Positions 1 through 64,000 of a DNA stretch of 64,000 bases are shown piece by piece. Numbering within the stretch: position 1 is the first letter of the stretch; every line of letters begins with the position of its first letter. The position numbers were made by a program, and so were the translations under genes. The notes under the pieces are model-generated. The model saw only the letters and a program-made list of their open reading frames with translations. It made no database searches and was not told the origin of the DNA. Source of the stretch: Algoriphagus halophilus (lineage in GTDB: Bacteria > Bacteroidota > Bacteroidia > Cytophagales > Cyclobacteriaceae); NCBI RefSeq assembly GCF_900129785.1, contig NZ_FSRC01000003.1:248001-312000 (forward strand), in the 5' to 3' direction.

Positions 1-1106
1 AATTCGGGATGGATACCAAATTTTTTGAAATACGCTTTTTCTAAAGAATTTTGAAACTTTTCTATAGAGTTAGTTTTCAGTAAGTTAATGGTACAACCGC
101 CAAAACCACCTCCCATCATTCTTGATCCCAAAACAAAATCCATTTTCCAGGATTCTTCCGCCAAAAAGTCAAGTTCGGCGCAACTCACCTCGTAATCTTT
201 GCTTAAGCTTTCGTGTGAAGCTTTCATCAACTTTCCAAAATTGATTAAATCCCCATTCTTAAGGTATGTACCTGCTTCACGAACCCGGGAATCTTCCATA
301 ATCACATGTTTGGCTTTAGGAAAAAGTTCTGAAGGGAGCAATTTTTCTACTTCAGGCAGTTGATCAGTAGAAATGTCCCTTAAGGTTTTGATCCCGTGGA
401 AATTACTTGAAAGAATTCTTACACTTTCTTCGCAGGCTGCTCTTCTTTTGTTGTAGGCTGAATCCGCGAGTTTATGTTTTACTTTGGTATTGACTAAAAG
501 CAGACTAAAGTCTTTTAAATTAATTGGGATTTCTTCATGGGTATTGCTCCTACAGTCTAATAATAAGGCATGATTTTCTTTCCCAAAGGCTGAGGCATAG
601 GGATCCATGATTCCACAGTTTAGCCCTTCAAAAAGATGTTCGGATTTTTGAGCATAAATAGCAATGGATCGTTTTGGGATTTTGAATGAAAATAATCCTG
701 ATAGTGCAGTTCCTATGCCTACTGATAGTGCAGCGGAAGAGGAAAGTCCAGATCCCACCGGGATATTTCCTCCAAATACCATGTTAAAGCCTTTTACGGG
801 ATATCCCGCTTGTTTCAGCTGGGCTACCATCCCCATGATGTAATTTGCCCAATGACCCTTTTTCGGTGAGAATGATTTGACATCAAATACAAAATCCTCC
901 TTAAAATCAAATGAATGGACCCTAGCCGAATTTGAATCATTTTCTTGGACGGCTACCCAAATTCCCTGAGAAACTGCAGCGGGGAATACAAATCCTTCTT
1001 GATAATCCGTATGTTCACCGATCAGGTTAATTCTACCAGGTGCAAAGGCAAGAAGAGGCTCTTGAGAAAAAATCTCAACAAAGGACTTGGCTATACGTTC
1101 GCGCAT
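1..1106 (-). CDS. galK: Galactokinase (partial, C-terminus beyond the left edge)
   Basis: Galactokinase phosphorylates alpha-D-galactose to galactose-1-phosphate in the cytoplasm, the first committed step of the Leloir pathway. I translated the reverse strand from the ATG at 1106. The GHMP-kinase galactokinase signature GRINLIGEHTDY lies about 25 residues in, the ATP-binding GSGLSSSAA loop about 110 residues further, and a late GSRMMGGGFGGCT glycine-rich motif is present, so most of the protein is here. The frame stays open to position 1, so the last residues are missing. The start codon directly follows the stop of the LacI gene with no bases between, which implies translational coupling in one operon. 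The family assignment is secure; only the exact end is unknown. Confidence 0.95.
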   Translation of the reverse strand, partial: MRERIAKSFVEIFSQEPLLAFAPGRINLIGEHTDYQEGFVFPAAVSQGIWVAVQENDSNSARVHSFDFKEDFVFDVKSFSPKKGHWANYIMGMVAQLKQAGYPVKGFNMVFGGNIPVGSGLSSSAALSVGIGTALSGLFSFKIPKRSIAIYAQKSEHLFEGLNCGIMDPYASAFGKENHALLLDCRSNTHEEIPINLKDFSLLLVNTKVKHKLADSAYNKRRAACEESVRILSSNFHGIKTLRDISTDQLPEVEKLLPSELFPKAKHVIMEDSRVREAGTYLKNGDLINFGKLMKASHESLSKDYEVSCAELDFLAEESWKMDFVLGSRMMGGGFGGCTINLLKTNSIEKFQNSLEKAYFKKFGIHPE

Positions 1107-2132
1107 TTATTTACTGATTTGCGTGGATTGTCTTGGAATAAGGGTTGTTTCCAATACGATTGAAATAGGATCATCTGAAGCGATCCCATCCAATTGGTCT
1201 AACAGGTGACTTACTGCAAGTTTACCCATTTCGTAACCTGGTTGAGAAACGGTGGTCAATGGGGGTTCAATCACTGCTGAAGTTGGGTTATTTGTAAAAC
1301 CTGCTAACGCAATGTCTTGAGGGATTTTAATTCCTTGGCTTTTCCAATGAATTAATACCTCGACAGCTACGGGATCAATCATGCAAAACACTCCATCAGG
1401 TCTTTCCTTCATTTGCAGGATTTCTTCCGCTACAGCTATATTGCCTTCAGAGGTCAAATCAGTCACTTTGATCAAACTTGGGTCTTCAGCCACCCCAAAT
1501 TCTGCTAAGGCCTTTAAATACCCTTCTTTTCTTTTTTTACTGATATATAAATCTTCAGGGCCAGATATATACATAACCCGCTTACATCCCACTTCCAAGA
1601 GATGTTTGGTTACTTGATAAGCTCCACCGACATCATTAAATGTAACTTTGGAGACAGGAATGTCTTCTTGCACCCTGTCAAAAAGTACAAATGGAATCTC
1701 TCGATTATAAAGTTCAAAAAGGTGCTCGTAATGGTTGGTCTCTCTGCTCAATGAGATTAATAGTGCATCTACTTGGCTGGCTACCAAGGTTTTGATATTG
1801 GCAATTTCCAACTCAAGATGTTCATTGGACTGACAAATCATTACATTGTATCCACGGACATTTGCTTGATCTTGAATACCACTGATACAGGATGCAAAGA
1901 AATGGGAAGTGATTTCAGGCACTATGACACCAAGGGTCTTGGTTCTGCTAATCCTTAAACTTTGGGCCAAAAGATTAGGTTGGTAATTCATCTCTTTCGC
2001 CATTTCCACAATCTTTCTCTTGGTCTCTGGATGTAATTCTGGAGAGTCTTTTAGCGCTCGGGAAATGGTGGAAACAGAAACTCCCAATTTCTTGGCAATT
2101 TCCTTCATGGTGACCTGATGCCCTTTTTTCAT
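1107..2132 (-). CDS. LacI-family transcriptional regulator
   Basis: A 341-residue DNA-binding repressor-type protein. Residues about 8-30 form the LacI helix-turn-helix (TMKEIAKKLGVSVSTISRAL), followed by the hinge helix (NYQPNLLAQSLR) that inserts into the operator minor groove. From about residue 63 onward there is a periplasmic-binding-protein-like sensor fold (LGVIVPEI onset, then VTKHLLEVGCKRVMYISGP). It directly abuts galK, so a galactose or galactoside response is a reasonable inference, although the ligand cannot be read from the sequence. Length is normal for the family. A short inverted repeat at 2154-2171 just upstream of its start could be an autoregulatory operator. Confidence 0.95.
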   Translation of the reverse strand: MKKGHQVTMKEIAKKLGVSVSTISRALKDSPELHPETKRKIVEMAKEMNYQPNLLAQSLRISRTKTLGVIVPEITSHFFASCISGIQDQANVRGYNVMICQSNEHLELEIANIKTLVASQVDALLISLSRETNHYEHLFELYNREIPFVLFDRVQEDIPVSKVTFNDVGGAYQVTKHLLEVGCKRVMYISGPEDLYISKKRKEGYLKALAEFGVAEDPSLIKVTDLTSEGNIAVAEEILQMKERPDGVFCMIDPVAVEVLIHWKSQGIKIPQDIALAGFTNNPTSAVIEPPLTTVSQPGYEMGKLAVSHLLDQLDGIASDDPISIVLETTLIPRQSTQISK

Positions 2133-2153
2133 GATTAAATGTAGGTTAGCATG

Positions 2154-2171
2154 AATGCAACAAGATGCATT
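2154..2171. promoter_or_regulatory. Short inverted repeat upstream of the LacI gene
   Basis: The arms AATGCA and TGCATT are perfectly complementary with a 6-bp spacer, 22 bp upstream of the LacI start in the 70-bp gap behind the M28 gene. The position suits an autoregulatory operator, but the repeat is short and has no central CG as many LacI operators do. Weak evidence. Confidence 0.25.
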
Positions 2172-2202
2172 TCAGACAAAGATTAATTCGAAAGATACCA
2201 TT

Positions 2203-3183
2203 TTACTCCTGGTAAACCGTAAATAAAACAGTTTCTCCGACCGCTTGCAAGGTTCTGCGGTCAATCAATTCCATATTATCGCTATGGGTATGGTGATAAT
2301 GCCCAAACCCATAATCAGGAGAAAAGTCCAAAATATCGATCATAGGAATCCCTGCTTTGGTATTGACAAAGACGTGATCATCCAAGATTTCGGCAGCATC
2401 TCTATTCACAAAGAAATCTCCGTGTCCAATTTTGGCAGCATTATCCCAGACTTTCCTAAGGATGCCAGCGGCAAATTTTCTGCTATAGCCTTCTCTATAA
2501 AAATGTGCTCCCTTGGCACCTACCATATCCAATAGAATGCCATAATAAGCGGTATAATTAGGGATATGCTTATTTCCAGACCAATACTGAGAACCCAAGC
2601 ACCACCAAAAATCTTGGGAAGTATTTCGGTAAGTAGTTTGATCCGGCTCTCCATCATCTTCACCATCAAACAGGATAAAGTCAATACCCACATCCGGTTT
2701 CAAATCTTGAGAATGGATAGTTCTTGCGATCTCCAGTAACACGCCAACTCCACTGGCTCCATCATTTGCTCCATCAATAGGTTGATCCATGTCTTGGGAA
2801 TCCTTATCAGCAATCCTTCTACTATCCCAATGCGCAGATAGCATGATTCTTTTGGTTGCTGCGGGATTATAAGAGGCAATGATATTACTAAGATTCCAAG
2901 TAAGGTTATCGTAAGTCTTTGCCTCAAAATCCTGAGTTTGAACGCTCATTCCATAACTTTCAAATTTTGAAATGATCCAATCTTTGGTTTCCTGATGGCC
3001 AGGGGTCATTGGAACCCTAGGACCAAAATCCACTTGTTTCTGAATAAATGTATAGGCAGAATCCGATGAGAAGCTTGGGTAGGGTTTAACAGGAATCTCA
3101 GCTACGGTTTCGGTTTTCTTTTCTGGAGAGCTACAAGCCCAAGCTAAAATCAAAAGGGCAATGAGCCACAATTTATTCTTCAT
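2203..3183 (-). CDS. M28-family lipoprotein, glutaminyl-peptide cyclotransferase-like
   Basis: A secreted zinc enzyme. From the ATG at 3183 the N-terminus is a lipoprotein signal (hydrophobic [10 protein letters not shown] then Cys17), so it is probably membrane-anchored outside the cytoplasm. An upstream TTG at 3195 would put four extra residues before the signal and is less likely. M28 zinc-site features are SAHWDSR (His118, Asp120), DGANDGASG and FDGEDDGEP. The following WCLGSQYW block is typical of bacterial glutaminyl cyclases rather than ordinary aminopeptidases, and a late HYHHTHSD supplies another histidine. Glutaminyl cyclases convert N-terminal Gln to pyroglutamate. It overlaps the 3' end of cysS by 11 bp, so the two are probably cotranscribed. 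The QC activity is inferred from motifs. Confidence 0.85.
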
Positions 3184-4666
3184 ATGCCCAGTCAATTTTA
3201 TTTTTCATGTCTTTTACGACAAAACCTATTTCTTTCAAACCAGCTCTGATTTCATCTACTTTTTCATAATCACGAGCAGTTTTAGCTTCTGTATATAAGT
3301 TGAGAAGCAAGGAAATCATCTGTTGTTGGGTATCGAATTTTTCTTCAAGTAATCCTAAAATATCTTCCACGAAGGTGATGAATGTTTGGATCAATAGATT
3401 GAATACCTCCTCACCCAAAGCAGCTGGTGGCAACTGGCCAGTATACATAGAATTAATCTTCTTCAATAAATTGAATAGATGACCAATGGCTTGTGCAGTG
3501 TTAAAGTCATCATCCATCGCTCTGTAAGCATTACTGATGCTGCTTTTAATTTGTTCCAATTGCTTTTCATCAATGGAAATATCCTCTGCGGGTTGGTATT
3601 TTAGCATTTTCGCTATTCTCAAGCCATTAATTAGCTTTTTATACCCCTTTTGCGCAGCCTTTAAGGCATCGTTGGAAAAGTCCAAAGTGGATCTATAATG
3701 TGCAGTCAGAATAAAATAGCGAATGGTCATTGGGCTATAAGCCTGCTCCAATAAGTCATGGTCTCCATTGAATAATTCCTGAAGAGTGATAAAGTTTCCT
3801 AAAGACTTACCCATCTTTTGACCATTGATGGTAATCATGTTGTTATGCATCCAGTAGTTTACTGGATCCTTATGATTGCATGCGTTTCCCTGAGCAATCT
3901 CACATTCGTGGTGAGGGAACATCAAGTCCATTCCGCCTCCATGGATATCGAAAGTTGTTCCTAGGTATTTTGAACTCATGGCTGTACACTCCAAATGCCA
4001 TCCTGGAAAGCCTACTCCCCATGGAGAATCCCATTTCATCAGGTGTTCTGGGGCTGCATTTTTCCATAAGGCAAAATCTACGGGGTTCCTCTTTTCACTT
4101 TGCCCGTCAAGTTCTCGGCTCCCACTCATCAATTCATCGATTACTCTCCCTGAAAGTCGTCCATAAGGAGTTTTTTCATTGTATTTCAAGGTATCGAAAT
4201 AGACCGACCCATTGACTTCATAAGCTAATCCTTCCTTCAAAATTGCTTCTACTAGGGCAATTTGCTCTGGAATATGACCGGTAGCTCTTGGTTCAATATT
4301 AGGTTTCCATGTATTCAATAAAGCCATGTCCCGGTGATAGGAATCCGTGTATTGCTGCGCAATTTCCATAGGTTCCAGTTGCTCCAGTTTGGCTTTTTTT
4401 GCGATTTTATCTTCACCTTCGTCTGCATCCCCCTGTAAATGCCCAACGTCCGTAATGTTTCGGACATATCTTACCCGATACCCTAAATGAGTTAAATAGC
4501 GATTGACCGTATCAAAGGTGATCGCTGGACGTGCATGACCCAAATGTGCGTCTCCATAAACGGTGGGGCCGCAGACATATAAACCTACAAATGGAGGATT
4601 AATTGCTTGGAAGTTCTCTTTCTTGCGGGAAAGAGTGTTGTATAGCTTTAATTGATGCGATTTCAT
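3173..4666 (-). CDS. cysS: Cysteine--tRNA ligase
   Basis: Cytoplasmic class I aminoacyl-tRNA synthetase charging tRNA-Cys. The HIGH signature appears as HLGH at residues 41-44 and the KMSKS loop as KMGKS in [10 protein letters not shown]. Likely zinc ligands are Cys32 (YVCGPTVY), the Cys of WHLECTAMS and the His/Glu of FPHHECE. The C-terminal helical tRNA-binding domain is complete, and 497 residues is normal for Bacteroidota CysRS. The M28 gene overlaps its stop, an odd pairing for a housekeeping gene. Upstream lies a 254-bp gap containing the purH terminator. Confidence 0.98.
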
Positions 4667-4858
4667 AAGTCTTCAAAAGTACGAATTTGAGTCCGATAAT
4701 TATTGGGTAACGTGATCCGTGTGATACGGTTCGGAATCGGGCTGCAAAATAGAATATTAGAACCGGAAATAAAGTATTATTTAAAATAGATAAGTCCTTG
4801 GTTTACCCAAAGTCTTTGAAATGTTTAAATTGAGTTAAAGAATCGGATAAGAATAAAA

Positions 4859-4890
4859 AGACCTCCTGATTTGAACTAATCAGGAGGTCT
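4859..4890 (-). terminator. Rho-independent terminator of purH
   Basis: A perfect 13-bp stem (AGACCTCCTGATT with its complement) encloses a 6-nt loop. Read on the minus strand it is followed by TTTTTATTC, a U-tract. It begins about 30 bp past the purH stop and should insulate purH from cysS. Confidence 0.9.
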
Positions 4891-4920
4891 AGCTACTTAA
4901 ATCTAATTACTTGATACTTT

Positions 4921-6447
4921 TTAGTGTTTAAAGTGTCTTACTCCTGTCATTACCATGGACATCCCGTGGTCGTTACAATAGTCGATGCTCAATTGGTCTT
5001 TGATGGATCCGCCAGGCTGAACCACTGCAGTGATTCCAGCTTTTCCGGCTATTTCCACACAGTCAGGGAATGGGAAGAAGGCATCAGAGGCCATTACCGC
5101 TCCTTTCAAATCAAAACCAAACTCATGCGCTTTCGTGATAGCTTGCTTTAATGCATCCACACGAGAGGTTTGTCCTACTCCTGAAGAAAACATTTGATTG
5201 TCGTTGCTCAAGATAATAGTGTTGGATTTGGTGTGCTTACAGATTTTAGCTGCAAATACCATCGCATCCATTTCTTTTTCAGTAGGAGTTTCCTGAGTGA
5301 CTACTTTGAAATCAGCCTTTGTTTCAGTAGCAAGATCTTTGTCCTGTTCAATCACTCCGTTCAGAAGTGTTTTCATCATTTTAGTACCTGGAAGGTCGAT
5401 TTTCTGACGAAGTAAAATTCTGTTTTTCTTTGAAGTCAATACTTCCAGAGCTTCCTCAGTAAATTCAGGAGCAATCAATACTTCGAAGAATAATGAATGC
5501 ATTTCTTCTGCTGCTTCTTTGTCAACGGTTTGGTTGGTAACCAAAACACCCCCAAAAGCTGAAATGGTATCTGCTTGGAAAGCTTTTTGGTAGGCTTCTT
5601 TCACCGTTGGTGCTAGAGCTACACCACAGGCATTGGTATGCTTTAGGATCGCAAAAGCAGTTTCTCCTTTGAATTCAGCGATCAAGTTCACTGCTGCATC
5701 TACGTCCACCAAATTGTTGTAGGAAAGTTCTTTTCCATTCAATTGGTCAAATAGAGCATCCATGTCCCCATAGAAATGGGCCGCTTGATGGGGGTTTTCA
5801 CCATATCGAAGTGCTTTTGCTTTGTTTTCAGATACTTTCAACGCTGGAATATTTTCAGCTCTGTTGAAGTAATTAAAGATATGTGTATCGTAATTGGAAG
5901 AAACTTGGAATGCTTGTGCAGCAAAATAACGACGGTCTTCCATCGTAGTTGCTCCGTCTTGGTCTGTTAATCTTTGCTCTAGCTCAGTGTATTGATCTTT
6001 AGAAGCAATAATGGTCACATCCTTAAAGTTTTTGGCAGCTGCCCTGATCAAAGAAATACCACCAATGTCGATCTTTTCGATGATGTCAGCTTCGGAAGCA
6101 CCAGAGGCTACCGTTTCTTCGAAAGGATACAAATCCACTATCACCAAATCTATGGCAGGAATATCGTACTCTGCAGCCTGGGAAAGATCTCCATCATTAT
6201 CTCTTCTATAAAGAATACCACCAAAGATTTTTGGGTGAAGGGTTTTTACTCTTCCACCAAAGATAGATGGATAGCTGGTCAATTCTTCAACAGGAACAAC
6301 TGCTGCGCCTTGCTCTTCAATAAACTTTTGGGTACCACCGGTTGAATAGATGGTTACACCGTGTTTTTTTAATAGGGCAATGATAGGTTCGAGATTGTCT
6401 TTATAGAAGACAGAGATGAGGGCAGATTGAATTTTCTTTGTTGCCAT
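4921..6447 (-). CDS. purH: Bifunctional AICAR formyltransferase / IMP cyclohydrolase
   Basis: Catalyses the last two steps of de novo IMP synthesis in the cytoplasm: formylation of AICAR by 10-formyl-THF, then ring closure. The N-terminal methylglyoxal-synthase-like cyclohydrolase domain (about residues 1-150) shows ALISVFYKDN, STGGTQKFIEEQG and GGRVKTLHPKIFGG. The C-terminal transformylase carries the catalytic KHTNACGVA motif and the terminal SIKDQLSIDYCNDHG region, ending in the usual MTGVRHFKH. At 508 residues it is full length. It appears monocistronic, with its own terminator at 4859-4890 and a hairpin in its leader at 6487-6500. Confidence 0.98.
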   Translation of the reverse strand: MATKKIQSALISVFYKDNLEPIIALLKKHGVTIYSTGGTQKFIEEQGAAVVPVEELTSYPSIFGGRVKTLHPKIFGGILYRRDNDGDLSQAAEYDIPAIDLVIVDLYPFEETVASGASEADIIEKIDIGGISLIRAAAKNFKDVTIIASKDQYTELEQRLTDQDGATTMEDRRYFAAQAFQVSSNYDTHIFNYFNRAENIPALKVSENKAKALRYGENPHQAAHFYGDMDALFDQLNGKELSYNNLVDVDAAVNLIAEFKGETAFAILKHTNACGVALAPTVKEAYQKAFQADTISAFGGVLVTNQTVDKEAAEEMHSLFFEVLIAPEFTEEALEVLTSKKNRILLRQKIDLPGTKMMKTLLNGVIEQDKDLATETKADFKVVTQETPTEKEMDAMVFAAKICKHTKSNTIILSNDNQMFSSGVGQTSRVDALKQAITKAHEFGFDLKGAVMASDAFFPFPDCVEIAGKAGITAVVQPGGSIKDQLSIDYCNDHGMSMVMTGVRHFKH

Positions 6448-6486
6448 TTGGGAATGGATTTGTTTGATTTCTAAAGGATAACCTTG

Positions 6487-6511
6487 TCCGCCAAAGCGGA
6501 ATGCAAAGGTA
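6487..6511 (-). promoter_or_regulatory. purH leader hairpin with possible -7 promoter element
   Basis: On the minus strand TACCTTTG (6511-6504) matches the Bacteroidota -7 consensus TAnnTTTG, about 57 bp before the purH ATG. I could not find a TTG at the expected -33 spacing. Just downstream the arms TCCGC and GCGGA (6500-6496 and 6491-6487) form a 5-bp hairpin with a 4-nt loop, close to where the transcript would begin, so it may stabilise the 5' end. Suggestive only. Confidence 0.3.
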
Positions 6512-6775
6512 GGAAAAAAGACCTAAAGGAGGAGTAATTAAAATATAATTTGGAGCAAACTCGAAAAAGGAAAAAGGATGGAGTTTTTCTATTGAAAATA
6601 CTATTAATCTCGTATTGGATTAGAGTGTAAAAGGTTTTCGCCCTTATGCATTACGTGACTTCAGACGCTGGCCATCTTTTTTCTTAGTTTTTCCAATTAA
6701 AATAAACATCCTTATAACGCTTTGTTGCTAAGGTGAAAAAATAATCAAGTTTTTAAAATGGAAGTTTAAAAGAAA

Positions 6776-6813
6776 AAAGGTGCAGCTACCAATGAGTCGG
6801 GAACTGCACCTTT
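6776..6813 (-). terminator. Rho-independent terminator of the GH18 gene
   Basis: A 10-bp perfect stem (AAAGGTGCAG and CTGCACCTTT) with an 18-nt loop. On the minus strand it runs into TTTTCTTTTAAAC. It lies about 20 bp past the stop of the chitinase-like gene. Confidence 0.85.
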
Positions 6814-6834
6814 CGATTTTTAATCTGGACAAAT

Positions 6835-8049
6835 TTAATCGTTGGCTGCTTTATAAATTGCATCAAGTAAGCTTCCAGCTTCTTTGGTGTCATTTCCAAG
6901 TTCCCAGAACATAATACCTCCTAATCCTTTTTTCATGGTGTATTCGGTTTTTAAGGCGACTGAAACCGTGTCATCATAGGAAACAAATAAGCTGTCCTCG
7001 GCATTGTACATGTAAGGTGATTTGGCTTTTTCATCCCAATAGCGTTTAAATTTGCCATCAGGTTCATAGTTGTCACGAATTTGATGATAAGCCATCCAAC
7101 CTATATGTAAGCCCCCGCTCAATTGATAAAGTCCGTTGTTTGCAGGGGGAACACCTTTCCAAACTCTTCCATAAAATGCACTACCGATGACAATTTGTTT
7201 GGGATCCACACCTTCTTGAATTAGGAAGTCCACAATTTTTTCGGCTGATCTAGGGTCAGGGTCTAGGTTACCACCATTTTGGTATAAGCTATCTAAGTGT
7301 ACTTGAAAAGGAGTTCCTTCAATATCTCCTTTTTTGACATCACCAAGAGGAGTATGATGTCCGGTATAAATTGAAACACCAGAAACTTGATCGTAAGTCA
7401 TGACATTGGTATAGTCCGCATATTTCATGACTTCATTTACTTCAATGAAATCATAATAGCGTTTCCAACCCGCAGATGCAAAGGTTAAAATTTTCGGAGT
7501 TTCGAATTGATCCAGCATCTCTCTCAACCCTTTCATCAAGGCGGTGAAATTCTTGGTGTCTTCTGGTCTAGCCATGGTTCCTGCACCAGATATTCCTGGG
7601 TATTCCCAGTCCATGTCCATGCCATCAAGATTGTATTTTGCTATAAATTCTGAAGCACTCTTGATGAATTTAGTTCGGCTTTCTTCGGTCAAAGCCATAT
7701 CAGAGAATCCATCAGCTCCCCAACCTCCGCAGGCAATCATAACTTTCAAATCAGGATTACGCTCTTTTTGCTTGACCAATGCTTCCAATTTAGGTCCTGC
7801 TGAATCTTCATTTCTAAATTTCATTTCACCATCGATGACATTGGTAAATGAATAAATGATATGGGTCAGCTTTTCAACAGGAATTTTTCCAGGTTGATAA
7901 TCACGTTCGGCAACATAATAAGCCATAATTACAGGATCAGAAGTAAGTATCCCTGTGTTTTGTGATGTTTCCTGCTCATTTTCGATTGGAGCCGAGCAAC
8001 TCAAAATGAGTGTCAATAGAAAAATAAAAGAGAGGTAAGTGCTTTTCAA
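6835..8049 (-). CDS. Glycoside hydrolase family 18 (chitinase-like) lipoprotein
   Basis: Secreted GH18 enzyme expected to cleave beta-1,4-linked N-acetylglucosamine chains (chitin or related glycans) with substrate-assisted retention. The GH18 signature DxxDxDxE is intact as D142, D145, D147 and E149 (catalytic acid) in LDGMDMDWEYPG. A lipoprotein signal ends at Cys18 (LTLILSC), so it should be lipid-anchored. YADYTNVMTYDQ, GSAFYGRVW and GGIMFWELGND are further GH18 barrel-strand motifs. 404 residues, single domain, no carbohydrate-binding module seen. It stands alone between terminators; NagB and ROK genes 12 kb away could use the amino sugars it releases. Confidence 0.93.
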   Translation of the reverse strand: MKSTYLSFIFLLTLILSCSAPIENEQETSQNTGILTSDPVIMAYYVAERDYQPGKIPVEKLTHIIYSFTNVIDGEMKFRNEDSAGPKLEALVKQKERNPDLKVMIACGGWGADGFSDMALTEESRTKFIKSASEFIAKYNLDGMDMDWEYPGISGAGTMARPEDTKNFTALMKGLREMLDQFETPKILTFASAGWKRYYDFIEVNEVMKYADYTNVMTYDQVSGVSIYTGHHTPLGDVKKGDIEGTPFQVHLDSLYQNGGNLDPDPRSAEKIVDFLIQEGVDPKQIVIGSAFYGRVWKGVPPANNGLYQLSGGLHIGWMAYHQIRDNYEPDGKFKRYWDEKAKSPYMYNAEDSLFVSYDDTVSVALKTEYTMKKGLGGIMFWELGNDTKEAGSLLDAIYKAAND

Positions 8050-8402
8050 TGTGGTCAGGTTTTATACTTAATTAATAATTTTTATTAAGTAGCAATTACT
8101 TAAATTAAATTCTTTTTTAATAATGAAGAGGGAAAAAGATATTGTTAAAGGCTAGAATTTATTGTTTCAGAGTATTGGCTGAGTCTAGATGCTTTATAAT
8201 GAGTGGGTTTGAAACGACCTCTTCCTCTATCTAATATATAAAGATAGCCCCACATAGGTGTTAAATGAAATCTTGAGAAGTATTCTATAGTATTCAGATA
8301 AATAGCTGATTAATATCATGATTTCACCCCTTTTGCATCATGAACAGCTCGCCTCAAAATGGGTAAATTGAATCATTCATTTTGGTTTAGGCAACAGGGA
8401 TT
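8050..8402. other. Divergent intergenic region, GH18 / PEP synthase
   Basis: 353 bp between divergent genes, AT-rich, no coding potential seen. It contains an imperfect 21-bp palindrome at 8227-8247 with arms CTATCT and AGATAG, and repeated ATCATG words around 8316-8342. Either could be an operator, but no promoter matching TTG-N19-TAnnTTTG was found on either strand. Confidence 0.5.
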
Positions 8403-10802
8403 ATGAATGATCTAGTGATTTCTTTTGAAACAATTGAGATTGGAGATGTTCCTAAAGTGGGAGGGAAAAATGCTTCACTTGGAGAGATGTACCAAAAGCT
8501 GACTCCCTTAGGAATTCGCATTCCCAATGGTTTCGCAGTGACAGCGGCAGGGTACAGACTTTTTTTAAAAGAAAATAAGCTCAGTCAATCCATTCAGGAA
8601 AAGCTTTCCAAATTGGATTTAGATAATTTTTCCAATCTCCGGGAAGTTTCAAGGGAAATCAAGTCCTTGATTTTGCATGGCAAGATACCTGATGATTTAG
8701 CTAAAGAAATTGTTCATTCCTACCAAAGCCTGGGAGGGTCGAATCGAATCAATCCTGATGTGGCAGTGAGAAGTAGCGCGACTGCGGAAGACCTGCCCGG
8801 AGCTAGTTTTGCAGGGTTACACGAATCGTTTTTAAATATCAATGGGGAGCAGGAATTGTTGAAAGCGGTCCGTTCCTGTTTTGCCTCCTTATATAACGGA
8901 AGAGCTATCAAGTACCGTCATGACAAAGGTTTTGACCATCTGGAAATAGCCCTTTCAGTGGGAGTTCAATTGATGGTGCGAGCTGACAAGGCCAGTAGTG
9001 GTGTATGTTTTTCCATAGATCCTGAATCAGGTTTTACTCAATCGGTTTTGATAACAGGTTGTTGGGGATTAGGGGAAAATATCGTGCAAGGAGCGGTCAT
9101 TCCTGATGAGTTTTTGGTATTTAAGCCAAGTATTGAAAAAGGTAAAAGAGCCATTCTTTCCAAAAAAGTAGGGTCAAAGACCAAAACCATGATTTATTCC
9201 GAGAATGGGGGAGTAGTCAATCTGGATACTAGTAAAGAGAAGCAAAAAGCTTTTGTCTTGAATGATGAGGAAATTGAAATTCTGGGTCAATGGGCAATCA
9301 AGATTGAGAATCATTACGGTATGCCTATGGACATTGAATGGGCAAAAGATGGACTTTCAGGTGACTTATTTATTGTGCAGGCTAGACCGGAAACAGTGCA
9401 TGCTGATAAAGATCCTTACCTTCTGAAGGAATATGCCCTTATAGAAAAAGGGGAATTGCTTTGTTCGGGATATGCTATTGGAGGTGGAATTACCTCTGGC
9501 AAAGTAAAAGTCATTTTTTCACCTTCTGAAGCAGATCAATTGGAAGAAGGTGACATTTTGGTCACTGAGATTACCAACCCAGATTGGGATCCTGTTATGA
9601 AAAAAGCAGGAGCAATCATTACCACAAAGGGAGGGCGGACAAGTCATGCCGCGATTGTTGCTAGAGAAATGGGGGCTTTGGCAATCGTAGGGGCAGAAGA
9701 AGCCTTAGAAACACTGAGCAATGGGGAAGTGGTAACCTTGGATAATTCATCGGGGAAAATTGGGAAAGTGTATGGAGGAAAGCTTAAATGGAAGACCACA
9801 GAACATGACTTTCATGGATTGACTCTTCCAAAAACCAAACCCATGTTTATTTTGGCTGATCCGGATAAAGCTTTTAATCTTTCTTTTTTTCCAAACCAAG
9901 GAGTAGGCCTAATGCGGATGGAATTTGTAGTGAACAATAGCATCCGGATCCATCCAATGGCCTTGGTGAATTTTGACCAGTTGAAGGATAAAAAAGAGCA
10001 AGTATTGATCGAGGAATTATGTGAAGGTTATTCTGATAAAAAAGAATATTTCATTGATAAACTATCCCAAGCTATTGGAACCATATCCGCTGCATTCTAT
10101 CCAAAAGATGTGATTTTAAGAATGAGCGACTTCAAATCAAATGAATATGCCAATTTAATCGGGGGACATCAATTTGAATTTGATGAGGAAAACCCCATGA
10201 TTGGATTTCGGGGTGCTTCCCGATATTACCATGAGCGTTACCGGAATGGATTTGCTTTAGAGTGCGCCGCAGTTAAAAGGGTGAGAGATGAAATGGGGTT
10301 GGAAAATTTAAAGGTGATGATTCCTTTTTGCCGTACACCTGAAGAAGGGCGAAGAGTGGTCCATATTCTTCAAGAGGAAGGAATCAAGCAGGGAGAAAAT
10401 GGATTGGAGATTTATGTGATGGCGGAGATTCCATCCAATGTGATCTTGGCACAGGAGTTTTCGGAGATTTTTGATGGGTTTTCCATTGGATCCAATGATT
10501 TAACCCAACTGACTTTGGGAGTAGATAGGGATTCAGAGGTGTTGAGCGAACTATTTGAAGAGCAGAATCCAGCCGTCAAATGGATGATATCAGAAGTGAT
10601 TCGTGTGGCCAGAAAGGAGGGAAAGAAAATTGGATTATGTGGACAGGCTCCCAGCGACAATCCTACTTTTGCGCGATTTTTAATTGCTCAAGGAATAGAT
10701 AGTATTTCTTTTAATCCGGATGCATTACTAAAAGGTATTGAGAATATGATCCAAGCAGAAACCCAAAATAAAACACACAAAAATGAAAAAGTTAGAAAAT
10801 AA
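8403..10802 (+). CDS. ppsA: Phosphoenolpyruvate synthase (pyruvate, water dikinase)
   Basis: Converts pyruvate + ATP + water to PEP + AMP + phosphate, opening gluconeogenesis from pyruvate. Three domains are visible in order: the N-terminal ATP-grasp nucleotide-binding domain (KVGGKNASLGEM, VRSSATAEDLPGASFAG), the central phosphohistidine swivel domain with catalytic His415 in GGRTSHAAIVAREMG, and the C-terminal PEP/pyruvate TIM barrel (MIGFRGASRYY, MAEIPSNVILA, SIGSNDLTQLTLGVDRD, GLCGQAPSDNP, the last holding the active-site Cys). 799 residues is full length. The end of the gene overlaps the start of the SDR gene by 20 bp, so the two are translationally linked. Confidence 0.96.
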   Translation: MNDLVISFETIEIGDVPKVGGKNASLGEMYQKLTPLGIRIPNGFAVTAAGYRLFLKENKLSQSIQEKLSKLDLDNFSNLREVSREIKSLILHGKIPDDLAKEIVHSYQSLGGSNRINPDVAVRSSATAEDLPGASFAGLHESFLNINGEQELLKAVRSCFASLYNGRAIKYRHDKGFDHLEIALSVGVQLMVRADKASSGVCFSIDPESGFTQSVLITGCWGLGENIVQGAVIPDEFLVFKPSIEKGKRAILSKKVGSKTKTMIYSENGGVVNLDTSKEKQKAFVLNDEEIEILGQWAIKIENHYGMPMDIEWAKDGLSGDLFIVQARPETVHADKDPYLLKEYALIEKGELLCSGYAIGGGITSGKVKVIFSPSEADQLEEGDILVTEITNPDWDPVMKKAGAIITTKGGRTSHAAIVAREMGALAIVGAEEALETLSNGEVVTLDNSSGKIGKVYGGKLKWKTTEHDFHGLTLPKTKPMFILADPDKAFNLSFFPNQGVGLMRMEFVVNNSIRIHPMALVNFDQLKDKKEQVLIEELCEGYSDKKEYFIDKLSQAIGTISAAFYPKDVILRMSDFKSNEYANLIGGHQFEFDEENPMIGFRGASRYYHERYRNGFALECAAVKRVRDEMGLENLKVMIPFCRTPEEGRRVVHILQEEGIKQGENGLEIYVMAEIPSNVILAQEFSEIFDGFSIGSNDLTQLTLGVDRDSEVLSELFEEQNPAVKWMISEVIRVARKEGKKIGLCGQAPSDNPTFARFLIAQGIDSISFNPDALLKGIENMIQAETQNKTHKNEKVRK

Positions 10803-11541
10803 AACGGCGATTGTCACCGGTGCAGCTTCTGGTATGGGAAAAGCAATTGCTAGATTGTTTGCCTTAAATGGAGCAAAAGTAGTGGTGGTGGACTTAAACC
10901 CTGATGATGCAATGGATACTGCAGAAATGATCCGGATGGAAGTTGGCCATGCCATTGGGTTAAAATGTGATGTGTCTAATGAGATTCAGGTCAAAAAAAT
11001 GGTTCATGCTGCCCAATTGGAATTTGGTTCCATTGATATCCTTGTCAATAATGCAGGAATTATGGATGATTTTACTCCATTGGATAAAGTGACGAATGAA
11101 CGTTGGGATAAAGTGATGGGAGTCAATATTAATGGCCCTTTTTATATATCAAGAGAGGCAATTGTTCCTATGTTGAAGCAGGGAAAAGGTGTGATGATTC
11201 ATATTTCATCAATAGGGGGAACACATGGAGCAAGAGCTGGTCTAGCTTATACAACTTCAAAGCATGCCCTGATAGGAATGAGCAGAAATATAGGATTCAT
11301 GTATGCGAAAAAAGGGATTAGAAGCAACGTCATTGCACCTGGAGGAGTCAATACCAATATCATGCAAAATGCTTTGCCCGATGAAGAAGGAGCCAAGCTT
11401 TGCAGTTCAGGGGCAGCATCCATGCCCAGAATGGGAGAACCTGAGGAGATTGCAAAAATTGCGTTATTTCTAGCAAGTGAAGACTCCTCCTTTGTCAATG
11501 GAGAAGTTTTAACCGCAGATGGAGGATGGACTGCTTATTAA
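10783..11541 (+). CDS. Short-chain dehydrogenase/reductase (SDR)
   Basis: A 252-residue classical SDR, cytoplasmic NAD(P)-dependent oxidoreductase. The cofactor glycine motif is TGAASGMG (G13, G17, G19), NNAG is at 89-92, the catalytic Ser at 142/143, and the Tyr-Lys pair is Y156 and K160 (YTTSK). The Asp ending VVVVDLN suggests an NAD preference. The substrate cannot be told; sequence style resembles FabG-like or glucose-dehydrogenase-like members. It begins inside the PEP synthase gene (20-bp overlap), so the pair is expressed together; an alcohol or sugar oxidation feeding pyruvate is one guess. Confidence 0.93.
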   Translation: MKKLENKTAIVTGAASGMGKAIARLFALNGAKVVVVDLNPDDAMDTAEMIRMEVGHAIGLKCDVSNEIQVKKMVHAAQLEFGSIDILVNNAGIMDDFTPLDKVTNERWDKVMGVNINGPFYISREAIVPMLKQGKGVMIHISSIGGTHGARAGLAYTTSKHALIGMSRNIGFMYAKKGIRSNVIAPGGVNTNIMQNALPDEEGAKLCSSGAASMPRMGEPEEIAKIALFLASEDSSFVNGEVLTADGGWTAY

Positions 11542-11559
11542 ATGGACTGTCTGTTGTGG

Positions 11560-12291
11560 TTATCCTTTAATGATGGTAGTTAAGAATGATTGAATTGCTT
11601 CTGATCTACCTAATGGTTCTAATAAGCAAACAATCAGGTTGATAGCAACTGCCAAATAAGTAGCAGGATGCTTTAGTTTGTTAAATTTCCAAGCTGCAAG
11701 TAACAATATACCGATGATGATTGCTTGTGTTAGATATAAGGATGGCATTATTGGAATGTTTGGCCAATCATCAATCATGATTCCAATATGAACATTCTGA
11801 ATTCCTCGTCCCAGTGCAGGCATCATGATCAAGAATACGGTAGAAGTTAACCACCACGCATGATCTTCCAAGGATTTTCTAGTGAGTATACTTTTTATGA
11901 CAGCATAAATAAATGCCAAGATCATGATGATTTCAACAGATGCAACCCCGTAGAAAAACCAAGGTTCAAAAGGACCAAATCGATCTGGTTCTGTCATAGA
12001 TAATTGGGCGGTTCTAATGTCTCTATACATCATGCTAAAGGCAGTAATCCCTACACCTCCTGCTAGGAACATTCCAATAATGCCATTGGTGCGATGTTTC
12101 TCCAGCATACCATGGGTAGCATAGTAGGGTTGGATGATGAGGTAGATATACCAAATGGTTCCAGTGATGTAATGAATATGGACAGACCAAGCGTTTTCAG
12201 TAAAATCACCCCAATAGTCTCTGAAAATCCCCAACTGCATTAACACTAAAGGGATAATCATCCATTTATGCAAACTTTTATACTTTTCCAT
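11560..12291 (-). CDS. Multi-pass membrane protein of unknown function
   Basis: I do not recognise the family. The ATG at 12291 (MEKYKSLHKW) is preferred over a GTG two codons upstream. About 243 residues with roughly seven hydrophobic segments: WMIIPLVLMQLGIF, YITGTIWYIYLIIQ, IIGMFLAGGVGITAF, VEIIMILAFIYAVI, TSTVFLIMMPALG, TQAIIIGILLLAA and YLAVAINLIVCLL. Conserved-looking histidines flank the second segment (SVHIHYITG, YYATHGMLEKHR), which might bind haem or a metal, but this is speculation. It converges on the SDR gene with an 18-bp gap and seems to be transcribed alone. Confidence 0.7.
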   Translation of the reverse strand: MEKYKSLHKWMIIPLVLMQLGIFRDYWGDFTENAWSVHIHYITGTIWYIYLIIQPYYATHGMLEKHRTNGIIGMFLAGGVGITAFSMMYRDIRTAQLSMTEPDRFGPFEPWFFYGVASVEIIMILAFIYAVIKSILTRKSLEDHAWWLTSTVFLIMMPALGRGIQNVHIGIMIDDWPNIPIMPSLYLTQAIIIGILLLAAWKFNKLKHPATYLAVAINLIVCLLEPLGRSEAIQSFLTTIIKG

Positions 12292-12744
12292 TCTCACGAA
12301 ATATTTTGGTGATTAAACTAAAAAGGAATCTAAACATGGACCCCATACTTCTTGCTAGAGGGTACATATCGTGATACCACGTAATGTTCCTAATTGATTA
12401 AGCAGGTATTTGAAAGTTGGATAGTTTTCGGGATTGGAAAAAAGCTTAATCAATAAAAATTTGATCTTTTAAAATAAGCAGAAAATGTAATTATTCAAAT
12501 AATGAATTGTAATTAAAAAATTAATTATATACTTAAGCCATTGGATGATATTGGTTTTTCAAATGCTATTTTAACATCAGAATGTTTTTACTTTCCACGT
12601 CAACTAGTTGAATGAGATTGGAGGAATTCTATTGAAACACTTGTTATTCCGAATTAATGAGATAAATGGTAATAAGCGATTGGAAAAGGTTTAAAAATAA
12701 GTGTTTGGGGCTCGTTTCAAATTGAAAGAAGGTATTCAGGATAA
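12292..12744. other. Unassigned intergenic region
   Basis: About 450 bp, very AT-rich in the middle (12470-12540), between two minus-strand genes. It must carry the promoter of the membrane-protein gene. No convincing small ORF, terminator, tRNA or repeat was seen. Confidence 0.5.
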
Positions 12745-14256
12745 CTATCTTTTTACAGTCTTTTCTCCTTCTCTGTAGTTCTCCAATAAAAGGTTCAATT
12801 CCTCTACCTTTTCGGGGAAATCTCCATACAGATTATTCTTTTGTTCTGGGTCTTCGTTCATATTGAATAATAATCCGGGAGTATTGAAGTCTGAATATCC
12901 TCTCAATTCTGCAAAATCTTCAGGTATTTTTCTATGTCCTCCAGTAGAGTCATTGATAAAAAGCCAATCTCCTTTTCGGATTCCCCAGATCGAAGCATAG
13001 GTATTATGAATGGTAGCTTCCCTCAAAGGGGATTGATACGGCTCTTCTTTCCAAACAGGCAGAAAATTATAGCTATCAGGAGCAGCGTCTTGGGGAAGTG
13101 TAATTTCTGCAGCCTCTGCCAGAGTAGCCATCAGGTCAATTTGGGAAATTAATTCAGTCGATACTGTTCCAGCTTTGATTTTACTCGGCCATTTTACAAT
13201 CATGGGAACGTGATGGCCTCCCTCCCAAACATCTCTTTTCAATCCTCTATATTCACCCATGCTGAAATGTTTATATTCTAAAGCTCGATCCCAGGCATAA
13301 TGTTCAGGTCCATTGTCAGAACTAAAAATCACAATGGTATTCTCTTCCAATCCATTTTCTTTCAGAGCCTTTAAAACTTGTCCAGCTACCCAGTCTGTTT
13401 GTACCACAAAATCTCCATATCCTCCAGCCTGTGATGTTCCATCAAATTCTTCATTTGGTATGATAGGAGCATGTGGCGAAGGCAATGCAAAAAATAAGAA
13501 AAAGGGTTGGTCTTGACTCTGATTGCCAATCCATTCCAGAGTCTTTTGGGTCAAGGTGGGTAATACCTCATATGGGTTCCAATCTTTTACTTTTGGACCA
13601 ACCCGGAATTCCCAATTACCTTCCTTTGTTTCAAACCCCACTTGATTAAATTCCATCAGTTCAGTTGGGGCTTCCAGGAAACGATTATTTTCTATCCAGG
13701 CATAGGGAGGAAAGTTAATAGTGCCATCTCCAAAATAATAGTCAAATCCTCGATCTGTTGGTCCTCCAGCGATTGGCTTAGTCCAATCAATATCCTCAGG
13801 AAGTACTTGGTTTGGGTTGTTAATTTGACCAGTTGAATCATTTTTTGATACCCAATTCCAACCAAGATGCCATTTCCCGATAGCTGCAGTGGTATAACCT
13901 TTTGTTTTTAAAAGTTGGGGTAGTGTGATATCTGAGTCGTTAAAGAATGGTTTGCCAAAAGCCCCGACAATTTCGTGCTGTCTGCGCCAATGATACATTC
14001 CTGTAAGTAGTGCAAATCTGCTTGGAGAACAAATTCCTGAGGAGCTATGTGCATCTGTAAAACGCATGCCTTCTGCAGCTAGTTGATCTAGGGATGGAGT
14101 AGGGATTTTAGAAGTTGGGTTTTGAATGTTCAAGTCCCCATAGCCCATATCATCTGCATAGATAATGACGATGTTTGGAAGTGGATTTTTTTTGGTGCCA
14201 CAGCTTATGGTAATTAGAAAAAAAACGATGGATAAAAATGTAATTGGCTTACGCAT
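12745..14256 (-). CDS. Type I sulfatase lipoprotein (arylsulfatase family)
   Basis: Secreted sulfatase, predicted to remove sulfate esters from glycans or aryl compounds. The formylglycine signature C-x-P-S-R is intact: C76 in [13 protein letters not shown], to be oxidised by a separate sulfatase-maturating enzyme not seen in this window. Metal-site residues include [11 protein letters not shown] near the N-terminus and [10 protein letters not shown] lipoprotein signal ends at Cys19 (FLITISC). 503 residues is normal. The substrate cannot be assigned; the sequence resembles arylsulfatase A-like bacterial enzymes. It lies 70 bp downstream of purN on the same strand but functionally unrelated to it. 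Confidence 0.93.
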
Positions 14257-14326
14257 ACCTTAAATAAGGCTAGATGTATAGTTTTAATATATCGAGTTGG
14301 AGTTAGGTTTAATTTGAGTTTTTGGT

Positions 14327-14884
14327 TCAAAGTAACCCTTCAATCACTTTTGGAAAATATTTGTGTTCCAATTCATGTACTTTGGCAGCAATACTGTCGG
14401 GAGTGTCCAATTCATCAATAGCCGTGTGGGCTTGAAAAATTATTTTCCCTTCGTCATAATTTTCATTGACCAAATGGATGGTAATGCCGGTTTCTTTCTC
14501 TCCAGCTGCTTTTACAGCCTCATGAACATGAGCACCGTACATGCCTTTTCCTCCATATTTAGGAAGTAATGCTGGATGAATATTAACCATGTGATCTGGA
14601 AACGCTCGGGTAAGAGCATCTGGAATTTTTAGGAGGAATCCTGCCAAAATCACCCAATCAATTTGTTCTTCTTCCAGTTTTTTAAGCAAAATACCTTCCT
14701 CCATTTCTTTCTTTGTAAAGGTGAAGGTGGGGACCTGAAACTTCTTTGCCCGTTCTAGTACATATGCACCTGCCTTGTTTGATGCAACCAAAACTACTTT
14801 TCCTTTTTCAGAGTTTTGAAAATGCTCCATGATTTTTTCGGCATTGCTACCACTTCCTGATGCTAATATGGCAAGACGTTTCAA
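14327..14884 (-). CDS. purN: Phosphoribosylglycinamide formyltransferase (GART)
   Basis: Transfers a formyl group from 10-formyl-THF to GAR, step three of purine synthesis, in the cytoplasm. The N-terminus carries the phosphate-binding ASGSGSNAE loop; the active site Asn/His are in MVNIHPALLPKYGGKGMYG, and the catalytic Asp lies in NENYDEGKIIFQ. At 185 residues it is a typical short PurN. It sits apart from purH (8 kb away), which is common in this phylum. The start ATG at 14884 places the glycine loop about eight residues in, as expected. Confidence 0.96.
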   Translation of the reverse strand: MKRLAILASGSGSNAEKIMEHFQNSEKGKVVLVASNKAGAYVLERAKKFQVPTFTFTKKEMEEGILLKKLEEEQIDWVILAGFLLKIPDALTRAFPDHMVNIHPALLPKYGGKGMYGAHVHEAVKAAGEKETGITIHLVNENYDEGKIIFQAHTAIDELDTPDSIAAKVHELEHKYFPKVIEGLL

Positions 14885-15133
14885 GGGCTTTTGGTTTTAT
14901 TCGATTACTGCGAAATTAAGGGAATTCTCTCGGAAAGGAGCGAAGGGGCTGGTTGTTTTTTAAAGAAATGGATGGAAAAGGAAAGATATTCAGATGGCGG
15001 CCAACTAAAATAAGAGGTTATATTTGTTTAGTTTATGATCTGAACTTTCATGCTTTTGGTAGTTGATTCTTCGGTCTCCTAATAATAAAATAGAAAAGTG
15101 ACCGACTGTAAATTGTTACCTGATCCCTGCAAT

Positions 15134-16375
15134 TTAATCCCTCACTTGTCCATTTCCTCGAATGACCCATTTGTAGCTACAAAGCTCTTTCAAGGCCATT
15201 GGCCCTCGGGCATGTAGCTTTTGAGTGCTGATACCAATTTCCGCCCCTAGTCCAAATTGAGCTCCATCCGTAAAAGCAGTGGAGGTGTTTTCGTATACGG
15301 CGGCGGCATCTACTTCCAAAAGGAAACGATTGATGTGTTCTTGAGTATTCGATACAATGGCTTCCGAATGTTTGGAAGAATAAATAGCGATATGGTCCAA
15401 GGCCTCATCTAAATTCGACACGGTTTTAATTGCCATTTTTAAACTGAGAAACTCCGTTCCAAAATGGGACTCGTCTGCTAAAGAAATGAGCTCGTGTTTA
15501 TGAAGGGCCTCCCTGGATTTTTGGTCTGCAAACACCTGTACCTCTTTTTGGAGAAGTGGAGCTATCAATTCATTGAGATTTGGAAGAATAGACTCATGGA
15601 CAATCAGGCAGTCCAACGAATTACAAACACTTGGTCTTCTGGTTTTACTATTGAGAATAATCGCTGCAGCTTTTTCTAAATCTGCAGATTCGTCCACATA
15701 AGTATGAACAATTCCTGCCCCCGTTTCGATAACTGGGACTTTTGCATTTTCTCTGACAAAATTAATCAAACCCTGAGATCCTCTAGGGATAATAACATCC
15801 ACAAAGTGTACTGCTTCCAATAAGGCTTTGGTGGAAGCTCTTTCCGGTGGCAAAAGCTGAAAGGCGGAAACAGGCAACCCATGATTTTCAAGTACCTGAT
15901 GAATAAGGCTCATAATTGCTCTGTTGGAATGATCCGCATCAGAACCTCCTTTTAATACCAAGCCATTTCCAGATTTAAGTGCCAATGAAAAAACATCAAA
16001 GGTCACATTAGGTCTGGCCTCATAGATGATCCCTATTACACCAAGTGGAACTGTTATTTTTTGTAAGTCCAAACCATTTTCAAGGGTTTTGCTTTCCAAC
16101 ACCTGATGCAATGGACTAGGTAACGCGCTGACTTGAACCAGTTCGCCTGCAATCCCCGCGATACGTTCTTCTGTCAACAATAAACGATCATACATGGGGT
16201 TTTCGGGATCCATTCTTTGAAGATCTTTCTCATTTTCCTCGAGAAGAAAAGGAGCATTTTCGACAGCAAGTACTGCTAAATTATGGAGCACAAAATTGAC
16301 TTGATCATTCGTGATGCCAGTCAGTTTTCTTGCACCCTTTTTTACTTCTTCAAAAATATGTTGGTACTCAGTCAT
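15134..16375 (-). CDS. proA: Glutamate-5-semialdehyde dehydrogenase (gamma-glutamyl phosphate reductase)
   Basis: NADPH-dependent reduction of gamma-glutamyl phosphate to glutamate-5-semialdehyde, second step of proline synthesis. The aldehyde-dehydrogenase fold is shown by [31 protein letters not shown] and [11 protein letters not shown]; the catalytic cysteine lies in [11 protein letters not shown]. The C-terminal [19 protein letters not shown] is characteristic of ProA. 413 residues is full length. Its start overlaps the proB stop by 8 bp, so proB-proA form an operon with translational coupling, which suits hand-over of the labile acyl phosphate. Confidence 0.97.
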
Positions 16376-17450
16376 AATCGAAAATATAGAGGTAATCGTA
16401 ATGGATCAATGCTTTTTGGTTTTTTTGACCTATTCTTTCCAAGGCCAATTTGCTGGAGTATTCTGCTCTTCCTAGACCTATTTTTTCTCCTGTTTCATCT
16501 TTGATGACCAAGATGTCTCCTTTGGAAAATTCTCCTATTATTTGGGTGATCCCAATGGGCAGTAGGCTTCGAATTACTTCCGAATGGAGTGAGTTTTTGG
16601 CCCCTTCATTCACTATAAGTTCTCCTTTGTAATATTCAGTTCCATGTGCCAACCATTTTTTTACTCCTTGTTTTGCCCTCTTTGGTTCAAACCAAGTACA
16701 ACGGAGTTTTTGGGAGGCAAATTCGTCTAACACTCCATCTTTTTTACCATTCGCAATGATTACCTGAATTCCCAAATTGGCAGATTTTTTTGCCATGGCG
16801 TATTTGGTGAGCATACCTCCTCTCCCAAAAGAGGATTTGGTTGCGGAAATATACTTACTCACTTCCGGTAAGGTGGAAGAGACTTTTTCAATGAGTTTAG
16901 AGGATGGGTCTGAAGGGTTTCCTGTAAATATGCCATCAACATTGGTTAACAGTAGCAGTGAATCGGCATTGATCATAGCTGCTGCTAAGCTTGCCAGTTC
17001 ATCATTATCCGTAAACATCAATTCTGTGATGGTAACAGTGTCATTTTCGTTGATAATAGGAAGAATCCCTTGAGAGAGCAATGCCTGAATACAGTTTTTC
17101 ATATTTAGAAAATGCTTTCTGTCCCGGAAATCCTCCTTTGTTACTAGGATCTGTGCCACCTCTTGACCATGTTTTTCGAACAGGTTCTGGTATTGATTGA
17201 TCAGCCTTACTTGACCAGTGGAAGACCAAATTTGTTTTTTAAAAACCGGGTTTAATTTTTTGGAAAGGGGGATGGCTTGTCTGCCGAAAGCTACTGCACC
17301 TGAACTAACCAGTACTACCTTTTTGCCAGACTTGATGAGTCGTTGAATTTGATTCACCAATTCCTCCATCCGTATCAAATCAGGAAGTCCGTTTTCCTGA
17401 GTCAATACATTGGACCCTATTTTGATCACTAGAAGTTTGCTGTTGAGCAT
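16368..17450 (-). CDS. proB: Glutamate 5-kinase with PUA domain
   Basis: Phosphorylates glutamate at the gamma carboxylate to start proline synthesis. The amino-acid-kinase domain (residues about 1-255) shows [30 protein letters not shown] and [13 protein letters not shown]. Residues about 275-355 form a C-terminal PUA domain ([27 protein letters not shown]), giving the long 360-residue form. In characterised ProB enzymes the PUA domain affects feedback control and oligomerisation. First gene of the proBA operon. Confidence 0.96.
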
Positions 17451-17621
17451 AATCTAAAAATTTGCCCGAAAATAGGGAAGTTGGAAGGGAATTGCTAAGA
17501 ATTAATGAATGGAGATTTTTTGAATTGTAGTATTAGAAGGAAGTATTTGAATTAAAAACCATGTAAAAAGATTGGAATGGGTGTAATAACCGCCAAAAAC
17601 AACTTTGAGCAATTTGCTTGA

Positions 17622-18494
17622 CTAAAGCAATCCCATACTTAAGGTTCCTACTAGCATCAGGATTTTTGCAAAAGCACTGAGCTGGGTAAATTGAGATTTT
17701 CTGTCCGCATAATAAATCCGGTACATAAACAAGCCAAAGAAAATTCCCATCACTCCAAAATAATAGAATAAGTTGGGTGAATTGATTTTAATGGCTACGA
17801 TTAAGATGGAGATGACAAAAGACAGAGCAATGGCAAAAATCACCTTTTTTGTATTGTGAAAGCCAATCACAATGGGTAAGGTTCTGCAGCCATGTTTACG
17901 ATCCCCAGGCCGATCTTCAATATCCTTTAGGATTTCTCTAATCAAGTTCAAAAAGAAAGCAAAAATCGCATAAGTTAAAATGAGCAATTCCGACTTCTGG
18001 TAATAGATGGCAATCATATAAATAGTAGCCCCAGTCAAGAAAGCAACGGAAAGATTCCCAATAAATGGTTCTCTTTTCAGCCTATTACTATAGAGCCAAA
18101 GTAGAAATGCTGCAAAGAAATTCACCATACCGATGTAGGGAGACACTAAAAATCCTAAACCTATTCCTGCGAAGTTAAGAATGGTATGTAGGAATATCAC
18201 TACTCTTCTTTTGATTCCTTTACCCACGACTACTTCATTCGGGCGGTTGACATAGTCAATTTTCACATCATAGTAATCATTGATCATATAACCTGCCGCA
18301 GCAATTATAACCGTAGAAATCACCATTAGATAAAGATGGTAATCCTTAAGCACGGGAAGACCTGAATTGGTGGTGTTTACCAAAAAATAGGCTGTCATAA
18401 TTTGGGCAAATGCAACCATGAGCAAGTTGATAGGCCTGCTTATTCGAAATAAACCTCCGAATGAAATGGTCCGGTCCATGCTTATTGCATCCAT
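17622..18494 (-). CDS. UbiA-family prenyltransferase (GGGP-synthase-like)
   Basis: Integral membrane prenyl transferase of 290 residues with about nine hydrophobic helices. Both Asp-rich Mg/diphosphate motifs are present: NDYYDVKIDYVNRP (the NDxxDxxxDxxNRP form) and DIEDRPGDRKHGCRT. The family transfers an isoprenoid onto an acceptor: quinone ring precursors, haem, or in archaea geranylgeranylglyceryl phosphate. Bacteroidota members are often annotated as geranylgeranylglycerol-phosphate geranylgeranyltransferase-like, but no neighbour supports a particular acceptor. The start at 18494 is chosen for the MDAISMDRTIS N-terminus; an ATG five codons later is also possible. Confidence 0.88.
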   Translation of the reverse strand: MDAISMDRTISFGGLFRISRPINLLMVAFAQIMTAYFLVNTTNSGLPVLKDYHLYLMVISTVIIAAAGYMINDYYDVKIDYVNRPNEVVVGKGIKRRVVIFLHTILNFAGIGLGFLVSPYIGMVNFFAAFLLWLYSNRLKREPFIGNLSVAFLTGATIYMIAIYYQKSELLILTYAIFAFFLNLIREILKDIEDRPGDRKHGCRTLPIVIGFHNTKKVIFAIALSFVISILIVAIKINSPNLFYYFGVMGIFFGLFMYRIYYADRKSQFTQLSAFAKILMLVGTLSMGLL

Positions 18495-18630
18495 ACTCCA
18501 AAAATAGCTTAATTCATTTCATTAACTCACTATTTACTAAGGGAATACTAAGAAAACGGTTCCCTAATTTTCAAGGTTTTTAAATTTCGGATTTATTATC
18601 AGTTAAGTTTCTATTCGTGAGGTTCTTAAG

Positions 18631-18646
18631 TTCGGTATTTTCAAAA
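18631..18646 (+). promoter_or_regulatory. Orphan promoter-like motif on the plus strand
   Basis: TTCGGTATTTTCAAAA nearly repeats a motif lying upstream of the genes at 42943 and 60807. Here no plus-strand gene follows, because both neighbours read on the minus strand. It may be a chance match or the start of an unannotated RNA. Confidence 0.2.
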
Positions 18647-18669
18647 GTCAGGGTTTATGCAGTAGAAAG

Positions 18670-19623
18670 TTACTCCTTGGTAAAAGTGACTGAGCTTTGT
18701 CTTGTTCTATTAACTTGTAATTGCAATACATCTGGCCTGGAATAATGCCCCACTGGATCAAAGTTTTGTCTTTCTTCTAATACTCGGTTAAAGTCTAAAG
18801 TTTGTATCAAGAGGCCTTCTTGAAAGGGAACTGGTTCTAGTATCCATTTTCCATCTGGCCCAGCAATGCAAGAACCTCCATCTGCCAAAACTACGGGTGA
18901 ATTTTCTAATATGGTTTTCAAATGTGGGGTGTCTTTCGGAAAATCTGTTGTCCTCATTAAGCTGGAAACTGAAATAACATAAGATCTACTTTCCTGTGCA
19001 ATCATTCTGGTGATATTTTCTGTGTTTCTTACAGCTCCTGGCCATACGGCAATGTGAAGATTCTCTCCTAATCCGTAAAGGGCTGTCCTTGCTAGAGGCA
19101 TCCAATTTTCCCAGCAATTAAGTCCTCCAACTGTAAACTCCTTCAAGGGGTGAACCTGAAGTCCATTGCCATCCCCAGGGGACCAAGTTAATCGTTCTTC
19201 ATAGGTAGGCTGGAGTTTTCGGTGCACTGATTTGATTTCACCTTGTTGATTTATATAAACCAAACTACAATAGATGCTGTGTCCTCCACGATCCGTTGGT
19301 TTTTCGATGATTCCTAGATAGATAGCTATTTCATGCGTTTTAGCGAGTTCTTGGATTTCAGAAAGGTCTCCTGATTCTATCTGAACAGCATTTCGCAAGT
19401 AGTGTGCATGTATTTCTTTTTGGGTTTGGTTATCCCAAGCTGATCCATTGGTAATGGACAACCAAAATGGATATCCTGGCACAAGCCCTTCTCCGAAGAT
19501 GATTAATTCACAGTTTTTTTCTGCAGCTTCTAGGATAGCTATTTTGACTTTTTCTAAAGTTTGATGTTTGTCCAGCCATACAGGGGCAATTTGAGCCAAT
19601 GCTACAGTTAATAAGTTTTTCAT
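18670..19623 (-). CDS. Nitrilase / carbon-nitrogen hydrolase
   Basis: Cytoplasmic CN-hydrolase with the Glu-Lys-Cys triad: E45 in IIFGEGLVPGYPFW, the Lys in HRKLQPTYEE, and the Cys in GGLNCWENWMPLAR. The CWENWMPL signature and length are those of nitrilase-branch enzymes (aliphatic/aryl nitrilases, cyanide hydratases) that hydrolyse nitriles to acids, rather than amidases. I start it at the ATG at 19623 (MKNLLTVALAQIAPVW), because the family begins right at that strand; the frame extends about 20 residues upstream with unrelated sequence. It is separated from the ROK gene by a strong terminator and seems monocistronic. Substrate unknown. Confidence 0.92.
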   Translation of the reverse strand: MKNLLTVALAQIAPVWLDKHQTLEKVKIAILEAAEKNCELIIFGEGLVPGYPFWLSITNGSAWDNQTQKEIHAHYLRNAVQIESGDLSEIQELAKTHEIAIYLGIIEKPTDRGGHSIYCSLVYINQQGEIKSVHRKLQPTYEERLTWSPGDGNGLQVHPLKEFTVGGLNCWENWMPLARTALYGLGENLHIAVWPGAVRNTENITRMIAQESRSYVISVSSLMRTTDFPKDTPHLKTILENSPVVLADGGSCIAGPDGKWILEPVPFQEGLLIQTLDFNRVLEERQNFDPVGHYSRPDVLQLQVNRTRQSSVTFTKE

Positions 19624-19693
19624 ACAAAAGCTTTTGCATGAAAATAATAGAATAGGAATTGAAATGCATTGGAAAATGACCAAAACAAAAAAA

Positions 19694-19713
19694 GCGACCC
19701 ATTTTTGGGCCGC
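19694..19713 (-). terminator. Rho-independent terminator of the ROK kinase gene
   Basis: An 8-bp GC-rich stem (GCGGCCCA on the minus strand, one G-U pair) with an AAAA loop, then a run of seven T. It is placed about 30 bp past the ROK stop and before the nitrilase start. Confidence 0.9.
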
Positions 19714-19742
19714 ATTTTTATCTATCTAAACCAACTTATTAA

Positions 19743-20603
19743 CTAACTATTTACCACTTCAGGCTCCACATCTACTAGCGCAACAGCTCCATGAATGGCT
19801 GTTTCGTCAAGTTCTGAAAGAAGAATTTGTAAATTTTCAAGTACAGTAGGGTACATGAAAGTGGATAATGTTTTATACAAAGAATCCTTAAACAAAGGAT
19901 ATGATTTTCTGATTGATCCGCCAAGAACAATGGCCTCAGGGGCTAAGGCATATAAAATATGCTTGATGAGTTCCCCTAAATGATGTCCATATTCTTCAAA
20001 TGCTTTGATGGCATTTTTGTCGCCAGCCATGGCTAATTTGGCAAGTGCTTTTGGTCTCTGGTGATAGAAATTATGAAAGAATTTGCCACTGCAATAAAAT
20101 TCATAATTATTATCCAAATAAGGAGCGCTGCACCATTCTCCAGCAGCAGAAGTAACTCCACTATAAAGTTGTCCGTTGATTACGATACCCCCTCCCACAC
20201 CGGTTCCTAGTGTAATGCCTACCAGATTTTTAAACTTCTTCCCGACGCCATATTTATGAACGCCTAATGCAAAGCAATTTGCGTCGTTGTTTATGAATAC
20301 AGGTTTTCCGAATTTCTGGAAAACAAATTTTCTCAATTCAACATGCTGAAATGCCGGTATGTTTGCAAGACCGAGTACTATTCCTTCATCTACATTTACC
20401 AAACCAGGGATTCCTATGCCAATACCTTCAATATCATGATGTAAATAGGACTCGATAAACATGGCAATGGTTTCTAATATATGATCTTGATCTTGATCAG
20501 CAGGGGTTGGTATTGATCGAATATCTTCTAGATGTCCTTTGATCAATACTCCACCTTTTATGCCTGTGCCTCCGATGTCCAATCCCAAAATGGCCTTTTC
20601 CAT
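19743..20603 (-). CDS. ROK-family sugar kinase (glucokinase-like)
   Basis: A 286-residue cytoplasmic ATP-dependent hexose kinase of the ROK superfamily. The phosphate-1 loop is LGLDIGGTGIKGG, followed by GIGIGIPGLVN, the catalytic Asp in FINNDANCFALG and the adenosine-side GITLGTGVGGGIVING. The usual ROK zinc motif with CxCGxxGC is not present: in its place is EWCSAPYLDNNYEFYCSGKFF with two cysteines, so zinc binding may be reduced. Typical substrates are glucose, N-acetylglucosamine or N-acetylmannosamine. Its position directly behind the NagB fusion gene supports an amino sugar or glucose role. A terminator separates it from that gene. Confidence 0.9.
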   Translation of the reverse strand: MEKAILGLDIGGTGIKGGVLIKGHLEDIRSIPTPADQDQDHILETIAMFIESYLHHDIEGIGIGIPGLVNVDEGIVLGLANIPAFQHVELRKFVFQKFGKPVFINNDANCFALGVHKYGVGKKFKNLVGITLGTGVGGGIVINGQLYSGVTSAAGEWCSAPYLDNNYEFYCSGKFFHNFYHQRPKALAKLAMAGDKNAIKAFEEYGHHLGELIKHILYALAPEAIVLGGSIRKSYPLFKDSLYKTLSTFMYPTVLENLQILLSELDETAIHGAVALVDVEPEVVNS

Positions 20604-20640
20604 TCGATTTGGTTTACTGTTATGGTTTAAGGTTTGATAA

Positions 20641-20674
20641 AAGCAATGTTAATGACGCATCAGTAACATTGCTT
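20641..20674 (-). terminator. Rho-independent terminator of the NagB fusion gene
   Basis: A perfect 11-bp stem (AAGCAATGTTA and its complement) with a 12-nt loop; on the minus strand the descending arm ends in TT and continues TTTATC. It lies about 30 bp beyond the stop. Confidence 0.75.
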
Positions 20675-20702
20675 ATGGCTTTAAGTTTAAATAAAGGGCT
20701 AA

Positions 20703-23030
20703 TTAAAGCATGCCTTCGATTGATTTTTCAAGTTCTCTTGCAGTTGCAAGGAATTCTTCTACGTTCATATCTCTAAAGAAAATCAAGCCATGGCTAGATC
20801 TAACTTTAGCTCTTTCATGCTGATAGAAGTAATTTTTACCCAAAAGCAACTGTATGTCATTCAGTTGGTTAACCCAGATTCTTTTGGCAACTGTACTGAA
20901 TTTTCCGTTATGAGAATAACTCGGGAAAGAAGCGTTCACTTGACTTAAGTAACAGTTTGCAAAGGAATCTTCCATAACTGACATGTCGCCAAGAGAAACA
21001 GGTACAATTACATTAGCCTCATGAGGTTCAAATTTAAACCAAACGTTTCTGTAACCAATAATTCTCAAGTTACTGATATCTTTTTCTTCACCCCACTGAC
21101 GAACAGCTTCTGCAGTCGCTTGTAGTACTTTGTAGTGGGTGTCAGGGCCAGAACCTTCAGGATCGAGTGTTAAACTAATCTTTGTTGGATTGATTTTTCG
21201 GAACATTTCCACGATCGGTTCCACGTCTCGCTTTTTGTCCGGCTGTTCTGTGAAAATATCTCCTGTGTAGAATCCAAGTCTTAAGTGATGCACATTTTTG
21301 ACTTGAACTCCGAAGTGCGCCCATACTAATTCCTCTTCAAACTCACGGATCATTCCTTTCAGCTTTTGAATCTTAGATGGGTTTTTCTCTCCATCATAGC
21401 TATTTTTCAAAATGCTGATTACTTCATTGATGGTTTCTCTTAACTGCGTGGTGTTTTTTACTCCAAAAACAATTACCAAAGCTCTGACCACTCTGTGGCA
21501 TAGACCTCTAACTCTTTCGTCAGCTCTTTCTGAAGCCACATTGGTCAAGAAGTGATAAACATCTTTGTCTGTCTTTAGACTATAGCCTATTTCAAAGAAG
21601 TCCTCGAAATTAACCATCTGGATTCTATTTTCATCCAGTAACTTTTTGGTTTGCTGTAAGGTATCTATTACAAAGGTATTGGTCACTGCTGTAAAGCCTG
21701 AAGTCAATACTGAGAAATGTGCTTCATTAGTCGGCTCATGAAGTTGATTCGTGATATGCGGTAAAATCCCTAGTGATATGTCGTCATGGTGAGGACCGGT
21801 ATGAAGTAATACTTCATCTGTCTCTTGTTCCAAGCCTTTGGCTAATTTTGCCTCCGTACTTTTCATGACCTGATTAACAGTGTCTTCAGAAAGTTCCGGG
21901 ATCATTCGAGTATATTTATCTGCTTTCAGATCAGAAAGCTTCACTCGATGACCGTATTTTCCAATTTTCTTGCAAAGATCAATTACTGCTCTTTCAGTTT
22001 TCTCCCAAGTCCATTCTCCTTTTTCATAGTAAGCATCAATGGAATCAGTTAATTTTACCGCTGCACCTTTAGTAAGGTAGAACCTTCCGTTTTTAAGTTT
22101 CTGAAGTACTGTTCCAGGGAAAACGTTATCTAATGGGGTTTCTAATGAATCTTTTACAATACCGGCTTTTGCCTCACCTGCAGCAATGATAATTGCCACT
22201 GCTTCTGGATTATAAACAATGGTATCTAAACCTATGGTGATAACTAGCCTGTTTGCAGATACTTCAATACCTCCCAAATCACCGGCAGCTACTGCTTGGG
22301 TTTCAAAGTTGGTTTCTGTCAATCTAGTGACGGAGAAAATATGGGAGCCTCTGGTGTTAAAAGCAATGTGTCCATCAGGACCTATTCCTCCTAGGAAGAA
22401 ACCAATACCGCCTTTATCTCTGATTTTCTGCTCATAATCTCCACACCATTTATCGATTAAGTAAATGGATTCTTGTTGAAGCTTTTCTAGATCATTTTCC
22501 GGATCTCTGAATCTAAGAGATAAATCTACTTTTAGGTCCGGGAATACCTCTTTATAGGTCAATCCATTCGCCAAAGGAATCTCATCGGAGTTGATTAAGA
22601 TGGCGTTTTCCTTTGCTAAACCGAATCCCTCAATGTAAAATTTATTCACATAGTGATAGAAACTGTTTTGTTGCTCAGAAGAAATTGGATAAAACTCATC
22701 AATCTGGACAAATGTCAAGTCCTTTAAAACTGGCTTTTTGCAGTTTCCTAAACCATACCTTTCTCTGACGTCTTTACCTTTTTTGTTGTCCCAATTGTCC
22801 AATAGGAATTGAGTCCATTTAATAAAGAATTCTGGAGATTTACCAGTTGGTAAGCTGATAACTCCATTTGGGTTTTCCGAAACCCATTCTAGAAAACGGC
22901 ATGCAGTCAGCAAACCAAGTTTCGGGAAATTATCAACGGTTAAATAGGGAATAAGAGTGCTTATTTTCTCAATCCCGGATTCCTTAAGAAAACTTTTTTC
23001 TACTTCTGAAAGAGGGTACTTACTTAGCAT
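20703..23030 (-). CDS. nagB: Glucosamine-6-phosphate deaminase fused to a PIG-L deacetylase domain
   Basis: 775 residues, about three times a stand-alone NagB. Residues about 1-340 are the NagB/6-phosphogluconolactonase fold: SLPTGKSP phosphate loop, active-site D111 in QIDEFYPIS, and GGIGPDGHIAF at 214-224. Residues about 400-620 are PIG-L/LmbE-like: the zinc motif is PHHDD (413-417) in place of HPDDE, followed by FSVLTSGF and a histidine in SGPDTHYKVLQ. NagB turns GlcN-6-P into Fru-6-P and ammonia. PIG-L enzymes remove N-acetyl groups, so the fusion could perform deacetylation and deamination of GlcNAc-6-P in one polypeptide. This fused form is known from Bacteroidota; the activity of the second domain is inferred. 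No separate nagA lies in this window. Confidence 0.92.
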   Translation of the reverse strand: MLSKYPLSEVEKSFLKESGIEKISTLIPYLTVDNFPKLGLLTACRFLEWVSENPNGVISLPTGKSPEFFIKWTQFLLDNWDNKKGKDVRERYGLGNCKKPVLKDLTFVQIDEFYPISSEQQNSFYHYVNKFYIEGFGLAKENAILINSDEIPLANGLTYKEVFPDLKVDLSLRFRDPENDLEKLQQESIYLIDKWCGDYEQKIRDKGGIGFFLGGIGPDGHIAFNTRGSHIFSVTRLTETNFETQAVAAGDLGGIEVSANRLVITIGLDTIVYNPEAVAIIIAAGEAKAGIVKDSLETPLDNVFPGTVLQKLKNGRFYLTKGAAVKLTDSIDAYYEKGEWTWEKTERAVIDLCKKIGKYGHRVKLSDLKADKYTRMIPELSEDTVNQVMKSTEAKLAKGLEQETDEVLLHTGPHHDDISLGILPHITNQLHEPTNEAHFSVLTSGFTAVTNTFVIDTLQQTKKLLDENRIQMVNFEDFFEIGYSLKTDKDVYHFLTNVASERADERVRGLCHRVVRALVIVFGVKNTTQLRETINEVISILKNSYDGEKNPSKIQKLKGMIREFEEELVWAHFGVQVKNVHHLRLGFYTGDIFTEQPDKKRDVEPIVEMFRKINPTKISLTLDPEGSGPDTHYKVLQATAEAVRQWGEEKDISNLRIIGYRNVWFKFEPHEANVIVPVSLGDMSVMEDSFANCYLSQVNASFPSYSHNGKFSTVAKRIWVNQLNDIQLLLGKNYFYQHERAKVRSSHGLIFFRDMNVEEFLATARELEKSIEGML

Positions 23031-23266
23031 GCTATTAGAACAGGTTAGGTATAGTTGGGAATAATAAAATTATATTCGTTTGAATCCAAATAATATTCAG
23101 TTAAACCTAAGTGTAAATCGATATAACTTCGATTTGACTTATTATTTAAAAATAATATTTGGTGTAAAGCTGATTGGATTAATCAATCTTCAACTAAACA
23201 AATTTAAAAAAAGTTTTTGAATAAAAAGCACTTTAATAAAAATTTTATAAAAGTATTCCTCTTTCC

Positions 23267-24721
23267 TTACAAAGTCCTGGTAAAAGCCAATTTGATTCTG
23301 GCTTGGAATTCTTCGATTACCTTAAAAATTTCCAAAAGAGTAACGGACTGAACTTTTGTGATCTGATTGATAATTAAAAAGTTTTTGGGTTTTTCCCTCT
23401 TTTCTAGAATCAAATGAGATTGGTTTTCTAATCGGAGCGCCATCAAATAGTCAAAAGCATGAATTAATTCCTGCGCCTCTTTATCGGAAAATACTCCTTT
23501 ATCTCTAAGTAATTCAATCCTTCGAGTGGTGTTTGTTTCAAATACCCGATATTTTAAGGCATAAACTCTGGCTAAGTCTACAATGGGGCGCATGATCTGT
23601 TTTAAATTTACTTGCCTTTCGCCATCAATGGTCTCAGTTTTAATTTTCCTGAAAAAAGTAATGGGAGGTTCGTATTGGAGTGCATTGTATCCTAAGTTGA
23701 TGTAAAATTTCTCAGGGGCTTGTTGCAATTGGAAGTCCATATATTCTTTGAGACTTTCCAACAAAGAATTTTCTCCATAGATTGCTCGGCAGTCAAAAAA
23801 AGTCGCATAATTCATCGCCGTTTCTTGGGAAGCATCCTGTATCCAACTTTCATAATTTCTTTTCCAATGGGAGAGGGAATGCGTCCATCTTGGATTCATG
23901 GCCATCAGTTCTCCTTCACAAAAGACGATTCCGATTTCATTTAAGGCTGTGGAAACACGGGTTGCAAAATCCAAAAAATAGGCTCTTACTTCTTCTCGGT
24001 GTTCGTTTGCTTTGTCCTCATAAATAATCGCATTATCCTGATCGGTTTTCAAAGTCAATTCTCCACGACCCTCACTGCCTAAAACAAAGAACACGAATTT
24101 TGCCGGAGCGGGACCAATTTCCTTAAATACTCGCTCTATGACTCTTTGCGCTATTGTATCAACTACTGTGGTGATGATCTGATTGACGATCCCTGCTTTC
24201 ATTCCTCTAGATAAAAGCAAGTGAATGATTTCAGGCATTCGATTCCACTTTTCTGTAAGCTCTGGGATTTGTCTGGCCTCTTTTACAGATTGGATAAACA
24301 TGAAGGGACCTTGGGATTGTTCGGTCAGTATTTTTGTTCTACTGATCCAGCCTACATAATTGCCATTCTCTTCCACTAATAAATAGCGAGACCTGGTCCT
24401 AAACATCAGCATCAAGGCTTCTACCAAATATGCTTGGGGGCTGATCGTGACCATATCAGATTCCATGATTTCAGATACCGGAATGGTTGCGGATAGTTTC
24501 TTTGCGAGCAGTTGATCTCTCAACGTAATATCTGTAATATAACCTATGATCTGTTCTGGGGATACTCCTATAAATAAGCAACTCACTTTTTCTTGGGACA
24601 TTTTTGCTGCACATTCAAAAACAGGGGTTTCTGGAGGGGCCAATCTTAAGTTTCGAAAGTGAAGATCACTCACTTTTTTGGAGTAAAAATGGTCAGTGAC
24701 GACAGGAGTGGAAAAATCCAT
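23267..24721 (-). CDS. CBS-domain and DUF294 nucleotidyltransferase-like protein
   Basis: Residues about 20-135 contain a pair of CBS domains (DQLLAKKLSATIPVSEIM, VEALMLMFRTRSRYLLVEE), which usually bind adenine nucleotides. Residues about 180-330 are a DUF294/GlnD-like nucleotidyltransferase with the catalytic form G215-S216...R219 and metal Asp D227 and D229 (GSEGRGELTLKTDQDN). The rest is the helical C-terminal DUF294_C region. The architecture resembles proteins that adjust enzyme or nucleotide pools, but no target is known and the N-terminal cyclic-nucleotide-binding domain found in some relatives is absent. It is divergent from gluconokinase with only 52 bp between the starts. Confidence 0.88.
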   Translation of the reverse strand: MDFSTPVVTDHFYSKKVSDLHFRNLRLAPPETPVFECAAKMSQEKVSCLFIGVSPEQIIGYITDITLRDQLLAKKLSATIPVSEIMESDMVTISPQAYLVEALMLMFRTRSRYLLVEENGNYVGWISRTKILTEQSQGPFMFIQSVKEARQIPELTEKWNRMPEIIHLLLSRGMKAGIVNQIITTVVDTIAQRVIERVFKEIGPAPAKFVFFVLGSEGRGELTLKTDQDNAIIYEDKANEHREEVRAYFLDFATRVSTALNEIGIVFCEGELMAMNPRWTHSLSHWKRNYESWIQDASQETAMNYATFFDCRAIYGENSLLESLKEYMDFQLQQAPEKFYINLGYNALQYEPPITFFRKIKTETIDGERQVNLKQIMRPIVDLARVYALKYRVFETNTTRRIELLRDKGVFSDKEAQELIHAFDYLMALRLENQSHLILEKREKPKNFLIINQITKVQSVTLLEIFKVIEEFQARIKLAFTRTL

Positions 24722-24773
24722 TTTGTAAAAATTTTGAAGGGTTGAAAATAATTAATTTTCCTAACTTGGCTTC

Positions 24774-25253
24774 ATGCTAATTATCGTTACAGGAGTTTCA
24801 GGGACAGGCAAAACTACCATTGGAAAAGGTCTCTCAAATCATTTCAATTTACCATTTTTTGATGCAGATAACTTCCATCCCCCAGAGAATATAGAAAAAA
24901 TGAGCAATGGCTTTCCTCTGGATGATAAGGATCGATTACCCTGGCTTCAAGCATTGGCAAATCAATTAAAGGAATCTGAGAAATCTAGCGGAGCTGTTTT
25001 AGCTTGCTCTGCTTTGAAGCAATCTTACCGGGATATTTTACAAGTCAATGATCAGGTAAAATGGATACACCTGGAAGGAGATAGGGATTTGATTTGGGAG
25101 CGGATGTTGGCCCGAAAGAACCACTACATGAAAGCCAGTATGTTAGATTCTCAGATTGCAACCTGGGAAGAGCCTGATTTTGGGCTCAAATTATCTATTG
25201 CCAATGCCCCAGAAAAAATGATTGAAGAAGCCATCGCCTACATCCATAAATAG
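24774..25253 (+). CDS. gntK: Gluconokinase
   Basis: Phosphorylates D-gluconate to 6-phosphogluconate with ATP in the cytoplasm. The Walker A loop GVSGTGKT occupies residues 7-14, followed by the family signature FFDADNFHPPENIEKMSNG and PLDDKDRLPWL, CSALKQSYRD and the Walker-like HLEGDRDLIWERM. 159 residues is the normal size of the short GntK type. It starts one gene of a loosely spaced plus-strand series (amidohydrolase, epimerase). Gluconate could arise from the periplasmic sugar-oxidising enzymes encoded further along, but that link is inferred. Confidence 0.95.
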   Translation: MLIIVTGVSGTGKTTIGKGLSNHFNLPFFDADNFHPPENIEKMSNGFPLDDKDRLPWLQALANQLKESEKSSGAVLACSALKQSYRDILQVNDQVKWIHLEGDRDLIWERMLARKNHYMKASMLDSQIATWEEPDFGLKLSIANAPEKMIEEAIAYIHK

Positions 25254-25342
25254 AGGACTTTTTCGATACAATGAAATAAAAAGAGTTGCATACAATTTGG
25301 GAATACACGAACTTATTCATGGATCCAATCTTCTAACCCGCT

Positions 25343-26707
25343 ATGAAGCACCCTGTTTTATTTGTCGCAATCTGCCTTTTGTCCTTTACTTACCTACAAG
25401 CTCAAGTTCAGGTAATTCAAAATGTCCACGTGCTCAGTATGGAAGATGATTCCATCTTGGAAAACCAGGCTATTCGGGTAGAAAATGGAAAAATTGTGGA
25501 GGTTGTTCCGATGACAAAAGTGGCCAGACGTCCCAATGAAACTATCATTGAAGGAAATGGAGCATACGTTTTTCCAGGTCTAGCAGAGTTTCACTCTCAT
25601 ATTCCTGTGGCTCAAAGTGGAAATACTCAATTACAAGAAGAAGCCATGTGGCTCTATTTGGCAAATGGGGTGTTAAGAGTGAGAGGAATGATCGGGCATG
25701 CTTCACATTTACCTTTAAAAGCAAGAATTGAAGCTGGAACCTTACCAGGTCCCCGATTATTTCTTTCAGGTCCCTCATTCAGCGGAGGTTCTGTTTCCTC
25801 TCCGGAACAAGCTGCACAGATGGTAAGAGATGAAAAGGCTGCTGGCTATGATCATCTAAAACTCCATCCAGGGTTAGAAATGGACGAATTTTTGGTCATT
25901 GCAAAAACTGCCAAGGAATTGGATATTCCATTTGGAGGGCATGTTTCCTTAGATGTAGGCCTTAAAGCCAGTTTGGAAAACGGCTATAAATCCATTGAGC
26001 ATATGGATGGATATGTGGAAGCCTTATTGCCTGACTATTCAAAAGTTTTTGATTCAGATGTGGCAGGTCCTTTTACCATGCTATTGGTGGGAGAAGTGGA
26101 TATGGATAAACTGCCTGAACTTGTTCAAATGAGTTTAGATCATAAAGTTTGGATAGCACCTACCTTGACCTTATTTGATCGATATTTTGGGTCAAAGCCT
26201 GCTGAAGAATATAGAAACATTCCTGAAATGAAATACATGTCAGCGGCCCAGGTGCAGAACTGGATCAATGCCAAAACTCCCTATGAGGAAGCTGGAATTT
26301 TGACCAAAGAAAATGTGCAGCCTTACCTGGATTTTCGAAATAAATTATTGATGACTTTGCATCAAGCAGGTGTTCCTGTTTTGATGACATCGGACTCTCC
26401 TCAGGTTTTTAATGTCCCAGGATTTTCTATCCATCACGAAATCGAATTAATGTCCGATGCTGGTATGTCCAATTATGAAATTCTAAAGTCCGGTTCGATA
26501 AATCCTGCCCTGTATTTTGAGGAAGAAGGCCAATGGGGAGTAATCAAAAAAGGAGCTTCAGCAGATTTTGTTTTGGTTAAGGAAAACCCATTGAAAGATT
26601 TAGAGACGTTGAAGACACCGATCGGAGTGATGATGAAAGGAGCGTATTATGATCGGAATAGACTGGATCTAGAGTTAGCAAAAATTGAGTCAAACCATCA
26701 ACGATAA
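25343..26707 (+). CDS. Secreted amidohydrolase (imidazolonepropionase/prolidase-like)
   Basis: A metal-dependent hydrolase of the amidohydrolase superfamily with an N-terminal signal peptide (VLFVAICLLSFTYLQAQ), so probably periplasmic. The bimetal His pair is H84 and H86 in GLAEFHSHIP; further ligands are the His of FGGHVSLD and SIEHMDGY, and the Asp of VLMTSDSPQ. The C-terminal beta-sandwich strand ends KGASADFVLVKENPLKDL, typical of the class. 454 residues. Relatives act on dipeptides or cyclic amides; the substrate cannot be deduced. It follows gluconokinase by 89 bp and precedes the epimerase by 39 bp. Confidence 0.9.
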   Translation: MKHPVLFVAICLLSFTYLQAQVQVIQNVHVLSMEDDSILENQAIRVENGKIVEVVPMTKVARRPNETIIEGNGAYVFPGLAEFHSHIPVAQSGNTQLQEEAMWLYLANGVLRVRGMIGHASHLPLKARIEAGTLPGPRLFLSGPSFSGGSVSSPEQAAQMVRDEKAAGYDHLKLHPGLEMDEFLVIAKTAKELDIPFGGHVSLDVGLKASLENGYKSIEHMDGYVEALLPDYSKVFDSDVAGPFTMLLVGEVDMDKLPELVQMSLDHKVWIAPTLTLFDRYFGSKPAEEYRNIPEMKYMSAAQVQNWINAKTPYEEAGILTKENVQPYLDFRNKLLMTLHQAGVPVLMTSDSPQVFNVPGFSIHHEIELMSDAGMSNYEILKSGSINPALYFEEEGQWGVIKKGASADFVLVKENPLKDLETLKTPIGVMMKGAYYDRNRLDLELAKIESNHQR

Positions 26708-26746
26708 TTTCAAAGAGTTTCCATTCACCCAATTCCAAAACCACCT

Positions 26747-27895
26747 ATGTACCAGACAAATAAATTATTCTACTGGCTTCTAGTATCCATGATGATTTTT
26801 GCCTGTCAGAATAAGCCCTCAGAACGAACTGAAATGGATGATTCAAAAGAAATAAACTTTGAAATGAAAGTAGAGAAAGTGGGAGAATGGGAAAGCAATG
26901 ATGTGTACAAGTACGATTTAGATAATGGTTTCATGCAGGTCCAAATGACCAATTTTGGAGGGATCATCTCCAGGATACTTGTTCCTGATAAGGATGGGAA
27001 TTTAGAAAATGTGGTCTTGGCATTGGATAGCATACCCCAATATTTCACAGGAAATGGACCTTATTTAGGCGCCGCTGTTGGTCGGTATGCCAATAGAATC
27101 GGAGGAGCATCATTTGAGCTGGATGGAGTGACTTATGAAATCACCAAAAACCTGGGAGAAAATCATTTGCATGGAGGAAGAAAAGGTTTCGGGGTACAAG
27201 TATGGGATGCTGAACCATTTGATACTGATCAATCGATTGGTGTCAAAATGCATTACCTCAGCAAAGATGGAGAAGAGGGTTATCCCGGAAATCTGGATAC
27301 ATGGCTGTACATGGAATTAACCGCTGATAATGAATTAAAAGTCAGGTTTGAGTCTACTACCGATCAAAAAACGGTCGTGAATTTGACCAATCATAGTTAT
27401 TTCAATCTAGGCGGAATTACTAGAGATGTGAAGGATCATGAAGTACAGATTTTGGCAGATTCTTATACAGAAACAGACGATCGATTGATTCCAACAGGAA
27501 ATCTATTGGATGTTGAAGGGACTCCTTTGGATTTTCAAACTCCAAAAAATCTAGGGCAGCAAATGGAATTGAATGGGGGTGGATATGATCATAATTTTGT
27601 GACCAAAAAAGAAAACTCTTCTGATTTGATTGCTATCGCAAAAGTAAAACATCCAGATACCGGTCGTGTCATGGAAGTTTTTAGCACGGCACCGGGTGTA
27701 CAATTTTATACAGCCAATGGGATGCGGGATTTTAAGGGGGCTGACGGAAAAGTTTATCAACCTTTTTGGGCTTTTTGCCTAGAACCACAAGCTTGGCCTG
27801 ATAGTCCTAATAAACCTTCTTTCCCATCCGCAACTTTGGCTCCGGGAGAGAAGTACGTCCATGAGATTGTGTATCAGTTTGAAATAGATAAATAA
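26747..27895 (+). CDS. galM: Aldose 1-epimerase lipoprotein
   Basis: Interconverts alpha and beta anomers of hexoses, chiefly galactose. Conserved features are YANRIGGASFELDG, the substrate-binding NHLHGG, the catalytic His in NLTNHSYFNLGG, and the catalytic Glu in FCLEPQAWPDSPNKP. Unusually for a Leloir enzyme it has a lipoprotein signal (LLVSMMIFACQNK), placing it outside the cytoplasm, as often found in Bacteroidota. 382 residues, full length. The galK gene is 26 kb away. It may act on sugars freed by the secreted hydrolases before import. Confidence 0.95.
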   Translation: MYQTNKLFYWLLVSMMIFACQNKPSERTEMDDSKEINFEMKVEKVGEWESNDVYKYDLDNGFMQVQMTNFGGIISRILVPDKDGNLENVVLALDSIPQYFTGNGPYLGAAVGRYANRIGGASFELDGVTYEITKNLGENHLHGGRKGFGVQVWDAEPFDTDQSIGVKMHYLSKDGEEGYPGNLDTWLYMELTADNELKVRFESTTDQKTVVNLTNHSYFNLGGITRDVKDHEVQILADSYTETDDRLIPTGNLLDVEGTPLDFQTPKNLGQQMELNGGGYDHNFVTKKENSSDLIAIAKVKHPDTGRVMEVFSTAPGVQFYTANGMRDFKGADGKVYQPFWAFCLEPQAWPDSPNKPSFPSATLAPGEKYVHEIVYQFEIDK

Positions 27896-27957
27896 ACGAA
27901 AGAGTAAGTTTTAAATTTAGAAGGTTTTAGTTAGATTGTTAGTTTAAACAATAACCC

Positions 27958-29103
27958 ATGAAAAATAAGCTAACACTACCAGCACTTGTCATGAGTGCTA
28001 TTTTTTTATCCTTTTCCAGTTATGCCCAAGATTACCAGCTAAGGAAAGTTGATGACTTACATGTTGAAAGCTTGGCACCAGTTGGTATCCGGGACTACGA
28101 TCCTGAAAGAAAAGAATATTTAGGGTTTGTGGATAAAGGGTCAGAGGGAGTAGAACTGGCGATTTTTGATTCTGATGGTAAAATTGTGATTAGTGAAGTC
28201 AGGAGAGGAGATGGTCCAAACTTTTATTCTTCTTCCGCCTTGACGATGGGATTTGCTCCAGATGGAGGGATTTATGTGCAAACATCTGTGGAATTTCTTA
28301 AGTATGATCGGGAATTTAATCTGATCAAAAGAATTCGGTATGAACCAAAATTCACTACAGTGGTTTATTCCGGCCCCAGAGAAAAGTTTATTCCTTTGTC
28401 CAAAAAAAATGAGATTTCATTTTTGACCGGTGTTTCCGGTATTTCAGGAATGGCGATGGGGCCTGAAGTTCCATCAAAAGTACAATTGATTGAATATTAT
28501 GATCCGAAACTAAAATCTGTTCAATCATTAGCTCCTTTATCAGAGAAAGGGGTTTTCCAAGGGTTTGGGGATGAAAAATCACCAGCAAGAATTAATTCCA
28601 TTTATGAATTAAACTATGATGAGAATCTTTTGTATCTCACGACGACGATCGATAATGAGATCACCGTATACAATCCGATCAACTGGTTTGTAGTCAAAAG
28701 AATCAAGGTGAATCATGAGGAGTTTCAACCGCTGGATGATATTCCTCTAAGAGAGTCAAATTTTCCAACTGCCGAAGATAAGGGGGGGGCTATGCTTTTC
28801 GCGATGAATAGGAGGTTGATCAAGTTTGACTCTGATTTTCTGGGTTTGATTTATGTGCAGGGTGAATCTGAAGTTTCTTTTGAACTCAGAAAAAATACGA
28901 ATAAGATCTATCGCTTAGGTGATCCGGAAATGCATCGACTGATTTTATTTAAAGACGGTGTCCAGCTTCCTGGTGAGCATACTATCCCAACGGGGATGAT
29001 AGAAATGGCTTTGCCTAAAAACAGACTTTTGGTTAAAGTAAAAGAAGGAGAGGAGGAGCTGGAATATTATCCTTATGAGATCTGGGAAATCGTGGAGGGC
29101 TAA
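27958..29103 (+). CDS. Secreted protein of unknown function, possibly beta-propeller
   Basis: 381 residues with a clear signal peptide (LPALVMSAIFLSFSSYAQ). I do not recognise catalytic motifs. Repeated strand pairs such as LAIFDSDGKIVIS, MGFAPDGGIYVQT, LKYDREFNLIKRI and LYLTTTIDNEITVYN are reminiscent of six-bladed beta-propeller proteins common in this phylum, but this is a judgement by eye. It follows the epimerase by 62 bp; a 6-bp inverted repeat (ATTGTT/AACAAT, 27935-27952) sits just before its start. Function should be left unassigned. Confidence 0.7.
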   Translation: MKNKLTLPALVMSAIFLSFSSYAQDYQLRKVDDLHVESLAPVGIRDYDPERKEYLGFVDKGSEGVELAIFDSDGKIVISEVRRGDGPNFYSSSALTMGFAPDGGIYVQTSVEFLKYDREFNLIKRIRYEPKFTTVVYSGPREKFIPLSKKNEISFLTGVSGISGMAMGPEVPSKVQLIEYYDPKLKSVQSLAPLSEKGVFQGFGDEKSPARINSIYELNYDENLLYLTTTIDNEITVYNPINWFVVKRIKVNHEEFQPLDDIPLRESNFPTAEDKGGAMLFAMNRRLIKFDSDFLGLIYVQGESEVSFELRKNTNKIYRLGDPEMHRLILFKDGVQLPGEHTIPTGMIEMALPKNRLLVKVKEGEEELEYYPYEIWEIVEG

Positions 29104-29254
29104 GTTGGAGAAATGGATGAATAGCGCAATTGTTTCTACATTATGAACAATTAATACCCATGACAAAAATTGATTATCGCCTTTTAACTACAATTAGGGG
29201 TTAGGTATAGGTATTGTAAGTAGGATGAGTAACAAATAACCAACTATACTAACT

Positions 29255-29830
29255 ATGAAAATCAATTTTCAAAAAACTACAGTGAACAGGCTAAGAATGT
29301 CAGGAGCCGTATTGATGGCCGCATTTACTATTGGAGGATTGTCATCCTGCGATAATGAGGATGATGAGCCAATTGTGGATACCGTCAGTCAGCAAGATAT
29401 GAACTTTGCTATTTCAGCATCTCAGCAGGCTAATGCACAAATCAGTTTTGGGCAATTGGCCTTGGAAAATGGGGAAGATGATTCTGTATTGGAATATGCG
29501 CAACTGATTGCAGATTCGAATATAGAGAGTAAAGCAGAATTGGAAGCCTTAGCAGACGGCAAGGATTTGCAAATTTCAGATGGAATTACTACCGAAATAC
29601 AAGCAAGATATGACGAATTGGCTGCGCTCCAAGGAGAGGAATTTGATAAGGAGTTTATCAATTTTCAAATCGATTTATTAAATAACTCTATGTCCATGTA
29701 TGAAAACCAAATTGACAATGGAGAGAATTTTACTATTTCAGGTTATGCCGAAAAAAACCTGGCAATAGTCAAAGATCATAAAGCGGAAGCAATTTTGGTG
29801 AAAGCTGAAATAGGTCTGGAAGGATTGTAA
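29255..29830 (+). CDS. DUF4142-type secreted protein
   Basis: A 191-residue protein with a lipoprotein-like leader (LMAAFTIGGLSSCDN, Cys about 32) and then a helical region: DMNFAISASQQANAQISFGQLALENGE, AQLIADSNIESKAELEALA, ISGYAEKNLAIVKDHKAEA. This pattern matches DUF4142, ferritin-like four-helix proteins exported from many bacteria. The usual histidine pair of that family is not obvious here, with only one late His in KDHKAEA. No function is established. The gene appears monocistronic, with a strong shared terminator 25 bp downstream. Confidence 0.8.
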   Translation: MKINFQKTTVNRLRMSGAVLMAAFTIGGLSSCDNEDDEPIVDTVSQQDMNFAISASQQANAQISFGQLALENGEDDSVLEYAQLIADSNIESKAELEALADGKDLQISDGITTEIQARYDELAALQGEEFDKEFINFQIDLLNNSMSMYENQIDNGENFTISGYAEKNLAIVKDHKAEAILVKAEIGLEGL

Positions 29831-29854
29831 AATTAGCTTCCTTAACAGTTCAAT

Positions 29855-29889
29855 AAAAAGGTCCTCAGAATATTTCTGAGGACCTTTTT
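29855..29889. terminator. Bidirectional rho-independent terminator
   Basis: A 16-bp perfect stem with a 3-nt TAT loop; the A-run of one arm and T-run of the other give a U-tract in both directions (CCTTTTTT on plus, CCTTTTTATTG on minus). It sits between the convergent DUF4142 and GH3 genes and probably ends both. Confidence 0.93.
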
Positions 29890-29910
29890 TCTTCTTTAAC
29901 ATTGGATTGG

Positions 29911-31473
29911 TTAGAGGTCAACACTGAGTTTTCCAATTGCTTTCCATTCTCCCATTAAATGCTTTACCGCGACTCGTTGGGTGGCATCAAAAGATTGGTA
30001 GGCTACGACTACGCTGGAGTAGATAGATAGATCTCCAAAGTGCCGTAAGGCTAATGGATTTCCAAATAGGTACAAAATACAGGGTTTTTCATGAGCCAAC
30101 TGCTGGATTTCCTCCAAATCAGATTTATCCAATCCAAAATGATTCATCGGTTTAGCAGAAGGGACAAAAACGGGGATTATTAAGAGCTCAGATTTTTTAT
30201 CGGAGATTTCTGCAAGATTTCTACCGAAGGCTTCTTGAAGTAAACTTTCAAAATTTGTGGTTGGACCGGATGGAAAAGACCGTAATCCCAAATTACCTGA
30301 CTCTCCCAAATCTCTGATTCTAATGGGATTGATTTCTCCTTCCAGTTGACAAAGGAATTCCTTCGAAAGCTTCTCCAAGAACTTGTCATGATTTTCCCAG
30401 TTGAAATGAGGAACCTCAATGGTTTTTCGTTCCAGGACCCCAAGTTTTTGTTTCAGATCCAGGATTTTTTGATAAGCTAGTTCGATATCCTCTTTTTTGC
30501 CTCTTTCTAAAATAAATTGAATTCCTTCTTTTATGTGGTCAGAAAAGCACAAAATATCATTTCCTGCCTGAAAAGCTTCCCACTCCAATTGCCCAGGATT
30601 GGGGAAGAGATTAGCTACGGCCTTCATATTAAGTGCGTCTGAGATGACCATTCCCTTAAATCCCATTTTATTCTTCAGCAGGTCAGTAATGATATCCCGA
30701 CTGATGCTGGAGGAAATTTCAATATTTCCACTAAGTGCTGGAACCGCCAAATGTCCGACCATAATCATTTCTACATCATGATCGATTCCATATTGAAAGG
30801 GGTATAATTCTTCGGCTACTAACTCCTGTTTCGTTTTATTTACCACAGGCAAACCTAAATGAGAATCCACATGGGTGTCTCCATGGCCTGGAAAGTGTTT
30901 TAGGCAAGCTCCAATTCCTGCTTTCTTCAATCCCTTGTAAGCAGCTAAGGCAAGCCGGGCGACAGAATTTGTGTCAGACCCAAAAGACCTATAGCCTATG
31001 ACTGGGTTGGAAGGATTAGTGTTGACATCTGCGCAAGGAGCTAGATTTAGATGAATTCCTGCGCTTTTTAGATCAAGCCCCATTCGGTAATTGACCTCTT
31101 CTACTTGCTTTTCCCCTTCTTGGCTAATTCCGCCCAAAGAAATAGCAAAAGGATAAGCGGGAGTTTGCTCGATACGCATTGCCAAACCAAATTCCCCATC
31201 AATGGAAATGATTAAAGGGATGGTAGAAGCCTCTTGATACCGGTTGATAAGTGCTACTAATTTTTCTAAAGTCCCTGATATGTCTAAAACCTCCTGTCTT
31301 TTTTCGAAGTTGGCAGCAGCTGAAATACGACTATGAAAAAAGGTCAATCCACCTATTTCTTCCTCTCGGATCAGGTTTTCCAAGTCTTGATAATTTTCTT
31401 CCGAATCATGAATAAATGCCGCAGGGAAGAAAATCTGGGCTATTTTTTGCCTATTGGTTAGCGTGGGGTTCAT
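29911..31473 (-). CDS. nagZ: GH3 beta-N-acetylhexosaminidase (NagZ-like)
   Basis: Glycoside hydrolase family 3 enzyme expected to release GlcNAc from GlcNAc-anhydroMurNAc muropeptides. The NagZ signature KHFPGHGDTHVDSH, which holds the catalytic His-Asp dyad, is intact. The nucleophile Asp lies in GMVISDALNMKAV. Residues about 1-350 form the TIM barrel; the remaining 170 residues form a second domain, giving 520 residues, longer than the single-domain E. coli protein but usual in Bacteroidota. There is no signal peptide, consistent with cytoplasmic recycling. It is the last gene of the cell-wall block at 29.9-35.6 kb, 87 bp behind the AmpG-like permease. Confidence 0.92.
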   Translation of the reverse strand: MNPTLTNRQKIAQIFFPAAFIHDSEENYQDLENLIREEEIGGLTFFHSRISAAANFEKRQEVLDISGTLEKLVALINRYQEASTIPLIISIDGEFGLAMRIEQTPAYPFAISLGGISQEGEKQVEEVNYRMGLDLKSAGIHLNLAPCADVNTNPSNPVIGYRSFGSDTNSVARLALAAYKGLKKAGIGACLKHFPGHGDTHVDSHLGLPVVNKTKQELVAEELYPFQYGIDHDVEMIMVGHLAVPALSGNIEISSSISRDIITDLLKNKMGFKGMVISDALNMKAVANLFPNPGQLEWEAFQAGNDILCFSDHIKEGIQFILERGKKEDIELAYQKILDLKQKLGVLERKTIEVPHFNWENHDKFLEKLSKEFLCQLEGEINPIRIRDLGESGNLGLRSFPSGPTTNFESLLQEAFGRNLAEISDKKSELLIIPVFVPSAKPMNHFGLDKSDLEEIQQLAHEKPCILYLFGNPLALRHFGDLSIYSSVVVAYQSFDATQRVAVKHLMGEWKAIGKLSVDL

Positions 31474-31560
31474 TCGTTAATTTCAGGTTTATGTGCTTTT
31501 TTACTCGAAAGCCGCCTAGTTCAAAGCTACCGGTTTTAGTTGAAAGTTTTGGAGAAAGTT

Positions 31561-32826
31561 TTATTCAGTTTTCTTTCCAAACTCTTTAGGGTATTTTACG
31601 GATTTTGCTATGATTAAGGCCGGAATCATGGCAATTCCTACCCAAATAAAGAACCCTGTGTATCCTAACCATTCCTGAATATACCCTGAAACCATCCCTG
31701 GAAACATCATTCCCATAGCCATAAATCCAGTGGCTAATGCGTAATGGGAAGTTTTAAAAAGCCCTTCCGCCAAATAAATCAAAAAGATCATATAGGCTGC
31801 AAAGCCAAACCCATACCCAAATTGTTCTATGACGACGACTGTGCCGGCAAAAACGATGTTTTCTGGTTGAAAATGGGCCAAAGCGATGTAAAGTAAATTG
31901 GGGAGGTTTAGGGATAAGGCCATGGGGATCATCCATTTCCCCAATCCATTTTTTGAAATGGCAATACCACCCAAGATCCCACCCAATAATAATGCAATTA
32001 CTCCGATGGTACCATAAAGAAAGCCGACTTCGGAAGTGCTCAAGCCCAATCCACCAGTTTGGCGATTTTCCAATAAAAATGGAGAGGCCATTTTTACTAG
32101 TTGAGATTCTCCCAACCGATAAAGCAAGACAAAGGCCAGGGAGATTCCAATATTCTTTTTTGTGAAGAAAGTACTGAAAACCATGGCAAAACTGGCTTCT
32201 TTTTTACTTGTGTCTTTGGATTCCTCTTCTACTTTCGGAGTGGTTAAAAAATTAATAGCGGTAAGTAGCAACATTAATGCCCCGACTATAATCATGGTAT
32301 AAGACCAAGCTTTGCTATTATCTCCTAAACTGGTTTCTAGATACCCTGCAATTATGACGATCAAGCCTTGCCCAGTGATCATGCCTATTCTATAGAATGT
32401 ACCTCTCAGTCCTACAAAAAAGCTTTGTTGGTCTGGTTTTAATGCAATCAAATACATGCCATCTGAAGCGATATCATTGGTAGCAGAGGCAAATGCCCCC
32501 ATCCAGAAAAAAGCGAGTGAGATAAAGAAAAACGAAGAGCCTGAGGTATTGAACCCCACTCCAATGAATACCAAGGCCAATACCAATTGCATGTATAAAA
32601 ACCATTTTCTTTTGGTACCTACTAAATCAATGATAGGGCTCCAAATGGGCTTAATTACCCATGGTAAATACAATAGACTGGTGTATAATCCGATGTCGCT
32701 ATTGGAGACCCCGAGCTTTTTATACATAATCACAGAGACTACGATGATCACAATGTAGGGTATCCCTTCGGTCATGTATAAGGAAGGGATCCAAAGCCAA
32801 GGGTTTTTAGGTTTATTTTGTGTCAT
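31561..32826 (-). CDS. AmpG-like muropeptide permease (MFS)
   Basis: A 421-residue, twelve-helix major-facilitator protein. N-terminal PSLYMTEGIPYIVI and LGLYTSLLYLPWVIKPIW are typical of AmpG/PAT-family transporters, which import anhydro-muropeptides into the cytoplasm. A basic loop KRKWFLYMQ follows helix 2, and the midpoint cytoplasmic loop is around VEEESKDTSKKEAS. Its neighbours (NagZ-like GH3, amidase, GHL10) strongly support a peptidoglycan recycling role. Start ATG lies within the GNAT gene, overlapping by 14 bp. Confidence 0.88.
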   Translation of the reverse strand: MTQNKPKNPWLWIPSLYMTEGIPYIVIIVVSVIMYKKLGVSNSDIGLYTSLLYLPWVIKPIWSPIIDLVGTKRKWFLYMQLVLALVFIGVGFNTSGSSFFFISLAFFWMGAFASATNDIASDGMYLIALKPDQQSFFVGLRGTFYRIGMITGQGLIVIIAGYLETSLGDNSKAWSYTMIIVGALMLLLTAINFLTTPKVEEESKDTSKKEASFAMVFSTFFTKKNIGISLAFVLLYRLGESQLVKMASPFLLENRQTGGLGLSTSEVGFLYGTIGVIALLLGGILGGIAISKNGLGKWMIPMALSLNLPNLLYIALAHFQPENIVFAGTVVVIEQFGYGFGFAAYMIFLIYLAEGLFKTSHYALATGFMAMGMMFPGMVSGYIQEWLGYTGFFIWVGIAMIPALIIAKSVKYPKEFGKKTE

Positions 32827-33301
32827 TATTGCGAATCAAATTTTCATATACACTGATTTCCGAGCCATCAATTACTTTAGCTCCCACCGTTTTTTGGTAA
32901 AAATCCTCTGGTCCTACTCCTCCGATTATTCCATAGATGTATCCCATTTCCCGAAGAGATTCTAAAGACTTAATCAATAGTATCTTTCCTATTCCTTTTC
33001 CTCTTTCGGATTCTTTGGTGCCTGTTGGGCCAAAAAAGTTTTTTGCTGTAGCCTCATAGCAAGCAAAACCCAGGATTTCATTTTCTCTTTGGGCTATGTA
33101 ACAGCTTACAGGTTGTCTGGAAAAAGAAACCTCTACTTCCGATTTCCAATAAGCACCAAAATGTTCTTGTACCCAAGAAGTGACAAAATGCTTTTCTGGA
33201 GCGATGGCTCTACGAAAGACAATGTTTTCCTTTTTGGCAAGTTGTTTTTCTAAATCGGAACAATCCGGTAATCCAATCAATCTGACAAGCATGTCTTTCA
33301 T
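32813..33301 (-). CDS. GNAT-family N-acetyltransferase
   Basis: 162 residues. Motif A of the acetyl-CoA-binding fold is ESERGKGIGKILLIKSL (R/Q-x-x-G-x-G/A present), with preceding strand GFACYEATAKNFFGPTGT and the late FYQKTVGAKVIDG, where Tyr is the usual acid. The acceptor is unknown. Because it overlaps the AmpG-like gene by 14 bp and follows the GHL10 gene by 11 bp, acetylation of an amino sugar or muropeptide is an attractive inference. It could also be an ordinary small-molecule acetyltransferase. Confidence 0.85.
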   Translation of the reverse strand: MKDMLVRLIGLPDCSDLEKQLAKKENIVFRRAIAPEKHFVTSWVQEHFGAYWKSEVEVSFSRQPVSCYIAQRENEILGFACYEATAKNFFGPTGTKESERGKGIGKILLIKSLESLREMGYIYGIIGGVGPEDFYQKTVGAKVIDGSEISVYENLIRNNDTK

Positions 33302-33312
33302 TGTAGAAAATT

Positions 33313-34938
33313 TTAAGGTACCTGGTAGACTTGGGTTTGAACTATTCTACCATAATGATCTATCCATCTTATGGCAAGATACTTTTTATTTAAACTGGAT
33401 ACTTCTAATGCTCTAGCTCTCATTCCTCCCACCCAAATGGGGTGAATTTCTGAATCGGCAAGTTGGTCCAACTCACTTGCTCCTTGTACCAATGCGTAAC
33501 GAATTGCCGGGTCCAATGGCTTCTCGAGATGGATTTTGGTCAGTGTTTGATCTGCGGTGATATCCAAGACCACAGGGATGTCAATAATTGCCGGTTTCTT
33601 GGGTTGGAAAGCAGGAGGTAATGTGGTTTCCTGATACAGCTCGTTTTTTATGGTTTGCGCCACATCCTGATTTTTGATCAGCAAAGATTTGGCAGAGAAA
33701 AAGGCATTACCCTGTACATTTGGGATAGTTCGAGTGTAAGAAATTTGGTCAGGAATTTCTCTGGGATTATCCCAAGCCTTATCTGCATTGTCTCGGATTT
33801 TATAAGGGCCGTTTCCGATATAGATATTTGTTTGGTTGCTATTATTTGACCACCAATCATTCAATTTTCTATAGCTTGCCAACTCATAATCCATGCTCCA
33901 ATAGATTTGAGGGATCAAGTAATCTATCCACCCATTTTTCATCCAAGTAATTGGATCGGCAAAAAGATCATCATAATTGGTCTGTCCAGCCCGGGTAGGG
34001 GAGCCCTTTGGATCTTTGTCTTGATTTCTCCAAACCCCAAAAGGAGAGATTCCAAATTGCACCCAAGGTTTAGTGGCTTCTATAGTCTTGTGAACAGCAA
34101 AAATTAAATCATTGACATTTTGTCTCCTCCAATCTTCTAAGGTCTGGCCCGGAGATTTAAATTGATTATAGGTGTTGATATCAGGGAAAGACTGATTCTC
34201 CACTTTGTAAGGGTAGAAATAATCATCAAAGTGAACGGCATCTAAATCATAATTGGCAACCAATTCTTTGATGACAGAAGTTAAATGAGATTTGACCTCG
34301 GGAAGCCCGGGATTGTAATAGTATTTGGCTCCGTATTTCAGCATCCAATCCCGATGGAGATTGTAATCATGCGATGGACTCAGTAATTCTGTTTTCAAAT
34401 CAAAGGTGGCACGGTATGGATTCAGCCAAGCATGAAATTCCATGCCTCGAGCATGTGCTTCTTTGATCATCCAAGTCAATGGATTTTCGGAAGTTTCAGG
34501 AGCTTTTCCCTCCTTTCCAGTTAGGTATTTAGACCATGGAGCGAGATTACTGGGGTAGAAAGCGTCTCCGGCAGCCCTAACTTGGAGAATGACTGCATTA
34601 AAATTTAAGGACTTGTAATAGTCTAATAATTTAAGGAAATCATTTTTTTGCTTTTCAAAGGGATCTGTTGGCGAGGTAGGCCAATCTATATTTGCCACAG
34701 TAGCGATCCAAACTCCTCTAAATTCCCTAGGGATCTCTGGTAATTGATAATTCAAAGGTTGCAGATGAACTGCTATCGGAGGAGTTTTCTTTTCAGGGAA
34801 TTGGTCTTTTGGGCCTGTAGTTGAATTTCGTGGTAATTCTTCCTTAGAGGTATTTGTCCCTATTTTTTTTGATTTACAACTAGCAAAAGCAAAGACGGAA
34901 ATTAGGGCAATGCAAAGGTAAAAACGGGTATTCCGCAT
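33313..34938 (-). CDS. GHL10-family (DUF187) glycosyl hydrolase-like lipoprotein
   Basis: About 541 residues from the ATG at 34938; a TTG seven codons upstream is less likely. The lipoprotein signal ends ALISVFAFASC. The domain onset EFRGVWIATVANIDWPTSP is the hallmark of glycosyl-hydrolase-like 10 proteins (YngK type). LNFNAVILQVRAAGDAFYPS, GMEFHAWLNPYRAT and VHFDDYFYPY give further TIM-barrel strands with likely acidic catalytic residues. The C-terminal 130 residues resemble a fibronectin-like module. Substrates are not firmly established for the family; the position among peptidoglycan genes points to cell-wall glycan. 17 bp behind the amidase gene. Confidence 0.88.
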   Translation of the reverse strand: MRNTRFYLCIALISVFAFASCKSKKIGTNTSKEELPRNSTTGPKDQFPEKKTPPIAVHLQPLNYQLPEIPREFRGVWIATVANIDWPTSPTDPFEKQKNDFLKLLDYYKSLNFNAVILQVRAAGDAFYPSNLAPWSKYLTGKEGKAPETSENPLTWMIKEAHARGMEFHAWLNPYRATFDLKTELLSPSHDYNLHRDWMLKYGAKYYYNPGLPEVKSHLTSVIKELVANYDLDAVHFDDYFYPYKVENQSFPDINTYNQFKSPGQTLEDWRRQNVNDLIFAVHKTIEATKPWVQFGISPFGVWRNQDKDPKGSPTRAGQTNYDDLFADPITWMKNGWIDYLIPQIYWSMDYELASYRKLNDWWSNNSNQTNIYIGNGPYKIRDNADKAWDNPREIPDQISYTRTIPNVQGNAFFSAKSLLIKNQDVAQTIKNELYQETTLPPAFQPKKPAIIDIPVVLDITADQTLTKIHLEKPLDPAIRYALVQGASELDQLADSEIHPIWVGGMRARALEVSSLNKKYLAIRWIDHYGRIVQTQVYQVP

Positions 34939-34955
34939 AAATAATCGCGAGGTAA

Positions 34956-35621
34956 TCAAAGCGAAGGTATTGGTTTCAAATTCAAGTCAGAAAGGTTTTT
35001 TCGAAGCTTCTCCATAAAGTCAACTCCAGGGTCTGTTTTCACAGTTCTATAATCAGGGTCATATTCTTTCCATAAGTCAGTCTCCTGAAAATTTTGATAT
35101 TCATAATGACCTATTACATATTCGATTTCATACTTTTTTCTTAAATGCCGGATGAGCATTTCATTAGCTTTGAGCTGTTCCTTTGTTAATGGGGCATTGG
35201 GGCCACCAATATTTTCTATTCCAATGGCGGTATAATTTAGACCGATTGTATGTCTTGCAAAGTTTGTTTCCGGTAAAAGCCTAAAAATTGTGCCATCCCG
35301 ATCGATCAAAAATTGACTTGAAACATTCAGGTTGCTTGCTCCGGTAAGATCTGCTCTTCCTCCTAAAGTTGGAGAGTCAAACACATCAAAGGTAGATTCT
35401 ATGGAATTGACAGCAGTCCAGTGGACCACTACCATGGTAGGGTCGATGGTAGCTTCTGTTTTATCCAAACCATGTCTTTCTTTCAAATACTTGAGTGAAA
35501 GTTCTTCACGTTCCTGATTCCAAGTAATTGGTTTTTCGAAAATCCGAAAAGTTGATTTAGAACTACAGGAAATTGAGGCGAGGAGGAGAATATAAATTGT
35601 TAAATGCTTCAAAAGTCTCAT
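34956..35621 (-). CDS. N-acetylmuramoyl-L-alanine amidase lipoprotein (amidase_2)
   Basis: Zinc amidase that cuts the MurNAc-L-Ala bond. Zinc ligands are the His of VVVHWTAV, the His of NFARHTIGL, and the Asp of KTDPGVDF; the substrate loop YTAIGIENIGGP and VIGHYEYQN also fit the AmpD/AmiD family. The signal LTIYILLLASISC makes it a lipoprotein, so it resembles AmiD (envelope) rather than cytosolic AmpD. ATG at 35621 is chosen over an upstream TTG. First gene of the minus-strand recycling block; divergent from the DeoR gene. Confidence 0.92.
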   Translation of the reverse strand: MRLLKHLTIYILLLASISCSSKSTFRIFEKPITWNQEREELSLKYLKERHGLDKTEATIDPTMVVVHWTAVNSIESTFDVFDSPTLGGRADLTGASNLNVSSQFLIDRDGTIFRLLPETNFARHTIGLNYTAIGIENIGGPNAPLTKEQLKANEMLIRHLRKKYEIEYVIGHYEYQNFQETDLWKEYDPDYRTVKTDPGVDFMEKLRKNLSDLNLKPIPSL

Positions 35622-35783
35622 AATAGTCAAACTTGAAATAGAGATTAGGTATTGCTTAAAGAACCGGGAATTTTGACATGAATTTAAGAATGAATGCTGA
35701 TCGCCGATACAGGTAAGCTAAACTAGTAGGAAATTAGAGTAATCAGGGTATTAAGGCGCAATTATTTGCTGTATTTTTCAGAT

Positions 35784-35808
35784 TCTTGATAAATCTTGCA
35801 TGGTCTTG
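35784..35808 (+). promoter_or_regulatory. Three TCTTG direct repeats, 10-bp period (candidate operator)
   Basis: TCTTG occurs at 35784, 35794 and 35804, exactly one helical turn apart, ending 37 bp before the DeoR start and 163 bp before the divergent amidase start. Such tandem words on one face of DNA are typical of cooperative regulator binding. Autoregulation by the DeoR protein is the simplest reading. Confidence 0.45.
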
Positions 35809-35845
35809 CAGCTTTTGCTAGTTTAAGACCTCAATCAAAAAGAAT

Positions 35846-36595
35846 ATGCTAAAAGAAGAAAGGCAAAAGTTCATCTTAGATCAGGTGCATCTTCATCACC
35901 GGGTATTGTTGGTAGATTTATCAGAAAGCTTAAATGTTTCCATAGATACTGTGAGAAGGGATGTGAAAGAACTGGCCAAGGATCGGAAATTAAAGAAAGT
36001 CCATGGTGGAGCTACTTCGTTTGGGTTTATGAATTTCCGGAAGGAAGAGGGAAATGTATACTTACAATCCAAAAAAATAGCAATTGCAGAGAAAACAGTC
36101 TCCCTGTTGTCCGAAGGGCAAGTGATCATAATGAGTGGAGGCACCACGAATATGGAAGTAGCGAAAATGATTCCCAAGAAACTTCCTCTTACTGTTTTTA
36201 CTCCCAGTCTCCATGTGGCCATGGAATTATTGGAGCACCCAGAAGTGGAAGTGATTTTTTTAGGAGGGAAGTTATTACATGATGCGAAATTTGCAGTGGG
36301 AGGCACAGTGGTAAATTCCCTATCTCAACTTAGAGTGGACTTATGTATTTTAGGTACCGGTTATTTGGATGCAGAATATGGGTTGACAGAATTTGATTGG
36401 GAGGTAATTCAAGTGAAACAAGCCATGATTCGTGCGGCAAAGAAGACAGTTATTCTTTCTGTTTCAGATAAGTTGCATTCAGTCCAAAAATACAAGACCT
36501 GTGATATGTCTGCTGTTCATACCTTGGTTACGGAGTTGGATCCATCGGACCAGCTTTTAGATGCCTTCCGGCCATTTAACTTAACTTTAATATAA
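35846..36595 (+). CDS. DeoR-family transcriptional regulator
   Basis: 249 residues. The N-terminal winged helix is typical: RQKFILDQV, LVDLSESLNVSIDTVRRDV, then LKKVHGGATS linking to the sensor domain. Residues about 75-235 are the DeoR C-terminal sugar-phosphate sensor (GQVIIMSGGTTNMEVAKMI, LCILGTGYLDAEYGLTEFDWEVIQVKQ, KTVILSVSDKL). Family members respond to phosphorylated sugars and generally repress catabolic operons. The direct repeats upstream suggest autoregulation. Target genes could include the divergent cell-wall recycling block. Ends at a hairpin that acts mainly on the opposite strand. Confidence 0.94.
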   Translation: MLKEERQKFILDQVHLHHRVLLVDLSESLNVSIDTVRRDVKELAKDRKLKKVHGGATSFGFMNFRKEEGNVYLQSKKIAIAEKTVSLLSEGQVIIMSGGTTNMEVAKMIPKKLPLTVFTPSLHVAMELLEHPEVEVIFLGGKLLHDAKFAVGGTVVNSLSQLRVDLCILGTGYLDAEYGLTEFDWEVIQVKQAMIRAAKKTVILSVSDKLHSVQKYKTCDMSAVHTLVTELDPSDQLLDAFRPFNLTLI

Positions 36596-36598
36596 AAA

Positions 36599-36626
36599 AA
36601 GCTTCTGAAGATTTCTTCAGAAGCTT
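36599..36626 (-). terminator. Rho-independent terminator of the cytochrome c gene
   Basis: A 13-bp perfect stem (AAGCTTCTGAAGA with its complement, 2 nt between). On the minus strand it is followed by TTTTTTTATATT. It lies 20 bp past the cytochrome stop and just past the DeoR stop; on the plus strand the U-tract is lacking, though the hairpin may still protect the DeoR mRNA. Confidence 0.9.
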
Positions 36627-36645
36627 AAATATGTTGTTTATAAAT

Positions 36646-37635
36646 CTATTCCGAAGCCTCGGCTGGAGTGAATTTCACTACTTGATTGGAGATAGGTTTC
36701 ACGGTTTTCAAATAAGCATAAATCGCTTTCAAATCTTCATCTTTCATTCCTGAATACATGGTCCAAGGCATTAGAGAGTTGAATTCTCCCGGTTGGACCT
36801 TAGGGATCACATAGCCTGAGTCTTGGTATTGTTTAAATTGCCTTACAAATCGTATTTCATCCCAAGATTCCAAGCCTGATGGATCGGGAGTAATATTGGA
36901 AGATCTTAAAACTGAGCCATCTGGATTACCAAATTCCCTTCCTCCTGAAAATGCCATTTCTGGAATGATCTGACCTTGTGGTGTTACTGGAGTATGGCAT
37001 TCGATACATCCAGCAGCATTGGTCAAGTAAGCTCCATAGGCTACTTGATCACTTGGATCAGGGATTTTTTCAGGACTAGCTTCTGTTGGGATGGTCCTCA
37101 TGATTAGATTGACAGGAAAGTCTGCCTCAGAATCCGGTACTTCATAATCTATTGGATCTAAAGATCTGATGTACGCTATAATAGAGTAAATATCTTCTGG
37201 GTCCATTTTCCCATAATAGAGATATGGCATCAATGGAAACATGGGTCTGTCATCATTGGTAACCCCTGTGGTGATCACTCGGTATAATTCTCCATCGGTA
37301 TAATCAGAAATTCCTGTGGGGGTAATGTTTTTAGCATAGAAAACCCCCGGGAACCCCATGCTATGATCAAATTTGTCTCCCCCTTTTCCTAGCGTACCAT
37401 CAACAGGAGGTCCGGAGAATAAGGAGAAATCCCTGGTAGAGTGACAATCCATGCAAACTGTGACATGATTTGCTAGGTAGGCTCCACGTTCTATACGAGC
37501 TTGACTATACTCTACATTTAATTCTGCAGGTTCAGCTACGCTTGGAAATGCTACTTGGAGGTATGCAATAGCCCCGATTACTAAAATGATAATGGCACCA
37601 AAGAGGTACCCAATAATTTTAAATAGTTTTTTCAT
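36646..37635 (-). CDS. Membrane-anchored di-haem cytochrome c
   Basis: 329 residues. One N-terminal transmembrane anchor (YLFGAIIILVIGAIAYL) is followed by two cytochrome c domains: haem motif 1 CMDCH at 61-65, haem motif 2 CIECH at 210-214. Likely axial Met residues lie in PMFPLMPYLYYGKM and LMPWTMYSGM. This architecture matches cytochrome subunits of periplasmic sugar or alcohol dehydrogenases, which pass electrons from a FAD or PQQ enzyme to the terminal oxidase. Two paralogues are at 56353 and 57481. The dehydrogenase it partners is not adjacent; the GMC operon at 42943 is a candidate. Divergent from the M20 gene. Confidence 0.93.
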   Translation of the reverse strand: MKKLFKIIGYLFGAIIILVIGAIAYLQVAFPSVAEPAELNVEYSQARIERGAYLANHVTVCMDCHSTRDFSLFSGPPVDGTLGKGGDKFDHSMGFPGVFYAKNITPTGISDYTDGELYRVITTGVTNDDRPMFPLMPYLYYGKMDPEDIYSIIAYIRSLDPIDYEVPDSEADFPVNLIMRTIPTEASPEKIPDPSDQVAYGAYLTNAAGCIECHTPVTPQGQIIPEMAFSGGREFGNPDGSVLRSSNITPDPSGLESWDEIRFVRQFKQYQDSGYVIPKVQPGEFNSLMPWTMYSGMKDEDLKAIYAYLKTVKPISNQVVKFTPAEASE

Positions 37636-37668
37636 GAAAAGTGGTTAAGGTTGGTAATCAGTAAATTA

Positions 37669-37688
37669 TGTAAAAAATAGTTTTTACA
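37669..37688. promoter_or_regulatory. Perfect inverted repeat, candidate operator
   Basis: The 8-bp arms TGTAAAAA and TTTTTACA flank a 4-bp ATAG centre, 34 bp upstream of the cytochrome c start in the divergent region. The symmetry is perfect over both arms, but the sequence is A/T-rich, which raises the chance expectation. Confidence 0.4.
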
Positions 37689-37701
37689 AAAATATTGACA
37701 T

Positions 37702-37716
37702 AAAAAACGTTTTTTT
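37702..37716. promoter_or_regulatory. Second A/T palindrome with central CG
   Basis: Six A, CG, then seven T, 14 bp after the preceding inverted repeat and sharing its A-run/T-run layout. A central CG in a palindrome is usual for LacI-family operators, so the two may be paired sites for one regulator. Confidence 0.35.
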
Positions 37717-37836
37717 AGGTTTGAAATATAAAAAAATCGCTTTCATCGGTGCTGAAATGGCCGAAAACTACTTGTATTAAGAGAAATGAAATTTCACTTT
37801 TTAAAGAACCTTCATACTATTCTACTATTCAATCCG

Positions 37837-37844
37837 TATTTTCG
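37837..37844 (+). promoter_or_regulatory. Possible -7 promoter element of the M20 gene
   Basis: TATTTTCG, within CCGTATTTTCGAAA, differs from the Bacteroidota consensus TAnnTTTG by one base, about 30 bp before the M20 start. No TTG was found at the -33 position. Confidence 0.3.
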
Positions 37845-37872
37845 AAACTAAATCAACCACAACTCTTAAGAA

Positions 37873-39294
37873 ATGAAAAATTTAATTACCCTATGTTTTT
37901 TATTCCTGGCTTTTATTGCAAAGGCCCAGGATGAAGTTTTGAAAAAACTGGATGAAAAGACTTCTTTTTATTCTGAGGTATCGCAGCAGATTTGGGATTA
38001 TGCAGAATTGGGATACTTAGAAACAAAGAGTTCTGCATTGTTACAAAAAACGTTATCTGATGCTGGGTTTAAAGTTACAGCTGGTGTAGCTGAGATTCCA
38101 ACAGCTTTTGTGGCAGAATATGGATCAGGGAAACCAGTAATTGGAATCATGGCAGAATTTGATGCTTTGCCAGGTGTATCTCAAAAAGCAGTTCCTTTTC
38201 GTGAGCCGGTAGTAGAGGGTGGAGCTGGACACGCTTGTGGTCACCATTTATTTGGTACTGCTTCAGTAGCAGCAGGAATTGCTGCGAAAGAATGGATGAT
38301 AGAGAATAATATTCAAGGTACGATTAGAGTTTATGGTACTCCAGCGGAAGAAGGTGGAGGGGGAAAAGTATATATGGCAAAATCCGGAATCATGGATGAT
38401 GTGGATGCCATGCTTCACTGGCACCCATCTTCTGCCAATAACGCAGGGGCAAATTCCTCTTTGGCTAATATTTCCACCAAATTTAGATTCTATGGAGAAG
38501 CTTCTCATGCTGCTGCAGCTCCTGATCGCGGGAAATCGGCTTTAGATGCTGTAGAGGCCATGAATTTTATGGTGAATTTGATGCGTGAACACGTGCCTAT
38601 GGAAACCAGAATGCATTATGTTATTACCCGAGGTGGAGAAGCGCCTAATGTGGTGCCAGCATTTGCAGAGTCTTACCATTATGTAAGACATCCTGATGCC
38701 ATGAAAGTGAAGGAAATTTTTGCTAAAATGATTGATGCAGCAGAAGGTGCAGCTTTAGGTACTCAAACCAAAATGGAATACGAAATTATTAACGGGGTAT
38801 ATAATTTACTTCCTAACGAAACACTGGCCTCTGTGATGCATAAAAACCTAGAAGCAGTAGGGGGTGTTGAATACAATGCAGAAGAAACCAAGTTTGCGGA
38901 AGATATCATCAAAACGTATCCTGCTGGTGTGATAGTTTCTCCTGAAGATGCTGAGAAGATTGCTCCATTCGAAGTAAATGAAAAAGGTTCAGGTGGTTCA
39001 ACAGATGTTGGTGATGTGAGTTGGCTAGTCCCCACTGCAGGATTAGGCACGGCAACTTGGGTTCCAGGTACTTCAGCACATACTTGGCAGGCGGTAGCAG
39101 CAGGGGGTACTAGTATTGGTAAAAAAGGAATGATGGTAGCAGCAAAAACCCTTACCTTGACTGTGATTGATATTTTCAAGGATCCTTCTATCGCTGAAAA
39201 AGCAAAGGTAGAATTGGATAAAAGAAGAGGAGCTAACTTTAAATATGAAGCTTTAACAGGGGAAAGAAGCGCACCTTTAGATTATAGGAAATAA
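37873..39294 (+). CDS. Secreted M20 amidohydrolase (AbgB/PM20D2-like)
   Basis: A dinuclear-zinc peptidase/amidase of 473 residues with a signal peptide (LITLCFLFLAFIAKAQ). Metal motifs are GHACGHHLFGTASV, the general-base pair in TPAEEGGGGKVYM, HWHPSSAN, and the late HTWQAVAAGG. The GHACGHxLxG and PAEEGGGGK combination is that of AbgB, which hydrolyses p-aminobenzoyl-glutamate, and of related dipeptidases. Export to the periplasm argues for use of external N-acyl amino acids or dipeptides. It is followed after 14 bp by the patatin gene. Confidence 0.93.
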   Translation: MKNLITLCFLFLAFIAKAQDEVLKKLDEKTSFYSEVSQQIWDYAELGYLETKSSALLQKTLSDAGFKVTAGVAEIPTAFVAEYGSGKPVIGIMAEFDALPGVSQKAVPFREPVVEGGAGHACGHHLFGTASVAAGIAAKEWMIENNIQGTIRVYGTPAEEGGGGKVYMAKSGIMDDVDAMLHWHPSSANNAGANSSLANISTKFRFYGEASHAAAAPDRGKSALDAVEAMNFMVNLMREHVPMETRMHYVITRGGEAPNVVPAFAESYHYVRHPDAMKVKEIFAKMIDAAEGAALGTQTKMEYEIINGVYNLLPNETLASVMHKNLEAVGGVEYNAEETKFAEDIIKTYPAGVIVSPEDAEKIAPFEVNEKGSGGSTDVGDVSWLVPTAGLGTATWVPGTSAHTWQAVAAGGTSIGKKGMMVAAKTLTLTVIDIFKDPSIAEKAKVELDKRRGANFKYEALTGERSAPLDYRK

Positions 39295-39308
39295 TTATAG
39301 ATATAGAG

Positions 39309-41657
39309 ATGAATAAGCAACGAATTGGTTTACTGTTTTTTACGATCATTTTTATTCATCTCTCTGTATTTAAATCACTTGCTTATCAACAAATTCCCAC
39401 TGACGAAACCAGACCTAAAATTGGTCTGGTTTTGAGTGGTGGAGGAGCCAAAGGTATGGCTCATGTTGGAGTCATTCGATATTTAGAAAAAGCAGGGATA
39501 CGACCCGATTATGTGGTCGGAACAAGTATGGGATCTGTCATTGGTGGCTTGTATGCTTTAGGGTATAGTGCGGATGAGTTAGAAAAAATTATCCTCAGCA
39601 TCGACTGGGATTTATTGATTTCCAATAGAGTAGAGTTCAACTCTATCTCTTTTGAAGAAAAGGAGTATTACAATCGATATCTGTTGGAGCTACCTTTAAA
39701 AGAAGGGAAAATATCCATTCCTTCGGGATTGATTGAGGGGCAAAAATTATCAGAAGTTCTCCATTATTACACCTGGCCCGCCAATGAATACAAAAGCTTT
39801 GACGAATTCCCAATCCCATTTAGATGTATAGCTACGGACATCTCCACTGGAGAGCCTATTATTTTTGACAAAGGTTATCTCCACGATGCTCTTAGATCCA
39901 GTATAGCGATTCCTACTGCCTTTACCTCATTTTCCTTAGATTCAACACAAGTGGTCGATGGAGGAGTAGTCAATAATTTTCCTGTGGATATTGCTCAAGA
40001 CATGGGTGCGGATATTATTATTGGAGTAAATGTTTCTGATGAGGATTTTTCAAAAGCAGATGATCTTGGTGGCTTTGGAGGTATTTTGATGCAAGTAGCG
40101 ATGGCAAGGTCACTTGCAAAAACAAAGGGAGCGATTGAAGAATGTGATATTTATATCAAACCTGATTTAGGAGAATATTCCACAGGGAGCTTCGGTAATT
40201 ATAAAGAGATTTTAGAATTGGGAGATCAGGCGGGACAACTTTACTTTGATGATTTCAAGCAATTAGCTGATAGCTTAGGAAGAAAGGATGAAATATCTAG
40301 TCTGGGCTTTGAACCTGCTCCAATTTTGGTCAATGACATCGAGTTTGTGGGAAATAAATTGTTTTCTGATAACCTCCTTCAATTAAAGTTAAACATTAGA
40401 GAAGGCTCGAAAGTAAACAGGGATGAACTAGAAGATGCCATTGAACGAGTATATGGGATTAATGGCTTTTACAAGGTTGATTATACCTTGATTCCAGTGA
40501 GTGAGAATAGTTACAATCTGAAAATTAGACTCAAAGAGAAACCCTCTTCCTTGATTAGTACGGCCGTACATTATGATAATCAGTTTTCAGCTGGAATTCT
40601 ATTCAACTTTACTACTAGGGACTTGGTTGGGAGAAATAATAGGACGGTGTTTTTGCTCGACGTCTCGGAAAACCCGAAAGCAAGGATAGATTATTATAAA
40701 TATTTTTCCAGAGAAAATAACTTGGCTTTTAATGTCCGTTTGAACCTACTTAGGCAACAATTACCTGATTATGAAGAGGGGAATGAACTGGATGTTGTCA
40801 TTGCTAGAAACAATAAATTGGTGGCCCAAGTAATGACTACCGGCTCACTGAAACAATCTTTTGCAATTGGCGGAATGTATGAGGAAACCAAGTCAAGGTT
40901 TCGTTTCAATGTTGGAGTTTCAGATGGTTTAAAAAATGCCAAACAAAGCTCTTTGGCGATTAGGTTTCGATATTTCAGAAACTCACAAGATAACAGAAAT
41001 TACCCCACAAGGGGAGCAGAAAGTATAGTGGAAAGTAAATTCCATTTTAATAACCGATTGAGTTTTAACTTGAGATCTGGAGTAGATACGCTATATATTG
41101 ATTCTGGAAATGGACAGATACCTATCTCCAAAGATCAATTGGATTTATTGACCGATATTTTCAACCCAGACCCATATCTTTCTTTATTTTTTAAATATTC
41201 AAAGTTTTTGCCAGTAGGTCCAAAATTTCAGTTTAGACCTGAAATAGCTTCTGGAGTTGTTTTAACCAGTTCATCAGGGAAAGTTCATCAGGACTTTTTT
41301 GTAGGGGGGTATCAAACGATTCGATTCAATGATATTAAATTTTGGGGGTTAAATTATGCTGAAGTACAAAGTCCTAACTTTTTAAAGGCTGGACTGGATT
41401 TTCAAATTGTCCCTTTCAAAAAGATTTATCTTAGAACTGGCTTGAATCTATTAGGTTTTAGCTCCTCCTATTCTTTCAAGGAAAAAGAATACCTCAATAA
41501 TATTTTTAATGATGACCGATATGTAGGATATGGGATTGATTTGACCTACCAATCCTTTATTGGCCCGATAACAGTAGGCTTATCAAGCAATGCTCAAGAT
41601 AAACAACTTAGGTCTTACATTTCTTTGGGATACTCCTTTAATTATTCGGATCGATAG
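39309..41657 (+). CDS. Patatin-like phospholipase with POTRA and outer-membrane barrel (PlpD-like)
   Basis: 782 residues, a self-contained type V-like surface protein. Signal peptide at 1-26. The patatin domain covers about 36-310: oxyanion GGGAKGMAHVG, nucleophile S73 in GTSMGS, and Asp217 in DGG, so the catalytic dyad is intact. Residues about 320-420 contain a POTRA-like repeat (VNDIEFVGNKLFSDNLL, LEDAIERVYGINGFYKV). The last 360 residues are a BamA/TpsB-type barrel ending in Phe-rich strands (SYISLGYSFNYSDR). Characterised relatives such as PlpD of Pseudomonas display or release a lipase. It probably shares a transcript with the M20 gene, and its 3' end overlaps the convergent GH43 gene by 20 bp. 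Confidence 0.93.
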   Translation: MNKQRIGLLFFTIIFIHLSVFKSLAYQQIPTDETRPKIGLVLSGGGAKGMAHVGVIRYLEKAGIRPDYVVGTSMGSVIGGLYALGYSADELEKIILSIDWDLLISNRVEFNSISFEEKEYYNRYLLELPLKEGKISIPSGLIEGQKLSEVLHYYTWPANEYKSFDEFPIPFRCIATDISTGEPIIFDKGYLHDALRSSIAIPTAFTSFSLDSTQVVDGGVVNNFPVDIAQDMGADIIIGVNVSDEDFSKADDLGGFGGILMQVAMARSLAKTKGAIEECDIYIKPDLGEYSTGSFGNYKEILELGDQAGQLYFDDFKQLADSLGRKDEISSLGFEPAPILVNDIEFVGNKLFSDNLLQLKLNIREGSKVNRDELEDAIERVYGINGFYKVDYTLIPVSENSYNLKIRLKEKPSSLISTAVHYDNQFSAGILFNFTTRDLVGRNNRTVFLLDVSENPKARIDYYKYFSRENNLAFNVRLNLLRQQLPDYEEGNELDVVIARNNKLVAQVMTTGSLKQSFAIGGMYEETKSRFRFNVGVSDGLKNAKQSSLAIRFRYFRNSQDNRNYPTRGAESIVESKFHFNNRLSFNLRSGVDTLYIDSGNGQIPISKDQLDLLTDIFNPDPYLSLFFKYSKFLPVGPKFQFRPEIASGVVLTSSSGKVHQDFFVGGYQTIRFNDIKFWGLNYAEVQSPNFLKAGLDFQIVPFKKIYLRTGLNLLGFSSSYSFKEKEYLNNIFNDDRYVGYGIDLTYQSFIGPITVGLSSNAQDKQLRSYISLGYSFNYSDR

Positions 41658-42738
41658 TCTGGATGGATCCGTCAGGCAAATGTGTCAAAGGAGTCATCTT
41701 GATATTTCTCAAATGGGTTTCTCCAGATAATTGGGTGTCGTGATAGAATAGATACCATTCCCCGTTTATTTCTACGATAGAATGATGATTGGTCCATCCT
41801 TCTACAGGGTTTAGTACGATACCTTGATACGTAAAAGGCCCATAAGGATTGTCTGAAGTGGCATAAGCGATGAAGTGGGTGTCACTTGTAGAGTAGGATA
41901 AATAATATTTGCCATTGTATTTGTGAACCCAAGCGGCTTCAAAGAATCTCCTATCATGATCACTACTCAAAATCGGTTCTCCATTTTGATCCAAAATCTG
42001 GATTTCTTTGGGAGTCTCAGCAAATTCCAATAAGTCCTCACTCATTTTAGCAATGATTGGTCCTAGCGCAGGTTCCTCAGCTGCAGGGATTCCATCCGTG
42101 GGAGCTGGACCCTTGTCATCAAATTTGTTATCCCTGTATTTTTGCAATTGGCCTCCCCAAATTCCACCAAAATACATGTAATAGGCACCATCAGTGTCCT
42201 CGAAAACGGATGGATCTATACTGTAACTCCCTTTGATCGGTTCGGGCTGAGCAGTAAATGGACCAGTTGGGGAGTCTGCCACTGCTACTCCGATTTTGAA
42301 GATATCCTGCTCATCTTTCGCAGGAAAATATAAATAATACTTCCCGTCTTTTTCTGCAGCATCTGGAGCCCAAAGTTGTCTTTTTGCCCAAGGAATATCT
42401 TCAACACCCAATACCTTTCCTTCGTCCACAACAGAGGATGTAGGAGAGTCCATGGAATATACATGATAGTCCATCATGTTAAAATGGGAGCCTAAATCGT
42501 CTTGAGGTACATCTGATTCAATATCATGAGAAGGATAGATGTAAATTTTCCCCTCAAAAACGTGTGCTGAGGGGTCAGCGGTGAAATGATCAGTAATCAA
42601 GGGCTGCGAAAGGTATTTGGAAGAGCTGTCTTCTGTCTGTGGCTCCTCCGATGTATCTGTAGTATTTGTGGAATTATTGCAGGAGGCAAAGGTGATTACA
42701 AGGATTATTGCTGAATAAAATCGAAATAGGTTATTCAT
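41638..42738 (-). CDS. Glycoside hydrolase family 43 lipoprotein
   Basis: Five-bladed beta-propeller hydrolase, 366 residues, active on arabinans, xylans or galactans. The three GH43 acids can be placed: general base Asp in HFTADPSAHVF, pKa-modulating Asp in SYSIDPSVFEDTDG, and acid Glu in FFEAAWVHKYNGKYYLSYS. The signal IILVITFASC followed by a low-complexity N/T/S/E linker shows a lipoprotein on a flexible tether. Substrate cannot be fixed without comparison. It stands alone, tail-to-tail with the patatin gene, and its upstream region is shared with the GMC operon. Confidence 0.92.
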   Translation of the reverse strand: MNNLFRFYSAIILVITFASCNNSTNTTDTSEEPQTEDSSSKYLSQPLITDHFTADPSAHVFEGKIYIYPSHDIESDVPQDDLGSHFNMMDYHVYSMDSPTSSVVDEGKVLGVEDIPWAKRQLWAPDAAEKDGKYYLYFPAKDEQDIFKIGVAVADSPTGPFTAQPEPIKGSYSIDPSVFEDTDGAYYMYFGGIWGGQLQKYRDNKFDDKGPAPTDGIPAAEEPALGPIIAKMSEDLLEFAETPKEIQILDQNGEPILSSDHDRRFFEAAWVHKYNGKYYLSYSTSDTHFIAYATSDNPYGPFTYQGIVLNPVEGWTNHHSIVEINGEWYLFYHDTQLSGETHLRNIKMTPLTHLPDGSIQTIDPNN

Positions 42739-42830
42739 AATTAGGTTTGTTTGGAAATCAAGGGATTAAGATAAATTTAAAAAAAGATTTTTCAAGTATT
42801 CAAGGGTTTAATAAGAGAAGTGGGGATGGG

Positions 42831-42863
42831 AAACCTTTAGGAAGACCATTGATCTAAAGGTTT
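42831..42863. promoter_or_regulatory. 10-bp inverted repeat upstream of the GMC operon
   Basis: The perfect arms AAACCTTTAG and CTAAAGGTTT are separated by 13 bp and lie in the divergent GH43/GMC region, 80 bp before the operon start. There is no U-tract on the plus strand, so an operator is likelier than a terminator. Confidence 0.4.
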
Positions 42864-42900
42864 AACCACAAAAAGGATTTCTCTTCTGAATATCAATGAA

Positions 42901-42916
42901 TTCGGTATATTCAAAA
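42901..42916 (+). promoter_or_regulatory. Possible -7 promoter region of the GMC operon
   Basis: TTCGGTATATTCAAAA contains TATATTCA, close to the Bacteroidota -7 consensus TAnnTTTG, 36 bp before the start codon. TTC, not the expected TTG, lies at -33 spacing. Nearly the same words occur upstream of the M28 gene at 60807 and at an orphan site near 18631. Confidence 0.4.
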
Positions 42917-42942
42917 TTCATAACCCAATCTACCCTTATTGT

Positions 42943-43500
42943 ATGGATCGCAGAAAATCACTCAAAATCCTTGGTGGTTCTGTTGTTGGTATTGCTGGTT
43001 TGGCTTTAGTCAATTGGAAATGGCAAATTACAGATCAATTAACCCATCAAGGCTTCTTTTCTTACAAAGAAGAAAAACTAATCAGTAGTATCGCTGATAC
43101 GATTATTCCTGAAGGACTTCCTCCTCAACTTCCTAATCCTGACGCAAAACCAATTGGTGCTTTAAGTACTGGGACTGATTCTTATTTAAAAAAGCTATTT
43201 GAACATTGCTATGATCAGGATGATCAAGCGAATATAAAAAATGGACTTCATCAATTGAATCAACAAGCTAACCTAGAGTTTGGTGATGATTTTTATAATC
43301 TTCCCCAAACAGAGCGGGAAGCATCATTGATGCAAATGGCAAATTCTGAAGATGAAAAGCAAAAAGAATTTTTTAAGCTCCTGAAGAGCCAGACAATTAC
43401 AGGTTTCACCACTGTAAAAGAGGTCATGGTTGATTACCAAGGATATCAAGTTGCTCCAGGCTTCTACAATGGCTGTGCTGAAGTACAAACAAAAGCTTAA
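42943..43500 (+). CDS. Gluconate 2-dehydrogenase subunit 3-like small subunit
   Basis: 185 residues. The N-terminus MDRRKSLKILGG plus the hydrophobic SVVGIAGLALVNW resembles a Tat signal or signal anchor, which fits export as a folded complex. The rest matches the gluconate 2-dehydrogenase subunit 3 family: LISSIADTIIPEG, GALSTGTDSYLKKLFEHCY, FFKLLKSQTITGFTTVKEVM. This subunit is needed for secretion and assembly of membrane FAD dehydrogenases. It precedes the GMC subunit by 19 bp and is the first gene of a three-gene operon. Confidence 0.9.
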   Translation: MDRRKSLKILGGSVVGIAGLALVNWKWQITDQLTHQGFFSYKEEKLISSIADTIIPEGLPPQLPNPDAKPIGALSTGTDSYLKKLFEHCYDQDDQANIKNGLHQLNQQANLEFGDDFYNLPQTEREASLMQMANSEDEKQKEFFKLLKSQTITGFTTVKEVMVDYQGYQVAPGFYNGCAEVQTKA

Positions 43501-43519
43501 TCCCTAACAGTATAACAGT

Positions 43520-45217
43520 ATGCTACAAGATTCAAAAGAAAAAAGAACGTATGATGCCATTGTGATTGGCTCGGGGGCCAGTGGAGGTTGGGCAGCAAAG
43601 GAATTGACGGGGAAAGGCTTGAAGACCTTGGTGCTCGAAAGAGGTAGAATGGTGAAACATATTGAAGATTACCCCACCGCTTCCAAAGCTCCTTGGGAAT
43701 TTGAATTTAGGGGAGCGGTACCTTTAGAAAAAAGATCAGGAATTGGTGGAGGAAGATGGTTGAGGGAGGAGACTGCCCATTGGGCATTAGCGGATGATGA
43801 ACAACCCATCATACAAGAAAAACCTTTTCGCTGGTTTCGGGGATACCATGTGGGTGGGAAATCTTTGCTTTGGGCAAGAGCTACTCAAAGATGGTCTGAT
43901 TACGATTTTGAAGGACCCGCAAGAGATGGATTTGCAATTGATTGGCCAATTCGAGCCAAAGACTTGAATCCTTGGTATGATTATGTGGAAAAATTTGCAG
44001 GAATAGCTGGAAGTAGAGATGGATTGCCTGAGCTTCCTGATTCGGTTGTCATGCCAGGATTTGAATTGAGTTGTATTGAAAAGTATTACAAAGAACAACT
44101 TCAGGCAAACTATGGGGATAGACATCTGATCCAAGGGAGATGTGCCCACTTAACAGATCCCCAAGAAATTCATAAACAGCAGGGAAGAAATAAATGCCAG
44201 CATCAAGCCATGTGCAATAGAGGATGTGTTTATGGAGGATATTTTTCGGCCAATGCCTCTACCTTACCTTGGGCAGAAAAAACCGGGAATCTGACAGTAA
44301 GGCCTGATGCTGTAGTCGAGTCAATTATATATGATGATGTGAAAGGAAAAGCTTCAGGGGTAAGAATCATCGATAGGCACACTAAAGAAGCTATAGAATA
44401 TTATGCAAAAATCATTTTTGTAAATGCGTCTACCATTGCCTCCAATGCCATTCTATTGAACTCAAAATCCTCTACTTTCCCTCAAGGTATAGGAAATGAA
44501 AATGGCCTCCTAGGTAAGTATTTGGCTTGCCATAATTACAGAGGAAAAGGGTATGCAACATTTGAAGGCTTTCTGGATAAGGCCAATTTGGGAAGGAACC
44601 CTGGACATGCCTATGTTCCTAGGTTTCGAAATGTCTTTAAGCAGGACACTGATTTCTTGAGAGGTTATTCTATAGGGATGTCTGGAGGAAGAGGAATGAG
44701 TGCTGATACTGGTATGATTGGAGATCAGTTAAGAGATAATCTGCTCAACCAAAAATACAATGATGTCTGGGGGATGGCAGCTTGGATGCAAGGAGAAACA
44801 GTCCCTGTAGAAGACAATCATATGAGATTAAGCCCTGATAAAGTAGATAAATACGGCATTCCCCAGATTATTCTTTCAGTAGAATGGAAGGAGAATGACG
44901 ATAAAATGACCGCGGATTTTGTGGCTCAACAAACTGAAATGTACGAGCGGGCTGGTTTCAAAAATATCAAAGTGGAAGATTCTCATTCAGATCCTGGTTC
45001 GGATATTCATGAAATGGGAGGGGTAAGAATGGGTAAAGATCCTAAAGAATCATTACTCAATGAGTGGAATCAGTTGCATCATTGTAAGAATGTATTTGTT
45101 ACAGATGGCGCTTGTATGACCAGTACCAGTACCCAAAATCCTACTTTAACTTTTATGGCATTAACTGCGAGAGCTGCCAACCATGCAGTAGAAGAATTGA
45201 ATAAACAAAACCTTTAA
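43520..45217 (+). CDS. GMC-family FAD oxidoreductase (sugar dehydrogenase large subunit)
   Basis: 565 residues. FAD-binding Rossmann motif GSGASG at 17-22 with LVLERG ending the second strand; the active-site pair H497 (DIHEMGGVRMG) and N540 (STQNPTLTFM) is intact. It carries no signal of its own, so it probably crosses the membrane by riding on the Tat-type small subunit encoded just upstream. With that partner the closest characterised systems are gluconate/sorbitol dehydrogenases and glucoside 3-dehydrogenase. A CxxxC-type cluster (KCQHQAMCNRGCVYGG) near residue 230 resembles the iron-sulfur/cysteine loop of such enzymes. Confidence 0.93.
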   Translation: MLQDSKEKRTYDAIVIGSGASGGWAAKELTGKGLKTLVLERGRMVKHIEDYPTASKAPWEFEFRGAVPLEKRSGIGGGRWLREETAHWALADDEQPIIQEKPFRWFRGYHVGGKSLLWARATQRWSDYDFEGPARDGFAIDWPIRAKDLNPWYDYVEKFAGIAGSRDGLPELPDSVVMPGFELSCIEKYYKEQLQANYGDRHLIQGRCAHLTDPQEIHKQQGRNKCQHQAMCNRGCVYGGYFSANASTLPWAEKTGNLTVRPDAVVESIIYDDVKGKASGVRIIDRHTKEAIEYYAKIIFVNASTIASNAILLNSKSSTFPQGIGNENGLLGKYLACHNYRGKGYATFEGFLDKANLGRNPGHAYVPRFRNVFKQDTDFLRGYSIGMSGGRGMSADTGMIGDQLRDNLLNQKYNDVWGMAAWMQGETVPVEDNHMRLSPDKVDKYGIPQIILSVEWKENDDKMTADFVAQQTEMYERAGFKNIKVEDSHSDPGSDIHEMGGVRMGKDPKESLLNEWNQLHHCKNVFVTDGACMTSTSTQNPTLTFMALTARAANHAVEELNKQNL

Positions 45218-45240
45218 TTGGAAAGAACTTAGATTGATTT

Positions 45241-46101
45241 ATGAAATATAAACCTGTCCTACTGATCCTTGTCTTCATTGGCATGGCGATTTCTTTGGAT
45301 TCCTTTGCCCAGAAAAAAGGAGATCCTTTGTTTCAAGCTCCTTTGGGTATTGCGGCCTATACTTTTAGAAATGAATTCCCGAAAGGAGTAGAGCATACTT
45401 TGGATATTATCCAAGAAATGGGATTTACTGAATACGAAGGAGGTACGGCTGGGCTTACCCCAGAGGAATTTAAAAAACTATGTGCAGAAAGAGGAATAAG
45501 TATTCCTTCCACAGGTACTGGTTTTGAACAATTAGAGGAAGACCCTCAGGCGGTAGCAGATCGGGTGAAAGCTTTAGGTGCCAACTATGTCATGTGTGCC
45601 TGGATCCCTCATAAAGGAGATTTCACAAAAGCCAATGCTGATCGGGCTATTAAGGCCTTTAATGAAGGAGGAAAAGTCTTAAAAGAAAATGGGATTATTT
45701 TCAAATACCATGTTCACGGCTATGAATTCCAACCCTATGAAAATGGAACTTTATTGGATTACATCATTGAAAATACAGACCCGGAATATGTTTCTCTTCA
45801 AATGGATGTCATGTGGACGCACTTTGGAGGTGGAGATCCTGTGTCTTTATTAAAGAAGTATGGAGACAGATGGGTATCCTTACATCTGAAGGATTTCCGT
45901 AAAGGTGCTCCAAAAGATATGACTGGGTTGACTGGTCCGGAAAATGATGTTCCTCTAGGAACAGGTGAATTGGATATTCCGGGGATTTTGAGAGAATCCA
46001 ATAAGATTGGAATCAAACACATGTTTATAGAAGACGAAAGTGATCATGAGCTTGAGAATCTTCCAAAAAGTATAGCCTATTTAAAAAGCTTGAAGTACTG
46101 A
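45241..46101 (+). CDS. Secreted xylose-isomerase-like TIM-barrel protein
   Basis: 286 residues of the AP_endonuc_2 (sugar phosphate isomerase/epimerase) family with a signal peptide (LILVFIGMAISLDSFAQ). Family motifs: LGIAAYTFRNEFP, GFTEYEGGTAGLTP, FKYHVHGYEF, SLQMDVMWTHFGGGDP and WVSLHLKDF, which supply the usual Glu/Asp/His metal ligands. Exported members next to GMC and Gfo/Idh/MocA enzymes are common in Bacteroidota. A role in isomerising or cleaving an oxidised sugar made by the upstream dehydrogenase is inferred. 23 bp after the GMC gene, so cotranscribed. Confidence 0.9.
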   Translation: MKYKPVLLILVFIGMAISLDSFAQKKGDPLFQAPLGIAAYTFRNEFPKGVEHTLDIIQEMGFTEYEGGTAGLTPEEFKKLCAERGISIPSTGTGFEQLEEDPQAVADRVKALGANYVMCAWIPHKGDFTKANADRAIKAFNEGGKVLKENGIIFKYHVHGYEFQPYENGTLLDYIIENTDPEYVSLQMDVMWTHFGGGDPVSLLKKYGDRWVSLHLKDFRKGAPKDMTGLTGPENDVPLGTGELDIPGILRESNKIGIKHMFIEDESDHELENLPKSIAYLKSLKY

Positions 46102-46168
46102 CTGCCTCTTATGGACTGATGAATCCGTTTAAAAGGGTTAATTTTTGTAAAACATTGATTGCTAGGGC

Positions 46169-46197
46169 TTGAATTACGATTTTGTTTCGTAATTTTT
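46169..46197 (+). promoter_or_regulatory. Promoter with embedded palindrome upstream of the hydrolase-TPR gene
   Basis: TTG at 46169 and TAATTTTT at 46190 are 18 bp apart, close to the Bacteroidota pattern TTG-N19-TAnnTTTG. A perfect 8-bp inverted repeat (AATTACGA and TCGTAATT, 46172-46194, 7-bp centre) fills the spacer, the place a repressor would bind. The stem is too AT-rich for a terminator. Confidence 0.4.
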
Positions 46198-46219
46198 AGT
46201 TCTAACTAATTCAATTGTT

Positions 46220-47488
46220 ATGCGACATATTTTTCTATTCGTCCTGTTATTTCTTTTTTATTTTTCATCCTCGGGTTTTGCTCAAAATGAGCTTATACTT
46301 ATTTCTGTAAATGGGCGGCAAGTTGAAGTCAAATCTAGTGGATTGGAAGAAAGGAAACTACTTCAACCTGTAGTGATTTTTGAAGCTGGGCTTGGTGAAA
46401 ATCTTTCTATTTGGGATCAGGTTTTTAACCAAGTTTCTGATTTTGCTCCTGTGCTTTCCTATAATCGGGCCGGGATTGGGAAGTCTGAAGCTTCTTCCGA
46501 AACTATTACGATTGCCAGTAGGGTGGAAGAACTGGAGGGCTTGTTGAAAGAAATGAAAATTGATCCTCCTTACCTACTTGTTGGGAATAATTGGGGATCG
46601 TTAATTACGAAAGATTTTCTTGTTAAACATCCCGAAGACGTACTTGGCACTCTATTCTTGGATCCGATTGTTGAGTTAGATAATCAACAAGGGATGGCAG
46701 ACTATTTTGAAATGGAGGGTTTAGATGGAGGAGTGATTTCCTCAGAATACATAGAATTCCTCAATTCAAGAATGAGATATACTGAATCTGGTGTACAAAA
46801 TGAGGTGACTGCCTTCCTTTCTCTATTAATTGAAAATAAAGTTACTTGGGACTCCGAAGAATTACCTAATAAACAGACCACAGTTTTGCTTGGGAATGCA
46901 AATGATGTATTTCCAATGATGGGGAAATTATCAATGGATTCGAAGGAATTTCACAAAAAGTTAATGGAGGGAAAGGTCGCCTTTTTCGAGGAAAACTTGT
47001 TGGGAAAGCGAAATACTACTTTAGTGCTGTCATCCGGTTCTATGAATATATTGCCTTATCAGAAGCCTCTTCAGATTTCATCCAATATCAGACATCTGAT
47101 GTATGAAGATATGAGCGGTCAAATTATGAATGCAGGATTGAAATTAAACGCTAAAGACTTTCATGCCTTTTTGGATGGGATAGAAACCTATGTCCCTGCC
47201 TCATTAAGAACTGAGAGAGTTTACAATATGCTAGGTTATAGTTTGATGAGGCATGATCAATATGAACAGGCACAGGTGCTATTTAAAAAAAATATGGAAA
47301 ACCACCCTGAATCTGCCAATGTGTATGATTCCTACGGGGACGGGTTATTGGCTATTGGGAAAATAGAAGAGGCTATTCCTTTTTATGAAAAAGCGATAGA
47401 ATTGGGTACAGTGGAGTCTCATCGAGATTTGGAACTGTTTCGAAAAAATTTAGCCAAGACGAAGGAGATGATAGCAAGTCAAAACTGA
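46220..47488 (+). CDS. Secreted alpha/beta-hydrolase-like protein with TPR repeats, nucleophile absent
   Basis: 422 residues: signal peptide (LFVLLFLFYFSSSGFAQ), an alpha/beta-hydrolase domain (about 30-300), and C-terminal TPR units (YNMLGYSLMRHDQYEQAQVLF, ANVYDSYGDGLLAIGKIEEAI). The fold is recognised by FEAGLGENLSIWDQV, LSYNRAGIGKSE and LLVGNNWGSLI. In active relatives the last motif is GHSxGG; here position 124, where Ser should be, is Asn. The protein may be a binding protein or a non-canonical enzyme. A hairpin terminator follows by about 23 bp. Confidence 0.85.
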   Translation: MRHIFLFVLLFLFYFSSSGFAQNELILISVNGRQVEVKSSGLEERKLLQPVVIFEAGLGENLSIWDQVFNQVSDFAPVLSYNRAGIGKSEASSETITIASRVEELEGLLKEMKIDPPYLLVGNNWGSLITKDFLVKHPEDVLGTLFLDPIVELDNQQGMADYFEMEGLDGGVISSEYIEFLNSRMRYTESGVQNEVTAFLSLLIENKVTWDSEELPNKQTTVLLGNANDVFPMMGKLSMDSKEFHKKLMEGKVAFFEENLLGKRNTTLVLSSGSMNILPYQKPLQISSNIRHLMYEDMSGQIMNAGLKLNAKDFHAFLDGIETYVPASLRTERVYNMLGYSLMRHDQYEQAQVLFKKNMENHPESANVYDSYGDGLLAIGKIEEAIPFYEKAIELGTVESHRDLELFRKNLAKTKEMIASQN

Positions 47489-47510
47489 ATAAAGAGGATA
47501 AAGTAAATGA

Positions 47511-47542
47511 AAAGAATTCCGGGTTTTCTTCCGGAATTTTTA
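47511..47542 (+). terminator. Rho-independent terminator of the hydrolase-TPR gene
   Basis: Core stem AATTCCGG/CCGGAATT with an 8-nt loop, extended by A-T and one G-U pairs, ending in a T-run (TTTTT). About 23 bp after the stop. Confidence 0.8.
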
Positions 47543-47564
47543 CTTTTAGGCAAAATCTATCCTG

Positions 47565-48983
47565 ATGAATAAAATAGTACTGATTGCCACTCTTTTAATT
47601 TTTCATGCCTTTTCCTCTTTTGCACAAGATGGAAAAGATTTCAATGTTTTGATCATTCATGTGGATGATTTGGGTTGGGCGGATATTGAGCCTCTAGGCA
47701 GTGATTTTTATGAAACCCCCCATATCAATACACTTGCTTCTGAAGGTATATTATTCACAAATTCCTATGCTGCAGCAGCGATTTGTTCACCGACAAGAGC
47801 TGCCATGCTCACTGGTAAATACCCAGCCAGATTAGGAATCACCGATTGGATTCGAGCTAAATTTCAAGGGGTAACCACTTCAGGTTTACCTGGCGATTAT
47901 GAAGTCTTTGAAGACAAACCTTTGAAAACCCCTAAAATTCAAGGCTTTTTGCCTTTGGAAGAAGTGACCATTGCTGAAAGAATGAAGTCAAAGGGCTATG
48001 CTACCATGCACGTTGGCAAATGGCATTTAGGAGAAGAAGGGTTTTATCCAGAGGATCAAGGTTTTGATGTCAATGTAGGGGGTAATGATTTGGGACAACC
48101 CCCTAGTTATTTCGATCCTTATCTTCCAGAAAAGCCAAGGGAGTTTTATGAAATCACTACGTTGAAACCTAGGAAAAAAGGAGAGTTTTTGACTGATAGA
48201 GAAGGGGATGAGGTGGTGTCATTTATGAATTTGAAGAAAGATGAAAAATTCTTCATTCACTGGGCACCTTATGCGGTTCATACGCCAATTATGGGTAAAC
48301 CGGAATTGGTAGAGAAATACAAGCAAAAAGATCCGGGCAATCAGCGAAACCCTACCTATGCTGCGCTAGTAGAAAGTGTTGATCAAAATGTAGGAAAAGT
48401 AATTCATGAGCTTGAAAGATTAGGTTTAAGGGATCAGACCTTAGTGATTTTCACCTCAGATAATGGTGGATTGATCGGAAATTATGAAAACCCCATTACC
48501 AATAATTTCCCTTTAAAATCGCAGAAAGGTTATCCTTACGAAGGTGGAATAAGAATTCCTACCATTGTAAGTTGGCCCGGTACTTTGCCAGAGGGGATTA
48601 TCAATGAAAACCCAATTATTACCATGGATTGGATTCCTACAATATTGGATTTTATGGGCGATAATCCTGTTCAGGATTGTTTGGAAGGTATTTCCCTGAA
48701 AGAAACTTTGACCAACCCTCAGTCAAAACTGGAGCGTGATTTGTTTTGGCATTTTCCTCATTATCGATTAAATGATATTGTTCCCTATGCCATAGTCAGA
48801 TCAGGGGGTTATAAATTGATCCATTATTTTGATGGAAGCGAAGGAGAGCTATATAATTTGAACTATGACATGGAGGAAAAAGTAAATGTCATCTCTACCC
48901 GCAAAGCCATTGCAGAGGAATTGCAAAACAAGCTAGAACACTGGTTAGAAGAAACTGGAGCTAGATTGCCAGTGGAAAAATAG
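47565..48983 (+). CDS. Type I sulfatase, secreted
   Basis: 472 residues. The signal peptide is LIATLLIFHAFSSFAQ. The formylglycine signature is C74-S-P-T-R (AAICSPTRAAMLTG), followed by the metal-site residues in HVDDLGWAD near the N-terminus and TSDNGG. GKWHLGEEGFYPEDQGFD is a typical sulfatase block. Different in subclass from the sulfatase at 12745 (CSPSR), and its nearest relatives are N-acetylgalactosamine-sulfatase-like or iduronate-sulfatase-like enzymes; substrate not determinable. It is probably transcribed on its own, since a terminator precedes it. Confidence 0.93.
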   Translation: MNKIVLIATLLIFHAFSSFAQDGKDFNVLIIHVDDLGWADIEPLGSDFYETPHINTLASEGILFTNSYAAAAICSPTRAAMLTGKYPARLGITDWIRAKFQGVTTSGLPGDYEVFEDKPLKTPKIQGFLPLEEVTIAERMKSKGYATMHVGKWHLGEEGFYPEDQGFDVNVGGNDLGQPPSYFDPYLPEKPREFYEITTLKPRKKGEFLTDREGDEVVSFMNLKKDEKFFIHWAPYAVHTPIMGKPELVEKYKQKDPGNQRNPTYAALVESVDQNVGKVIHELERLGLRDQTLVIFTSDNGGLIGNYENPITNNFPLKSQKGYPYEGGIRIPTIVSWPGTLPEGIINENPIITMDWIPTILDFMGDNPVQDCLEGISLKETLTNPQSKLERDLFWHFPHYRLNDIVPYAIVRSGGYKLIHYFDGSEGELYNLNYDMEEKVNVISTRKAIAEELQNKLEHWLEETGARLPVEK

Positions 48984-48995
48984 AGTTTAGCTCAC

Positions 48996-49679
48996 TTAGC
49001 AAACTAACTTATAGCCGTACCCTCGGATATTTAGAATTTGAATTTCGGGATCATCTTGAAGTTTTTTGCGAAGCTTTGTGATAAAAACATCCATGCTTCT
49101 AGCGTTAAAAAAGTCATCTGCTCCCCAAATTTGATTCAAAATTAAACTTCTGTCGGTAATGTCATTACAGTTTTCCAGCAGGATTTGGAGTAGTTGGGAT
49201 TCCCTAGCGGTAAGCGGAGATTCTGTAGTTCCAAATTTCAATAATTGTCTGGTAGGATGGAATTCAAATTTCCCTAATTCCAACCAGTCGCTTTGTTGGG
49301 TTTTTAATTGTTTTCGACTCAATTGAGCCTTGATTCTTACGATCAATTCCTCCATGCTGAATGGCTTTCGGATGTAGTCATTACCTCCTTGTCCAAATCC
49401 TTTGACCACATCTTCTGTTTGCCCTTTTGAAGTCAAAAAAATAATGGGAGTGAATGGGTCAATTTTTCGAATTTCCTCTGCAAGCGTAAATCCATCCTTC
49501 TTGGGCATCATCACATCCAGAACCAGGATTTCAGGTTTGCTGGTTTTGTACTTTTCCCATGCAATTTCTCCATTGGAACAAAGAACTACTTCAAAATCTC
49601 TGCTTTCCAGGCTTTCCTGGATGATCATTCCTAGAGAGATTTCGTCTTCAGCTAAAAGTACTTTTGTCTTGGTATTCAT
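48996..49679 (-). CDS. OmpR-family response regulator
   Basis: 227 residues from the ATG at 49679. The receiver domain (residues 1-120) has the acidic pair in LLAEDE, the phosphoacceptor Asp (VLDVMMPKKDG) and the Thr/Lys switch (FLTSKGQ, YIRKPFSMEEL). The C-terminal winged helix is OmpR/PhoB-type (ESQLLQILLENCND, SMDVFITKLRKKL, IRGYGYKL). Its ATG overlaps the histidine-kinase stop in an ATGA junction, so the pair is translationally coupled. A TTG two codons upstream is an alternative start. Family regulators bind direct repeats about 10-11 bp apart, and such repeats occur at 51238-51264. Confidence 0.94.
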   Translation of the reverse strand: MNTKTKVLLAEDEISLGMIIQESLESRDFEVVLCSNGEIAWEKYKTSKPEILVLDVMMPKKDGFTLAEEIRKIDPFTPIIFLTSKGQTEDVVKGFGQGGNDYIRKPFSMEELIVRIKAQLSRKQLKTQQSDWLELGKFEFHPTRQLLKFGTTESPLTARESQLLQILLENCNDITDRSLILNQIWGADDFFNARSMDVFITKLRKKLQDDPEIQILNIRGYGYKLVC

Positions 49680-51202
49680 GGCCAAATGGTTGTAAATGAT
49701 GTGCTTTTTGGTGCAGTGTCCAGTTCGATGACTCCTCCATGTTTTTCAATGATCTTTTTGACATAATAGAGGCCAATCCCAAAGCCCTTTACGTCATGAA
49801 CATTGCCTTGAGGAATTCTATAAAATTGCTCAAAAATTCTTTCTTTTTGGCCGGAGGCGATTTTTCCGCCGCTGTCCCAAATTTTAATTTTAGTTTGGTT
49901 GCTTTGATCCAAACTGATTTTGATACGATCTCCCCCGTACTTGATCGCATTGTCCAAAAGATTAGACAATACATTTTCAAAATGGAAGGTGTCTACTAAA
50001 ATTGGCTTGATGTGAGCAGGAAGCTGGAGTTCTACTTCCTTTTCAGGGGCCAAGGTTTGGTATTTCTGAAGTAGAGAACGAAGAATGGGTTCGGGATCGA
50101 TTTCCTCCATTCTCAAAATCAATTGCTCAGAATCCAGGGTAGCTGTTTCTAATAATTTTTCTACCATCAAGTTCAATTTGTGCAATTGCATCTTTGAAAT
50201 ACCCAGATAGCGTTTGTTCTTTTCTGGGTCGTTCGTAGGATTAAATTGTTCTATTCCTTCAATGGCAGATAGTGTAGTGGCGATAGGGGTTTTGAATTCA
50301 TGGGTAATATTCGAAATCAAGTCCTGTTTGATTTCTGCCACTTCTTTTTGGTTTTTAATAGTATGGTAGAGGTAATAAAAAGCGTAAGAAATAATTCCTA
50401 AAAACAAGAGAGAGGTAAGGAGTTCGAATACTCCTCTTTTTAGAATATTGAGAGCTGTATTCTCGAAATACAATTCCAAGTATTGGCCCCTTGGCAAAAA
50501 AGTGGACTTGGTAACGGTTTTGAAAGGCATGTTCAGCAAGGCTGGATAATTATAGGAACCGGAAATGGTGTCCTTGGCAAATTGAAGTAAGCCATAATTG
50601 ATGCTGATTCCTTTTCTATCTAAATCAGCTTGGAATAGCTCGTTGATTTTTCCGAAATCCAGAGAATCTCTGGTTATAGAAATGATGATGGTATTAGTCA
50701 ATGCCTTAAGCCGATGAATACTATCTGCAGATTCTAATCCTCGAAAAATATTGATCTGATGTTGCTCATCTACTGTCATATTTGTAGCCGAGTCAAACGT
50801 TAAATCATTGTATAAATGAATGGATTTAGAGGAATCAGAAAATGACCAGGTGGCAGCATTGGAATCAATTGCCTCTAAAGTTTCCAAGGATTTGAAAAAC
50901 ATTTTACTTTTTCCTACACGATGAAAAAAACTATTGTTCAGACTATCTGCTTTTAAGGAATCAGAAACTGTGAAATCGAGCTGCAGTGGCTTTCCATCGG
51001 TTAAGGTAAGCACATCTGTTTTTGCCAAATCCGCAAAATATGCTTCTAATGCATTGTCTAAACTCACCTGAATATCCTTGGTCAGTTGAGTTTCTATTTG
51101 TTTGAATTGAGAGATATTTCTATAGATCTGTACTCCGATGGAGACCAACAAAGTGAATCCTATTAAAATACCTATCCGCTTGAATTGTAGCTTTTTCACC
51201 AT
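49676..51202 (-). CDS. Sensor histidine kinase
   Basis: 508 residues with two transmembrane helices (IGILIGFTLLVSIGVQIY and LLTSLLFLGIISYAFYYLY) flanking an approximately 230-residue periplasmic domain that I do not recognise. Phosphoacceptor H301 lies in NITHEFKTPIATTLSAIEG. The catalytic domain has the N box (NVLSNLLDNAIKYGG), the DSGG-type G1 and GFGIGLYYVKKIIEKHGG. It partners the response regulator downstream. The sensory domain probably reads an envelope signal; the divergent GLPGLI/outer-membrane genes are likely targets. Confidence 0.93.
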   Translation of the reverse strand: MVKKLQFKRIGILIGFTLLVSIGVQIYRNISQFKQIETQLTKDIQVSLDNALEAYFADLAKTDVLTLTDGKPLQLDFTVSDSLKADSLNNSFFHRVGKSKMFFKSLETLEAIDSNAATWSFSDSSKSIHLYNDLTFDSATNMTVDEQHQINIFRGLESADSIHRLKALTNTIIISITRDSLDFGKINELFQADLDRKGISINYGLLQFAKDTISGSYNYPALLNMPFKTVTKSTFLPRGQYLELYFENTALNILKRGVFELLTSLLFLGIISYAFYYLYHTIKNQKEVAEIKQDLISNITHEFKTPIATTLSAIEGIEQFNPTNDPEKNKRYLGISKMQLHKLNLMVEKLLETATLDSEQLILRMEEIDPEPILRSLLQKYQTLAPEKEVELQLPAHIKPILVDTFHFENVLSNLLDNAIKYGGDRIKISLDQSNQTKIKIWDSGGKIASGQKERIFEQFYRIPQGNVHDVKGFGIGLYYVKKIIEKHGGVIELDTAPKSTSFTTIWP

Positions 51203-51237
51203 GCTAAATTAGGAGCTAATCAATTGAAAAACCGAAT

Positions 51238-51264
51238 GTTAACACACGTTAACACTGCTTAACT
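51238..51264. promoter_or_regulatory. Three (G/C)TTAAC direct repeats with 10-bp period
   Basis: GTTAACAC at 51238, GTTAACAC at 51248 and CTTAACTT at 51258 occur exactly 10 bp apart in the divergent region between the histidine kinase start (51202) and the GLPGLI start (51311). Direct repeats of this period are the usual binding geometry for OmpR-family dimers, so this is the best candidate binding site for the adjacent response regulator. Confidence 0.6.
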
Positions 51265-51310
51265 TAGTTATTTGGGCTGTTTTTATTGGTTTGCATCAAA
51301 GAAAATACAT

Positions 51311-52144
51311 ATGAAAACCAAAATTTTACTCCTCGGATTTATTGTTTTTATGGGCCTAGTAAGCACTACTAGGGCTCAGGGATTGACTGGGATTGCCCAC
51401 TACAAATCCTCTTCAACTATCAAATTTTCAATGGATAGCACTAAAATGGCTCCTGAGGCTATGGCAGATATTCAAAGACAGTTGAAAAAACAACTGGAAA
51501 AGGAATATGTGCTTACGTTCAACCAAGGAGAATCTAATTGGAAACAAGCAGAAAGCTTAGGTGCCGGGCCTGCTACCGCTTCTTCAGGAGGTGCTACAAT
51601 CGTTATTAATACTGGTGGAAGTGATTTAGTCTTGTATAAAAATTTGGCAGAACAGAAATACTTGGAAGAGAAGGATTTGATGGGGAAAGAATTTTTGGTC
51701 AAAGATGACCTGAAAGTATTTGAATGGGAACTTACAGGAGAAACCAAGACCATTGGTAATTATACCTGTCAAAAAGCGACCTATACAAAAATTCTAGACA
51801 GCAAAAGGTTCTCCACAGGGATGGAAGAAATGGAAGAATTCAAGGATACTGTACAAGTGGTCGCATGGTATACCGATCAAATTCCAGTTAGCCATGGACC
51901 TTCTGAATTTTGGGGACTTCCTGGCCTAATCCTCGAGTTACAAAACAATGGTTCTACTATGATCTGTGAGAAGATTGTGTTGAACCCAGAAGAGAAGTTT
52001 GAGCTCATTGTTCCTAAAAAGGGAAAAGAAATGACAGCAGATGAATATAGAGCCCTTGCAGATGAGAAGATGCAAGATATGATGAAAAAATACCAAGGAA
52101 AGCCAGGAGGAGAACATCAAATGACTATAAAAATCGGTAATTAA
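51311..52144 (+). CDS. GLPGLI-family secreted protein
   Basis: 277 residues from the ATG at 51311, which begins a good signal peptide (ILLLGFIVFMGLVSTTRAQ); the frame extends 13 codons upstream but the upstream residues do not fit a signal. The family tag FWGLPGLILEL is present near residue 215. The rest is beta-rich with a stretch of Gly/Ser/Ala (AGPATASSGGATIV). Function of the family is unknown; members are confined to Bacteroidota and often precede outer-membrane barrel genes. Here it is 31 bp before a large barrel gene. Confidence 0.9.
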   Translation: MKTKILLLGFIVFMGLVSTTRAQGLTGIAHYKSSSTIKFSMDSTKMAPEAMADIQRQLKKQLEKEYVLTFNQGESNWKQAESLGAGPATASSGGATIVINTGGSDLVLYKNLAEQKYLEEKDLMGKEFLVKDDLKVFEWELTGETKTIGNYTCQKATYTKILDSKRFSTGMEEMEEFKDTVQVVAWYTDQIPVSHGPSEFWGLPGLILELQNNGSTMICEKIVLNPEEKFELIVPKKGKEMTADEYRALADEKMQDMMKKYQGKPGGEHQMTIKIGN

Positions 52145-52175
52145 AAACCATATATTTCAAGAAAACTAAACCAAC

Positions 52176-54854
52176 ATGAAATTTATTTTTAGGGTTTTTG
52201 CGGGATTTCTCCTTTTGATTTTCCTTTCTTTTCCTTCTTACTCTCAAACAAAAAATCTGATTGGGCAGGTGGTGGATACATTAAGTCAGCCGATTAGCTA
52301 TGCAAATGTGGTCGCAGTCAATCAGACTACTCAAAAGATCGGGGCATTTGCCATCACCAATGGGGATGGACGTTTTAAACTGGCCTTAACTCCAGGGTCT
52401 GAGTACTTACTCAGAATTTCATTTGTAGGGTATAAAAAGTTTGAGCGTACCATTTCAGATTGGTCTCCAGACGAGCCTATCCAAGTGATTTTATCCACTG
52501 ACGAAACCATGCTGGATCAGGTGGAAGTCGTGACTGAACTACCTGTAACTATGCAGGGAGATACATTGACTTATAAGACAGACGCCTTTACCACTGGGAC
52601 TGAACGAAAATTAAAAGATGTACTGGAAAAGCTTCCCGGTTTTGAGATTGATGAGGATGGAGGGGTGAAAGTTCAAGGAAAGAAAGTAGATAAAGTCATG
52701 GTGGATGGGAAAAACTTTTTTGATGGGGATACAAAATTGGCAACCAAAAACCTTCCCGCCAATGCTGTAGATCGTGTTCAGGTTTTGAAGAATTTTAATG
52801 AAGTAGCTCCTGTTAGAGGTTTGGACACAGACGAATCCCTGGCTTTAAATATCCAGTTAAAAGATGGCAAGAAACGGATGGTGTTTGGAGATTTGACAGC
52901 AGGAGGAGGTCCAAAAGAAAGGTATTTGGGACATGCCAACGCATTTTATTACTCTCCCAAATTAAACTTGAATTTAATCGCAGATGCCAATAATGTAGGA
53001 GAATTGCCATTTACACTTCAGGATTATTTCCGATTTAGCGGAGGATTAGAAGGGCTTGGAAGAAGGACAGGATCTTCAATTTCCTTGAGTGGAGAAGATA
53101 TGGGAATTCCTATGGCCCAACGAAATAATGCAGCCTCTTTAGAGACAGCATTGGGAGCATTTAATTTCAACTTTCGCCCAAGTTCTAAATGGAGACATTC
53201 CGGATTTATCATTGGTTCAAGCTCGGAAAATAAATTGGGTAGTAACTCTCAGAGAACCTATTTACGAGACGATGAAAATAATCAGGAGATTTTGACGTCT
53301 GCAAGTACTGTGGAAAATTCCTACGGATTAATGAAGTATTCAGCAACTTATACACCCCGAGAAGAAACCTATGTGAAATATTCGGTTTTTGGGAAAACTT
53401 CGGATATCCAAAATAGAAATATCATGGATTCGGATTTTGGGACCTTTAGGCAACAACTTGACAATATCCAAACTAGAAAACCTTATAGTATCCAACAGAA
53501 AGGAGAGTGGTACCATGCTCCTTCCGAAAAACGTGTCTTTTCTATGGAGGTAAACTGGGAAAAGAAATACCAAGATCCTTTGTATGATTTGACTACCAAT
53601 CAAAAACCATTTGTAAACCTACTTCCAATCATGGATCAGAAACAATATCGCTTTTTGCAACAGCAAGAAGTACATTCCAGAACTATGGAAGGGGCATTTA
53701 ATTATTACCAAATTTTAAATGCTACAAACCATGTGAATTTGAGCCTGGGGTATTCGGATACTAGGCAGGATATGATTTCCAGCTTAAGTCAAGTAGCTTC
53801 CGGTGAAAATTACCCAGAATTTGAAAATGATAATCGATTTGGGATTCAGGATCTTTACTTAGGCTTTACCTATAAAACCAAATGGAAGGATTTTATCCTA
53901 AGTCCATCATTGTTTACCCATCGATATGCTTGGCAAGACAGACAGTTTGAGGACCTGATGGAGCAGGATAAGATATTATTCTTACCTGGAATGTATGCAA
54001 AATGGGCAATCAAGTCCAATAAATCTTTGACCTATAGGTATCAGGCAACAGCTAATTTTATGGATGTGCAACAATTGGCGGAAGGATATATCATTCAGGA
54101 CTACAATTCAATTTTTACTGGAAATAGATTGCTTGAAAATGGATTTTACTCCAATCATTCCTTGAATTATAGCCATTATGATTTTTTCTCTTCAATGACT
54201 GTTTATGGTTCTTTGAACTGGCAGAGAAAAAGGAATGATATGGTAACGACCACTGATTTTAGAGGAATTAATAGGTTTCTTACCGTATTGAATATTGAGC
54301 CAGTAAATGAAACCATGAATGGAAATATTAATCTGGATAAGAAATTCAATACCTTCAAAATTAGCGGTGGGGGAAGATGGAATACATTTACAACAAATAA
54401 TTTGATCAACGATGTAGTCAATCAAAATAGACAGTTCTCCCAAACTTATGAAGCAAAAGCTACCACCACTTTCTTTAAAAAAGTAGAAGTGGATTTAAGT
54501 TATACCTTTTCCACCAATCAGTACAAAGGACAAAGTACCCAAAACACATTCAATACCCATACTCCGAAAATTGAATTGGATTGGGATATCTGGAAAGGCT
54601 TGAAATTGAACACTGATTATGCCCTGAATACGTATACCAATAAAGGAGCAGGAACGAAAAGTGAATTTGATTTTTGGAATGCTTTCCTTAGCTATCAAGG
54701 TAAAAGCAGTCCATTGGAGATTAGATTGACGGTTTGGAATATTTTGGATACCAGGTCGATTCGAAGGGATAGCTTTACTGATAACTTAATTAGTTCATAT
54801 TCCTATTTAGTTCAACCTAGATATGGACTCATAACTGTCAAATGGGATATTTAA
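52176..54854 (+). CDS. Outer-membrane beta-barrel protein, TonB-receptor-like
   Basis: 892 residues. Signal peptide (VFAGFLLLIFLSFPSYSQ), a carboxypeptidase-regulatory-like domain about 26-115 (IGQVVDTLSQPISYANVVAV, LRISFVGYKKFER), a plug-like region (YKTDAFTTGTERKLKDVLEKLPGFEIDEDGGVKVQGK, here read in parts), and from about 240 a barrel with many aromatic strands ending KWDI. This is the outer membrane beta-barrel protein family found after GLPGLI genes, a cousin of TonB-dependent receptors without a clear TonB box. It presumably acts with the GLPGLI protein in uptake or signalling, cargo unknown. Confidence 0.9.
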   Translation: MKFIFRVFAGFLLLIFLSFPSYSQTKNLIGQVVDTLSQPISYANVVAVNQTTQKIGAFAITNGDGRFKLALTPGSEYLLRISFVGYKKFERTISDWSPDEPIQVILSTDETMLDQVEVVTELPVTMQGDTLTYKTDAFTTGTERKLKDVLEKLPGFEIDEDGGVKVQGKKVDKVMVDGKNFFDGDTKLATKNLPANAVDRVQVLKNFNEVAPVRGLDTDESLALNIQLKDGKKRMVFGDLTAGGGPKERYLGHANAFYYSPKLNLNLIADANNVGELPFTLQDYFRFSGGLEGLGRRTGSSISLSGEDMGIPMAQRNNAASLETALGAFNFNFRPSSKWRHSGFIIGSSSENKLGSNSQRTYLRDDENNQEILTSASTVENSYGLMKYSATYTPREETYVKYSVFGKTSDIQNRNIMDSDFGTFRQQLDNIQTRKPYSIQQKGEWYHAPSEKRVFSMEVNWEKKYQDPLYDLTTNQKPFVNLLPIMDQKQYRFLQQQEVHSRTMEGAFNYYQILNATNHVNLSLGYSDTRQDMISSLSQVASGENYPEFENDNRFGIQDLYLGFTYKTKWKDFILSPSLFTHRYAWQDRQFEDLMEQDKILFLPGMYAKWAIKSNKSLTYRYQATANFMDVQQLAEGYIIQDYNSIFTGNRLLENGFYSNHSLNYSHYDFFSSMTVYGSLNWQRKRNDMVTTTDFRGINRFLTVLNIEPVNETMNGNINLDKKFNTFKISGGGRWNTFTTNNLINDVVNQNRQFSQTYEAKATTTFFKKVEVDLSYTFSTNQYKGQSTQNTFNTHTPKIELDWDIWKGLKLNTDYALNTYTNKGAGTKSEFDFWNAFLSYQGKSSPLEIRLTVWNILDTRSIRRDSFTDNLISSYSYLVQPRYGLITVKWDI

Positions 54855-54860
54855 AAAGTA

Positions 54861-54884
54861 GAGATTGGAGTGATATCCAATCTC
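54861..54884 (+). terminator. Terminator of the GLPGLI / barrel operon
   Basis: Stem GAGATTGGA with complement TCCAATCTC, 6-nt loop, beginning 6 bp after the stop codon, followed by ATTTCTTTG, a partial U-tract. Confidence 0.75.
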
Positions 54885-54982
54885 ATTTCTTTGAATAATT
54901 CAATTCTCGGAATTTTTGTGGAGTAAGTTTTTCTCTTAACTTAATGAAAAACAAAATTTTACCTCCAACCTAATCTATTTTT

Positions 54983-56080
54983 ATGAACATAATTTCGAGA
55001 AGAGATGCAATCAAAGGTTTGTCAATTGTAACTGGAGCAAGTTTAGTTTCTCCAAAATCATTATTCGCAGGAAGCTCAAAAGCAGAACCGCTTGGAGTAG
55101 CCCTTGTTGGTCTGGGATATTACAGTACAGATTTATTGGCTCCTGCGTTACAAAAGACAAAGAATTGCTACTTGGCGGGAATCGTCACAGGTACCCCCTC
55201 CAAAATTCCCGTTTGGAGAGGAAAATATAATATTCCCGCATCCAATGTTTATAACTATGAGAATTTTGATTCCATAGCTGATAATCCTGATATCGATGTG
55301 GTATATGTGGTTTTACCCCCTTCTATGCATAAAGAATATGTGATTCGAGCTGCCAAAGCGGGCAAGCATGTTTGGTGTGAAAAACCGATGGCGGTTACTG
55401 CAGATGAATGTCAAGCGATGATTGATGCTTGCAATGAAAACAAGGTCAAACTTTCTATTGGATATCGATGTCAGCATGAGCCAAATACTATGGCTTTTCA
55501 AAAGATTGTAGAAGAGAAGCAGCTAGGGAAGGTGATGAGTGTGAACTGTGCCGCAGGTTATAGAGAAGATAGAACCAACCATTGGAAACAAAAACGGGAA
55601 ATGGGAGGTGGAGTGATTTATGATATGGGTGTGTATTCAATTCAAGGTGCCCGCTTGGGAACTGGGATGGAGCCTATAGCAGTCACATCAGCAAAAGTTT
55701 GGACCGAAAGACCTGAGATTTACAAAAATGGGTTAGGCGAGATTGTGGAAGCAGAATTGGAGTTTCCTAACCAAGTAAAAGCGCGAATAAAAACCTCATT
55801 TTATGAGCAGACCAATTTTTTAACTATTCAATGTGAAAATGGACCTATAGAAATGGAGCCTTTCTCTAGTTATAGTGGAAATAAGGGGAAAAGTCCATTG
55901 GGAGAAATAGATTTTCCATATAGAGTTCCAAATCAACAAGTTTTACAAATGGATCATGATGCTCAATCCATTATGGATGATACACCTGTATTAGTTCCTG
56001 GAGAGGAGGGACTTAGGGATATAAGGATAGTTCAAGCTATTCTAAAATCCGCAGATACGGGAATGCCTGTCTCTATTTAG
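54983..56080 (+). CDS. Gfo/Idh/MocA oxidoreductase with Tat signal
   Basis: 365 residues. The leader SRRDAIKGLSIVTGASLVSP has the twin-arginine pattern, so the enzyme should cross the membrane folded with its NAD(P) bound, like glucose-fructose oxidoreductase. The Rossmann fold starts VALVGLGYYST; the family EKP motif is in WCEKPMAVT, with SIGYRCQHEP and the active-site MGGGVIYDMGVYSIQGARL following. Resembles glucose-fructose oxidoreductase-type enzymes. Preceded by the barrel operon terminator, followed by its own. Confidence 0.92.
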   Translation: MNIISRRDAIKGLSIVTGASLVSPKSLFAGSSKAEPLGVALVGLGYYSTDLLAPALQKTKNCYLAGIVTGTPSKIPVWRGKYNIPASNVYNYENFDSIADNPDIDVVYVVLPPSMHKEYVIRAAKAGKHVWCEKPMAVTADECQAMIDACNENKVKLSIGYRCQHEPNTMAFQKIVEEKQLGKVMSVNCAAGYREDRTNHWKQKREMGGGVIYDMGVYSIQGARLGTGMEPIAVTSAKVWTERPEIYKNGLGEIVEAELEFPNQVKARIKTSFYEQTNFLTIQCENGPIEMEPFSSYSGNKGKSPLGEIDFPYRVPNQQVLQMDHDAQSIMDDTPVLVPGEEGLRDIRIVQAILKSADTGMPVSI

Positions 56081-56103
56081 AATTTTTTCCAAGTAAAATT
56101 CAT

Positions 56104-56134
56104 AAGCGGTTTCCATAAATGGGGCCGCTTTTTT
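56104..56134 (+). terminator. Terminator of the Gfo/Idh/MocA gene
   Basis: Stem AAGCGG/CCGCTT, extendable by G-U pairs, with the loop between, followed by six T on the plus strand, 24 bp after the stop. Confidence 0.8.
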
Positions 56135-56352
56135 CTTGACTTAGAATTTTTTTTCGAATAACTAAAAATAGTACAATGTTTTATCTAAAAATTATATTTA
56201 CCTTATAAAAGGTTGAAAAATGAATTTCAAATAATCAAAAGTGTTTTTCAATTTAGGATTTTTTTTCTCGATTAGGCAGCAAGGTTTTTAGGTTTTCGGC
56301 CTTTTCAGAGCAAAGTGAAATAAAAAGTAATAACCATCAATTTAATACTCCT

Positions 56353-57336
56353 ATGAAAAAATTAGTTAAGTTTTTAGGGTGGGTAATCGGGATTTTGGGT
56401 CTGGTAATTTTAGCTTTTGTAAGTTTTGTGTATCTGACCTGGGATAAAAAATATGAAGCTCCCTATCCCGAAGCCATGGCAAGTGCTGATTCTGCCATGA
56501 TTGCTAGAGGAAAATATTTGGTTTTTGGGCCTGCCCATTGTGCGGGTTGCCATAACACAACAGAAAGATCTGCTCAGGTGGAATTGGGTATGGACTTAGA
56601 GCTCATAGGAGGAGCAGAGTTTGTATTTGGACCAGGGATATTGAGATCTAGGAACTTGACTCCTGATAAAGAAACCGGAATAGGAAATTTGACAGATCAA
56701 GAGGTGGCGAGGGTGATGAGGTATTCCATTGGGCATGATGGTAGGCCAATTTTTCCTTTAATGCCATTTCAAAATATGTCAGATGAGGATGTAAATGCCG
56801 TGATTTCTTATTTGAGATCCCAGCAACCCGTCAAACACCCTATCCCACCTACTGAATATAATTTTATGGGTAAAGCTATTTTAGCCCTTGGGTTAATAAA
56901 GCCTGAAGGTCCTGATGGTACTCCTCCAAAAAGAGTAAAAGTAGAAGCATCTGAAGTGTATGGGAAATATTTGGCAAATTCAGTCGCCAATTGTGTGGGC
57001 TGTCATTCTCCTAGGGACTTGATGAGTGGGGAATTTATTGGTCCTAAATTCAGTGGAGGACTTTTATTTGAAGAGGCTCCAGGAGAGAGTTTTATCACAC
57101 CAAACCTTACGCCTGACCCCGAAACCGGATACATTGCTAATTGGACCGAGGATACTTTTGTGCAAAGGTTCAAAACGGGAAGAATATACGAACATTCTCC
57201 AATGCCTTGGGGAAGTTTTTCGAGAATGGATGAGGTGGATTTAAGGGCATTGTATCGGTATTTAATGTCCTTAGATCCTGTATCCAATAAAATTGAAAAG
57301 ACAGAGTACATGCTTCAAGCTGCAGGTTCTAATTAA
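56353..57336 (+). CDS. Membrane-anchored di-haem cytochrome c
   Basis: 327 residues, one N-terminal membrane anchor (VIGILGLVILAFVSFVYL), then two cytochrome c domains with haem motifs CAGCH at 63-67 and CVGCH at 214-218. Likely axial Met are in PIFPLMPFQNM and SPMPWGSFSRM. Similar in layout to the proteins at 36646 and 57481. Such cytochromes accept electrons from exported sugar or alcohol dehydrogenases. A 272-bp AT-rich gap precedes it, with no promoter found. The next gene encodes a close paralogue. Confidence 0.92.
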   Translation: MKKLVKFLGWVIGILGLVILAFVSFVYLTWDKKYEAPYPEAMASADSAMIARGKYLVFGPAHCAGCHNTTERSAQVELGMDLELIGGAEFVFGPGILRSRNLTPDKETGIGNLTDQEVARVMRYSIGHDGRPIFPLMPFQNMSDEDVNAVISYLRSQQPVKHPIPPTEYNFMGKAILALGLIKPEGPDGTPPKRVKVEASEVYGKYLANSVANCVGCHSPRDLMSGEFIGPKFSGGLLFEEAPGESFITPNLTPDPETGYIANWTEDTFVQRFKTGRIYEHSPMPWGSFSRMDEVDLRALYRYLMSLDPVSNKIEKTEYMLQAAGSN

Positions 57337-57480
57337 TAAATCCGAAGCTGATTTTTACAAAGTAAACCAACCTATTTTTAATTGACCAGTTAATTTTTTC
57401 TTTTTAGATCCTTATGGAAATGAGGTGAAAGGAGAAGTCTTGCCACAATGATTTCAATAACCTTTTAAACCCAACACCTC

Positions 57481-58470
57481 ATGAAAAAATGGATCATTAC
57501 ATTAATGGGAATTGTGATACTAGGGATAGTTTCACTGTTTGTTTTTGTAGAATCAAGATGGGATAGAACGTATGATTTTCCATATCCTGAAATAACCCAT
57601 AGTTTGGATTCAACAGTAATCGAACGTGGTAAATATTTGGTTTATGGACCAGCGCATTGTGCCTCTTGCCACATCAACATAGATGATTATGAATCGATGG
57701 AAGCGGGAGAATTGATTCCTTTGCGTGGTGGGGAAGTATTTAATTTGAACTATGGAGTGGTCGTCTCATATAACCTTACACCAGATGTGGAAACAGGTAT
57801 AGGAGGTTTTACGGATGGCGAGATTGCGAGGGCCATGCGAGAGGCTGTGGGACATGACGGTAGGATTTTGCCAAATTTTATGCCTTTCAAATTGATGACC
57901 GATGAAGATGTTGTTGCAGTAATTTCTTTTTTAAGATCTCAAAAGCCTGTAAAAAACCCAATACCAAAGCCTGTTTACAATTGGAGCGGTAAATGGAAAA
58001 TAAGTACAGGAAAGATTCGTCCTAGAATTATCCATGGGACTACCCTGCCTTCTATCAAACGAGAAGCAACAATAGAATATGGAAATTATTTAGTCAATAA
58101 TGTCGCCAATTGTGTGGGATGTCACTCTATGGCAACCGTTGAATATGGGGAAAAGAAATATAGATTTGGTCCCCTTTCCGGAGGAGTAATATTTGGTGGA
58201 AATAATGTAAATAATACCCGGTATGTAACTCCTAATTTAACTCCTGAAAAACAAACAGGGATGATTGCTAATTGGGATGAAGATACTTTTGTAGCTAGAT
58301 TTCGACAGGGTAGGGTGTATGAAACATCTCCTATGCCATGGGGAAGTTTTGCCAGAATGGATGAAGTGGATATTCGTGCTATATATCGTTATTTAAAATC
58401 CATTAAACCTATTGCAAATAAAATTGAAAAAACTGTGTATCAACCAGGAGAAGAAATTGAAGGCAGCTGA
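57481..58470 (+). CDS. Membrane-anchored di-haem cytochrome c (tandem paralogue)
   Basis: 329 residues, same plan as the upstream neighbour: membrane anchor IVILGIVSLFVFV, haem motifs CASCH (60-64) and CVGCH (211-215), and the shared second-domain block VYETSPMPWGSFARMDEVDIRA (read as two parts). The two appear to have arisen by tandem duplication, then drifted mainly in the first haem domain. It lies 144 bp after the first copy. Its stop is 1 bp from the stop of the convergent oxidoreductase gene, so there is no room for a terminator. Confidence 0.92.
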   Translation: MKKWIITLMGIVILGIVSLFVFVESRWDRTYDFPYPEITHSLDSTVIERGKYLVYGPAHCASCHINIDDYESMEAGELIPLRGGEVFNLNYGVVVSYNLTPDVETGIGGFTDGEIARAMREAVGHDGRILPNFMPFKLMTDEDVVAVISFLRSQKPVKNPIPKPVYNWSGKWKISTGKIRPRIIHGTTLPSIKREATIEYGNYLVNNVANCVGCHSMATVEYGEKKYRFGPLSGGVIFGGNNVNNTRYVTPNLTPEKQTGMIANWDEDTFVARFRQGRVYETSPMPWGSFARMDEVDIRAIYRYLKSIKPIANKIEKTVYQPGEEIEGS

Positions 58471-58471
58471 T

Positions 58472-59566
58472 TTATTTAAGGAAAATAGTTTGATGGGTTT
58501 TTGAACTTTTGACTGCTGCATCCAGGATTTCAACTACTATCAAATTATTTTCCAAAGAGCTTAAATCATAAGGCTTAACTTCGATTTCATTTCTAATTAC
58601 AGCTATTAGGTAAGAAAAAGGATCATCGAAGGGAGCTTTTCTAGATTCAAAAGTCAGTGTTTCTTCGTCAAAACCATCGTAGCCTTCTGCCATTCGAATT
58701 CTTAAAGTCCGGCCATTGTCTGCAAAAATAGCTCCTGTGAGTCCATAGATTTCCATGTCTTTTCTTCCAATTGGCCAATTCCATGAAGGTTCCAATATGG
58801 TTTGGGAATCTTCATAGGTTAAGATGATGGTGGCATCGTCATCCACTTTGGGATTATTTTCAGATTGTAATTGCTGTGTTACAGCAGTGACGGAGATTGG
58901 CTTTTTTCCCTCTTGAAGCCAAGTGGAAAGATTTGCCCCATAACAACCAAAGTCAATGATCGCTCCTCCTCCATTTAATTTGGGGTCAGTCAACCATTCC
59001 AAAAATTCAGGGTTAACCCCAATTTTCTTGGGTCCTCTATGGCCGTCTCTAACAATTAGTTTTCTCATTTCACCAACTTTCCCACCTTCCAATAGCTGCT
59101 GTGCTTTTTCTACGGAAGGATACCAGGTGGTTTCATAATTGGTCAGGAGATGGATTCCATGCTTTTGGGCTAATTCAGCCATTCTTTTTGCATGATCTAA
59201 ATTCACCGCCAAAGGTTTCTCCACCATCACGTGAATCCCTTTGGGAGCAGAAGCCTCTACCACGGACAAGTGGTCAAAAATATTTCCAAAGGCGGTAACT
59301 GCTTCCGGTTGGGTAGTTATCAACATCTCTTCCAAATCATCAAATACCAAGTCCATGGAAATTCCGTATTGTGAAGTCAGTCTCTCCGCTAACTCTTGGT
59401 TCGGCTCTGCAATTCCAACAATTTCAATGTCTGCTCTTTTGTTGGCATCTAAAATCCAACCTACATGTCCATGCGTCAGCCCTGCAACTCCAATTTTTAA
59501 TTTGTTTTGAGAAAAAGATGGAAAGGTTTGGATAAGAGCCATCAAGAAAAATAAATAGCGAATCAT
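58472..59566 (-). CDS. Gfo/Idh/MocA oxidoreductase with signal peptide
   Basis: 364 residues, opening with a Sec-type signal (YLFFLMALIQTFPSFSQ) then the Rossmann start KIGVAGLTHGHVG, DIEIVGIAEPN, and the family motif VEKPLAVNLD. The lower active-site block NGGGAIIDFGCYGANLSTW is present. This second family member in the region differs from that at 54983 in having a Sec rather than a Tat signal, which raises the question of how its cofactor is loaded. Substrate unknown, probably a sugar or its oxidised form. Confidence 0.88.
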   Translation of the reverse strand: MIRYLFFLMALIQTFPSFSQNKLKIGVAGLTHGHVGWILDANKRADIEIVGIAEPNQELAERLTSQYGISMDLVFDDLEEMLITTQPEAVTAFGNIFDHLSVVEASAPKGIHVMVEKPLAVNLDHAKRMAELAQKHGIHLLTNYETTWYPSVEKAQQLLEGGKVGEMRKLIVRDGHRGPKKIGVNPEFLEWLTDPKLNGGGAIIDFGCYGANLSTWLQEGKKPISVTAVTQQLQSENNPKVDDDATIILTYEDSQTILEPSWNWPIGRKDMEIYGLTGAIFADNGRTLRIRMAEGYDGFDEETLTFESRKAPFDDPFSYLIAVIRNEIEVKPYDLSSLENNLIVVEILDAAVKSSKTHQTIFLK

Positions 59567-59629
59567 GAGATCAAGAGTTTATTCAATTGGAAATTGACCA
59601 TATCTAATGTTATTTACAAGTGATTTTTT

Positions 59630-60211
59630 ATGGAAGAACCTAAATCAAGAATGTTTCAAAAAGATAGAATTAAGTTGCCTTTTCAATTTAATGTAAAAAG
59701 ATTGCAACAAGATGTAAAGGCCCTTAACCATATAGAATGGATCGATCATTTTGTAACGTCTAATTACGAAGGGGATTGGTCGGTGATCCCATTGACTGCT
59801 CAGGAGGGAAGAAATCACCCTATTCTTATGGCATCAGCAATTCCGGGAGAATTTAAATTTATCCCCACTCCCTATCTGGATCATTGTCCTTATATCGCTT
59901 CCATTTTAGATAGTTTTGAATGTGAGAAATGCTCGGTTCGACTGATGAAATTGGCTGCTGGATCTGAGATAAAAAGGCATCAGGATTATGATTTGGATGA
60001 GGAAGAAATACGAGTTCATATTCCAATATTTACCAATGAAAAAGTTAAGTTTTTGGTAAATGACCTTGCCGTGAAGATGAAGGAGGGAGAGTGCTGGTAT
60101 TTGAGATTATCAGATCCACATCAAGTCAAAAATGAAGGGAAATCTGATCGAATTCACTTGGTAATGGATTTAAAAATTAATGATTGGTTGAATAATTTGC
60201 TGATCCAATAA
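59630..60211 (+). CDS. Aspartyl/asparaginyl beta-hydroxylase-like protein
   Basis: 193 residues, cytoplasmic (no signal). The Fe(II) facial triad of 2-oxoglutarate oxygenases can be placed: H117-x-D119 in KRHQDYDL and distal H164 in SDPHQVKN, with R174 in SDRIHLVMD for the co-substrate. The overall pattern, CSVRLMKLAAGSEIKRHQD through IHLVMDLKIN, matches the aspartyl/asparaginyl beta-hydroxylase family. Target protein or small molecule unknown. Convergent with the next gene by 3 bp. Confidence 0.85.
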   Translation: MEEPKSRMFQKDRIKLPFQFNVKRLQQDVKALNHIEWIDHFVTSNYEGDWSVIPLTAQEGRNHPILMASAIPGEFKFIPTPYLDHCPYIASILDSFECEKCSVRLMKLAAGSEIKRHQDYDLDEEEIRVHIPIFTNEKVKFLVNDLAVKMKEGECWYLRLSDPHQVKNEGKSDRIHLVMDLKINDWLNNLLIQ

Positions 60212-60214
60212 CCC

Positions 60215-60685
60215 TCATTCCCGAACCCATTTTTTCATAGTTGGAAAACTTTCATATTCACATAGTCCCATCCAAACCAACAAGGGTAATCCAATGTACT
60301 GACCATTTTGGAATCCCATGATTAATGTTTCGGAATCTCCTTTGTATCCATCTGTATGGAATACAATTTCGGGTGGAATTTCCAAGTGAGTTATGGCTGC
60401 AAAAGTCCAACATAAAACTCCTATTTCATCCTCTTTCCCTGGGTCTCGAAACTCACTTACACTCCCCACAATTATATTCTTTTCTTCTTTGGTCATCAGG
60501 GCAATATGCCCTGCTTCATGTAGGATATCACCTGTATTTTTTAATTTTTCCGGATCATAATAAAGAGTTCCTTTGTCAATTTTTAACCCAGGTAAGAAAC
60601 AATCATCCTCTAATTTTTTCTGTTTCAAAGGAATGCCAATTTCTTCTAGAAAGGATTTAATGCACTCGAAATAGGGGGTGTTCAT
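60215..60685 (-). CDS. Small protein with HEAGH metal-binding motif
   Basis: 156 residues without a recognised domain name. H56-E57-A58-G59-H60 (ILHEAGHIAL) is a zincin-type HExxH motif embedded in a helix, and Glu/His residues follow. There is no signal peptide, so any activity would be cytoplasmic. The C-terminal half (VLCWTFAAITHLEIPPE, PLLVWMGLCEYE) is hydrophobic but not clearly transmembrane. A small zinc peptidase or a domain resembling the ImmA-type is possible; no partner gene gives a clue. Confidence 0.7.
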   Translation of the reverse strand: MNTPYFECIKSFLEEIGIPLKQKKLEDDCFLPGLKIDKGTLYYDPEKLKNTGDILHEAGHIALMTKEEKNIIVGSVSEFRDPGKEDEIGVLCWTFAAITHLEIPPEIVFHTDGYKGDSETLIMGFQNGQYIGLPLLVWMGLCEYESFPTMKKWVRE

Positions 60686-60770
60686 GAATAAAAATGGTTT
60701 CTGGGCGAAATTATTAGAATATTCAATTGTAAAAAACTATCTCAGTCTAAAGGGTATTTCTTATTTACTA

Positions 60771-60786
60771 ATTCGGTAAATTTAGA
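60771..60786 (+). promoter_or_regulatory. Possible -7 promoter region of the M28 gene
   Basis: ATTCGGTAAATTTAGA contains TAAATTTA (consensus TAnnTTTG with one mismatch) and repeats the words found upstream of the GMC operon at 42901. It is about 20 bp before the start codon. No TTG is found at -33. Confidence 0.3.
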
Positions 60787-60806
60787 ATCATCCAACCCTA
60801 AAGAAC

Positions 60807-62444
60807 ATGCATTCAAAGCCACTTTTATTACTCCTTTTTCTTGGGATATTATGGAGTTGTCAAACGAGGGAGCAAGAAACTTACAAGTTTCAAGTTTCTG
60901 ATTTGGAACCCCAGTTAGCCAAGCTTGCTTCCGATGAATTTATGGGTAGAATGCCCTTTACAGAGGGAGAGAGAATTACTGTCAATTATTTGGAAAAGGA
61001 ATTTAAGGAAATGGGTCTAGAGCCAGGAAATGGAGATTCCTATTTTCAAGAGGTTCCTTTGGTTTCCATACAGACCCTCCCCGCAGATCAAATGACGGTT
61101 AGTTCATCTAGCCAGACCATCCAATTAGAAGGGCTAAAAGATTATGTTCTCTGGTCGCAGAGGACGGATCCTGAAGTTAGTTTTCAAGATGCAGAAATGG
61201 TATTTGCAGGTTTCGGAATAATCGCTCCTGAGTATGGTTGGGATGATTATGAAAACATTGATGTCAAAGATAAAATTGTGGTTGTCCTTGTGAACGACCC
61301 TGGATTTGGGACCGAGGATGAAAGTTTTTTTAAAGGGAATACCATGACCTACTATGGTCGATGGACTTATAAATACGAAGAAGCAATTCGTCAGGGAGCT
61401 TTAGGTTGCTTGATTGTTCACAATACTATCCCTGCAGGCTACGGCTTTAATGTCATCCAAAATAAGTGGGATGCTTCCTTGCTATATTTGGACGAAAGGG
61501 GAAATGATGCCTACAAAACTGCTTTTGAAGGATGGTTGACCTTGCCCACAGCAAATAAACTTTTTGAAATGGCAGGATTAGATGGAAGGAAGCTTTTAGC
61601 TGATGCGAGAAAACCAGATTTTCAGGCAATACCAATGAATCTAACGGCAAGTACTTCTATGCAGGTAATTGCTAAATATGATGTGTCAAAAAATGTTGTA
61701 GCTAAAGTTACTGGTGCCACTAAACCAGAGGATGTGATTATTTATACTGCCCATTGGGATCACTTCGGTTATGGAGCTCCCGATGAAACAGGGGATAGTA
61801 TTTACAACGGAGCATTGGATAATGCATCGGGAACCGCGGCATTATTGGCATTGGCAAGGGCTTTTAAAACGGACCCTCAACCTGAACGTACGGTCGTGTT
61901 TCTGGCAGTAACTGCGGAAGAACAGGGGCTATGGGGCTCTGCATATTATGCCCAAAATCCGATTTTCCCGAAAGAGCTTACAGTCGCCAACATCAATATG
62001 GATGGGATCAATCCATATGGTAAAATGAAAGACGTTTCTTTAATAGGAATAGGACAATCTGAAATGGAAGATTTATTGAATGTAGAACTCGAGAAAGTAG
62101 GGAGGTATTCTGCTCCAGATCCCACTCCATCTGCAGGTTATTATTTCAGATCAGATCATTTCAATTTTGCTAAAATCGGTGTTCCTGCGCTTTATTTCAG
62201 TAATGGTATAGACCATGTAGAAAAAGGAAAAGAATATGGGAAGGAATTGGAAGATCTGTACGTTCAAAATTATTACCACAAACCTTCTGATGAATACGAT
62301 CCTAGCAGATGGAACCTAGATGGAGCGGTGGATGATGTTCAGGTCCTATATGAGGTGGGAAGAAATCTGGCCAACTCAGGTAATTGGCCTAAGTGGAAGC
62401 CAAATTCCGAGTTCCGGGCACTTCGTGAATCCTATATGAAATAA
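60807..62444 (+). CDS. M28-family peptidase lipoprotein
   Basis: 545 residues, lipoprotein signal LLLLLFLGILWSC. The M28 zinc ligands read from IIYTAHWDHFGYG, LDNASGTAAL, VTAEEQGLWGSAYYA (catalytic Glu pair), NINMDGI and FRSDHFNFAK. Between about 110 and 260 there is an inserted PA-like domain (FAGFGIIAPEYGWDDYE, KDKIVVVLVNDPG, ALGCLIVHN). It should be an aminopeptidase or folate-hydrolase-like enzyme acting in the envelope. Distinct from the QC-like member at 2203, which lacks the PA domain. Ends before a strong hairpin shared with the convergent DinB gene. Confidence 0.92.
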   Translation: MHSKPLLLLLFLGILWSCQTREQETYKFQVSDLEPQLAKLASDEFMGRMPFTEGERITVNYLEKEFKEMGLEPGNGDSYFQEVPLVSIQTLPADQMTVSSSSQTIQLEGLKDYVLWSQRTDPEVSFQDAEMVFAGFGIIAPEYGWDDYENIDVKDKIVVVLVNDPGFGTEDESFFKGNTMTYYGRWTYKYEEAIRQGALGCLIVHNTIPAGYGFNVIQNKWDASLLYLDERGNDAYKTAFEGWLTLPTANKLFEMAGLDGRKLLADARKPDFQAIPMNLTASTSMQVIAKYDVSKNVVAKVTGATKPEDVIIYTAHWDHFGYGAPDETGDSIYNGALDNASGTAALLALARAFKTDPQPERTVVFLAVTAEEQGLWGSAYYAQNPIFPKELTVANINMDGINPYGKMKDVSLIGIGQSEMEDLLNVELEKVGRYSAPDPTPSAGYYFRSDHFNFAKIGVPALYFSNGIDHVEKGKEYGKELEDLYVQNYYHKPSDEYDPSRWNLDGAVDDVQVLYEVGRNLANSGNWPKWKPNSEFRALRESYMK

Positions 62445-62522
62445 GGAAGAGAATGGGTATCGATCAAAAGGTATTTTTAGCTCAAACTACCTAACATAAA
62501 ACTGTTCTCAGAAGTAAAAAAC

Positions 62523-62559
62523 AGCAAGAGCACCCAAAGGCAATTTGGGTGCTCTTGCT
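62523..62559 (-). terminator. Terminator between the M28 and DinB genes
   Basis: A perfect 16-bp stem (AGCAAGAGCACCCAAA and complement) with a 5-nt loop. The U-tract GTTTTTTACTTC is on the minus strand, so it ends the DinB operon; on the plus strand it is followed only by ATTTAAATG, weaker. Confidence 0.88.
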
Positions 62560-62586
62560 ATTTAAATGTGTAGTAAAACCCAATTT

Positions 62587-63153
62587 TTATTGAGGTAGTC
62601 TAGACCTTAGTAAGGCAATTTGCCCCATATGGTTTGATTGATGCTCCATTACGTGGAACCAAGCCCAATAATTATTCATCTCAGTTCCTGCTGCCTTTGA
62701 AGTAAACCATTTATCGTCTTTTTCCTTCAGCAAAGCTTTGGTTTGTTCCCTTACTTCATCCCAAATTTCGAAATAATATGAAATTGGCTTTCCTTTATAC
62801 TCTTCCCGGGCATCCTCTCCAAGCATTAACCCTTTCATCCATTTGGCCTCTTCGGATTCATTAAACTCTCTATTTTCAAATGTATAAACCTGATAGAATG
62901 CTTCGGTTGCTGCCAAGTGCAAAATCATGGCTCCGATTCTATTGGCTTTATCATCCAAAAGAAAATCTACCTGTTCCTGATTCATGGAACTAGTGATCCT
63001 AAAAATTCTCCCTTTGATGTCGTCTAACATGGCGACCATATTTCCAATGTCATGGGAATATCCTTTTGGAGGTTCGATCACTTGAGCATTGGAAACACCA
63101 CTGAAAAAGAGGGCAATGAAAAATGAGAGCGTAAAAATTTGTATTCGTTTCAT
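62587..63153 (-). CDS. DinB-family protein with signal peptide
   Basis: 188 residues. A Sec signal (IQIFTLSFFIALFFSGVSNAQ) precedes a four-helix DinB/YfiT-type domain with the metal His triad (MILHLAATEAF, FHVMEHQSNHMGQIALL). DinB-fold proteins often carry out thiol transfers or zinc-dependent chemistry; an exported version is less usual. It follows the glyoxalase-fold gene by 18 bp in an operon. Substrate unknown. Confidence 0.88.
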   Translation of the reverse strand: MKRIQIFTLSFFIALFFSGVSNAQVIEPPKGYSHDIGNMVAMLDDIKGRIFRITSSMNQEQVDFLLDDKANRIGAMILHLAATEAFYQVYTFENREFNESEEAKWMKGLMLGEDAREEYKGKPISYYFEIWDEVREQTKALLKEKDDKWFTSKAAGTEMNNYWAWFHVMEHQSNHMGQIALLRSRLPQ

Positions 63154-63171
63154 AGTTGTTATAATTAAGTG

Positions 63172-63555
63172 TTAGATAGTGAGTTCAATATGATTTCCTT
63201 CCGGATCTAAAATGATACTTTCGAAATAGCCATCACCGGTGGTTCTGGGTTCGCCGACGATTTCAAAACCATCATTTCTCAACTTTTCTGTTAAACTAAG
63301 GACCTTTTCTTTACTTCCTGTTGAAAGGGCAATATGAGTATACCCAAAGGAATGATTTCGTTGTTCTGGAGTGAATATTTCCTGTTTGTGCATCAGTTCA
63401 ATTCTTGCCCCTGATTCAAATGATAAAAAGTAGGACGTGAAGTTTTTAGAAGGATTATGGTATTTTTCTCCTGCAGTCATGGCAAAGTATTTACAATAGA
63501 AATCCTTCATCATTTCCAGGTTTTCAACCCAAATTGCCAAGTGCTCAAGTTTCAT
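63172..63555 (-). CDS. Glyoxalase/bleomycin-resistance (VOC) family protein
   Basis: 127 residues with the VOC fold: opening MKLEHLAIWVENLEMMKDFY, middle IELMHKQ, HIALST, and closing YFESIILDPEGNHIELTI. Metal ligands fit H5, the Glu after the MHKQ strand, the His of THIAL and the last Glu. No catalytic assignment is possible from the motifs alone; could be lactoylglutathione lyase-like or a drug-binding relative. Middle gene of the three-gene minus-strand operon. Confidence 0.9.
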   Translation of the reverse strand: MKLEHLAIWVENLEMMKDFYCKYFAMTAGEKYHNPSKNFTSYFLSFESGARIELMHKQEIFTPEQRNHSFGYTHIALSTGSKEKVLSLTEKLRNDGFEIVGEPRTTGDGYFESIILDPEGNHIELTI

Positions 63556-63560
63556 AAAAA

Positions 63561-64000
63561 CTATTTTTTACCTAAAAGTATGATGCCATGAAGCTGGTCT
63601 ACCTCTTTCTCAGTTTCCGAGTTCTTTGATACGCTTTGAAATACTATTTGAATCTTCATCGAGTCATTTGGGATTTCAAAACTCATGTCTGCCGGACTTA
63701 TATTTTGGACATAACCTTGCCCATATAAATTTTCAATTTCCTTTTTCATTTCGATTAGATCCACATGACCCTTTACATTCCCAATTTCTACATGAAAAGT
63801 TGAAAGGTCTTCGTCTACCCAAATTTTTGCTATCCCGATCTCGGGAACCGGCCAAGTCTTATCCAGATTGGTTTCCAAATTCAAATCAAAAGCCAATTCA
63901 TAATCATATCCAGAAATAGGTCTAACCTCTTGAAATTGAATTTCCCATCTAAAATGAATAGGTAATTTATCGTTCAATTGAATTTGGAGTTCATTGACAT
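63561..64000 (-). CDS. Hypothetical protein, 5' end beyond the right edge
   Basis: No family recognised. The reading frame is open from the stop at 63561 to the edge of the window (residues VNELQIQLNDKLPIHFRW... upstream of the first possible TTG at 63977), so the start codon is probably outside. It is rich in Glu/Asp and beta-strand-like sequence (GYDYELAFDLNLETNL, TFHVEIGNVKGHVDL) with no signal motif in view. It precedes the VOC gene by 5 bp and so belongs to the same operon. Confidence 0.6.
   Translation of the reverse strand, partial: VNELQIQLNDKLPIHFRWEIQFQEVRPISGYDYELAFDLNLETNLDKTWPVPEIGIAKIWVDEDLSTFHVEIGNVKGHVDLIEMKKEIENLYGQGYVQNISPADMSFEIPNDSMKIQIVFQSVSKNSETEKEVDQLHGIILLGKK

Follow-up and report, generated by a model that had tools for sequence, protein, structure and literature searches.

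An array of phased TTAAC repeats as the probable operator shared by a GLPGLI/barrel gene pair and a divergent RprY-like two-component operon in Algoriphagus halophilus

GLPGLI proteins recur in Bacteroidota genomes and, to our knowledge, have no known function. In Escherichia coli, the cpxP gene is located head-to-head with cpxRA. The boxes of CpxR have been described as GTAAA-N5-6-GTAAA, and the periplasmic protein CpxP as well as DegP have been listed among the positive targets of CpxRA (PMC9600279). For several regulators of Bacteroidota, DNA motifs or target genes have also been reported. The DAP-seq motif of PhoP from Riemerella anatipestifer is most conserved at TTTAACA, a 35-nt stretch in front of the operon that encodes PhoP is bound by the protein, and its 50 direct targets include five GLPGLI genes (PMC9603813). 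In Porphyromonas gingivalis, a PG0720 mutant had lowered levels of the GLPGLI genes PG1492 and PG1908 (PMC8757827), and RprY was reported to probably repress chaperone genes (PMC3646045). A link between a regulator and GLPGLI genes is thus already in print, and the data for Riemerella PhoP and P. gingivalis PG0720 agree with the operator reading presented here. For the geometry that connects the repeats with the promoter, no description was found in the open-licence literature searched.

Here, we analyzed a repeat array of A. halophilus. The window, i.e. the whole stretch of DNA analyzed, comprises 64,000 nucleotides (G000:C3:248001-312000 of the 4.98-Mb genome). According to the original prediction, three near-identical words with an exact spacing of 10 bp lie between the divergent start codons of a histidine kinase gene and a GLPGLI gene, and the adjacent operon encodes an OmpR-family regulator. 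All of this was confirmed. The array GTTAACACACGTTAACACTGCTTAAC has the structure GTTAAC-N4-GTTAAC-N4-CTTAAC, the flanking genes have the predicted identities and orientations, and the regulator contains the two expected domains (Table 1). Solely the end of the array had been placed one base too far, at 51264, while it occupies positions 51238-51263. Word length and spacing correspond to the direct repeats of OmpR/PhoB-type operators (words of 5-6 bp, about 10-11 bp apart). The spacing is 10/10 in A. halophilus, and it is commonly 10/10/11 elsewhere.

Table 1. Genes, TTAAC boxes and predicted promoter elements at the locus (positions in the window).
Feature	Position	Strand	Remark
OmpR-family response regulator, RprY-like	48996..49685	-	Response_reg + Trans_reg_C
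Sensor histidine kinase	49676..51202	-	HisKA + HATPase_c
-7-like element TAATTTAG of the predicted kinase promoter	51204..51211	-	adjoins the kinase start codon
TTAAC box 1	51239..51243	+	with the preceding G, GTTAAC at 51238-51243
TTAAC box 2	51249..51253	+	
TTAAC box 3	51259..51263	+	at the expected -33 position of the GLPGLI promoter
-7-like element TTGGTTTG of the predicted GLPGLI promoter	51286..51293	+	consensus TAnnTTTG
GLPGLI family protein (TIGR01200 / Porph_ging)	51311..52144	+	
CarboxypepD_reg-like N-terminal domain protein	52176..54854	+	taken as outer-membrane beta-barrel

The GLPGLI protein scored 187.6 bits against TIGR01200 (cut-off 50) and is thus a family member. It is 96% identical to a GLPGLI protein of Algoriphagus lutimaris, and a fold prediction from seven close orthologues had a mean pLDDT of 33.9, which is too low for a structural comparison. 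The product of the next gene is taken, by resemblance, as an outer-membrane beta-barrel. This gene is probably located on the same transcript as the GLPGLI gene, which it follows in congeneric loci wherever the fetched DNA reaches far enough. For two genes the start codons deserve comment: alignment of orthologues indicates that the kinase possibly starts with the GTG at 51199 and not with the ATG at 51202, and the regulator ORF was listed from a TTG, while the ATG at 49679 is the likelier start. Further away, the regions 43520-48983 and 56353-58470 encode oxidoreductase-like, sugar-isomerase-like and two cytochrome-c-like proteins (named by eye) as well as a sulfatase (Pfam), which suggests that the locus is surrounded by a sugar-oxidation cluster.

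The three-word pattern has a single exact match in the window. When up to three mismatches were allowed, two matches were obtained, the second being the same place on the other strand, compared with a mean of 0.17 in shuffled sequences. The exact TTAAC triplet also occurs just once in the whole genome of 4,976,387 bp. The two-word pattern STTAACN4STTAAC gave two forward readings and one reverse reading in the genome, all of them within the site at 51238-51263. Its reversed control gave 9+9 matches, and therefore the two-word pattern per se is not over-represented. There was also no sign of a regulon of weaker sites elsewhere in the genome: with up to three mismatches, 84+67 matches were found versus 352+339 for the reversed control. 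Because there was no excess, the signal is a single exact site and not a family of weak ones. Among 17 examined genomic loci with at most two mismatches, the element T[AT]nnTTTG was present at a distance of 22 bp only at the array itself and at C4:374514. At the latter (L085) the boxes are degenerate, a -7-like element follows after 22 bp, and the next gene encodes an exported-looking protein, so that this gene represents a candidate second target in A. halophilus.

Next, the position of the array relative to the promoters was considered. The consensus of the -7 element of Bacteroidota promoters is TAnnTTTG (PMC7366714). A sigma-70 promoter scan of positions 51100-51400 found nothing, as expected for Bacteroidota. 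Box 3 is located 22 bp upstream of the -7-like element of the GLPGLI gene, and box 1 is 27 bp away from TAATTTAG on the kinase side. In all exact copies within the genus (59/59), a TTTG follows exactly 26 bp past the last box. This TTTG is the end of TTnnTTTG, which is close to TAnnTTTG, and it was absent from the search pattern and is hence a free feature. The same does not hold for the invariant TTAAC letters, which prove nothing because they were fixed by the search. The spacer columns between the boxes had a mean information content of 1.68 bits in the 59 copies, compared to 0.45 and 0.49 bits in the upstream and downstream flanks, respectively. On the kinase side, 42 of 47 congeneric loci have a T[AT]nTTT at a distance of 27-29 bp from box 1. 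In addition, a pool of 100 sites contained 59 head-to-head loci (two of which were counted twice), and in 44 of these TAnnTTTG was present on the kinase strand at a distance of 25-29 bp from box 1, most often at 27 bp. The offsets on both sides indicate that the two divergent promoters are phased to one and the same array. The position relative to the promoter is thus conserved, as is typical of an operator, for promoters that were predicted from sequence. The original prediction had named GLPGLI as the target. While conservation supports this, the geometry suggests that both divergent promoters are controlled, and not that of GLPGLI alone.

Conservation of the array was analyzed in 145 related genomes, 72 of which represent the genus (G000-G071), while 73 are from outside. 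The exact triplet was found in 72 of the 145 genomes, i.e. in 52/72 within the genus and in 20/73 outside, and every triplet listed for the genus is located at a kinase/GLPGLI-type locus. Of the 145 genomes, 49 had a match to the first 270 residues of the kinase. These 49 all belong to the genus, and 48 of them contain the exact triplet. The exception is G036, in which a single deletion has removed the N-terminus of the kinase, the operator and the N-terminus of the GLPGLI protein (L127, G036:C1:3543897-3553418); this is a natural loss of the whole switch. Among the 23 genomes of the genus without the kinase, four contain the exact triplet (G007, G019, G035 and G057), and all four have a GLPGLI gene. 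A motif-blind count was also performed, which comprised the GLPGLI loci of 56 genomes of the genus (G069 was left out as the contig ends before GLPGLI) and, for each, the 330 bp in front of the first aligned GLPGLI gene together with its first 30 bp. The presence of the repeats at orthologous loci had been named as a check. Of the 48 congeneric loci that have retained both the kinase and the regulator, 47 carry the exact repeats, and in the exception a deletion runs through them. At several loci the GLPGLI gene is duplicated in tandem, and the second gene has its own triplet, which is exact in seven of eight cases and has one mismatch in the eighth. We also considered whether the GTTAAC palindromes allow control in both directions, but rejected this, since second GLPGLI copies that do not face a kinase keep the same letters.

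Eight congeneric genomes have the GLPGLI gene and lack both the kinase and the regulator gene. At these loci the numbers of mismatches to the triplet were 0, 0, 0, 0, 1, 1, 3 and 4. Exact boxes in 47/48 loci with the pair versus 4/8 loci without it correspond to a Fisher p of about 0.0009, uncorrected for kinship; related genomes are non-independent observations, and many are draft assemblies of limited completeness. These eight relatives, four of which have kept the boxes intact, are the most difficult observation to reconcile with the operator reading. Either another protein may bind the boxes, or the loss of the pair may be recent. In the pairless small-genome relatives (L099, L100, L103, L104, L113, L118, L126 and L142), the GLPGLI and barrel genes remain, and at L099, L103 and L118 the upstream gene resembles, by eye, the sugar-isomerase-like gene at 45241-46101 of the window. 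A search for the regulator in 25 genomes of the genus, including all 23 without the kinase (E-values up to 1e-50), retrieved no protein with more than 47% identity from these 23; 21 of them have an RprY-like paralogue, and two yielded nothing.

Outside the genus, 23 further GLPGLI loci (L155-L177) were chosen by protein similarity, four of which are second GLPGLI types from genomes of the genus. A kinase gene is adjacent in nine of the 23, all outside the genus, and all nine carry the related operator TTAAC-N5-TTAAC-N15/16-TTAAC, so that the ortholog check also held beyond the genus at the kinase-linked loci examined. Two pairs of loci are near-identical (L161/L162 and L163/L164). In eight of the nine cases, a -7-like T[AT]nnTTT[GA] follows at 22-23 bp; in the ninth it follows at 12 bp, one helical turn closer. 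At L166 the array precedes the barrel gene, which is the first gene in a barrel-GLPGLI-kinase-regulator run, and at L163 and L164 the barrel forms a separate unit with a second copy of the array in front of it. Three or four boxes precede GLPGLI at four of the 14 loci without an adjacent kinase (L156-L159), and neither exact pattern was found in the DNA read at the other ten (seven barrel-first, three GLPGLI-first). By coordinates, the exact triplet is located at a GLPGLI gene in only four of the 20 triplet-containing genomes from outside the genus. In G073, G082, G097 and G131 it precedes GLPGLI, and no two-component pair was present in the DNA read (one of these reads, L159, ends 404 bp past the site); the regulator tree contains a same-clade candidate encoded elsewhere solely for G073. 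The triplets at G073:C490, G082:C28 and G142:C26 are one kinase length away from an RprY-like regulator gene. G088, from the same order, has 90 TTAAC-triplet matches, many of them in paired arrays such as TTAACCGCTATTAACTGTTTTTAAC, which are a different repeat family.

The search was extended to the phylum with a strict pattern, i.e. three boxes and TAnnTTTG at 21-23 bp, which yielded ten sites in 395 genomes and none with the reversed pattern. The pattern misses the genus Algoriphagus, in which the second and third boxes have a spacing of 10 bp. All ten sites are located at two-component loci, nine of them head-to-head with a kinase gene, whereby a kinase was defined in the scans as a match to the profile of the local kinase orthologues, which other HisKA kinases can also match. 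Five of these nine precede GLPGLI genes and four precede genes for other exported proteins (export judged by eye), and the tenth site precedes the run at L166. A loose pattern without the -7 element was applied to the class and matched 107 places in 79 of 295 genomes versus about 63 for the reversed control, which is only about 1.7-fold enriched. Ninety of the 107 places were read, three of which repeat sites of the strict search; the places left out were six overlapping ones from two simple (TTAAC)n arrays and a further 11. Fifty of the 90 sites are head-to-head with a kinase gene, and eight precede GLPGLI. TAnnTTTG was found at an offset of 22 bp in 39 sites, of 21 bp in five and of 23 bp in two, and no other single offset accounted for more than two sites. 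A kinase, regulator, GLPGLI or barrel gene adjoins 39 of the 46 sites with the element at 21-23 bp, compared with 18 of the 44 sites without it (Fisher p about 2e-5).

The genes downstream of the class and phylum sites encode GLPGLI proteins, barrels, small exported proteins, HtrA-type proteases and an M23 peptidase. Two of six exported proteins without a known enzyme domain carry a T9SS sorting domain (Pfam). HtrA-type proteases (trypsin and PDZ domains) are encoded behind the TTAAC operator at L192, L217 and L253, with the -7 element at 22 bp at L217 and L253. A box that is tied to GLPGLI itself was considered and rejected, since neither exact pattern was present in the DNA read at ten of the 14 GLPGLI loci of the L155-L177 set without an adjacent kinase, only 8/90 class sites precede GLPGLI, and other exported proteins are encoded behind the box at several kinase loci. 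The original prediction of a regulator-target pair for GLPGLI is supported in that the site tracks the two-component system. The architecture is, however, common to a broader group of RprY-like regulators, and GLPGLI is one target type among several.

The best named family of the regulator is RprY (NCBIfam NF051850), with 266.9 bits, which is below the equivalog cut-off of 370 bits. All other proteins scored were also below this value: two proteins of the same clade reached 208.3 and 231.2 bits, and the full-length RprY-side proteins 320.0, 323.4 and 349.1 bits (seven proteins were scored, one of which is only a 100-residue piece). In a tree, 29 full-length regulators from head-to-head loci of the class, together with that of the window and outgroup regulators, formed two RprY-like clades, both of them apart from three other OmpR-type regulators of A. 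halophilus. One clade is the RprY side and the other the GLPGLI side, which had a support of 0.931 in a tree with added RprY-side lineages and also contains a few regulators that face other genes. The helix RSMDVFITKLRKKL, which we take to be the recognition helix, has the pattern R(S/N/T)(M/L)DV(Y/F) that is common to both clades and differs in the three other paralogues. The regulator is thus RprY-like in the wide sense, by its grouping and its similar recognition helix. An RprY-like paralogue from the other clade is encoded at C2:491539-492216 and is 46% identical to the local regulator. Near its gene, between an RprY-like kinase gene and a decarboxylase-like gene (named by eye), a triplet with one mismatch is present (L070, G000:C2:489760-489784). 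As this triplet is head-to-head with the kinase gene of the paralogue, a shared operator with possible cross-talk is likely. Such cross-talk may explain why boxes were kept where the dedicated pair has been lost.

Together, the array is conserved, phased to both promoters and co-occurs with the two-component system, and the regulators have similar recognition helices. As the site tracks the two-component system in the phylum and class scans, the adjacent regulator or a close paralogue is indicated. We propose, with a probability of roughly 85%, that the TTAAC array is an operator through which the adjacent RprY-like regulator would activate the GLPGLI/barrel genes and probably also its own operon. 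Predicted switches of the same design are also found next to related sensor-regulator pairs of many other Bacteroidota. From the sequences we infer that binding would be cooperative and dependent on phosphorylation, and that it would lead to activation, not repression. Dimers of the phosphorylated regulator would bind side by side to the direct repeats, which, at a phasing of 10 bp, lie on one face of the DNA. With box 3 at the -33 position and 22 bp from the -7 element, the bound regulator would be placed to contact RNA polymerase and to activate GLPGLI and the barrel gene. On the other side, the divergent kinase-regulator operon has its -7 element at a distance of about 27-29 bp from the array, which would probably set the level of that operon by autoregulation.

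Several other explanations have to be weighed. The boxes might be bound mainly by the paralogous RprY-like regulator, or by both paralogues, so that the local pair merely modulates. The one-mismatch triplet at the kinase gene of the paralogue in the same genome and the similar recognition helix would fit, as would the four pairless genomes with exact boxes, which do have an RprY-like paralogue. However, just 4 of the 23 kinase-less genomes of the genus have an exact box, although 21 of them have the paralogue, and exact boxes go with the pair (47/48 versus 4/8, with the kinship-uncorrected p given above). We therefore regard this explanation as unlikely. A repressing role of the regulator at GLPGLI is less plausible still. 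The last box overlaps the -33 position, where a bound regulator could keep RNA polymerase away, P. gingivalis RprY is a probable repressor of chaperone genes (PMC3646045), and in the Riemerella phoP mutant two of the GLPGLI targets went up, with three going down (PMC9603813). Yet the constant spacing to the -7 element across lineages and the presence of TTAAC, not TTTG, at -33 are better explained by an activator that replaces the -33 element, and the levels of PG1492 and PG1908 are lowered when PG0720 is mutated (PMC8757827).

The fixed spacing to the -7 element and the exact box in four genomes without the pair could also be taken to mean that the words are core-promoter or structural DNA signals, e.g. 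an extended promoter that the housekeeping sigma factor recognizes, without a specific regulator. But exact triplets in the genus are confined to the kinase/GLPGLI-type locus, all ten strict phylum sites are at two-component loci, and conservation extends to the spacer letters, which makes such an explanation very improbable. That the array is a functionless chance repeat or a restriction-type palindrome can practically be dismissed: boxes 1 and 2 are indeed GTTAAC palindromes, and such words recur by chance in AT-rich DNA, but the triplet is unique in the genome and its fixed phasing has been kept in dozens of species.

Activation by the adjacent regulator, our preferred reading, has several implications. 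As the proposed operator connects one branch of the GLPGLI proteins with a dedicated two-component system and with a barrel protein, the function of these proteins becomes approachable via the signal of the kinase. The signature of TTAAC array, 22 bp and TAnnTTTG is searchable and could be used to propose direct targets of RprY-like regulators without expression data, and these would include HtrA-type proteases. The geometry also suggests how an activator can replace the weak -33 element of Bacteroidota promoters. More tentatively, and by analogy, the locus might exemplify an ancient Cpx-like design for envelope stress in Bacteroidota, in which an RprY-like operon is head-to-head with a gene for an exported protein, a single array serves both, and GLPGLI takes the role of CpxP. 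In this possible design, both promoters would be phased to one TTAAC array, at 22 bp and at about 27-29 bp, and further copies of the array would precede genes for HtrA-type proteases, the M23 peptidase and beta-barrels. If true, GLPGLI would be a stress-induced envelope factor or a feedback partner of the kinase, like CpxP in enterobacteria.

The locus can be compared with four known systems. PhoP of Riemerella is likewise an OmpR-family regulator with an outer-membrane beta-barrel and GLPGLI proteins among its direct targets, but it was reported with 583 peaks genome-wide, in contrast to the single exact site in A. halophilus; the likeness concerns motif and targets (PMC9603813). HaeSR of P. 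gingivalis (PG0719/PG0720) is similar in that the regulator mutant has lowered expression of two GLPGLI genes, whereas its regulon is described as global and hemin-linked (PMC3764172, PMC8757827); here, the likeness is based on the change in GLPGLI expression (PMC8757827). RprXY of Bacteroides and Porphyromonas is the best-scoring named family for the regulator, the RprY-side proteins form the neighbouring clade in the tree, and the kinase genes of these RprY-side proteins have a head-to-head operator of the same type, but the targets named for RprY are groES, clpB, dnaK, ahpC and its own promoter (PMC3646045). Lastly, the locus resembles cpxP-cpxRA in its relation to the envelope, in the head-to-head arrangement of the genes and in the repeats with a period of 10 bp. 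CpxR, too, is an OmpR-family regulator with five-letter direct repeats 10-11 bp apart (PMC9600279). The phylum, the promoter type and the letters of the boxes are different, and the likeness, of which a resemblance between GLPGLI and CpxP is no part, is an analogy.
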